Origin: an uncultured Muriicola sp.
GTDB taxonomy: Bacteria; Bacteroidota; Bacteroidia; Flavobacteriales; Flavobacteriaceae
Direction of reading: 5' to 3'
Length of the DNA: 35,382 bases
Assembly: GCA_945786965.1 (NCBI GenBank)
Contig: CALZFZ010000142.1
Location: 1 to 35,382 of the forward strand
Each line of letters opens with the position of its first letter. Position 1 is the stretch's first letter. Positions 1 through 35,382 of the stretch are shown here, piece after piece. Under the pieces are notes generated by a model, which worked only from the letters and a program-made list of their open reading frames with translations, had not been told where the DNA came from and did not search any database. Made by a program: the position numbers and the translations under genes.

Positions 1-335
1 CCATCTATCCCAGAATGTTCATAATAGCGAGCATCTTCGGTAGCTATCAGTGCATTAACCAAATTTGGTGGAAGGTCTTTATAGGAAACCGGAGTACGAT
101 TGTCATCAAGATAAAATTTACCAAGGGTTGCACCATCTGAAGAGATGATTTCGGTGGCCAGATTGGTCTGAGGATTTTCCAGGCGATCAAAGGTGGGCAT
201 TTCTCCAAAAACACCCCAGGATGCTAGTAAAAACACCAAGATCACAGAAATAACCCCCGATAAGAATAGGATCCAAAACCATTTAATGAATTTGGTAAAA
301 TTATAGTTCTTTGTTGTTTTTTGGGCTTTTGCCAT
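1..335 (-). CDS. Class A penicillin-binding protein (PBP1A-like), N-terminal part
   Basis: This is the first 111 codons of a minus-strand gene that runs off the left edge. The N-terminus is basic and cytoplasmic, followed by one signal-anchor helix at about residues 18-40. Then comes the start of a GT51 peptidoglycan glycosyltransferase domain, with the motif ATEDARYYEHSGID, whose first Glu is the catalytic residue of this family. Such enzymes polymerise lipid II in the periplasm and usually carry a C-terminal transpeptidase, which lies outside the window. The ATG is 5 bases past the gldH stop, so the gene is probably cotranscribed with ricT and gldH. The class A assignment is from the GT51 motif; whether the transpeptidase half is intact cannot be seen. 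Confidence 0.9.
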   Translation of the reverse strand, partial: MAKAQKTTKNYNFTKFIKWFWILFLSGVISVILVFLLASWGVFGEMPTFDRLENPQTNLATEIISSDGATLGKFYLDDNRTPVSYKDLPPNLVNALIATEDARYYEHSGID

Positions 336-340
336 ACTAA

Positions 341-823
341 TTATCGCTTTGTTATTTCGACGCCGACATCGGTAATTCCTTGTAATTCAATAATGCCATC
401 AACAGCGCCATTTTTCCTCATGGCATGTCCTATACGTAAGATATATACGCCTTTAACGGGAAAATTGATGTTTTCCTTATACCATAATTTATTTTCTTTT
501 ATACTTCCGTACCCTTTCCCCATCCATTCCCCGTTAGGGAGTGCCATTTCATATTCCAGCGTATCAATAAAGGTCTCTCCGTTCGGATACTCAAACGCTG
601 TGATCAGGAATAGGTTGCTATACGGATAGGAATTATCATTCCGGACGTTGATAAACATTTGATAGGTGGTTATCGAATCCAGTTCTGAAATACGAAATTC
701 TTTAACATCCCCCTTGTCCCAATTACCATCGGTCAGAGATTGGAATTCAGAATAAACAAGGCCTTGTTCACAACTTAACAAAAACAGGCTGCAGAGGGCA
801 AGAACAACCAATAATCTATGCAT
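341..823 (-). CDS. gldH: Gliding motility lipoprotein GldH
   Basis: The 160-residue protein has a lipoprotein signal peptide with lipobox LLSC (Cys18). The mature part is beta-rich and has the GldH pattern, including a TYQMFINVRND stretch and a C-terminal GVYILRIGHAMR segment. GldH is a lipoprotein needed for gliding and T9SS secretion in Flavobacterium; its exact role is unsettled. The start overlaps the ricT stop by 8 bases, and the PBP gene follows after 5 bases. A ricT-gldH-pbp order is familiar in Flavobacteriaceae, which supports the call. Identification is from motif and context. Confidence 0.9.
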   Translation of the reverse strand: MHRLLVVLALCSLFLLSCEQGLVYSEFQSLTDGNWDKGDVKEFRISELDSITTYQMFINVRNDNSYPYSNLFLITAFEYPNGETFIDTLEYEMALPNGEWMGKGYGSIKENKLWYKENINFPVKGVYILRIGHAMRKNGAVDGIIELQGITDVGVEITKR

Positions 824-1979
824 TTCTTTTAGCGGGTTTTACATTATTCCTTCGCTTTTTATTTTTCTTTCTTCTGTTTGACCTCTTAGGCCTATCGAAA
901 CGTGTAAGACTATCTTGCCCTACCACATTCTCAAATAACAGTGCCTCTTCCTGAACATTATCAACGGCATACTCTTCCAAACTTGCAACTTTCTCTTTGT
1001 TCCTGTTTTTAGCCAGGATTTCGTGCACCTGTACTTTGCTTAAGGTGTGCCAACGGGAAGGATCTTCTTTATATGAAAACCAGAGAAGCCCTTTAAAGAT
1101 ATCTGTCTTTTGACAGAAGGCCATTCCTTTTGCTGTATGAAGCTTGCTGTCCTGGGAAGGAAAATCTTTTAAGGCCTCCAGATACATATCCAATTCATAA
1201 TTCAAACAACATTTGAGCTTCCCGCACTGACCGGCCAATTTCTGCGGGTTCAATGAAAGTTGCTGATAACGTGCTGCTGAGGTACTGACCGAACGAAAAT
1301 CCGTTAACCAGGTAGAGCAGCACAATTCTCTTCCACAAGATCCGATGCCGCCAAGTCTCTGTGCTTCCTGTCGGTATCCTATTTGACGCATTTCTATCCG
1401 TATTCCAAAGTCCTTAGCCATATCCTTGATTAATTGTCTAAAATCTATACGTTCTTCTGCGGTGTAGTAAAATGTTGCTTTGGAACCATCTCCCTGGAAT
1501 TCTACATCTGAAATTTTCATTTGCAGATTTAACAGGATAGCCATTTCCCTGGAGCGTTTTTTTATCTCGTCTTCCTTATCCCGGCACTTTTGCCATTTAT
1601 CAATGTCTTTTTGGGTAGCCTTTCTATAAACTTTGGGAAGACCTTCATCATTTGGAGCTGCTTTTTTCTTCTTCATTTGTACTTTAACCAATTCCCCGGT
1701 TAAAGTAATCATACCAACGTCATGTCCGGATTTAGACTGGGTAGCCACTATATCACCTATAGACAGTGAAAGATTTTCCGGACATCTGTAAAACTCTTTT
1801 CTACTATTCTTAAACCGAACCTCAACACAGTCAAATGGTTTTTCGCCATTTGGTAAAGACATGTTAGAGAGCCAGTCAAATACCGTTAATTTATTACAAC
1901 CATCTGTACCACAAGTACCATTGTTCTTGCATCCCCGAGGTTGTCCATCCTTTCCGGTTGAACAACTGTTACAACCCAT
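816..1979 (-). CDS. ricT: PSP1/RicT-family protein (YaaT-like)
   Basis: The 387-residue protein has the PSP1 C-terminal domain with two conserved Cys clusters, CGRELCC (Cys215, 220, 221) and CGKLKCC (Cys252, 257, 258). In Bacillus RicT these belong to the iron-sulfur-binding RicAFT complex, which acts in RNA maturation and development. There is also an N-terminal Cys-rich extension (Cys3, 6, 17, 23, 28) and a Lys/Arg-rich C-terminal tail from about residue 365. The tail suggests nucleic acid contact, which is inference. No RicA or RicF homologue is visible here, so the partners in this organism are unknown. It is first gene of the ricT-gldH-pbp unit, with a -7 box about 65 bases upstream. Confidence 0.88.
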   Translation of the reverse strand: MGCNSCSTGKDGQPRGCKNNGTCGTDGCNKLTVFDWLSNMSLPNGEKPFDCVEVRFKNSRKEFYRCPENLSLSIGDIVATQSKSGHDVGMITLTGELVKVQMKKKKAAPNDEGLPKVYRKATQKDIDKWQKCRDKEDEIKKRSREMAILLNLQMKISDVEFQGDGSKATFYYTAEERIDFRQLIKDMAKDFGIRIEMRQIGYRQEAQRLGGIGSCGRELCCSTWLTDFRSVSTSAARYQQLSLNPQKLAGQCGKLKCCLNYELDMYLEALKDFPSQDSKLHTAKGMAFCQKTDIFKGLLWFSYKEDPSRWHTLSKVQVHEILAKNRNKEKVASLEEYAVDNVQEEALLFENVVGQDSLTRFDRPKRSNRRKKNKKRRNNVKPAKRNA

Positions 1980-2043
1980 ATTTCTTTATCTTGATTTGGC
2001 TAAAAAGTACTGTTTTTGCCAAAAAGCGTTCATAAAATTTACT

Positions 2044-2051
2044 CAAAGGTA
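2044..2051 (-). promoter_or_regulatory. Bacteroidota -7 box upstream of ricT
   Basis: On the minus strand this reads TACCTTTG, an exact match to the TAnnTTTG -7 consensus of the Bacteroidota primary sigma factor. It lies 64 bases before the ricT ATG, giving a predicted leader of roughly 55-60 bases. No clear -33 TTTG is seen at the expected distance. Confidence 0.5.
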
Positions 2052-2106
2052 AAGATACTATTTTTTTAACGTGAAAGGAAAAGGAGATAGACGAAGAAGA
2101 TGTGTC

Positions 2107-3138
2107 TTATTTCTTGAATTTTAGTACCTCGGAACGCCCTTTCTTAAAAATCTTGTTGCTTACTTCTTTTCCTTTCCTGAGCTTTTTCTGAACTTCTTCC
2201 GGCAGGGCATGAATCTCTTTACAGGCATCGGAACAGCAGTTGTTCATCTTTTCTGCACAGGATTCACACTGAATAAATAACAAATGACAGGCTTCGTTGG
2301 CACAATTTACATGGGCGTCGCAAACAGCTCCACATTGATGGCATTGGGCTATGATCTCGTCCGAGATACGTTCTCCGCGCCTGTGATCAAAAACAAAATT
2401 CTTGCCAAGGAATTTATTTTCAAGTCCTTTGGCTGTTACCTGTCTGGCATAATCAATGATCCCCCCTTCTAACTGATAAACCTGTTTAAAACCTTTGTGT
2501 TTGTAATAGGCACTAGCCTTTTCGCAGCGAATACCTCCGGTGCAATACATAACAAGCTTTTTATCCTCCTTATAGTCCGCCAGGTCGTTTTCAATTATAT
2601 CGAGTGAATCTCTAAAAGTATCCACATCCGGTGTGATGGCATTTTTAAAATGTCCTATTTCACTCTCATAATGATTTCGCATATCCACCAGGATAGTGTC
2701 CGGATCCTCTATGAGTTCATTGAATTTTTCTGGTCCAACATGAATTCCCTTATTGGTTACATCAAATGTCTTGTCATTTAACCCATCTGCCACAATTTTA
2801 TGGCGCACCTTAACTTTTAACTTTAAAAAAGATTTATTATCCTGTTCAATAGCGATGTTGAACCTTACATTTTCAAGGAAAGAGATGCTATCTATATGTG
2901 CTTTAAATAATTCAAAATTATCGGCTGGGACGGAAAGTTGTGCATTTATTCCCTCATGGGCCACATAGATTCTGCCTAAAACATCGAGGGAATTCCAATG
3001 AATGAAAAGATGATTCCTGAAAATCTGAGGATTTCCTATGTGCGCATATTTATAGAAAGAGATCGTAAGTCGTTCTTTGCCTGCCGCCTCAATAAGAGCC
3101 TCTCTTTCCTTCGCACTTAATGTATTGTACAGTTGCAT
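2107..3138 (-). CDS. trhO: tRNA uridine(34) hydroxylase (rhodanese-related, YceA family)
   Basis: The 343-residue protein has an N-terminal YceA/TrhO domain (about 25-120) and a rhodanese domain (about 130-225) with active-site loop CTGGIRC, catalytic Cys199. A C-terminal Cys-rich region (about 265-305, several CxxC pairs) probably binds zinc. Characterised family members hydroxylate U34 of some tRNAs using oxygen, the first step toward 5-methoxyuridine or cmo5U. Length and all three regions fit the family. The gene is monocistronic and divergent from recA, with its own promoter at 3176-3208. Older annotations call it a rhodanese-like sulfurtransferase. Confidence 0.93.
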   Translation of the reverse strand: MQLYNTLSAKEREALIEAAGKERLTISFYKYAHIGNPQIFRNHLFIHWNSLDVLGRIYVAHEGINAQLSVPADNFELFKAHIDSISFLENVRFNIAIEQDNKSFLKLKVKVRHKIVADGLNDKTFDVTNKGIHVGPEKFNELIEDPDTILVDMRNHYESEIGHFKNAITPDVDTFRDSLDIIENDLADYKEDKKLVMYCTGGIRCEKASAYYKHKGFKQVYQLEGGIIDYARQVTAKGLENKFLGKNFVFDHRRGERISDEIIAQCHQCGAVCDAHVNCANEACHLLFIQCESCAEKMNNCCSDACKEIHALPEEVQKKLRKGKEVSNKIFKKGRSEVLKFKK

Positions 3139-3175
3139 GCTATACCACTATTAAGTTGATGAAAAATTTAAAGGG

Positions 3176-3208
3176 CAAAATTAATGATTTTAGTCCAGAA
3201 AGGACAAA
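3176..3208 (-). promoter_or_regulatory. trhO promoter with -33 and -7 boxes
   Basis: On the minus strand there is a TTTG (3205-3208), a 21-base spacer, then TAATTTTG (3176-3183), matching the two-part Bacteroidota promoter. The trhO ATG is 38 bases downstream of the -7 box. The -33 TTTG is the end of the T-run of the hairpin at 3213-3233, so terminator-like structure and promoter overlap. Confidence 0.55.
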
Positions 3209-3233
3209 AAAAGAGCCCTGGAATCCAGGACCC
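3206..3233 (-). terminator. Minus-strand intrinsic terminator-like hairpin in the recA-trhO gap
   Basis: On the minus strand, a 9-bp stem (3225-3233 with 3213-3221, two G-U wobbles) closes a 3-base loop and is followed at once by seven Ts (3206-3212). This is a textbook intrinsic terminator shape. No minus-strand gene ends here, since recA on the other side is plus-strand. It would stop an antisense or small transcript starting between 3234 and 3410, or insulate the trhO promoter. Confidence 0.5.
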
Positions 3234-3410
3234 TTCGAAATCACTTTAAGGGAATTTTCTTTTTCATAGAAGCATAAACCAGTAAAGTGAACAACAATTG
3301 AGCTGTATTTTTAATTAAGATGAGCTAATTTCAAAAAGGTTGCTTTAGCCATTGTGATATGAAAAAAGAAATGGTAATTTAGCTACCCTCATATTAAAGA
3401 CAGAGAAGCA

Positions 3411-4421
3411 ATGATTAGCGAGAAAGAAGCAAAACTAAAAGCGTTAAAATTAACACTAGATAAATTAGATAAAACCTACGGAAAAGGAGCTGTTATGAAG
3501 ATGGGCGATTCCGTAGTTGAAGATGTTGAAATTATTCCTTCGGGTTCTTTAGGATTGGATATTGCCTTAGGGGTAGGTGGTTACCCCAGAGGAAGGGTAG
3601 TTGAAATTTATGGCCCGGAATCTTCCGGGAAAACCACCCTTACTTTACATGCCATTGCAGGGGCCCAGAAAAATGGTGGAATTGCTGCCTTTATCGATGC
3701 GGAACATGCTTTTGATCGTTTCTATGCAGAAAAATTAGGGATCGATATTGACAACCTGATCATTTCACAGCCCGATAACGGTGAACAAGCCCTGGAAATT
3801 ACCGATAATTTAATCCGTTCCGGGGCGATCGATATCGTTGTCATTGACTCGGTGGCTGCCCTAACCCCAAGAAGTGAGATTGAAGGTGAAATGGGCGATT
3901 CTAAAATGGGATTGCACGCCCGTCTCATGTCTCAGGCGTTGAGAAAACTTACTGCTTCGATTAGCAAAACACATTGTACCGTAATTTTTATCAATCAGCT
4001 CCGTGAAAAGATCGGGGTGATGTTTGGTAATCCAGAAACTACTACGGGAGGTAATGCCCTAAAATTTTATGCTTCTGTCCGATTAGATATTAGAAGGTCT
4101 ACACAGATCAAGGATACGGACGGCAACGTTCTGGGTAATAAAACTCGAGTAAAAGTTGTTAAAAATAAAGTCGCGCCACCTTTTAAAACGGCTGAGTTCG
4201 ATATCATGTATGGAGAAGGAATCTCCAAAGTAGGAGAAATTCTGGATCTGGGCGTAGAATTCGAGATCATTAAAAAGAGTGGATCCTGGTTCAGCTATGG
4301 AGACACAAAACTTGGTCAGGGCCGGGATGCTGTAAAATCACTCCTGCAAGATAATCCGGAATTAATGGACGAATTAGAGGGAAAGATTAAAGAAGCCATT
4401 ACCGCTATTAAAGTAAAATAA
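3411..4421 (+). CDS. recA: Recombinase RecA
   Basis: The 336-residue protein is a full-length RecA. Walker A is GPESSGKTT at 68-76, Walker B is the hydrophobic stretch ending VVIDSVAAL (about 138-146), and the DNA-binding loops and MAW-type signature are present. RecA forms filaments on single-stranded DNA and catalyses strand exchange. I see no LexA-type operator (CTGT-N8-ACAG or GAAC-N4-GTTC) upstream. A weak promoter candidate is TTG at 3352-3354, a 20-base gap, then TAATTTAG at 3375-3382, one base off consensus. The ATG follows about 28 bases later. A hairpin overlaps the stop codon. Confidence 0.98.
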
Positions 4422-4439
4422 AGGCTTCGAAGCTTTATT
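4417..4439 (+). terminator. Hairpin at the recA 3' end
   Basis: AATAAA (4417-4422) and TTTATT (4434-4439) pair around an inner GCT-TCGA-AGC hairpin (4424-4433), with G4423 bulged. The structure includes the recA stop codon and is followed by an AT-rich stretch and a TTTTT run at 4448-4452. It is a weak terminator candidate because the T-run is not immediate. Confidence 0.45.
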
Positions 4440-4502
4440 TAATACCCTTTTTGGAAAGCAACCCTTCCTTTTTATTATCATCTTACTAGAAACAATTTTG
4501 AG

Positions 4503-4925
4503 ATGAGCTTAAAGAAATCAATATCTGTTGTACTTTGTTTTCTTGCCTTAACACTTAGTTCCTGTAAGCTGGAAGACGATCGGTTAAACTTTCGTTTTGT
4601 TTCCTTACAGATCCTCAGTGCAGACTTGCCGGAGTCTTTTGATCTAAACCAAACCTATGAGATCAACGTCACATACCTAAAGTACAGTACATGTGTATTT
4701 TACGAGGGGTTTGATGTTACAAATGACGGATTAACCACAAGGAATGTTGTAGCTATTGGGTCTGAATTTTATGAACAAAGTTGCGCCCAGGTTACAGAAG
4801 AGTATGAAGCTACCTTTAATTTTATTGTGCTCTATGAGGGTACTTACCTGTTCAGGTTTTGGACCGGGCAAGATGAAAATGGCGAGCCACAATATCTGGA
4901 AATAGAGGTTCCAGTAAATCCATGA
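4503..4925 (+). CDS. Small hypothetical lipoprotein
   Basis: The 140-residue protein has a lipoprotein signal peptide ending in SLTSSC-like lipobox LSSC (Cys21). The mature part is short, acidic and beta-rich, with Cys near the middle (CVFYEGF and SCAQV segments) that might pair in the periplasm. I do not recognise the family. It ends 37 bases before the ECF sigma gene on the same strand, so cotranscription is possible. A near-consensus CAATTTTG ends only 2 bases before the ATG, too close to be a normal promoter for this start. It is expected to sit in a membrane facing the periplasm or surface. Confidence 0.75.
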   Translation: MSLKKSISVVLCFLALTLSSCKLEDDRLNFRFVSLQILSADLPESFDLNQTYEINVTYLKYSTCVFYEGFDVTNDGLTTRNVVAIGSEFYEQSCAQVTEEYEATFNFIVLYEGTYLFRFWTGQDENGEPQYLEIEVPVNP

Positions 4926-4962
4926 TCTTCAGGCATCTGCAGATCGTAATCTAACCATCATT

Positions 4963-5493
4963 GTGAGTCTAAAAAAACTCATCCAACATTGTAAAAACGG
5001 AGATAGAAAGGCCCAGGAACAGCTATACCGTAAATATGCCAGTATACTTTTCGGATTGTGCCTTAAATACTCCCGCAATAAAACGGAGGCAGAAGATAAT
5101 CTGCATGACAGTTTTTTGACCATTTTTGAAAAAATAGATCAATTTAAATTTAAGGGGTCTTTTGAAGGTTGGATAAAAAGAATTACAGTGAACACAGTAT
5201 TGCAGAAGTACAGAAAGGATCAATATTTGAAACTCGTAACTGAAAATACGGAAGAGGAGGCAGAGGTAGATTATGAATTCGCCGACATACAACTTTCTAC
5301 TTTACTGCAATATGTGCAGGAGCTACCGACAAAATACCGACTTACATTTAATTTATATGTGTTAGACGGGTATACACATAAAGAAATCAGTGAAATGCTT
5401 GGTACCTCGCAGGGAACCTCAAAATCTAATCTATCAAGGGCCAGGATGATTTTGAGAGAACGAATTAAAAAGGAAAACATCAACATTGCTTAA
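4963..5493 (+). CDS. ECF-type RNA polymerase sigma-70 factor
   Basis: The 176-residue protein has sigma region 2 (about 8-75, including DSFLTIFEKIDQFKFKGSF) and region 4 helix-turn-helix (about 115-170, with GYTHKEISEMLGTSQGTSKS). It has no region 1 or 3, so it is an ECF sigma. The start is GTG at 4963: the same frame has a stop at 4915 and no ATG between. The next gene begins 11 bases after the stop and has an anti-sigma-like N-terminus, so the two probably form a sigma/anti-sigma pair. The regulon cannot be read from the window. Confidence 0.93.
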   Translation: MSLKKLIQHCKNGDRKAQEQLYRKYASILFGLCLKYSRNKTEAEDNLHDSFLTIFEKIDQFKFKGSFEGWIKRITVNTVLQKYRKDQYLKLVTENTEEEAEVDYEFADIQLSTLLQYVQELPTKYRLTFNLYVLDGYTHKEISEMLGTSQGTSKSNLSRARMILRERIKKENINIA

Positions 5494-5504
5494 TTCAATG
5501 GGAC

Positions 5505-7055
5505 ATGAAAAAGAAAAGTATAGATAAATTATATCAGGAAAAATTAAAGGATTTTGGTCAAATCCCAGATGAACATGTATGGGGATCAATTACTGCTTCC
5601 CTGGATAACAAGAAGAAAAAGCAGCGTGTTATCCCTATTTGGTGGCGATTAGGGGGTGTTGCATCTGTTTTGGCAATTGTATTATTTCTGGTTTTCCAAA
5701 CAGGAAGTTTAAAAACCCCGGAAACTAATCTTACAGACACCAAAAATGACCCCTCATCTGTTTCGGAAGAAGTTGAACGAGTTAATCCCAATGATCTTGA
5801 AGCTTTTCCGAAAATAAATAATGAAGTAACTACTACGACCTCAAACAAATCGCAGGATATCCCCTCAGATAGCATGGAGCTTTTGAATATTCCTGCTATT
5901 CAGGTAGCATCTGAAACTGGGCAAAGAAATACGAATACACCCCCAAATAAGTTCGCTGGGGTTGCTGCGGAAGATCTCAATTCGGATAAATTGAACACAA
6001 CAGTCACTAATAATACTGTTGGAGCAGCAAAAACAAATGATAATATAGAAACTATTAAAAGTGAAGGATTAATTGAAAATGATCGGCCGGATACTCGTAT
6101 TGTGACTGCCGATATTCAAAAAAATAAGTCTGCGGAAGAAAAAAAACCCGCGGAAGCTGAATTAGAGCAAATTGCATTGGATGCCACCAAATCTCCCAGG
6201 GATTTGGTTTCAGATAAAGAGGTTATAGATAATACCTCTGTACTAGCGCCTGAGAAGGATCCCAAAAAATCTATTTTTGAGGATATAGCAACCGAAGATG
6301 TTACGGAGCTTACTGAAACTAATGATGCCAGGTGGGCAATAGGTCCTAAGTTAGCTCCGGTGTATTTCAGTTCATTGACTCAGGGATCGCCCATACATTC
6401 AAGTTTTCAAAATAATTCCAAATCGGGGAACGTTAATTTCAGTTATGGGCTTTCAGTTTCGTATAATGTTAGCAAGAAATTACAGCTACGGTCAGGGATC
6501 CATAAAGTAGATTATGGTTATGACACCAATGATGTTTCTTTTTCGTCCTCTCTTAACGCGGCCACTAGTTCCTTAATAAATAATATCGATTATACCTTAA
6601 GTTCTCAAAACCTGGTTGTGAAAAGCATGAGCAGCAGCGCTGCCAAACTGGCTTCTGAAAGTGCTATGGATGTTGCTGCAACAGATCCTTCCCTTGATGG
6701 CAGGATGATCCAGGAATTTGGCTATCTCGAAGTTCCTGTAGAATTGACCTATGCAGTATTTGATAGGAAATTAGGATTAAATGTGATTGGAGGGGTAAGT
6801 TCCTTGTTCTTAATTAACAATTCTGTGATATTGGAATCGGAAGGTATTGCAACCCAAATGGGAGAAGCAAATAATATAAATGATGTAAACCTCAGCACCA
6901 ATATAGGCATTGGATTTTCCTATACGATTAGTGATAAAATGATTGTAAACCTTGAGCCTATGTTTAAATACCAGTTAAATACATTTTCCAACGCTGCAGG
7001 CAATTTTCAGCCTTATTCTATTGGGGTGTATTCGGGCCTTACCTTTAAATTTTAA
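5505..7055 (+). CDS. Predicted trans-envelope anti-sigma / outer-membrane beta-barrel protein
   Basis: The 516-residue protein has four visible parts. Residues 1-45 are a charged cytoplasmic segment (IDKLYQEKLKDF then PDEHVWGSI, ending in KKKKQR), resembling short anti-sigma regions found next to ECF sigmas in this phylum. Residues 47-66 are one hydrophobic helix. Residues 67-275 are low-complexity and rich in Asn, Thr, Asp, Glu and Lys. Residues about 276-516 are alternating beta-strands ending in aromatic GLTFKF, as in outer-membrane barrels. It lies 11 bases after the sigma gene and before a terminator. Inference: one chain could hold the sigma factor at the inner membrane and sense the outer membrane. 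There is no cleavable signal peptide. Similar proteins are annotated only as outer membrane beta-barrel proteins. Confidence 0.75.
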   Translation: MKKKSIDKLYQEKLKDFGQIPDEHVWGSITASLDNKKKKQRVIPIWWRLGGVASVLAIVLFLVFQTGSLKTPETNLTDTKNDPSSVSEEVERVNPNDLEAFPKINNEVTTTTSNKSQDIPSDSMELLNIPAIQVASETGQRNTNTPPNKFAGVAAEDLNSDKLNTTVTNNTVGAAKTNDNIETIKSEGLIENDRPDTRIVTADIQKNKSAEEKKPAEAELEQIALDATKSPRDLVSDKEVIDNTSVLAPEKDPKKSIFEDIATEDVTELTETNDARWAIGPKLAPVYFSSLTQGSPIHSSFQNNSKSGNVNFSYGLSVSYNVSKKLQLRSGIHKVDYGYDTNDVSFSSSLNAATSSLINNIDYTLSSQNLVVKSMSSSAAKLASESAMDVAATDPSLDGRMIQEFGYLEVPVELTYAVFDRKLGLNVIGGVSSLFLINNSVILESEGIATQMGEANNINDVNLSTNIGIGFSYTISDKMIVNLEPMFKYQLNTFSNAAGNFQPYSIGVYSGLTFKF

Positions 7056-7106
7056 ATACGTGGCATTAAAACCTATTGTAACAGCATAAAGAAGTTGGTT
7101 GGGTTG

Positions 7107-7167
7107 GTTACTGCAATTCGCAGTGACTACACAAGCGTCCTGCGATTCCAGTAGGGCGCTTTTTTTA
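7107..7167 (+). terminator. Tandem hairpins with T-run ending the sigma operon
   Basis: The first hairpin pairs 7107-7114 with 7120-7127 (8 bp, one G-U, 5-base loop). The second pairs 7134-7141 with 7153-7160 (AGCGTCCT with AGGGCGCT, one G-U) and is followed by seven Ts at 7161-7167. The second is a clear intrinsic terminator. The first may add stability to the 3' end. Confidence 0.75.
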
Positions 7168-7228
7168 TTTGTAAATTTTATTTTGCGTGGTATTGCGCAA
7201 TTTAATATACCTTATGGTATTTTTTAAT

Positions 7229-7987
7229 TCAAAGATTTTCTTTTATGCATAGATCGCTTTCCAGCGAATGGTAAAGCACTGCTCTTACGGCATCCCGTAA
7301 TTCTGCTTTTTGTGATTCTTTTAAATTGCTGGTTTTATAAAATGAATGCACCCTAACTCTTAGTGGACCTGGATTGCCGCTGAAAAAAGTAAAAGAGAAA
7401 CGCTTCTTGGCATCGTAAAATGTCATTGGTACAATCGGTATATTATGAGCAATAGCCATTTTAAAGGCCCCATCTTTAAAAGAATCTAGCAAAATATGTT
7501 CTTCAGGAACACCTCCTTCGGGAAAAATACAAATGCTTAACCCTTTGTCTAACCTTTTCTGTGCCCTCCTATAGACTCCCATTCTACTTCTGCTATCTTC
7601 CCGGTCTACCATAATACAAACTCGTTTATAAAAGAATCCGAAAATGGGAATTTTAACTAATTCTTTTTTACCTACAAAGACAAATGGATTCTTGCTAACA
7701 CGAAGCATGAGCATTATATCGAGCATACTTGTATGGTTGGCTACCAGCATATAGCTCTTTCCCTTTACCAATCGCTCTTCCCAGGTTATCCTTGGTATAC
7801 AGCCCATACCATATAGGATCATATTGGCCCAAATATTACGGGCTAGCCAAAAGAACTGGGGGTAGGTCCTTTCCGAAATAGATAAAATAATTAAAATGGG
7901 GAAAAATAAAGCAATGGGTAAGGCTACCAAAAAGTAAAACCAAATCCGATAAAGCAGTTGGGCTGTTTTTCGTAGCAAAGCACGCAT
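7229..7987 (-). CDS. plsC: 1-acyl-sn-glycerol-3-phosphate acyltransferase (PlsC family)
   Basis: The 252-residue protein has an N-terminal hydrophobic region (about 10-38) and the acyltransferase motifs NHTSMLD (HX4D, His85 and Asp90) and FPEGGVPEE. The family adds the second acyl chain to lysophosphatidic acid to make phosphatidic acid at the inner membrane. Length is normal for bacterial PlsC. It is divergent from trpS with a 72-base gap. Flavobacteria often have several PlsC-like proteins, some used for ornithine or other lipids, so the exact acceptor is not certain. Confidence 0.9.
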   Translation of the reverse strand: MRALLRKTAQLLYRIWFYFLVALPIALFFPILIILSISERTYPQFFWLARNIWANMILYGMGCIPRITWEERLVKGKSYMLVANHTSMLDIMLMLRVSKNPFVFVGKKELVKIPIFGFFYKRVCIMVDREDSRSRMGVYRRAQKRLDKGLSICIFPEGGVPEEHILLDSFKDGAFKMAIAHNIPIVPMTFYDAKKRFSFTFFSGNPGPLRVRVHSFYKTSNLKESQKAELRDAVRAVLYHSLESDLCIKENL

Positions 7988-7992
7988 GAAAT

Positions 7993-8000
7993 CAAAAATA
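7993..8000 (-). promoter_or_regulatory. -7 box just before plsC
   Basis: On the minus strand this reads TATTTTTG, an exact TAnnTTTG match, but it ends only 5 bases before the plsC ATG. If used, the transcript would be leaderless or nearly so. A chance match is possible in AT-rich DNA. Confidence 0.3.
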
Positions 8001-8030
8001 ACAATTTTAGCAGGGTTTTAGTATTTCTTT

Positions 8031-8038
8031 TACTTTTG
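8031..8038 (+). promoter_or_regulatory. trpS promoter -7 box
   Basis: TACTTTTG matches TAnnTTTG exactly and lies 21 bases before the ATG at 8060. The TTG at 8036-8038, which could extend the reading frame by 8 codons, is the last three bases of this box, which argues against it as start codon. Confidence 0.55.
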
Positions 8039-8059
8039 TCTTTCTTTAAAGCATTTGGA

Positions 8060-9028
8060 ATGGCAAGAATCTTAACGGGCATACAAAGTACAGGAATACC
8101 ACATTTAGGAAATATTTTAGGCGCTATCATTCCAGCTATTGAAATGGCAAAGAATCCAGATAATGAATCTTTTCTCTTCATTGCCGATATGCATTCATTA
8201 ACGCAAGTAAAGAATGGGGAAGAGTTAAGGCACAATACCTATGCCACTGCAGCTACCTGGCTTGCCTTTGGCCTGGATATAAACAAGACCGTATTCTACA
8301 GACAAAGCGATGTCCCCCAGGTTACGGAACTCGCCTGGTATTTGAGTTGTTATTTCCCGTATCAACGACTTACTTTGGCTCATTCCTTTAAAGACAAGGC
8401 AGACAGGCTTGAAGATGTGAATGCCGGCCTTTTTTCGTACCCGATGCTAATGGCGGCCGATATATTATTGTACGACGCCGAGATAGTGCCTGTCGGTAAG
8501 GATCAATTACAGCATTTAGAAATGACTCGCGATGTTGCCTCACGTTTTCATGCACAAATGGGGGAAACCTTTGTGTTGCCCGAAGCCCAGGTGCAAAAAG
8601 AAACCATGTATATCCCAGGTACTGATGGTGAAAAAATGAGTAAGAGTAAGGGGAATCTTATCAATATATTCCAACCAGACAAGTCATTAAGAAAGCAACT
8701 CATGGGAATTCATACGGATAGTACACCCCTTGAAGATCCTAAGGATCCGGATTCTGATACCGTCTTTGCCTTATATAAAATAATCGCGTCGGATGCTCAA
8801 ATTTCCCAAATGCGCTCCAATTATCTAAACGGAAATTACGGGTATGGTCATGCAAAACAGGCCCTTTATGATCTTATCTTGGAAACCTTTGGTGAGGCAA
8901 GAGAAAAATTTAATTATTATATGAGTCATCAATCCGAAATTGAAGAATTATTGCATTTTGGAGCCGAAAAAGCGCATAAAATAGCCGACGAAGTATTACA
9001 GCGGGTACGGACTAAAGTTGGATATTAG
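8060..9028 (+). CDS. trpS: Tryptophan--tRNA ligase
   Basis: The 322-residue class Ic aminoacyl-tRNA synthetase charges tRNA-Trp. The HIGH-type motif is PHLGN (residues 14-18) and the KMSKS loop is at 192-196. The sequence MARILTGIQSTGIPHLGN is the usual N-terminus of the family, so I chose the ATG at 8060 over an in-frame TTG 24 bases earlier. Length is typical. The gene stands alone, divergent from plsC and convergent with dprA. A perfect 7-bp hairpin overlaps the stop (9028-9034 with 9040-9046) but lacks a T-run. Confidence 0.97.
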   Translation: MARILTGIQSTGIPHLGNILGAIIPAIEMAKNPDNESFLFIADMHSLTQVKNGEELRHNTYATAATWLAFGLDINKTVFYRQSDVPQVTELAWYLSCYFPYQRLTLAHSFKDKADRLEDVNAGLFSYPMLMAADILLYDAEIVPVGKDQLQHLEMTRDVASRFHAQMGETFVLPEAQVQKETMYIPGTDGEKMSKSKGNLINIFQPDKSLRKQLMGIHTDSTPLEDPKDPDSDTVFALYKIIASDAQISQMRSNYLNGNYGYGHAKQALYDLILETFGEAREKFNYYMSHQSEIEELLHFGAEKAHKIADEVLQRVRTKVGY

Positions 9029-9042
9029 TCTTTTCTTAAAAA

Positions 9043-9180
9043 AGACCAGGCAGTTGGTTATTGAGCATAGAAAAATGTAGAATTTGAATCAATTTCTGGT
9101 AGGGCACATCAAATAATCGATGAAAGCCATGAACACTCAACCCAATCGCTTCATAAACCTATTTCCCAGACCAGGCAGTT
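9043..9180. repeat. 13-base direct repeat in the trpS-dprA gap
   Basis: AGACCAGGCAGTT occurs at 9043-9055 and again at 9168-9180, close to the two ends of the gap between two convergent genes. The DNA between shows no gene. A related sequence with the 8-base core inverted occurs at 30922-30940. Too short to call a mobile element. Confidence 0.4.
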
Positions 9181-9189
9181 TGTAAAATT

Positions 9190-10293
9190 TTAAATTGCCT
9201 CGAAGCGTTTTCCCGGTAAAGGCCTTACCACTCCCTTTAATTCCATCGATAATAAGGTTGAAGAGGTTTTAAAAATTGGTATTTGACATTCTAAAGCAAT
9301 TTGGTCTAACAATTGTTTCCCTCCTGCTTCCAAAAAAGCGTAAATGGTTCTTTCGGTATCATCCAATTCTACAAATAGTTCTTTTTGGATAGCTTTTGAT
9401 CTCTTTTCTTCCACATCCCAGTTAAGTATATAGATCAAATCTGCCGCCGAGGTCAATAAATGAGCATTTTGTCTTTTTATTAAACTATTGGAACCTGTAC
9501 TATAGGTATCATAGGCCCTTCCCGGTACGGCAAAAACCTCCCTATTATAGCTGTTTGCTATATCGGCCGTCACTAAACTACCCCCTTTTTCGGCTGATTC
9601 AACCACTATCGTTGCCTCACTGATCCCTGCAATAATGCGATTTCGCCTTAAAAAATTTTCCCTGTCAGGATTGCTAGTGCTCCAAAATTCGGTTATAAAC
9701 CCCCCATTTTTTTCAATTGGGCCGCAATATTTTCTATGGGGCCTGGGGTATATTTGATTAAGTCCATGTGCCAAACAACCAATAGTTTGCAAATTAGCCT
9801 TCACTGCTGCCTTTTGTACACATATATCTACTCCATAAGCAAATCCGCTTATAATGACCGGGTCTAAGGGCGCTATTTCTTCTATAAACTGTTCGCAAAA
9901 CCTTCGGCCATAGCTCGTCATGTTTCGGGTCCCCACAATACTTATGATCTTCCGCCCTTCTAATTCAATATTCCCCCTTTTAAATAAGAGCAAAGGGCCA
10001 TCTATGCAATGGCGGAGATACCTTGGGTAGTCAGGGTCTTCAAAATAGGTGTACCTGATATCTTGCGCTTGTATAAAAGAATATTCCGCCTCAGCAGCTG
10101 CCAAATACTCCCTGTTGTGCAACCCTTTCAATATTCTTGACCCAATACCATCAATTTTAAGTAGGTGATCCTTTTTATCAGTAAATATGCTGGAGGGCTT
10201 TCCACAATGTGCAATAAGCTTTTTTGCCAATATGTCTCCAATATTGGGAATACTTTGTAGTCTTAGCAACGCAATTAGCTCATCCTTAACCAT
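9190..10293 (-). CDS. dprA: DNA-processing protein DprA
   Basis: The 367-residue protein has an N-terminal helix-hairpin-helix-like region (LQSIPNIGDILAKKLI) and a central Rossmann-like DprA domain. Motifs include GTRNMTSYGRRF, SGFAYGVD, RNRIIAGIS and GGSLVTA. A C-terminal winged-helix-like region lies at about residues 300-365. DprA binds incoming single-stranded DNA and loads RecA during natural transformation; it is also kept in many non-competent bacteria. All core motifs are intact. No other competence gene is in the window. It is monocistronic and convergent with trpS. Confidence 0.95.
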   Translation of the reverse strand: MVKDELIALLRLQSIPNIGDILAKKLIAHCGKPSSIFTDKKDHLLKIDGIGSRILKGLHNREYLAAAEAEYSFIQAQDIRYTYFEDPDYPRYLRHCIDGPLLLFKRGNIELEGRKIISIVGTRNMTSYGRRFCEQFIEEIAPLDPVIISGFAYGVDICVQKAAVKANLQTIGCLAHGLNQIYPRPHRKYCGPIEKNGGFITEFWSTSNPDRENFLRRNRIIAGISEATIVVESAEKGGSLVTADIANSYNREVFAVPGRAYDTYSTGSNSLIKRQNAHLLTSAADLIYILNWDVEEKRSKAIQKELFVELDDTERTIYAFLEAGGKQLLDQIALECQIPIFKTSSTLLSMELKGVVRPLPGKRFEAI

Positions 10294-10396
10294 TTATTTA
10301 ACTTTCATTGTTATTCACAAAATACTGAAAAACTAATGTTAATAAAAAGTGATTCGCCACTTTGAAGGGGGTATATTTTTTTTCATCTTTGTCTAA

Positions 10397-11344
10397 ATGA
10401 GTGTTGAACAGTATATATCAGAACTTCTCTACCGGTATAATTGCGTGGTAATCCCTGAATTTGGGGCTTTTTTAACCCAAATGAAGTCGGCTTTTATCGA
10501 TTCCTCTTCAAATACTTTTTATCCACCATCCAAATCACTCTCTTTCAATGAGCAATTAACCTCGAACGACGGTTTGCTAATATCATACATGGCCGAAGCT
10601 GAAAATGCCACCTATGAAACCATTTTGAAGGATATAAATATCAAGGTAAAGGAATGGAAAAAGTCATTGCGCCAGGGAGAACGATTACAAATAAGCAACC
10701 TGGGCGATTTTAGGCTTAATAAAGAAGGTAAAATGCTTTTTCAACCATCGAAACAAGTTAATTTTCTCACTTCTTCCTTTGGTCTTACCTCTTTTGTTAC
10801 TGTTCCGGTTGTCCGTGAGATATTAAAAGAGGAAGTGGTGGCCCTGGAAGATAAAGTCCCTTTTATTATTACTCCTGAAGAGCGAAACAAAAGCGCTATA
10901 AGACCTTTCTTAAAATACGCGGCAATAGTGCTTCTAGCTATATCCACAGGCCTTACCGGGTATCGTGCCTATAATGAAACGGTTGCAAACCAGCTCCTAA
11001 CACAGCAAAAGGCGCAGGAAATAATTTCGAACAGCATTCAGGAAGCAACTTTTTTTGATTCGAGACCATTAGAATTACCTGCTCTGCATCTTGAAGTCAC
11101 CAAAAAAGTTTTCAAAAAGCAGCATCATGTTATTGCAGGGGCCTTCAGGGAGTTAAATAATGCTGAGAGGAAAGTTAAGCAACTTCGAGAAAAAGGATAC
11201 AATGCATCGTATCTTGGCAAAAATAAGTTCGGCTTACATCATGTCACTTTTGATAGTTTCGAAGATCCTTCAGAAGCTTTAGCATACCTGAAAAATATAC
11301 GGCTAACAGAATCGCGTGATGCGTGGCTTCTCTCTGTAAAATAA
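10397..11344 (+). CDS. CCDC81-like HU-domain membrane protein with SPOR domain
   Basis: The 315-residue protein begins with two small HU/IHF-like domains of the prokaryotic CCDC81 type (about 1-60 and 65-140, with NCVVIPEFGAFL and GERLQISNLGDF). One membrane helix follows at about 171-188, then a linker. The C-terminal SPOR domain (about 242-315, HHVIAGAFRELNNAERKVK) is a fold that binds denuded peptidoglycan. The topology puts the HU-like part in the cytoplasm and SPOR in the periplasm. Its role is unknown; a link between DNA or cytoskeleton and the cell wall is inference. A near-consensus CATCTTTG sits at 10384-10391, only 5 bases before the ATG. Confidence 0.85.
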   Translation: MSVEQYISELLYRYNCVVIPEFGAFLTQMKSAFIDSSSNTFYPPSKSLSFNEQLTSNDGLLISYMAEAENATYETILKDINIKVKEWKKSLRQGERLQISNLGDFRLNKEGKMLFQPSKQVNFLTSSFGLTSFVTVPVVREILKEEVVALEDKVPFIITPEERNKSAIRPFLKYAAIVLLAISTGLTGYRAYNETVANQLLTQQKAQEIISNSIQEATFFDSRPLELPALHLEVTKKVFKKQHHVIAGAFRELNNAERKVKQLREKGYNASYLGKNKFGLHHVTFDSFEDPSEALAYLKNIRLTESRDAWLLSVK

Positions 11345-11378
11345 TTCCATTTCGTTTTATCCCCCCTTTTATACCAAC

Positions 11379-11386
11379 TATCTTTG
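11379..11386 (+). promoter_or_regulatory. Thioesterase promoter -7 box
   Basis: TATCTTTG matches TAnnTTTG exactly, 15 bases before the ATG at 11402, giving a predicted leader of under 10 bases. It suggests the thioesterase is transcribed apart from the SPOR gene upstream. Confidence 0.5.
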
Positions 11387-11401
11387 TAAAAAGAAATCTG
11401 T

Positions 11402-11914
11402 ATGCAGCCTAAAAAACCGAGTGATTCCAGGACCGTAATGACCGATCTGGTTCTTCCCAGTGAAACCAATCCATTAAACAATTTATTTGGTGGTGAACTC
11501 TTGGCCCGGATGGACCGAGCCGCCAGCATAGCTGCCAGACGCCACAGCAGGCGCATTACGGTAACGGCTTCTGTAAACCATGTAGCCTTTAATAGATCGG
11601 TCCCATTAGGGAGTGTTGTAACAGTGGAGGCGGCGATTTCCCGTACTTTTAAAACGTCTATGGAAATCTATATAGATGTATGGATGGAAGACCGTTTAAG
11701 CGGCGAACGCACAAAGGCCAATGAAGCGATCTATACGTTTGTTGCTGTTGATGAAACTGGGAAGCCAACATTAGTCCCTCCTATTGTACCGGAAACCGAG
11801 TTAGAGAAGGTGCGCTACGAAGGTGCGTTGCGAAGAAAACAGTTGAGTCTTGTTTTGGCCAGAAAAATGAAGCCAGAAGATGCCACTGAGTTAAAAGCCC
11901 TGTTTACCCAATAA
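11402..11914 (+). CDS. Acyl-CoA thioesterase, YciA-type hotdog fold
   Basis: The 170-residue protein has the hotdog thioesterase pattern: NPLNNLFGGELLARMD (the conserved Asn and Asp region near residue 23-38), then TASVNHVAFNRSVPLG and a final beta-sheet with EAIYTFVAVDE. The family hydrolyses acyl-CoA to free acid and CoA in the cytoplasm; chain-length preference cannot be read. One domain only, as in YciA rather than the double-hotdog ACOT enzymes. Convergent with the aldo/keto reductase gene. Confidence 0.92.
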   Translation: MQPKKPSDSRTVMTDLVLPSETNPLNNLFGGELLARMDRAASIAARRHSRRITVTASVNHVAFNRSVPLGSVVTVEAAISRTFKTSMEIYIDVWMEDRLSGERTKANEAIYTFVAVDETGKPTLVPPIVPETELEKVRYEGALRRKQLSLVLARKMKPEDATELKALFTQ

Positions 11915-11953
11915 AAATAGACTGTTTCTAAATACTATAAAGTCTTAATACGC

Positions 11954-12790
11954 TTACAAATCAAATGAATCCGGGTCTGGTCCAAAACGTTTTCCCCTGT
12001 CAAGGGCATCTATTATGTCCATATCTTCTTTGGACAACTCAAAATCGAAAATTGCCGCATTGCTGAGGATCCGCTCTTTTTTAGAGGATTTTGGAATGGT
12101 AATAACCTTTTTTTGCAGGTCCCAACGGAGAACAATTTGAGTGATGGATCTATTGTACCTTGCTGCCATCTCTTTAAATACTTCAATTGTGAAAATATGG
12201 CCCCGCATCAAGGGCGACCAGGCTTCATACTGGATGTTTTTCGATTTGCAGTAGGTTAATAGCTCTGCTTGGACCAAATATGGATGAAATTCCATTTGAT
12301 TTACCATGGGCACAATCTTGGCACCTTGAAGTAGATCTTCTAAATGATGCTGCATAAAGTTACTTACGCCAATAGCCCTTATTCGTTTGTTTTGATAAAG
12401 GTATTCCAGCGCCTTCCAAGTTTCTTTATACTTGCCTTCCACAGGCCAATGAATCAAATACAGGTCCAAATAATCCGTATTTAGGCGTTTTAAACTGGCT
12501 TCAAAGGCATTCAATGTATTTTCATAGCCCTGATCTGAATTCCAGACCTTGCTTACCAAAAAAACCTCATCCCTGGGGATGCCACTTTCAATGATCCCCT
12601 TTCCAACTCCGACTTCATTGCCATAAACCGAAGCAGTATCGATATGTCTGTATCCTGCTTCCAGGGCCCATTTCACTGCATTGATCACTTCATTTCCATC
12701 CTCTGATAAAAAAACCCCTAGTCCTAAATAGGGCATTTGAACTCCGTTATGTAAGGTAAAGGACCCTTTAATGTCTGTGATCGCATTCAT
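11954..12790 (-). CDS. Aldo/keto reductase
   Basis: The 278-residue TIM-barrel enzyme keeps the catalytic tetrad Asp51 (RHIDTASVYGNE), Tyr56, Lys81 (LVSKVW) and His114 (YLIHWP). The C-terminal IPKSSKKERI segment binds NADPH. The closest type is the 2,5-diketo-gluconate reductase-like group; physiological substrate unknown, probably small aldehydes. It starts 12 bases after the EnvC-like gene and is probably the last gene of the envelope operon, though its function does not obviously match. Confidence 0.93.
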   Translation of the reverse strand: MNAITDIKGSFTLHNGVQMPYLGLGVFLSEDGNEVINAVKWALEAGYRHIDTASVYGNEVGVGKGIIESGIPRDEVFLVSKVWNSDQGYENTLNAFEASLKRLNTDYLDLYLIHWPVEGKYKETWKALEYLYQNKRIRAIGVSNFMQHHLEDLLQGAKIVPMVNQMEFHPYLVQAELLTYCKSKNIQYEAWSPLMRGHIFTIEVFKEMAARYNRSITQIVLRWDLQKKVITIPKSSKKERILSNAAIFDFELSKEDMDIIDALDRGKRFGPDPDSFDL

Positions 12791-12802
12791 AGTGGTATGG
12801 TA

Positions 12803-14032
12803 TTATAAGCGGTAAATCCATTCCTCCGGATTTAGGCGTGTTACATCCCTGTAAAGGTAAAACTTCAATTGAGTTAAACCGTTAAACCGATTGGTATATA
12901 TTTCGCCAAGTTCATCTTTAGCGGTAACTTTATCCCCTTTTTTAACGAACAAATTGGATAGATTATAATAAGTACTTATATAATTTCCGTGTTTAATCTG
13001 AACGCCCTTACTTCCCCCAGGCACCGCTAATATAGCAATGACCTCGCCTTCAAATACAGCGCGTGCTCTTGCCCCTTTGTCGGTCGCAATAATTACACCA
13101 TTGTTCTGGTGCTTAATACCAGGATACACCGCATCATTATAGATGCCAAATCCCTGTTGTTTAATTCCTTTTTCTACGGGCCAAATGAGCCGCCCTTTGT
13201 TGGCGGAAAAATTGTTTGCGACAATCGTTGCTTCTGGAGTTAAGACAAATTTGCTGGTATTGCCCGTATTGCCCGCTTCCTTGTTAGAGGCCGCAATGGC
13301 GTTTCGTATGAGTCGCTCAATTTGTGCCTCTATTTCACGTGCCTCGGATTTCTTCTTGTTTAAAGCTGCGGTGTACTTACTTTCATTTTGACGTATGGTT
13401 TTTAGAAGGTCTTTTTGATTCCCTATCTCTGAAAAAAGTTCTTTTCTGGCTGTCTGGTTTTGAGTAATTAACTGCTCTTTTTCCTTGCGCTGCGACGTAA
13501 GATCATTATTTAAAGTGATAAGGTCTTCCGTTTTTGCAGCAATTTGAATTCCCTGCTGTTTCCTATATTGTGTATACTGCTTCATATATTGAAGTCTTTT
13601 AAAAGCCTGGTAAAAGTTTTGACTGGACAAAAGAAACATTAATCGACTTTGCTGTGAACGGTTCTGATACGATTTTTGGATCATTGTGGCATATTCCTCT
13701 TTTAGGATTTCCAGATCTTCACGAAGCTTGGTAATATTTCTAATATTGGCATTGATCTGCCTGCTCAATAAATTGGATTGTTGATTTGTGACACGTATTA
13801 ATTGCTGTCTCACATTTATTTTTTGATCTAACAACTCCATTTGGTCCAGTACGGTTCCTTTTTGTTTCCGCTCCGCAAATAACAATCGGTTCATTTCAGA
13901 AATTTCTTTCTGGAGTTGTTCGCGTTTGGCTTCCAAGGCTTTCTGTTCATCGGTCTGTGCTTGTCCGGCTAAACCAAACAAAAGAATGGCCGTTACAATT
14001 AGTAAATACCGATATGCAAAGAAAGTTTTCAT
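12803..14032 (-). CDS. EnvC-like murein hydrolase activator (degenerate LytM/M23 domain)
   Basis: The 409-residue protein has a signal peptide (about 1-26), long coiled coils (about 28-250) and a C-terminal M23/LytM fold (about 290-409). The metal ligands of active M23 enzymes are missing: the usual HxGxD region reads NNGVIIA and the usual HLH region reads QLKFYLY. This is the pattern of EnvC and NlpD, which activate N-acetylmuramyl-L-alanine amidases at the division septum rather than cutting wall themselves. It lies one base from the DUF4292 gene. The amidase partner is not in the window. Confidence 0.9.
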   Translation of the reverse strand: MKTFFAYRYLLIVTAILLFGLAGQAQTDEQKALEAKREQLQKEISEMNRLLFAERKQKGTVLDQMELLDQKINVRQQLIRVTNQQSNLLSRQINANIRNITKLREDLEILKEEYATMIQKSYQNRSQQSRLMFLLSSQNFYQAFKRLQYMKQYTQYRKQQGIQIAAKTEDLITLNNDLTSQRKEKEQLITQNQTARKELFSEIGNQKDLLKTIRQNESKYTAALNKKKSEAREIEAQIERLIRNAIAASNKEAGNTGNTSKFVLTPEATIVANNFSANKGRLIWPVEKGIKQQGFGIYNDAVYPGIKHQNNGVIIATDKGARARAVFEGEVIAILAVPGGSKGVQIKHGNYISTYYNLSNLFVKKGDKVTAKDELGEIYTNRFNGLTQLKFYLYRDVTRLNPEEWIYRL

Positions 14033-14033
14033 A

Positions 14034-14819
14034 TTACTTTAAAACTATCTTATCAAAACCTTTTGGAATTCTATAAGGAAAGCTTATTTGGTTATTGAAT
14101 TCAACATTTCGAAACTCAATTTCTATGATATTACGCTGATTATTATCAATGGCAACAATTCCCATGTTATTAGGTACCACCTTTTTATTCTTCTCCTGAT
14201 AATCCTTGTATCGTACCTCCAATAGCCTTTTTTTCTGAGGCTGGGAAATTTGCTGTGAAGCAAGTTTAAAACTGTTTGGCTCAATTAAGAATAATGTCTT
14301 AAAAAGATCGATGGGATTCTTTGGCTTTAGTTCATAGGTTGTTCCGTTCGCTTCAACATCGTAACGTTCATCCCTCAGATCGAATAATGCTTCGCCCAGC
14401 AAGAGGTTTTGAACCTTTTTAAAATCAAGATCTGTCCCTAACAAATTACTCAGATACTCAAAATTACCATCAAAATATTCATTTTCTAATTTGTTGTAAA
14501 AAGTAACCCTGTCCGGTGTTATCAGCGCCTTTACGATCCCTAAAGGGGCACTCAGCCAGATGGCTTTGTCTTTTTCCATCCTTAGACTTACCCCAATGCT
14601 CTGTGTAGATAAACCATCAGAATAGTTGATCTTCAGCTTACTGGTCAGGGTTTTAAAATCTACAGAATTTTTGTAATGATTTTTTATAACAGTTCTTGCC
14701 GTTAGACTCTGATCTACTTTTCTATCGGAAATAATTTTCCCTGATTTGCAGGAAAAAAAAAGCGACAGAATAATTCCTAAAGATACCAGTCGTACCCCAG
14801 TCCATAGATTCTCATTCAT
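14034..14819 (-). CDS. DUF4292 lipoprotein
   Basis: I start this 261-residue protein at the ATG at 14819, just past the TPR gene stop, because it gives a lipoprotein signal peptide with lipobox LFFSC (Cys24). An ATG at 14834, overlapping the TPR gene by 11 bases, is the alternative. An open frame reaches to 14933, but that part lies inside the TPR gene. The mature sequence resembles DUF4292, LolA/LppX-like lipoproteins of Bacteroidota (LRMEKDKAIWLSAPLGIVKA, then YFDGNFEYL). Such folds carry lipids or lipoproteins; a role here is inference. It lies between a TPR protein and EnvC in a tight operon. Confidence 0.85.
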   Translation of the reverse strand: MNENLWTGVRLVSLGIILSLFFSCKSGKIISDRKVDQSLTARTVIKNHYKNSVDFKTLTSKLKINYSDGLSTQSIGVSLRMEKDKAIWLSAPLGIVKALITPDRVTFYNKLENEYFDGNFEYLSNLLGTDLDFKKVQNLLLGEALFDLRDERYDVEANGTTYELKPKNPIDLFKTLFLIEPNSFKLASQQISQPQKKRLLEVRYKDYQEKNKKVVPNNMGIVAIDNNQRNIIEIEFRNVEFNNQISFPYRIPKGFDKIVLK

Positions 14820-14823
14820 TGAT

Positions 14824-15738
14824 TTAGGAGCCATTTTTAAGTTTACTAAGATACATATTTGCCTTTTTGGTATCACCCAAAGCGGTATAGGCTGCAGCAA
14901 GTTCCTTATAGATTTTTGATGCCAAAACTTCATCCTCCAAAAGATAATCCAGTGCCATATTTAAAAATTCAATAGCTTCTTTGTTATTCGAAAGCTGATT
15001 AGATGCCAAACCTCTGGCATAATAAAAATAAGGCTGGGAAGGATAGATCTCCAGGGCTTCTTCCGCTACTTGTTTTAAGGATTTAAAATCCTTCTCACCT
15101 ATCAGTGCATTGATCTGTTGGGTATACCCTAAAAGGAAGTCCGTTTCTTCTTGAACCTCAGGGGTTTTTTCTTGTTCTTCCTCAACAGAATTTTGTGCGA
15201 TGGAATCCTGGATCATTAAGGTTAATTTCCTGGTAAAACTGCTAGATCGCAACTCTTTTAATACTTCTAAGGCATTTCGGTATTCCTCCTTTTTAAAATA
15301 AATACGTGCTAAATTCTCTCTTAAGCGAATATCCCCATATGGGATTTGATCCTGTATGCCTTCAAAATCTGCTCCTTGTGATTTTCGTACATCAACCAGC
15401 GTATTGAGGTACCACAGATTGGTTGGTTCCGAATTAATTGCTGCCAGAGCGTATTCTTGTGCTAACAAAAGTTGATTATTCAATCGATATGCCTTTGCAA
15501 GCTCATGATCTAACACACTGCTTTCGGAATTAAGAAGTTTACATTTTAACAATAAATTAATGGCCTTATCATAGTTTTCAATTCCTTTTTGCTTTAAAGC
15601 CTCAAAAAATAGTTCCTGAAATTCGTCTGTATATTGTTCCAAAAAGACTTCAGCACTTTCTTCCTCCTGGGCAGTAATCATCAACGGCATTGCCAGAAGG
15701 CCGGTAACCATTAGAAATATGTAACCTATTCTTTTCAT
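14824..15738 (-). CDS. Exported tetratricopeptide-repeat protein
   Basis: The 304-residue protein has a signal peptide (about 1-23, cut after TAQ) followed by TPR units at about 48-115, 140-170 and 225-300. TPRs are protein-binding scaffolds, here in the periplasm. An acidic Glu-rich stretch separates the two TPR blocks (about 186-200). It sits between dut and DUF4292 genes; this tpr-DUF4292-envC order is common in Flavobacteriaceae. The binding partner is not known. Confidence 0.88.
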   Translation of the reverse strand: MKRIGYIFLMVTGLLAMPLMITAQEEESAEVFLEQYTDEFQELFFEALKQKGIENYDKAINLLLKCKLLNSESSVLDHELAKAYRLNNQLLLAQEYALAAINSEPTNLWYLNTLVDVRKSQGADFEGIQDQIPYGDIRLRENLARIYFKKEEYRNALEVLKELRSSSFTRKLTLMIQDSIAQNSVEEEQEKTPEVQEETDFLLGYTQQINALIGEKDFKSLKQVAEEALEIYPSQPYFYYARGLASNQLSNNKEAIEFLNMALDYLLEDEVLASKIYKELAAAYTALGDTKKANMYLSKLKNGS

Positions 15739-15789
15739 AATAATTACTAAGGTTTTTTCCAGGATTGTGACTATAAGGCCATTACTGCC

Positions 15790-16224
15790 TTATTTAGTGC
15801 CTGTACTTCCAAATCCTCCTTCACCACGCTTCGTTTCCGATAATGTTTCTACCTGAACCCATTCTGCCCTTTCATGTTTGGCGATCACTAATTGGGCTAC
15901 CCGTTCTCCATCTTCAATGGTAAATGTTTCATTAGACAGGTTAACAAGAATCACGCCAATCTCACCCCGGTAATCAGCGTCTATAGTTCCGGGTGCATTA
16001 AGTACGGTGATCCCTTTTTTAGCTGCAAGACCACTACGAGGTCTTACCTGGGCTTCATAGCCCATAGGTAATTCAATAAACAGGCCTGTTTTAATAATGC
16101 ACCGTTCCAAGGGCTTCAAAATAACTGGTTCCACAATATGGGCCTTTAAGTCCATCCCTGCGGAAGCAGCAGTTTCATAGTGGGGCAGTGAATGCCTGGA
16201 AGTATTTATTATTCTAATGTTCAT
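15790..16224 (-). CDS. dut: dUTP diphosphatase
   Basis: The 144-residue trimeric dUTPase converts dUTP to dUMP and pyrophosphate, keeping uracil out of DNA. All five motifs are visible: [36 protein letters not shown] and the C-terminal [10 protein letters not shown]. Length is typical. The start overlaps the flippase gene by 11 bases, so the two are translationally coupled. A 51-base gap separates it from the TPR gene. Confidence 0.97.
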
Positions 16225-17680
16225 TTTTAGTGAAGATTCGTTTTAGCAATGCGTATTCCATTTTATAAACTAGCAATAAAAATACTAAAAGGAGAAAAGA
16301 ACCTATGATTAATTGACCTTTAAATACATAAAATGAAAGTGCTGAAAACACTATTGAAACTCCCATATAAAATGTAATTTTTCTCAGATTATAGGGGATA
16401 GGATAATATTTTTTTCCGAAATAATAAGACAAGAACATCATAATCGCATAGGCCGATAAGGTGGCATAGGCAGAGGCGTAATACCCTATATATGGAATGA
16501 AGAAGTAGTTGATCCCAATGGTGATGATTGCACCTACTATAGATATATACGCCCCAAATTTTGTTCTGTCTGTTACCTTATACCAAACCGAAAGGTTGTG
16601 GTAAATACCCAAACAAAAACTGGCCAAAACAATAATAGGCACTACCGGCATTGCCTCCCAATAATCCGAATTTAATACAAATAATAGTTTTAGCTGATCT
16701 GCAAAAACAACTACCGCCAGTAAAATTACACTTCCAAGCACCACAAAATAATTTGTGATCTGCGCGTACGCCTTTTGAGGATTCTCTGTTTTTGAATGAC
16801 TGAAGAAAAAAGGTTCTATCCCCAAACGAAACGCAGTGGCAAACAGTGTCATAAAAAGTGCCAGTTTATAACATGCCGAGTATTTACCTATCTCGCTTTT
16901 GGCTATGTCCGGAGGCAATAATTCGGCGAGCATAATTCTATCGAATACTTCATTGATGGTAAATGCAATCCCTGCAATCATCACCGGCAGTCCATAGCGC
17001 ACCATTTTTGCCCACAATGCCTTATCGAAAGTATATGAAGGCAACTTATAACGACCCCCCATAAGGAGCAGGGTAAGCCCGCTGGCGATAACTAGCGATA
17101 TGAAAATATAGGATATTTGAAAATCCGGTTTGTAGATACTACTTAGTATTCCGTCCGGATTGTCCTCTGCCAGACCAGGCAACAGAAGTAGAAAGAAGAC
17201 ATTCAATCCCAGATTTACCGCTACATTGATTATTTTGATGATGGCATACCGCTGGGGCTGCTGATTGGCTCGTAACCATGCAAATGGAATGATTGCCAAT
17301 GCATCGAGCGCTAAAATGTAAATCACATACTTAATGTATTGTATTTCAATATTTAAAAGAAGGGCCAGTCTATCTTGAAATAAAAAAGCAATGAATGCAA
17401 AAAGAATGGTTGTGGCTGTTAAGGAGATCAATGAAGTAGATACAACCTTGTCCTTATTGGGTTCGCTGCTGTAATATCTGAAAAAGGCCGTTTCCATACC
17501 ATAAGCAAGGATCACATTAAAAATGGCAAACCATGCAAAAATTAAGGTTACCTCCCCATAGGAGCCCGGAGGCATTACTTTGGTATATAATGGCACTAAA
17601 ACAAATGAAAGCATCCTTGGCAAGACAGTGGCCAAACCGTATATAAACGTCTGCTTAAAAAGTTTCTGAAAAAGACTCAA
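16214..17680 (-). CDS. Polysaccharide flippase (Wzx/MATE-like, MOP superfamily)
   Basis: The 488-residue protein is almost wholly hydrophobic, with about 12-14 predicted membrane helices. The N-terminus ([19 protein letters not shown]) is typical of bacterial O-antigen/polysaccharide flippases, which move lipid-linked sugars across the inner membrane. The start is TTG at 17680: no ATG is in frame before an upstream stop, and the next Met (residue 24) would cut into the first helix. An exact -7 box lies 50 bases upstream. It leads the flippase-dut-TPR-DUF4292-envC-AKR operon. The carried substrate is unknown. Confidence 0.9.
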
Positions 17681-17730
17681 CCTCGATGTTGTTAGGTAAG
17701 GCTTAAAATTAGGTATTTAAAGCCGGCAAA

Positions 17731-17738
17731 CAAAGTTA
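17731..17738 (-). promoter_or_regulatory. Promoter -7 box for the flippase-dut operon
   Basis: On the minus strand this reads TAACTTTG, an exact TAnnTTTG match 50 bases before the TTG start of the flippase gene. It overlaps the last codon and stop of the lipoprotein gene upstream (stop at 17736). Confidence 0.5.
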
Positions 17739-18257
17739 GTTTTTTGGCCTTGCAGGATATATAAGTGGATCCTTATCTTTTACCCCACTTATTTTATGGA
17801 ATTTCCATTTATTTTTCCCTTTTGCCCGAAAACTAAGTACCGCCTCATCCTTGGCAAGTTCAAATGGAAACTCCTTCTCTTGCGGTTTTGAAATACTTGG
17901 TGGTTGATTGCCTACCTCTTCCATTGGATCGGCATGCATTATAATGTCTGGTTTTGGACCATCTTTTTTATTTGTGTATTCACAGATTATAACCAGTTTG
18001 TTCCCTTCCTTTTGGGTTGTAGAAGATAAAACATGTCCTCTGAAATACACATCGCCAAAAGTTACCTCAGCTTCCGTCACGCTGGCAACCGGTATTTTCA
18101 AAACAAATCCGGAACCTCCTTCTTCCCTGCCTGCAGCGAACTGCTGGCAACTGGGTTTGTCAATGACAAAAGGGGCATTTTCCACTATTTTTTTTTGTGA
18201 GCTACATCCAAATAGTCCCAGAATAAAGCTTGCTGCTATAATGATCGATTTTTTCAT
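17736..18257 (-). CDS. Hypothetical lipoprotein
   Basis: I start this 173-residue protein at the ATG at 18257 (MKKSIII), which gives a normal lipoprotein signal with lipobox LFGC (Cys18). An ATG 21 bases earlier would add seven residues and is less likely. The mature part is beta-rich, with Lys/Pro-rich turns, and ends DPLIYPARPKN. I do not recognise a family with confidence. It stands between the ATP synthase terminator and the flippase promoter, with its own -7 box, so it is probably monocistronic. Location is likely the periplasmic face of a membrane. Confidence 0.75.
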   Translation of the reverse strand: MKKSIIIAASFILGLFGCSSQKKIVENAPFVIDKPSCQQFAAGREEGGSGFVLKIPVASVTEAEVTFGDVYFRGHVLSSTTQKEGNKLVIICEYTNKKDGPKPDIIMHADPMEEVGNQPPSISKPQEKEFPFELAKDEAVLSFRAKGKNKWKFHKISGVKDKDPLIYPARPKN

Positions 18258-18314
18258 ATGTCTTGTTTTACCTGGCATTGTTCGTTACGTTCTTCTATAA
18301 TTCAATATTAATGC

Positions 18315-18322
18315 CAAAAGTA
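18315..18322 (-). promoter_or_regulatory. Promoter -7 box for the lipoprotein gene at 18257
   Basis: On the minus strand this reads TACTTTTG, an exact TAnnTTTG match 57 bases before the chosen ATG. It lies just downstream of the ATP synthase terminator, as expected for a new transcription unit. Confidence 0.5.
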
Positions 18323-18354
18323 GGGATAAACCAAAATAAAAAATGGTAGGATAG

Positions 18355-18382
18355 AATAAAAAACCCTGGCAAATGCAGGGTT
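18355..18382 (-). terminator. Terminator of the ATP synthase operon
   Basis: On the minus strand a perfect 7-bp stem (18376-18382 with 18362-18368, AACCCTG with CAGGGTT) closes a 7-base loop and runs into a T-rich tail (18355-18363). It lies about 37 bases past the atpG stop. Confidence 0.75.
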
Positions 18383-18418
18383 AATATCTTTTCTTAGGAT
18401 GTGAATTACTATCGCTTC

Positions 18419-19279
18419 CTAATTGTTCAGCGCTTCTGCCCCCCCAACAATTTCCAGGATCTCATTGGTAATTGCAGCCTGACGGGCCTTATTGTATGTA
18501 AGTTTTAGTTGATCCCTAAGTTCTGAAGCGTTATCTGTTGCCTTATGCATTGCCGTCATTCGAGCCCCATGTTCGCTCGCAAATGAATCCCGTACTGCTT
18601 TATAGAGCTGCGTCTTTAAGGATTTTGGGATCAATTCTTGAACGATCTTTTGCTTCTCTGGTTCAAAAATATAATCCGTTGCCACTTTAACATCTTCTTC
18701 GGCAGAAACGATGGGCAAAAACTGTTCTGTCATCAATATTTGCGTAGCCGCATTTTTAAACTTGTTATAGACCAACACTATTTTATCATAAGAACCATCG
18801 GTAAATAATCCCATAAGTTCCTCTGCAATTTGTGCGACATTATTGAAAGTAAGGTCATCGTATACTTTACTGTGGTTTGCTATAACAGAATTCTTTTTCT
18901 TTAAGAGGTCATTACCTCTTTTACCGACGGCCATAAAATGAACCTCCTTATTGGGGTAAGGCCCTTCCTTTAAGCTGGTACATTCTTTTAAAACATTGGA
19001 GTTAAAGGCCCCGCATAACCCCCTGTTTGAAGTAATTGCAACGATCAATACTTTTTTTACAGGGCGTTCATCTGAGAATGCGCTCCCCGAATCGGCATCT
19101 AAACTGGCACTTAAACTTTGTATAAGTTCGGTGAGCTTATTCGCATAAGGGCGCATGGCAGTAATGGCATCCTGGGCTTTTTTCAACTTAGCAGCCGACA
19201 CCATCTTCATGGCACTGGTGATCTGCATAGTAGACGAGACCGATGCTATTCTATTCCGTATTTCCTTAAGGTTTGCCAT
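18419..19279 (-). CDS. atpG: ATP synthase F1 subunit gamma
   Basis: The 286-residue central-stalk subunit turns inside the alpha3-beta3 head and couples c-ring rotation to ATP synthesis. The N-terminal helix (MANLKEIRNRIASVSSTMQITSAM region) and C-terminal helix (ARQAAITNEILEIVGGAEAL) are the conserved coiled-coil pair, and the DRGLCG-type motif reads SNRGLCGAFN. It starts 22 bases after atpA and is the last gene before the terminator. In most bacteria atpD and atpC would follow; here they do not. Confidence 0.97.
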   Translation of the reverse strand: MANLKEIRNRIASVSSTMQITSAMKMVSAAKLKKAQDAITAMRPYANKLTELIQSLSASLDADSGSAFSDERPVKKVLIVAITSNRGLCGAFNSNVLKECTSLKEGPYPNKEVHFMAVGKRGNDLLKKKNSVIANHSKVYDDLTFNNVAQIAEELMGLFTDGSYDKIVLVYNKFKNAATQILMTEQFLPIVSAEEDVKVATDYIFEPEKQKIVQELIPKSLKTQLYKAVRDSFASEHGARMTAMHKATDNASELRDQLKLTYNKARQAAITNEILEIVGGAEALNN

Positions 19280-19301
19280 TTTATTCTCTAATTACCCTTT
19301 C

Positions 19302-20882
19302 TTAGCTCTTATATTTCTTTACCATGTCCTTGCAAACGGTGGTAAGGATGTCAGTAACCTTATCGGTAAGTTTACCGGCCTTTAGACTATCCAAAGCACT
19401 CTTGTGTTTCGCATGTAAAAATTCCAGATAATCCCTTTCAAATTCCTTTACCTTTTCAACAGGAACATCCCTTAGTAAATTCTTGGAACCTGCATATATA
19501 ATAGCTACCTGGTCTTCTACCGTAAACGGATCGTTTTGCGCTTGTTTTAGTATTTCCACGTTACGCCTTCCTTTTTCTATAACATTTAAGGTGGCCGCAT
19601 CCAAATCGGAACCAAACTTGGCAAAAGCTTCCAATTCCCTGAATTGCGCCTGGTCTAATTTAAGGGTGCCTGCTACCTTTTTCATCGATTTTATCTGTGC
19701 AGAACCCCCAACCCTGGATACGGATATCCCAACGTTGATCGCTGGTCGAACCCCCTGATTAAAAAGATCTTGCTCAAGGAATATCTGCCCGTCCGTAATT
19801 GAAATTACGTTCGTAGGAATATAGGCCGAAACGTCTCCCGCCTGAGTTTCAATGATCGGTAAGGCCGTTAAAGAGCCCCCACCTTTTACCATAGGTCTCA
19901 AAACATCGGGAAGATCATTCATGTTTTTAGCAATACTATCGTCATCGATCACCTTAGCGGCTCTCTCCAACAATCTTGAGTGAAGGTAGAATACATCCCC
20001 AGGGTACGCTTCCCTTCCCGGTGGTCGCCTTAATAACAAGGATACCTCACGATAGGCCACAGCTTGTTTAGACAAATCATCATAGATAATAAGTGCAGGA
20101 CGACCTGAGTCCCTAAAATATTCGCCGATCGATGCTCCTGCAAAGGGAGCATATACCTGCATAGGAGCAGGATCCGAGGCATTGGCGGCAACAATGGTAG
20201 TATAGGCTAAAGCACCTCTGTCTTCCAATGTTTTAGCAATATTGGCTACTGTAGAGGCTTTCTGTCCGATCGCTACATAGATACAGTAAACAGGATTTCC
20301 TGCGTCGTAAAATTCTTTTTGGTTCAGGATCGTATCAATACAAACCGTAGTTTTTCCGGTTTGGCGGTCACCGATTACTAATTCTCGCTGTCCCCTACCG
20401 ATCGGGATCATGGCATCGATCGCTTTTATTCCTGTCTGCAAAGGTTCATTTACCGGCTGACGAAAAATAACCCCAGGGGCCTTCCGCTCCAAAGGCATTT
20501 CATAGGTCTTGCCTGTAATGGGTCCTTTGCCATCTATAGGAGTCCCCAGTGTATCTACCACACGGCCAACAATACCTTCTCCCACATTAATTGAAGCGAT
20601 TCGCTGGGTTCTTTTAACGGTAGTACCCTCTTTTATCGCACTGGAATGTCCAAGAAGTACCACCCCAACATTGTCTTCTTCCAGGTTGAGTACGATCCCT
20701 TCAAGACCGCCATCAAATTCTACCAATTCCCCATATTGTACGTTGGAAAGACCATAAACACGGGCTATACCATCCCCTACTTGCAGAACTGTTCCTATTT
20801 CATCAAGGGTTGCTGAGACTTCAATTCCCGATAATTGTTTCTTTAAGATTGCCGATACTTCAGCGGCTTTAACTCCTGCCAT
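19302..20882 (-). CDS. atpA: ATP synthase F1 subunit alpha
   Basis: The 526-residue non-catalytic nucleotide-binding subunit has Walker [10 protein letters not shown] (171-179), Walker B-type [10 protein letters not shown] and the arginine-finger region [12 protein letters not shown]. These features and length match the family; it alternates with beta in the F1 head on the cytoplasmic side. It sits between atpH (61-base gap) and atpG. The catalytic beta gene atpD must be elsewhere in the genome. Confidence 0.98.
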
Positions 20883-20943
20883 ATTATTTAAGATGTAAGA
20901 CGAAGGGAACTGGTTATCATCCCATTCCTATCGTAATTAAGAC

Positions 20944-21483
20944 TTATATACTTTTTGTAAATTCTCTTTTTATGTTGTTCAATTTATTTGAAATACTTGC
21001 GTCGTACTGTAAATCGCCTACACGCAATACGAACCCCCCAATAAGACTGCTATCTACTCTGTTCTCGATCGTAATCTTATTCCCGGTTAGTTTCGAAACT
21101 TCTTTCAGAACCTTTTTTTCCAATTCGTCCGATAGAGGTACAGCGGTGGTTACGTAAGCTACGTCTTTCCCTTTGAGGTCCTCATTCAGGACGATGTATT
21201 TAAAGGCCACTTCATTGATCAAGGAAATTCTTCTGTTCGTTATCAACAGATCGATAAGGCCCTCGGTAATTGGATGGCTTCCCTTAAAAATGGCTAAGAA
21301 CGCCTTCTTTTTTAGTTCACCCTTCATTACAGGGCTCCCGATCAATTCCTGCAATTCCTTACTGCCAGAAATAGTTGCAACGATTGTACGCATATCGTTT
21401 TCAACAACATCAGTCATTTTCTTTTCAACGGCAAAGTCTAAAACAGCCCTTGCGTACCGGGCTGCCGCTCTGGATTCGCTCAT
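20944..21483 (-). CDS. atpH: ATP synthase F1 subunit delta
   Basis: The 179-residue subunit of the OSCP/delta family forms the cap that joins the peripheral stalk to the F1 head. The N-terminal SRAAARYARAVLDFA and C-terminal DSSLIGGFVLRVGDLQYDAS segments are the family marks. It starts 5 bases after the atpF stop, so translational coupling is likely. Confidence 0.95.
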   Translation of the reverse strand: MSESRAAARYARAVLDFAVEKKMTDVVENDMRTIVATISGSKELQELIGSPVMKGELKKKAFLAIFKGSHPITEGLIDLLITNRRISLINEVAFKYIVLNEDLKGKDVAYVTTAVPLSDELEKKVLKEVSKLTGNKITIENRVDSSLIGGFVLRVGDLQYDASISNKLNNIKREFTKSI

Positions 21484-21488
21484 GGGTC

Positions 21489-21989
21489 CTAATTCAATTT
21501 AATATCTCCCAACATATCATCGACCAATTTCAACTGCTTTTCCTTATTGGTCAATTGTTCTCTGATGACTTTTTCTGCTATTTGAACGGAAAGGTCTGCC
21601 ACCTGATTTTTGATCTCGGCAACAGCTGCTTTCTTTTCACTTTCAATGGTTGCCTTGGCTTGCTTTATCATTTTATCTCCTTCTGCCTTAGCCTGGTCTT
21701 TGGCATCGGTTACCATTTGATCTTTGATCTCGCGTGCTTCCTTTAACATGGCCTCACGTTCCCCTCTCGCTTCCTGAAGCAATTTTTCGCTATCTGCCGT
21801 TACGTTCTGCATTTCCTTTTTTGCATCTTCTGCGGCCGCCAAAGCATTTTTAATGCCTTCCTCCCTATCGTTTACTGCATTCAGAATTGGTTTCCATGCA
21901 TATTTATAAAGCAATAATAGCAGAAGACCAAATAACAAGGTTTGCCAAACAAATAACCCGAACGAAAAATCATTCAATAATTTTTCCAT
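21489..21989 (-). CDS. atpF: ATP synthase F0 subunit b
   Basis: The 166-residue peripheral-stalk subunit has one N-terminal membrane helix (about 8-27) and a long charged Ala/Lys/Glu-rich helix that dimerises. A single b gene is present, with no b-prime copy. It follows the hairpin at 22032-22052 and precedes atpH by 5 bases. Confidence 0.95.
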   Translation of the reverse strand: MEKLLNDFSFGLFVWQTLLFGLLLLLLYKYAWKPILNAVNDREEGIKNALAAAEDAKKEMQNVTADSEKLLQEARGEREAMLKEAREIKDQMVTDAKDQAKAEGDKMIKQAKATIESEKKAAVAEIKNQVADLSVQIAEKVIREQLTNKEKQLKLVDDMLGDIKLN

Positions 21990-22031
21990 AATTACAATAC
22001 TTTAATGCCTTTAATTTAAAAACAAAGGATG

Positions 22032-22052
22032 GCCGCAACCAACCGTTGCGGC
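22032..22052 (-). promoter_or_regulatory. Strong hairpin between atpE and atpF
   Basis: GCCGCAAC (22032-22039) and GTTGCGGC (22045-22052) form a perfect 8-bp GC-rich stem with a 5-base loop, 17 bases after the atpE stop. On the minus strand it is followed by a C and a T-rich but interrupted stretch, so it is not a clean terminator. It may protect the atpE 3' end or cause partial termination, raising c-subunit output. That role is inference. Confidence 0.6.
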
Positions 22053-22068
22053 TTTCTCCCTTACTACT

Positions 22069-22263
22069 TTAGGATACCGCAAACAACGCTGCGAAACCAA
22101 TTCCTTCAATAAGCGCCGCCACAATTAGCATTGCTGTTTGAATCTTTCCGTAAGCTTCAGGCTGACGGGCAATAGCATCCATTGCAGAACCACCGATTCT
22201 ACCAATACCAATGCCAACACCAATTACAACCAAACCTGCACCTACCATTACTGGAATTTCCAT
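22069..22263 (-). CDS. atpE: ATP synthase F0 subunit c
   Basis: The 64-residue two-helix proteolipid forms the rotating c-ring in the inner membrane. The polar loop is ARQPE (32-36), the first helix has the GxGxG packing motif, and the ion-binding residue is Glu53 in ALIEGIGF. There is no obvious Na+-type ligand set next to Glu53, so proton coupling is likely. It is shorter than E. coli AtpE (79) but complete. It stands alone between a 72-base leader and the hairpin downstream. Confidence 0.96.
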   Translation of the reverse strand: MEIPVMVGAGLVVIGVGIGIGRIGGSAMDAIARQPEAYGKIQTAMLIVAALIEGIGFAALFAVS

Positions 22264-22335
22264 AATCTATCTAGTTTAAAAATTAAAATACAACTTACAA
22301 TTCCCCTCCGATCTAATTGTTCGGAAAAGTATTTT

Positions 22336-23475
22336 TTATAAATGTGCCAATTCTGGCTCTTCTTCATGTTCGTGTCCATGGTCGTGCTCTTCTGAGGCAA
22401 ATCCAAAGTAAAGCGACGATAACATGGTAAAAATATAGGCCTGTAAAAGGGCTACTAAAATCTCTATTAATGTTATTGCGAATGCCAAAAAGAATGATAG
22501 GGGGCTCCCTATCCAGCTTTTGAAAATAAACATCAATCCTATTAAGCTCATCAATACAATATGGCCAGCCTGCATATTGGCATACAAACGGATCAATAAT
22601 GCAAACGGCTTAATAATCAGACCTAAAAGTTCAATAGGTACTAAAATGATATAAATGGGAAGCTTACCATACCATGGCATTGCATTTCCTAACGGATCTA
22701 CCAAGTGCTTCCAATAATCCTTGGTCCCAGTGAAATTTGTGATTAGGAAGGTAAGTAAAGCCAAGGCAAAAGTGATCGCAATATTTCCGGTAACGTTGAC
22801 CCCAAGGGGCGTTAATCCGAACATGTTCAGGAACCATATAAAAAAGAAGATGGTTAACAAGAACGGCATGTATTTTCTATAACGCTTCTCGCCAATGGTG
22901 GGTCGTGCAATATCGTCTCGTATATACAACACAATAGGTTCGAAGAATCTGCCTGCCCCCGTGGGTACTCCGCCGTTCTTAGCATACGACCGGGCAAGGC
23001 TGGTAAAAAGCCAAAACATTAATAAGCCAGTTATGATGATCATAACCACATTTTTGGTCATTGAAAAATCGATCGGTTTAACATTTGTTGGATGCTGCTC
23101 CTCGTCATAGTTAATAGTTCCGCTTGCATCGGTTTTGTAAATTTTACTATGGTATAGTTTGTAGTAATTACCGTCGACTTCCGCTAATGTTTCACCGTGA
23201 TGAAATTTGGATGAAGAAAAAACATGAAGCCCGTTATCCCAAATAATTACCGGTAAAGGGATCCCTATATAAACATGTTCCCCGTTATCTTCGGTGTATG
23301 AAAAAATTGAAAAGTCATGAGAATCCTGGAGGTGATGGGAAATATATTCTTTGATCTCGGTTTTAATATCTTTCTTGGACCCTTCCACCCCTTCTTCTTT
23401 AGCTGAAGCGTAGGTAGCGCTAGTAAAGAATAGTGAACATATTAAAAGAACTTTTACAGTAAAAAGGTTTCTCAT
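22336..23475 (-). CDS. atpB: ATP synthase F0 subunit a, with long N-terminal extension
   Basis: The 379-residue subunit is well above the E. coli length of 271. Residues 1-25 look like a signal peptide (cut near TYASA), and about 26-140 form an extra periplasmic segment. The proton-channel helices begin near 140. The essential Arg is Arg296 in LLIRLYANMQAGH. The C-terminal tail is rich in His and Glu (EEHDHGHEHEEEPELAHL). The long N-terminus is usual in Bacteroidota AtpB; its function is not established. An exact -7 box lies 34 bases upstream, so atpB probably starts its own transcript besides read-through from sprE. Confidence 0.96.
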   Translation of the reverse strand: MRNLFTVKVLLICSLFFTSATYASAKEEGVEGSKKDIKTEIKEYISHHLQDSHDFSIFSYTEDNGEHVYIGIPLPVIIWDNGLHVFSSSKFHHGETLAEVDGNYYKLYHSKIYKTDASGTINYDEEQHPTNVKPIDFSMTKNVVMIIITGLLMFWLFTSLARSYAKNGGVPTGAGRFFEPIVLYIRDDIARPTIGEKRYRKYMPFLLTIFFFIWFLNMFGLTPLGVNVTGNIAITFALALLTFLITNFTGTKDYWKHLVDPLGNAMPWYGKLPIYIILVPIELLGLIIKPFALLIRLYANMQAGHIVLMSLIGLMFIFKSWIGSPLSFFLAFAITLIEILVALLQAYIFTMLSSLYFGFASEEHDHGHEHEEEPELAHL

Positions 23476-23509
23476 ATTGCTTTAAAATATGGGTCTCTAA
23501 AAATCGGTG

Positions 23510-23517
23510 CAAATGTA
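23510..23517 (-). promoter_or_regulatory. Internal promoter -7 box before atpB
   Basis: On the minus strand this reads TACATTTG, an exact TAnnTTTG match 34 bases before the atpB ATG, inside a 118-base gap that is the widest in the sprE-to-atpG run. No clear -33 box at 19-21 bases. Confidence 0.55.
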
Positions 23518-23593
23518 AACTATTCTCTTAAAAAGAAAAAAGCATTTAGAAGTTTATTTTAAAGCAAATTCCCCGTGATTGGAGGCTTGCAAC

Positions 23594-23986
23594 TTATTTT
23601 AAAGTATTGAGCATTTTAGCCGTAAAGAATGTTTCCATAATAAGGCAGATCAGATAAGGAATAAAAAACGCTGCAAACTCCAAATTAGTGATCTCTCCAT
23701 CTGCTTTGTAAACCGGATAGAAGATTAAAAAAAAGATCAGGAACTTCAGCATACTTCCCCCGAGATATAGGAAACCTATCTGATTTTTTAAGCGGATCCT
23801 CAAGAGATAGAGCGCCATAAAAATGGACGAAGCCATAATGAAATTTAAAATATAGGACCAAAGTATCAAATCGGCCAGAAGTGGTAATGCCTGGAAATAT
23901 AAAACAGCTAAATGAAGTCCGAGTATAAGGAGCATGCTCCCTAGTAGAAGACCAAAAAATTTCAGAACAAGGCCGGGAATTGCCAT
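23594..23986 (-). CDS. DUF6168-like small membrane protein of the atp operon
   Basis: The 130-residue protein has four predicted membrane helices (about 5-28, 38-62, 72-93 and 104-124) and little else. Its position between atpZ and atpB, where AtpI-type assembly proteins sit, suggests help with F0 or c-ring assembly; this is inference from context. The start overlaps the atpZ stop by one base. The DUF6168 assignment is from memory of flavobacterial atp operons. Confidence 0.7.
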   Translation of the reverse strand: MAIPGLVLKFFGLLLGSMLLILGLHLAVLYFQALPLLADLILWSYILNFIMASSIFMALYLLRIRLKNQIGFLYLGGSMLKFLIFFLIFYPVYKADGEITNLEFAAFFIPYLICLIMETFFTAKMLNTLK

Positions 23987-24216
23987 TAGTATTTTACCCT
24001 TTTTAATTGGAGAAGGACCACATAGATGGCAATAGCAACACCTATCATAGTGGCAATTGCCGTAAAGATCCGCTTCTCTGTCTGGTAATATTGATCTAAC
24101 CAGATCCCCCCTTTGGCTGCCAAAAAAATGATCGCCCCCATTTCGAATCCGATACCGGATAAAATGGCGATATTTTTCAGCGCAAATTTAGTTTTACGAG
24201 GCTTTTGCTGGTTCAT
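23986..24216 (-). CDS. atpZ: AtpZ/AtpI family protein
   Basis: The 76-residue protein has a basic N-terminus and two membrane helices (about 15-35 and 46-68) joined by a short loop with GGIWLDQYYQT. This matches the AtpZ family at the head of atp operons, linked in other bacteria to c-ring assembly or Mg2+/Ca2+ handling together with AtpI. The start overlaps the 3' end of the bactofilin gene by 23 bases, so the two are coupled. Confidence 0.88.
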   Translation of the reverse strand: MNQQKPRKTKFALKNIAILSGIGFEMGAIIFLAAKGGIWLDQYYQTEKRIFTAIATMIGVAIAIYVVLLQLKRVKY

Positions 24217-24664
24217 TGGTCTTGCCTACGGACGATTTAAAGCCACTCGTTGAAGATGAAACTGTAGCTCCTCCTGTAGTTCCGGAGTTATTACTTGTGC
24301 CTCCTTTACCTTTCATGGTACAGGCCGCGTTAAAAGTTGCGCCTGGTTCCACGGCTAATTTGGAAACGGAAACCGTACCTTCAATAATGGCAGATGCTTT
24401 TAGGGATAGTAGTTCGGCTACCTGTAATTCACCATTAAAACTGCCTTCTATGTCTGCATTTACACACTCTACTTTACCATGTATGTAACCGCCTTTTCCA
24501 ATTACCACTTTGCCGGAAGTCTTTAAATTTCCGTTTAATTTACCATCAATTCTGAAATCGGCTTCAGAAACGATATCTCCCTTTATTTTGGTGTTCTTTT
24601 CTATTCTGTTGGGCTGCCCTCCAAGTTCGTTCATAGCTTTAGGTTTTTTGTTATCTGAAAACAT
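24194..24664 (-). CDS. Bactofilin
   Basis: The 156-residue protein has a short N-terminal tail, a beta-helical DUF583 core (about 20-118) with repeating short strands such as IKGDIVSEADFRIDGKLNG, and a disordered Gly/Ser/Thr-rich C-terminus. Bactofilins polymerise without nucleotides into filaments that position cell-wall and envelope machines. It lies 4 bases after sprE and overlaps atpZ by 23, so it physically joins the gliding/T9SS gene to the ATP synthase operon. Confidence 0.92.
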   Translation of the reverse strand: MFSDNKKPKAMNELGGQPNRIEKNTKIKGDIVSEADFRIDGKLNGNLKTSGKVVIGKGGYIHGKVECVNADIEGSFNGELQVAELLSLKASAIIEGTVSVSKLAVEPGATFNAACTMKGKGGTSNNSGTTGGATVSSSTSGFKSSVGKTNEPAKAS

Positions 24665-24668
24665 ACTG

Positions 24669-27224
24669 TTAAGGTTTTGGGGTTAAGTTCTGCTGTCTGT
24701 ATTCTCTAATATTCTTGTGAATTTGAATTGTTTTATAGTTAGTCGATAAAATTACAAAATTCTCATTATCAATTCGGTAATCTTTGTTGTTTTTTAACAG
24801 CTCCACATACCCGAGTGCAAACTCCCTGGATTTGAAACCATGTACAACTACAAATTGATCTTCTAAATTATAAATATCCTTAGATACTTTATTGCCATAG
24901 TTTAAATCCTTTATGGAGGCCTCTATGCGACGCTTCAACTTCAGGGCAGCCTCATTGTTGTTTCTTTTGAATGGAAAGACCACTTTCCAATTCGCTGAAC
25001 CGGCGATGGCAGTTTCGGGTGTAAATTCCTTGGGTTCCAGTTTTGGCAATTGTTCCGATATCATTTCCTGGGCCTTTTTCCCTTCCGGTTTATTGGGATA
25101 ATTGAAGGCTACATAGTTTAAAGCCTCCTTGAATTCCTCATAGCCTTGTAATCTTCCTATAGCTGTTGCTTTTAGCATTTCAAACTTCGGTACCACCGGA
25201 TCTCCGGTAAAGGCATTAATGCTCTCTTCCGCTCCTGTGATCACTCTTAAAAAATCCTGTTCCTGAAAGAGTTGGTATAAACGCGAATATCTGGCTTCCG
25301 GGCTATCTTCAGATGCAGTCAGAACTGCCTGGGGATTCAATAATAGCTCCGCATACCTCGAATTGGGATGGTTCTGGATGATATTTTTTTTCATGGAGAT
25401 CGCCATGGGACTTCCCACTTCCTCGTAGATCTTGAACAAATTGTATTTAGAAGGAAGTATCAGACGTTCTTCGGGAGAGGATTCCAAAACACGCTCCAAT
25501 TTACCAGCTGCCAAAAGGTTTTCCCCAAATTTTTCTTTATAGATCAGGCCTAACTGATAATTGGCAAAATTACGCTCTCTTTCAAGGCTGTCAATGACCG
25601 CTATATCTGTCGGTACTCGTTCCAAATAAAAATCAAGGGAATATTTTATCTCTTCAGGTAGTGTAGCGGGATCAACGTTTTGGTCTGCTGTGAGTACATC
25701 GCTCAATTCTATTTGTGCCGATATGTTTTTATTGCTCCAGCGCCAATTGTCCTCGAGCGTTCTGTTGCCCCATTTATTTTTAAAATCGGTTTTTCCGTAC
25801 CCAAGGCTGGTAATGTTGTAAAAGTAAAATTTTCCTTTGTTTTCCTTTCCTCCTTTAGATTCTCCAAAAACAGCAAAACCCGCACTTAAGCGGTCTTCCT
25901 CTTTCTTTGCTACCGCTTCTGCTTTCCTTTTCAGTTCATCAATATAAGCCTGAAAATAGTTTTCACGATCCTTGGGGGTCATTTGGTAAACCGTTATCAC
26001 GCTATCTGCATATTGAACGGTCTCTTCATAGGTGATGACATCTTCCAGATTATCCAATTTCTTTTTAATGGCCCTGTACTTTTTAGTGTTATCCGGAAGG
26101 TTAGTAAGGACACTATCAAAATACGCCCCAGCTGTTTTATAAGTGTTTTCATCAAAATAATAATCGGCCAGATCTTCATAGTTCAAGGCAAATAACTGAG
26201 GGTTACGGTCGGTAATTCTAAGTGACCTATTATAATACGCCAACGCAAGACTATCAGATCCCAGCCCGTTATGATACTCTGCTATTTGTCTGTTTATCCT
26301 ATCTAAAAAGGGGCGGTTTTCCCGGTTTATCTCGAGCCAGGTAAGGTATTCCAAAAGTTCTTCTTTGTTTTGCTCCGTTACTGGTGTATTTTGAATCTTT
26401 TGAAGGTGGGCATTAATCCAATATATACGGGGCGATTTTCGCTGCAGGGCAATGATCTTATCAAAGGCGTAATTGGCACTGTCTTTATAGCCTAACTGAT
26501 TATACAACTGACCTATAATAAAATAATAACGTCCTTTCTCCGGATTTTTATTGGTATAGGCCGAGGCGATCCGTAATTGACGTATTGCAGTGTCGGGGGC
26601 ATTCAGATTAATGTATGCCTGTGCCATGATGGCCCTGGCATCTGCGTATTCCTGATCTTTTAGATTTTCATATTTTAAAAGGCGCCTCAGATTTTTTAAG
26701 GCTAATTCCTCATTTTCGAGCCGGATATTTGTCTTTTCCCGCCAAATAGTGGCCTCATTTAATTTGTTGCTCTCGGTATATTTTTGAAGCACGTAATTAA
26801 ACGCCTCAATCGCTGGGACGTAGCGTTGGTCAAAATACCGGGCCTTCCCTAATAATAAAAAGGCCTCATCGGTTTGGGGGTTTCGCTCCTCGTTTTCTAT
26901 ATCCATACTGTGCTTCTGAATGGCCTTGGTTGCCTTATCTTCTGCCCTAATAAAGTTTGGATTGTTGTCTTCCGAGTCTAATTTGATCTCATCTTTAACT
27001 TCTAATCGTTCTACCGGTAAGATCTCCCAGTAATTATCGCGGTACGAATTATTGAGTTGTTCACGGCCTTCCTCAAAAGCGAGGTTACCATTATACAACG
27101 TATTGTATTTGGTATTTAAGGCGTGCCAATTGCGGTTAACAAAAGCGTCTTTATTGGTGGAACAGGCATTGAAAATAAGGCCCCCACATAAAAGGATGTA
27201 AAAAAAACTAGATCGAAGCTTCAA
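24669..27224 (-). CDS. sprE: Gliding motility / T9SS lipoprotein SprE (PorW)
   Basis: The 851-residue TPR lipoprotein has a lipobox FNAC (Cys21), the N-terminal NRNWHALNTKYNTLYNG segment typical of SprE/PorW, TPR units through about residue 350, and a C-terminal Sporulation-like fold (about 760-840). Known family members are essential to T9SS secretion and gliding and link the core complex to other Por proteins. The start is TTG at 27224: there is no in-frame ATG or GTG before an upstream stop and none soon after. That TTG is also the end of an exact -7 box (TAATTTTG, 27222-27229), so the start is uncertain. Confidence 0.9.
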   Translation of the reverse strand: MKLRSSFFYILLCGGLIFNACSTNKDAFVNRNWHALNTKYNTLYNGNLAFEEGREQLNNSYRDNYWEILPVERLEVKDEIKLDSEDNNPNFIRAEDKATKAIQKHSMDIENEERNPQTDEAFLLLGKARYFDQRYVPAIEAFNYVLQKYTESNKLNEATIWREKTNIRLENEELALKNLRRLLKYENLKDQEYADARAIMAQAYINLNAPDTAIRQLRIASAYTNKNPEKGRYYFIIGQLYNQLGYKDSANYAFDKIIALQRKSPRIYWINAHLQKIQNTPVTEQNKEELLEYLTWLEINRENRPFLDRINRQIAEYHNGLGSDSLALAYYNRSLRITDRNPQLFALNYEDLADYYFDENTYKTAGAYFDSVLTNLPDNTKKYRAIKKKLDNLEDVITYEETVQYADSVITVYQMTPKDRENYFQAYIDELKRKAEAVAKKEEDRLSAGFAVFGESKGGKENKGKFYFYNITSLGYGKTDFKNKWGNRTLEDNWRWSNKNISAQIELSDVLTADQNVDPATLPEEIKYSLDFYLERVPTDIAVIDSLERERNFANYQLGLIYKEKFGENLLAAGKLERVLESSPEERLILPSKYNLFKIYEEVGSPMAISMKKNIIQNHPNSRYAELLLNPQAVLTASEDSPEARYSRLYQLFQEQDFLRVITGAEESINAFTGDPVVPKFEMLKATAIGRLQGYEEFKEALNYVAFNYPNKPEGKKAQEMISEQLPKLEPKEFTPETAIAGSANWKVVFPFKRNNNEAALKLKRRIEASIKDLNYGNKVSKDIYNLEDQFVVVHGFKSREFALGYVELLKNNKDYRIDNENFVILSTNYKTIQIHKNIREYRQQNLTPKP

Positions 27225-27355
27225 AATTAGGTGTATTCGTACGTAATGTAAACTTAAAAAGTGCCCGTTTATTATATGGCTACTCGATAAAATGCATTAA
27301 ATACATCCAAGTGCCTTCACGAGTGAATTTTCAATGAAAAAGACACCTTCTTCAA

Positions 27356-28051
27356 CTATCCTCCAAAGAAAGTTTCCAATTCCTTCAAAGTTTGGGTAGA
27401 GGTTTGGATATCTTTTACAATATCTCCCTTGTTCAGTACTACGATGCGTTCACAAACTTCCGTTACATGGATTAGATCGTGACTGGAGACCAAAACCGTT
27501 ACCTCCCGGTTCTGAGCCAGATCTCTTATGATCTCTTTAAGCCGTATTTGGGTGGTAGGATCCAGGTTGGCAAAAGGCTCATCCAAAATAATCACTTCAG
27601 GACTCCCGATAAAGGAAGCTACGATCCCCACCTTTTTTTGGTTCCCTTTAGACAGGTCTCTCAAATATTTCTTCTGTCCCAGGATCTCTCCATGAAAAAA
27701 GTTCTCAAAAGTTGAGATCAGGGCGTCCACATCGGCCTTATTTTGTCCGCGCAATTCGCCTATGAAATAAAAGTATTCTTCCGGGGTAAGGTAGCCTATT
27801 AAAAAAGTTTCGTCTATAAAGGCGGAAGTAAAGGGTTTCCAGGCTTCACTGATATCTACCTGAACCTCATTATTGATGATCTTGCCCGTTGTAGGCTGAA
27901 TAAGATCTAATAAAAGGCTGAAAAAGGTTGTTTTACCTGCGCCATTGTTCCCAACCAGGCCAAAACTTTGACCTTTGGGAATCTCCAGATTTTCAATATT
28001 TAAAACAGTTTGCTTTCCGTAGTTCTTTGTTAGGTTATGAACTGTGATCAT
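27356..28051 (-). CDS. ABC transporter ATP-binding protein
   Basis: The 231-residue ATPase has Walker A GNNGAGKTT (34-42), a signature loop LSKGNQKKVG in place of the usual LSGGQ, Walker B VIILDEPFANLDP and the His switch SSHDLIH. It energises the membrane protein encoded 16 bases upstream in the operon (DUF5687). The altered signature is common in this exporter-type branch. Substrate unknown. Confidence 0.95.
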   Translation of the reverse strand: MITVHNLTKNYGKQTVLNIENLEIPKGQSFGLVGNNGAGKTTFFSLLLDLIQPTTGKIINNEVQVDISEAWKPFTSAFIDETFLIGYLTPEEYFYFIGELRGQNKADVDALISTFENFFHGEILGQKKYLRDLSKGNQKKVGIVASFIGSPEVIILDEPFANLDPTTQIRLKEIIRDLAQNREVTVLVSSHDLIHVTEVCERIVVLNKGDIVKDIQTSTQTLKELETFFGG

Positions 28052-28067
28052 ATGTGTGTTTTAATTT

Positions 28068-29540
28068 TTAATCGGTTTGTTTGTATGCCAAAAGCGTTTT
28101 ATACTTTTCTTTTTTGTAGATCTTTTCAATTTTTTTGAAAACAACATCTTTAAAAGCAAATCCGATCACCCCAGATAGTGCTACCGCAAGATATCCTGCG
28201 GTGGGATTGATCAAATAATGCCCCGCTGCATACACCAATAAAGGCAATAGTAGTTTTGGGATGGTTAGGATCATTGTTTTAACATTAAATGCCTGTTTAT
28301 CCCCAAAGGCTTTCTTGTTCGATGTTAGATCTATGGGTGTTTTTATATAGGCTCCGCCCCAAAGCACGAGATAGGAGTTCACGCCTATGTTATAAATGGC
28401 CCCCACAACGATTGCCAGATACACATCCCATCCAAAATACAGGTAAAAAGCAGCCAAAAAGGTGCTTATAAGTGTTGCAATAATGATCAGGTACCATTTG
28501 GAAGTCAGATACTCCCGGTACTGAATGTTCTGGCTCATCATCAGCGGATAATACGAACTATCCCAGCTGGGGACAAACTGCCCGAAACTAAAAAGGAAGC
28601 CCCCTGAAATAAAGATCCCGGCAAATATCTTCCAAATGGGCCCTTCATATACCTCAAAGCTCCCGGTAAAAAAGAAAAAGCCGTAAAAAAGGAACAGGAT
28701 ACTCAGGATCACCGTTGTTTTGGAGCGCTTGTTGCGTTTGATCAGCTTAATATCATTTTTCAAAAAGGTACCCAGGTTCCCAAACATGTTTAAACACGTA
28801 AAATCTTCCGTTTTGGCCTCCGAATGCTTGGTAGCCAGGCCGCCATCTAAGTACATGTGTTTTTTGAAGTAGTTGAAAGAGGCATAGATCAATCCAAGTA
28901 ATAATAAAATGGGCAAGGTGGCTGTCCAGGGAAGATTAAAAAAGGAATTAAAGACAGGAGCGGTTAAGACTGTAATATCGAACCATCCATAATACTGCAT
29001 CAACCCCAATAGGGCAAGGATAACTACCATAGGATAGAAAATACTATCCTTATTGTTCATCATGATATTGATAAAATTATTGCAGTAAAACAGCGCCATG
29101 ATCCCGAGGTGCCAGCCAAGTACAGATAATGGGTCGTAATCCTGGCTGATCAGCACAATAGAAAAGGGTACAAAGAAAAAAGCATGGTACCAGTTAAAAA
29201 ACGACAATACGGTTTTCCCAAGGGAATATTTAACCACCGCCCTTTTCTTGAAAGGCATGTACAGCAATGGTTTAATGTTCATGATAGGCATTTTTTGGAA
29301 CATATACCGAACGTACAGGTCCACAAGGAGGTAGTAGATCAGAAAGCGGTTTACCACAATCAGTGGATCTCCTAATCCGGCCCTTTTAATGATAAAAAAT
29401 GACCCTACTCCCATGGCCAGGAATACAGCCATAAAATATAGAGCCCCAAAGATCATCAGTATTTTAAATCCCAGGTTGGTTTTAAAAGAAGCTGCCCTAA
29501 AAAATGATTTCCACTGAAGCCTTATAAAGTGTTTGAACAT
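28068..29540 (-). CDS. DUF5687 ABC transporter membrane subunit
   Basis: The 490-residue protein has about 10-12 predicted membrane helices and no large soluble domain. The N-terminus (FKHFIRLQWKSFFRAASF) and context next to an ABC ATPase fit the DUF5687 family of Bacteroidota permease-like proteins. It probably forms an exporter with the downstream ATPase; the substrate is not known. An exact -7 box lies 36 bases before the ATG, so the pair is one transcription unit. Confidence 0.85.
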   Translation of the reverse strand: MFKHFIRLQWKSFFRAASFKTNLGFKILMIFGALYFMAVFLAMGVGSFFIIKRAGLGDPLIVVNRFLIYYLLVDLYVRYMFQKMPIMNIKPLLYMPFKKRAVVKYSLGKTVLSFFNWYHAFFFVPFSIVLISQDYDPLSVLGWHLGIMALFYCNNFINIMMNNKDSIFYPMVVILALLGLMQYYGWFDITVLTAPVFNSFFNLPWTATLPILLLLGLIYASFNYFKKHMYLDGGLATKHSEAKTEDFTCLNMFGNLGTFLKNDIKLIKRNKRSKTTVILSILFLFYGFFFFTGSFEVYEGPIWKIFAGIFISGGFLFSFGQFVPSWDSSYYPLMMSQNIQYREYLTSKWYLIIIATLISTFLAAFYLYFGWDVYLAIVVGAIYNIGVNSYLVLWGGAYIKTPIDLTSNKKAFGDKQAFNVKTMILTIPKLLLPLLVYAAGHYLINPTAGYLAVALSGVIGFAFKDVVFKKIEKIYKKEKYKTLLAYKQTD

Positions 29541-29576
29541 AATGGTTGGTAAATAATATGTCTTGAGTTAGTAACG

Positions 29577-29584
29577 CAAATATA
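29577..29584 (-). promoter_or_regulatory. Promoter -7 box for the DUF5687-ABC pair
   Basis: On the minus strand this reads TATATTTG, an exact TAnnTTTG match 36 bases before the DUF5687 ATG. Confidence 0.55.
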
Positions 29585-29645
29585 GATTTTGTTACAAAGA
29601 CCTCCTATTTTTTGGAATTCTCGACCTAATTACCTCCTCATTCCT

Positions 29646-29653
29646 TAATTTTG
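29646..29653 (+). promoter_or_regulatory. Promoter -7 box for the PaaE-like gene
   Basis: TAATTTTG matches TAnnTTTG exactly and lies 16 bases before the ATG at 29670. A TTTG at 29611-29614 is 31 bases upstream, too far for a normal -33 box. Confidence 0.5.
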
Positions 29654-29669
29654 CACAAAATTTTGCGAA

Positions 29670-30713
29670 ATGAGCACCTTTTACCCACTTACGGTTTCGA
29701 GTTTAAAAGCATTGACGCCAAATGCTGTGGCTATTTCTTTTGTTATTCCCACAAAACTTAAAGAGATCTTTGCTTTTGACGCCGGACAACATTTAACCTT
29801 AAAGCAGAAGATCGGCGGGAAAGAAGTACGCAGGGCCTATTCCATTTCATCTTCACCAAAAGAAACCGAAATGACAGTGGGTATTAAAAGAGTTGCCGGC
29901 GGGGTCTTTTCGGAATGGGCCAACAAGCAATTAAAGGAAGGTGATGTAATAGAGGTGATGCCTCCCAAAGGCCATTTCGTATTTAAGCCTGCCAGTAAAC
30001 CACAACATATTGCTGCCTTTGCTGCCGGGAGCGGTATTACGCCTATTATAAGTATGGCTAAATCGGTTTTAGAAAGCCATTCTGATAATACGTTCGTATT
30101 GGTTTATGGAAACCAAAACCTTCAGGAAACCATGTATTACAGGGAATTGCTGGATTTGGAAAAATTATATACTGATCGGATTTTTATTCAATTTGTATAT
30201 AGCAGGTCCAACGAGGCAGAGGGTCTGTTTGGGCGCATAGAAGCCTCCACGGTTAACCTGATCCTCAAGAATAAATTTAAAGACCGGGGTTTTGATGATT
30301 TTTATCTATGTGGCCCCGAGGACATGATCAATACCGTAAAAGTTGCGCTTTCAAACAGCGGGATCGCAAAGGATCATATCCATTCTGAATTGTTTACCAC
30401 ATCGCAGGAAGAGGAAATCTCTGACCTGGCCGGCCAGACATCCTTAGAAGTGACTTTGGAAGACGAAGTGTTTACTTTGGTGATGGATCGAAAGAAGTTG
30501 GTTCTGGACGCCGTCCTCGATGAAGATATCGATGCCCCGTATTCGTGCCAGGGGGGCGTATGCAGCACTTGTATTGCCAGGGTTACGGAAGGCAAGGCCG
30601 AAATGGTTAAAAATCAAATCTTAACGGATAGCGAAATTGAAGAAGGGTTTATTCTTACCTGCCAATCGCATCCGCTAACACCAATACTTAAGATCGATTA
30701 CGATGATGTTTAA
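29670..30713 (+). CDS. Ferredoxin--NAD(P)H reductase, PaaE-like
   Basis: The 347-residue flavoprotein has an FAD-binding barrel (about 5-105, with RRAYSISS), an NAD(P)-binding domain (about 112-240, with AAGSGITPIISM and LCGPEDMI) and a C-terminal plant-type [2Fe-2S] domain. Cluster ligands are Cys293, 298, 301 and 331. This order matches PaaE, the reductase of phenylacetyl-CoA epoxidase, and related oxygenase reductases. No paaABCD genes are nearby, so it may serve another oxygenase, desaturase or hydroxylase. It is monocistronic. Confidence 0.92.
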   Translation: MSTFYPLTVSSLKALTPNAVAISFVIPTKLKEIFAFDAGQHLTLKQKIGGKEVRRAYSISSSPKETEMTVGIKRVAGGVFSEWANKQLKEGDVIEVMPPKGHFVFKPASKPQHIAAFAAGSGITPIISMAKSVLESHSDNTFVLVYGNQNLQETMYYRELLDLEKLYTDRIFIQFVYSRSNEAEGLFGRIEASTVNLILKNKFKDRGFDDFYLCGPEDMINTVKVALSNSGIAKDHIHSELFTTSQEEEISDLAGQTSLEVTLEDEVFTLVMDRKKLVLDAVLDEDIDAPYSCQGGVCSTCIARVTEGKAEMVKNQILTDSEIEEGFILTCQSHPLTPILKIDYDDV

Positions 30714-31050
30714 ATGAGATTAGAGCATATTATATCAATTTCACAGGTTAAACCACTTCATATCTGCACATCCCAAAGGATTATTTTATCCATTTCACAA
30801 ACCGGCTAGTTGGTAAATCGGACAACAATGGCAACAATTTAAAAAAAGAGTGTATTCTATCTGCATAAAGCGCATATAGTCCGAAGTGATTGCTATTCAA
30901 AACAAAAAATACTTCCAATAAAAAGACTGCCTGGTTGGTTTAAGGAATACTTTACTATTAAATTTAAGGGCGTGTTTGTAATGAAAAAAAACTTTCACGA
31001 ACTAACCTATTAAACGATTTCGTCGTAATTTTAAGGAGAATATACTTGTA
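30714..31050. other. 337-base gap without a clear gene, upstream of the ArsS cluster
   Basis: No convincing gene is visible. It holds an imperfect 14-base palindrome ACCGGCTAGTTGGT at 30802-30815; a 10-codon mini-ORF at 30981-31013 (MKKNFHELTY); near-consensus promoter boxes TAATTTTA at 31026-31033 and TATACTTG at 31041-31048; and an unusual Shine-Dalgarno-like AAGGAG at 31033-31038, 12 bases before the next ATG. It also carries the CTGCCTGG core (30927-30934) with flanks like the trpS-dprA repeat. Confidence 0.4.
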
Positions 31051-31749
31051 ATGAATACCCCTGGCCATAGTAATACTGCTATTCTTATTTTTGCCCATTC
31101 TTCTGTGGAAGAAATTCGGCATAAACCCATTAAAAATGGTGACAGGTTATTTGATGAGCTTACCAGGGTAACGCTTATGACCGCAAAAAAGACCGGGATT
31201 CCATATTATCATTATTCCGGAGACAAGCAGCAAGGAAACCTTTTTGCCGACCGATTTATCAATGCGATCAAAGACGTATTTGATTTAGGGTATGATAATG
31301 TGATTACTATAGGTAACGATAGTCCTCAACTTACACATGCAGACTTATGTGAGGCTCAGGAGATGCTTTCCCAGGGTAATTTTGTACTAGGGCCTTCTCT
31401 GGATGGTGGATTCTATCTGATGGGCCTTCATAAGTCCCAGTTCGATCCCAATTCATTCCTGGCGCTGTCCTGGCAATCTTCGAAGGTTTCCCATGAACTA
31501 CTGGACTTGATATCAAACAAGGGAATATCGGTGGTTACCTTAAGACCTTTATCGGATATCGATACTCATGCTGATCTGCATATCATTAATAAGCGATCGT
31601 ATCTCATTTCTGCAAGACTGAGGAAAATAATACAACTCCTGCTTCATAAAAAGTATACAATATTTGATTCCCTGCAAATCCGAATTACAACTCCAGTAGT
31701 TACAACTCCTTTAAACAAAGGATCGCCTTTATCCATACGCTTCCATTGA
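31051..31749 (+). CDS. Arsenosugar-type glycosyltransferase-like protein (DUF2064/TIGR04282)
   Basis: The 232-residue protein has the DUF2064 nucleotidyl/glycosyltransferase-like fold. The conserved GNDSPQL (88-94) and GPSLDGGFYLMG (114-125) motifs are intact. The N-terminal nucleotide-binding loop, usually FAKxPxxGxxKTRL, reads FAHSSVEEIRHKPI. The C-terminus is about 30 residues longer than usual. The family is named for co-occurrence with ArsS; direct biochemical proof of its role is limited. It opens the cluster with the peroxidase-like protein and ArsS. Confidence 0.85.
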   Translation: MNTPGHSNTAILIFAHSSVEEIRHKPIKNGDRLFDELTRVTLMTAKKTGIPYYHYSGDKQQGNLFADRFINAIKDVFDLGYDNVITIGNDSPQLTHADLCEAQEMLSQGNFVLGPSLDGGFYLMGLHKSQFDPNSFLALSWQSSKVSHELLDLISNKGISVVTLRPLSDIDTHADLHIINKRSYLISARLRKIIQLLLHKKYTIFDSLQIRITTPVVTTPLNKGSPLSIRFH

Positions 31750-31889
31750 TGGCCTTATAACATTCATAGTCGTCCATTCTTCAGGGGATGGAACGCTACT
31801 AAAATTATGTTCCTAGGGTAAGGAAGATTGGACTATTCTATCACAGTATACCCTATTTAATTAAAAACGATTTATCAATACATCTCAAT

Positions 31890-32225
31890 ATGACAAACAA
31901 TTATTATGACCCGGCAGATCTAAGAAAATTTGGAAAAATCACTGAATGGAGTGAGGAATTGGGAACCAAATTTTTTAATTATTACAACGCCGTTTTTGAA
32001 GAAGGAGCACTTTCTGCGCGTGAAAAATCTTTAATTGCCCTGGCAGTGGCCCATGTAGTTAAATGTCCTTATTGTATAGATGCCTATACCAAAGATGGAT
32101 TGCAAAGGGGGATCACTAAAGAAGAAATGATGGAAGCAGTGCATGCCGGTGCGGCGATCGAAAGCGGCGCCACCCTGGTGCATGGCGTACAAATGATGAA
32201 CAAATACAATAAACTCAGCATGTAA
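31890..32225 (+). CDS. Arsenosugar biosynthesis-associated peroxidase-like protein (CMD/AhpD family)
   Basis: The 111-residue all-helical protein of the carboxymuconolactone decarboxylase family has the AhpD-type CPYC pair (Cys59 and Cys62) and a later His (His98). The residue where AhpD has its proton-relay His reads Tyr66 in CIDAYTKD, as is usual in the ArsS-linked branch. A thiol redox role is likely; the substrate is unknown. It is 140 bases after the glycosyltransferase gene and 85 before arsS. Confidence 0.88.
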   Translation: MTNNYYDPADLRKFGKITEWSEELGTKFFNYYNAVFEEGALSAREKSLIALAVAHVVKCPYCIDAYTKDGLQRGITKEEMMEAVHAGAAIESGATLVHGVQMMNKYNKLSM

Positions 32226-32310
32226 AAGTCCTGAGAAAAGACAAATACCATGATATCCCCATAAATTGGGTGGCTTAGAAATGCTGGATAAAAAATAGAA
32301 ATAGAAAGAA

Positions 32311-33366
32311 ATGGCGACAAAATCGTTAAAAGCGAGACATAAAGAGCTGGCAGAAACCAACAATCAATTAGAAATCTTGAATGGTGGGATTTTTCAGGAG
32401 GGCGAACTTCCTTATTTTAAGGATAAAATTGCTGAGATAGGACAGTTTCCCCTTAGACCCAATAAATTAGAGGTTTTACAGATCAATGTAGGGTATATGT
32501 GCAATCAGGTTTGTGAACACTGTCATGTAGACGCAGGCCCTGATAGAAAGGAGATCATGACCAAAGAAACCATGATTCAATGCCTGGAGGTAATTCGAAA
32601 TACAGGGGCTCATACTCTCGATCTTACCGGGGGTGCCCCCGAAATGAACCCGAATTTTAAATGGTTTGTGGATGAAGCTTCTAAAGCGGGAATTCAGGAT
32701 TTTATTGTAAGGTCTAACTTAACCATCATTAGGGCCAATAAGAAATATCACGATCTACCACAGTTTTTTAAGGACCATAATGTACATGTAGTATCGTCAA
32801 TGCCTCATTATACAAGAGGCAAAACAGACAAACAACGGGGAGCTGGTGTTTTCGATAAGTCGATCATGGCCTTACAGGAATTAAATGCAATAGGATATGG
32901 TAAGCCTAACAGTGATTTGCGGCTAGACCTGGTTTACAACCCTTCGGGTGCCTATCTGCCGGGAGATCAGGCTGCCCTTGAACACGATTTTAAAATAGCG
33001 CTGAAAGAAGACTTTGGTATTGAATTTCACAACCTGTTCGCTATAACTAATTTGCCTATTGCCCGTTTTCTGGATTATCTCATCGCTTCAGAAAACTATG
33101 AAGATTATATGTATTCCCTGGTAGACGCTTACAATCCAGCAGCGGTTCAGCATGTGATGTGCACCAATACCATCTCCGTGAGCTGGGATGGTTGGCTATA
33201 CGATTGCGATTTTAATCAGATGCTGGATCTAAAAGTGGCTAGCAAGGTAAAACATATTAAAGATTACAATGAAGATCTATTACATGAGCGGGATATCATT
33301 ATTTCGCAACATTGTTTCGGATGTACGGCTGGAGCAGGAAGCAGTTGTCAGGGAACCGTAGCCTAA
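32311..33366 (+). CDS. arsS: Arsenosugar biosynthesis radical SAM protein ArsS
   Basis: The 351-residue radical SAM enzyme has the [4Fe-4S] motif CNQVCEHC (Cys64, 68, 71) and the ArsS-type C-terminal domain ending CFGCTAGAGSSCQG (Cys335, 338, 346), which probably holds an auxiliary cluster. In cyanobacteria ArsS adds a 5'-deoxyadenosyl group to dimethylated arsenic on the way to arsenosugars. Some homologues carry selenocysteine; this one is all-Cys. No arsM methyltransferase, arsR or arsenic pump is in the window, so the arsenic substrate is inferred from the family. Confidence 0.92.
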   Translation: MATKSLKARHKELAETNNQLEILNGGIFQEGELPYFKDKIAEIGQFPLRPNKLEVLQINVGYMCNQVCEHCHVDAGPDRKEIMTKETMIQCLEVIRNTGAHTLDLTGGAPEMNPNFKWFVDEASKAGIQDFIVRSNLTIIRANKKYHDLPQFFKDHNVHVVSSMPHYTRGKTDKQRGAGVFDKSIMALQELNAIGYGKPNSDLRLDLVYNPSGAYLPGDQAALEHDFKIALKEDFGIEFHNLFAITNLPIARFLDYLIASENYEDYMYSLVDAYNPAAVQHVMCTNTISVSWDGWLYDCDFNQMLDLKVASKVKHIKDYNEDLLHERDIIISQHCFGCTAGAGSSCQGTVA

Positions 33367-33411
33367 ATATGGTAATTTTTTCCTCTTTTTCGGCTATCAT
33401 TTTACTTACAA

Positions 33412-33430
33412 AAAGGTCATTTTGACCTTT
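33412..33430 (+). terminator. Hairpin after arsS
   Basis: AAAGGTCA (33412-33419) and TGACCTTT (33423-33430) form a perfect 8-bp stem with a TTT loop, 46 bases past the arsS stop. No T-run follows, so it is a weak terminator or an operator-like palindrome. Its half-site order (GGTCA-TGACC) is the reverse of the two TetR-type palindromes downstream. Confidence 0.4.
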
Positions 33431-33444
33431 CATCGAGAAAAAAA

Positions 33445-33462
33445 ACCGACCAAGTGGTCGGT
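33445..33462 (+). promoter_or_regulatory. TetR-type operator candidate 1
   Basis: ACCGACCA and TGGTCGGT flank AG in a perfect 18-base palindrome, 150 bases before the TetR gene. Symmetry and length fit TetR-family operators. Confidence 0.65.
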
Positions 33463-33574
33463 AAGAAAAGCCCAACCATAGCCATTTTACCGGGTATTTT
33501 ACACTTTATCGAGTTTTTAAATGCATTTACCCTTTAATATTCCGCTTCCATAGGGTTCGTGGGTTCTTTGTTAT

Positions 33575-33588
33575 AGACCACATGGTCT
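33575..33588 (+). promoter_or_regulatory. TetR-type operator candidate 2
   Basis: AGACCA and TGGTCT flank CA, a 14-base palindrome 23 bases before the TetR ATG. It shares the core GACCA-N2-TGGTC with the site at 33445-33462, with centres 128 bases apart, as expected for autoregulation from two sites. Confidence 0.6.
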
Positions 33589-33611
33589 TTTAACCCATAA
33601 ACCCAAATCTT

Positions 33612-34226
33612 ATGGATAAGAATCTAAAACGCATGGCCACCATGCACAGAATGCAGGTAACAGGACTTGAATTGTTCTACAAACAAGGATACTATAATAC
33701 CAGTATCGATGATATTCTAAAAGAGCTCTCCCTTTCCAAAGGAGCTTTCTATTATCACTTCCAGTCAAAAGAAGACTTCTTTATTAGTATTGTACAGAAT
33801 CTGATCGTTCAGAAAGTATACAGTATGCTAATAGAACCTATTGAAGGAAAAGAAGATCCTTTCAGGACAATTGATAAATGTTTTGAAAACGCTTTGGAAA
33901 CTGCAGAACATAATGAATACGATTATGGCTTTGTATTGAGCAATTTCATGGCCGAATTCAATGGGAGGAATGAAGAGATCTCTAAATACCTAAGAGACAT
34001 CTATAGAGTATGGGAAGTAAACCTGGTGACTATCCTTCAAAAAGGGAAGACCGATGGCTTTGTTGCCAGACATATAGATAGTGAAGGGGTTGCAACCTAT
34101 CTAATCTCTTCTTTTATTGGTATTCGGATGCTAATGGTAGAGGGTAATAGTAAAATGCTGAGCTATCAATTTATGCAACAACTAAGGCATTATCTTGCCT
34201 CTATGGTCCAACAAGAGTTGGTTTAA
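33612..34226 (+). CDS. TetR/AcrR family transcriptional regulator
   Basis: The 204-residue protein has an N-terminal TetR helix-turn-helix (about 12-58, TSIDDILKELSLSKGAFYYHFQSKEDFF) and a helical ligand-binding half. Such proteins repress as dimers and release DNA on binding a ligand. Two related palindromes lie upstream, so autoregulation is likely. It follows arsS by 245 bases on the same strand but with its own regulatory region, so control of the arsS cluster is possible, not shown. It ends at a terminator inside the convergent GT9 gene. The ligand is unknown. Confidence 0.93.
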   Translation: MDKNLKRMATMHRMQVTGLELFYKQGYYNTSIDDILKELSLSKGAFYYHFQSKEDFFISIVQNLIVQKVYSMLIEPIEGKEDPFRTIDKCFENALETAEHNEYDYGFVLSNFMAEFNGRNEEISKYLRDIYRVWEVNLVTILQKGKTDGFVARHIDSEGVATYLISSFIGIRMLMVEGNSKMLSYQFMQQLRHYLASMVQQELV

Positions 34227-34237
34227 TTTAATATTTC

Positions 34238-35281
34238 TCAGGCGAGTACTGCCTGGATTTTTTTTACCACAATTTGAGGATCTATGGTAGTCATTGCTTT
34301 CTCGTAACCTTTCGGAGCTTTATTGCCATAAACCGAAGTGGGTACATAAGGAAATTGCTCACGATTCGCTAGCAGTGCATAATCCGGATCCTGTGCAAAA
34401 GGGTAGAAGCCCGCATAAGGGTGTGTTACGCCCCATAGCGTAATGGTAGGCACGCCATACATGGCAGCTAAATGGGCATTTCCACTATCCATTGAAACCA
34501 TGAGGTTCAGGTTAGAGATCAAAATGAGTTCTTCAGCAAAGGAAAGGGCTCCCGCAGCGTTGATGCAATTGCAATAGATACTACATAGTTTCTCTAAGTT
34601 GTCCTTCTCTATTGTACCGCCGCCAAATAAAATAATTTTATACTGATTAGTATTATTTAGATGCTCAATCACCTTTTCCATGTGGCTTAAAGGGTACATT
34701 TTTCCTTCAAAAGCCGCGAAGGGAGCCATTCCTATGAGCCGTAGTTCAGTGTTTCCCAAAAACTTATTAATCGTTTTCGTTAAAATTCCTTTTCGCTTAA
34801 GATCCGATTTGGAAAGGGTAAAATCAAATCCCAATTTATGGAATACTTCAGCATACCGTTCATGGGTAGATACTATCGGTTTTATATCCTTATTTTTCCA
34901 GGCAGTAAGTGCTTTTTTTTCTTTTCTACCTTTGTCGATTTGAATAAAAGGAAGGCCACTATTCCTAAAAAAGTATTTTAAACCCTGACTTCTTAAAACG
35001 TTATGCAGATCTGCAATCGCATCAATGGGTAACTTCCTGAGTTCCCGGTAAAGCCTCCAAAGCCCCAGGATTCCCTTATGCCGGCCTTTAACATCGGCCT
35101 CATAAACTGTTACGTTGGCTATATCGGAGTACATGGGGGCAAAAAATCCTCGGGTAAGTACCGTAACTTTTATATCCGGATATGCTCGTAAAAATGCCAC
35201 CAGAACGGGAACTGTCATGGCAACATCGCCCATGGCCGATAAACGAATTACCAGAATATGGTTTATCTTATTTTTGACCAC
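34238..35281 (-). CDS. Glycosyltransferase family 9 (heptosyltransferase-like)
   Basis: The 347-residue GT-B enzyme has the N-terminal ILVIRLSAMGDVAMTVPVL segment of GT9 and a C-terminal nucleotide-sugar region with SMDSGNAHLAAMYGVPTITLWG. GT9 enzymes add heptose or similar sugars to lipid A-core on the cytoplasmic face. Acceptor and sugar here are unknown. The start overlaps the DUF4254 gene by 14 bases, a pairing seen in other Flavobacteriaceae. The 3' end doubles as the tetR terminator. Confidence 0.93.
   Translation of the reverse strand: MVKNKINHILVIRLSAMGDVAMTVPVLVAFLRAYPDIKVTVLTRGFFAPMYSDIANVTVYEADVKGRHKGILGLWRLYRELRKLPIDAIADLHNVLRSQGLKYFFRNSGLPFIQIDKGRKEKKALTAWKNKDIKPIVSTHERYAEVFHKLGFDFTLSKSDLKRKGILTKTINKFLGNTELRLIGMAPFAAFEGKMYPLSHMEKVIEHLNNTNQYKIILFGGGTIEKDNLEKLCSIYCNCINAAGALSFAEELILISNLNLMVSMDSGNAHLAAMYGVPTITLWGVTHPYAGFYPFAQDPDYALLANREQFPYVPTSVYGNKAPKGYEKAMTTIDPQIVVKKIQAVLA
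34239..34265 (+). terminator. tetR terminator inside the GT9 coding sequence
   Basis: On the plus strand CAGGC (34239-34243) and GCCTG (34251-34255) pair around a 7-base loop and are followed by eight Ts (34258-34265), 12 bases after the tetR stop. The same DNA encodes the last codons of GT9 on the other strand. Confidence 0.6.
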
Positions 35282-35382
35282 GGAGTACGGGGTTTAACTC
35301 CTCGTCATTGTACATCTTCATTTGCTTATAGACCTTCATATACTTATTCCCGGCAGCAATATCAGAAAGTAATTGGTCAATA
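35268..35382 (-). CDS. DUF4254 protein, C-terminal part
   Basis: This is the last 37 codons of a minus-strand gene entering from the right edge, reading IDQLLSDIAAGNKYMKVYKQ onward and ending LNPVLRGQK before a TAA at 35268-35270. The ending KMYNDEELNPVLRG is characteristic of DUF4254, a helical family of unknown function usually next to GT9 genes in Flavobacteriia. It overlaps the GT9 start by 14 bases. Most of the gene lies outside the window. Confidence 0.8.
   Translation of the reverse strand, partial: IDQLLSDIAAGNKYMKVYKQMKMYNDEELNPVLRGQK

Follow-up and report, generated by a model that had tools for sequence, protein, structure and literature searches.

The question raised by this locus is whether a single polypeptide could connect a sigma factor in the cytoplasm with a barrel in the outer membrane, and what such a pair might control. 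The locus lies next to recA in a 35,382-nucleotide stretch of a contig of an uncultured Muriicola sp. (the window, meaning the whole stretch of DNA that was analysed). The contig belongs to a Flavobacteriaceae genome, whose relatives among named records are Eudoraea, Muriicola, Poritiphilus, Arenibacter, Maribacter and similar genera. A lipoprotein gene (from 4503), a sigma factor gene (from 4963) and an anti-sigma gene (from 5505) form one recA-linked operon with the following features:

4458–4483, + strand: ECF-like promoter of the operon, GCAACC-N15-CATCT (conservation)
4503–4925, + strand: first gene of the operon, encoding a 140-aa lipoprotein without a Pfam family (conservation)
4963–5493, + strand: ECF sigma factor gene, 176 aa, GTG start (Pfam)
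5505–7055, + strand: putative single-chain anti-sigma/outer-membrane barrel protein, 516 aa, filed with the Dma kind (Pfam, AlphaFold2, alignment)
7133–7161, + strand: terminator-like hairpin 3′ of the operon

The product of 4963–5493 matches Sigma70_r2 (E = 1e-11) and Sigma70_r4_2 (E = 5e-15), both over the Pfam cut-offs, and is an ECF sigma factor, as the earlier note had stated. Homologous sigma genes start with TTG in 29 and with GTG in 2 of 31 aligned rows, and such starts perhaps hold the sigma level low. The gap between the sigma and anti-sigma genes is 11 nt; it amounts to 7–43 nt in 29 of 30 relatives, with an 8-nt overlap in one. The tight linkage claimed for the pair was confirmed, and a terminator-like hairpin lies after the operon at 7133–7161. 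The start of the operon, however, had been set one gene too late and lies at 4503.

The lipoprotein gene and the ECF gene are present in 59 of the 61 loci of relatives (L002–L062), some of which represent the same species twice; the contigs of the two exceptions begin just 5′ of the anti-sigma gene. In L062, a stop lies inside the anti-sigma frame, reflecting either a broken gene or a sequencing error. The lipoprotein features a conserved Cys21 followed by acidic residues, with a mature end of C-x-x-D/E-D-D, and at least two acidic residues were found at positions +2 to +6 in 15 of 20 lipoproteins (for L055 the script used an earlier Cys). This mature end is similar to the Bacteroidetes lipoprotein export signals reported in PMC5080379, and one may guess from it that the lipoprotein is surface-exposed. 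Identity with NigD was rejected: the window's genome gave no match to NigD_C (PF17415) at E up to 10, while a Bacteroides ihuae control matched. Nor was NigD_C found in 20 relatives.

The 516-aa protein is divided as follows:

5505–5636, + strand: predicted cytoplasmic head, residues 1–44, with invariant Trp26 (conservation)
5637–5699, + strand: transmembrane helix, residues 45–65 (hydropathy and AlphaFold2)
5700–6329, + strand: linker, residues 66–275, with a conserved helix at 257–271 (alignment and pLDDT)
6333–7052, + strand: predicted 8-strand outer-membrane barrel, residues 277–516 (AlphaFold2, fold comparison, conservation)

The AlphaFold2 model, for which a 26-sequence alignment of the window protein and its relatives served as input, has a mean pLDDT of 59.5 and a pTM of 0.45 over the full chain. 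It contains helices 3–13, 23–39 and 45–65 at the N-terminus, a featureless stretch with pLDDT under 50 across residues 66–254, a helix at 257–271 with partly low confidence and eight long strands within 277–515, where the means of ten-residue blocks are 68–93, except for 49 at 381–390. A single-sequence model was uninformative (mean pLDDT 34). The helix at 45–65 coincides with the sole strong hydropathy peak, which has its maximum at 49–67 (2.08 vs. 1.60 for the next-best averaging window). The Pfam family OMP_b-brl_2 matches residues 275–478 with 33.9 bits (cut-off 27); it was found in 20 of 26 relatives and the sister family OMP_b-brl in 25 of 26 (E up to 1). The barrel model resembles the solved structures of OmpA, NspA and OmpW (Z 15–16, rmsd 2.8–3.2), a shared fold that is silent on function. 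A sequence search against solved structures gave no match (best E 0.35).

All 32 aligned rows (the window and L031–L061) share one N-terminal hydrophobic peak, the absence of cysteine and a C-terminal Phe, an agreement beyond what chance would give. The mean column identity is 68% for residues 1–66, 25% for the linker and 72% for the barrel, and the linker (equivalents of residues 68–253) measures 147–204 residues, with a median of 170, in 26 sequences. The head matches no curated anti-sigma Pfam family, and at E up to 1 only two barrel families are listed for the whole protein; the FecR domain and the N- and C-terminal domains of RseA were not found at this threshold. The order head, helix, linker and barrel given in the earlier note is retained in both the model and the alignment. 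The single inner-membrane helix it had put at 47–66 is placed at 45–65, and the C-terminal region it had called a barrel (276–516) is predicted as strands and not as a soluble domain, in agreement with Pfam. Its linker of 210 disordered residues is long and disordered as described, but comprises about 190 disordered residues plus the short conserved helix.

Matches to the 516-aa protein were found in 241 of 299 Flavobacteriaceae genomes (E up to 0.001; some over the barrel only), and profile matches in 99 of 295 class-wide genomes (E up to 1e-5; often head or barrel alone). Trp26 is the sole invariant column among 20 class-wide heads. Nineteen loci of other families were picked by hand from the class-wide profile matches, and in all of them an ECF gene lies directly 5′ of the anti-sigma homologue. 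These linked ECFs score 138–222 bits with the window-clade ECF profile vs. 53.7 bits for an unlinked ECF in L138. Ten of the loci encode barrel-sized chains of 460–548 residues; a barrel family exceeded its cut-off in five of the seven that were scanned (L136, L139 and L140 were left out), L142 and L143 giving no barrel-family match on the scan. Seven loci (L144, L146, L147, L148, L149, L150 and L151) encode short proteins of 241–283 residues that share this head and helix, and the next same-strand gene encodes a separate barrel over the Pfam cut-off in 7/7. The chains of L145 and L153 have about 400 residues, the barrel of L145 being below the cut-off. Since the short heads precede a separate barrel gene in every case, the barrel and the anti-sigma appear to be functionally linked, and since the head and the barrel are separate adjacent genes elsewhere, the single chain can be read as a fusion. 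The plainest reading is that two proteins were joined to give the chain, or that the chain was divided into two. The split form hints at the origin of the chain and offers a natural experiment on the need for a tether.

The earlier note implied that the single chain was new. This arrangement was reportedly named Dma, with Das sigma factors, in Bacteroides thetaiotaomicron by Pardue in PNAS in 2024. The novelty does not hold, as the arrangement was described in 2022 (PMC9308784) and later named Dma. The 2022 paper reports a P. vulgatus anti-sigma that is predicted to span the periplasm, ends in a C-terminal outer-membrane barrel, is encoded beside its sigma factor and is induced by envelope damage. 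According to PMC13088901 (2026), the Dma family consists of an anti-sigma domain, a helix, a disordered tether and a barrel, and occurs in Bacteroidota only, beside ECF21 factors; deletion of dma2, which belongs to a three-gene operon, raises vesiculation via das2. The P. vulgatus pair is named EcfO-Reo in PMC13114119, where Reo is said to span five compartments, nigD, ecfO and reo stand under consecutive locus tags and NigD lipoproteins (three nigD) are placed in the regulon. Reo is proposed to sense outer-membrane stress, and EcfO-Reo is described in Phocaeicola vulgatus and Bacteroides fragilis (PMC9308784, PMC13114119). For these homologous-looking Bacteroides/Phocaeicola pairs, repression of the sigma factor by the chain is reported in PMC9308784, PMC13088901 and PMC13114119.

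The recA-linked pair is filed as a member of the Dma kind with Reo-like parts, for which the direct proof from sequence is partial. The window-clade profile matches four of five NigD-linked barrel-type chains (E 2e-8 to 0.007 in a small database) and misses L094; the Bacteroidales origin of these chains was deduced from NigD. In a profile–profile comparison with them only the barrels align (E 9e-12), and the link between the heads therefore rests on position, length and Trp26. The window-clade ECF profile matches the NigD-linked ECFs over their full length with E 2.8e-43, a value that any ECF might approach, so ECF21 membership does not follow.

The control of the operon was approached through its promoter motif, which recurs on the other side of recA together with a divergent segment:

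3318–3343, − strand: second copy of the promoter, pointing away from recA (conservation)
3206–3314, − strand: probable small RNA with a stem TCACTTTA/TAAAGTGA around CTATGAAAAAGAAA, then a terminator (3206–3236) (conservation, covariation)

In the gap between recA and the lipoprotein gene, GCAACC is present in 22/22 aligned loci and CATCT in 21/22 (CGTCT in L059). The second copy is located in the gap that separates recA from the UPF0176 gene, where GCAACC-N14/15-[CT]ATC[TC] was found in all 25 loci examined. The window contains two motif matches, with 0.03 expected from shuffles. Two opposed sites 1.1 kb apart are present in eight of nine genomes of the genus, G591 having one. Across Flavobacteriaceae, 159 sites were counted vs. 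42 when the pattern was reversed (summed by hand over the first 30 of 299 rows). The window's genome, which is 80% complete, has only 2–5 sites by the pattern applied, two of them around recA; because only the recA-flanking sites and a few others were found, a wider regulon is unproven for this genome.

Two sets of targets in other genera were inspected. Set 1, in which the pattern was first noticed, comprises all 39 sites listed for five genomes of other genera, those at recA excluded. A frame of at least 80 residues starts 8–60 nt downstream of 22 of these sites, and 20 of the 22 products are lipoprotein-like vs. 61 of 443 background ORFs, by a self-made and lenient rule (14% of background ORFs pass) and with many of the 22 genes being mutual orthologues. 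Set 2 (20 sites in three genomes) gave a weaker result, 5 of 9 lipoprotein-like (p = 0.004), with L218 failing by the rule only. The motif often precedes small lipoproteins in the genomes of eight other genera. Ten of the target lipoproteins were scanned, and none reached a Pfam cut-off.

A conserved 28-residue single-helix miniprotein ending in FSVNKKTDP was observed about 27–30 nt past a GCAACC-N15-YATCT site by eye in L165, L177, L185 and L192 and by script in L208; in L165 a second copy of it follows. It was not found in the window's genome, and a search of 21 genomes gave one weak match (E 0.10). An identical promoter-like 26-mer occurs in two genera, at L195 and at G107:C10:165675, where it falls within an open frame or opposite one; the site may be real or may reflect conservation of the coding sequence. 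No copy of the motif was found next to the five NigD-linked barrel-type loci. Flavobacterium psychrophilum has seven ECFs with possibly overlapping regulons, and its promoter before the YceA rhodanese gene, with a CGT −10 box, is tied to other ECFs (PMC9723704). The motif SM6 of this species was not equated with the present promoter, since its −10 box is CGT (PMC9723704).

Past the second promoter lies a segment without a long gene, 97–170 nt as cut, that ends in a terminator. The terminator covaries, with double changes in 10 of 11 pairs, and its end is located 36–281 nt before the UPF0176 start in 25 loci; the UPF0176 gene features its own TAnnTTTG-like box past the terminator (by eye). The purine-rich CTATGAAAAAGAAA precedes the terminator and varies almost only from A to G. 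It occurs in two tandem copies in L039, L047 and L060. The stem around CTATGAAAAAGAAA is usual, with arms differing among clades, and has moderate support: the summed best helix reaches 358, where 200 shuffles averaged 283 and peaked at 318, several rows being close relatives, and the best helix is singly significant (p ≤ 0.05) in 9 of 22 rows. Without the terminator, the segment has a mean z of −1.5, with 7 of 22 rows below −2, and L039 folds without the stem.

A covariance model of the 3′ part (R1), informative only at E up to 1e-6 (at E 0.1, 291 of 299 genomes give something), found 37 matches in 299 genomes at that threshold, some species also being in the model. By coordinates, 35 of the 37 lie on the opposite strand, 2–3 kb from the anti-sigma gene. 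The two exceptions, G217:C4:30989-31050 and G029:C8:58301-58362, are strong, lie away from recA and are possible second copies. Rfam gave no match at gathering scores in the window, the best one near the segment (E 0.66) being a chance match. Both promoters and the lipoprotein are also present in the distant L203, whose divergent transcript is without the loop motif. At about 3344–3410 (+), 5′ of recA, a conserved TATGAAAAA(A)GAAATGG looks similar to the loop motif that the divergent RNA carries on the opposite strand (by eye). On this evidence, 3206–3314 probably encodes a small RNA.

Gene order, conserved parts, the predicted barrel, the promoter motif and its genomic targets together point to a Dma-type envelope-stress circuit, which we regard as probable, in which the chain holds the sigma factor and a disturbance of the barrel or outer membrane frees it for GCAACC-N15-YATCT promoters. 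The sigma–head binding, topology, signal, proteolysis, match of sigma to motif and functions of the RNA are proposed as follows. By analogy with the published pairs, the head (residues 1–44) would retain the ECF sigma factor at the inner membrane. One helix would cross this membrane, the disordered tether would cross the periplasm and the barrel would be embedded in the outer membrane. If barrel assembly fails or the outer membrane is disturbed, the chain may be cut or pulled, again by analogy, and the sigma factor freed. The freed factor would read GCAACC-N15-YATCT promoters and raise its own operon and the divergent non-coding RNA beside recA and, in other genera, further small lipoproteins. 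Since the sigma factor would raise its own operon, the response would first be amplified, until newly made anti-sigma switched it off.

The chain may instead never stably span both membranes, if the linker is routinely cut, the barrel alone resides in the outer membrane and the head–helix stub acts as an ordinary anti-sigma. The hardly conserved linker sequence (25%) fits this reading, and so does the existence of head and barrel as separate proteins in seven sampled loci, because of which one chain is not needed for function. The linker length is kept (147–204), however, although the sequence is not, and no two-gene breakdown occurs in 32 rows; we consider routine cutting unlikely. A head that leaves the sigma factor unbound, with the barrel protein as just an operon neighbour, is highly improbable: the head is without a curated anti-sigma family match, yet heads are conserved at 68%, an ECF gene lies beside the head in 19/19 sampled loci of other families and repression is published for pairs of the same build (PMC9308784 and PMC13088901).

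Two further alternatives concern the promoters and the divergent segment. The GCAACC-N15-YATCT sites might serve another ECF, or several, with the operon as one target among its set, as the seven ECFs of F. psychrophilum, their possibly overlapping regulons and the ECF motif before its YceA gene would allow (PMC9723704). However, the two most constant sites flank the recA/anti-sigma locus itself, and this alternative is distinctly unlikely. An autoregulated operon promoter is the usual sign of a cognate sigma factor. The divergent segment could be a leader that belongs to the UPF0176 (TrhO-type) gene downstream and ends at the terminator, given the ECF-type promoter that precedes YceA in F. 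psychrophilum (PMC9723704), or could encode a minute peptide from the conserved ATGAAAAAGAAA, in which the ATG/GTG is kept and the changes are largely A/G, so that Lys/Arg codons are kept, the reading frame after the start varying. Against these, the covarying terminator closes the segment before the UPF0176 start in 25 loci, and the peptide stop positions vary by locus (by eye). A leader or peptide is somewhat unlikely, and the small RNA is the preferred reading.

The preferred circuit shares with Dma/Das of B. thetaiotaomicron a putative anti-sigma domain, one helix, a long disordered tether, a barrel and an adjacent ECF, and with dma2 the three-gene operon. It differs in its linkage to recA and in a lipoprotein partner that is not NigD by Pfam; the promoter motif, the probable small RNA and the OMV effects are not known to be common to both. 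The order lipoprotein gene, ECF, barrel anti-sigma and the proposed lipoprotein regulon resemble those of EcfO-Reo. In contrast, NigD and the present lipoprotein have no common Pfam family, and the GCAACC motif was not found at the NigD-linked loci fetched. Sigma-E of Enterobacteria is an envelope-stress ECF with the inner-membrane anti-sigma RseA and the small RNAs MicA and RybB. The circuit would share with it an envelope-stress ECF, an anti-sigma in the inner membrane, a promoter of the operon and possibly a small RNA among the targets; it differs in having no RseA match, in carrying the outer-membrane part within the anti-sigma chain and in an RNA that is only probable. In FecR/TonB cell-surface signalling, an outer-membrane barrel informs an inner-membrane anti-sigma. 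A barrel would signal to an inner-membrane anti-sigma here as well, but the chain is without a FecR or TonB-receptor domain, and its barrel is small and OmpA-like, not a transporter. No record of the recA-linked pair, the motif or the RNA was found in the titles and abstract starts of openly licensed papers; the founding PNAS 2024 paper may already describe parts of these findings.

As a tentative proposal, possible rather than probable, the sigma factor and its two-membrane anti-sigma may head a family-wide outer-membrane stress regulon in Flavobacteriaceae with GCAACC-N15-YATCT promoters, comprising small (probably surface) lipoproteins, the 28-residue membrane miniprotein and, divergent from recA, a structured small RNA. 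Such a regulon would be the Bacteroidota equivalent of sigma-E, equipped with an RNA arm of its own, and would have arisen when a two-protein barrel/anti-sigma sensor was fused into one chain. Most of what is known of the Dma kind comes from Bacteroides of the gut; here it extends to most of the sampled Flavobacteriaceae, at one fixed site beside recA. The conserved promoter supplies testable sites for the question of what the pair controls, and the segment that ends in the terminator offers a concrete candidate for a small RNA, of which few are understood in this phylum. If the proposed topology is true, a chain from the cytoplasm to the outer membrane would give the cell a direct readout of barrel assembly at the sigma factor.
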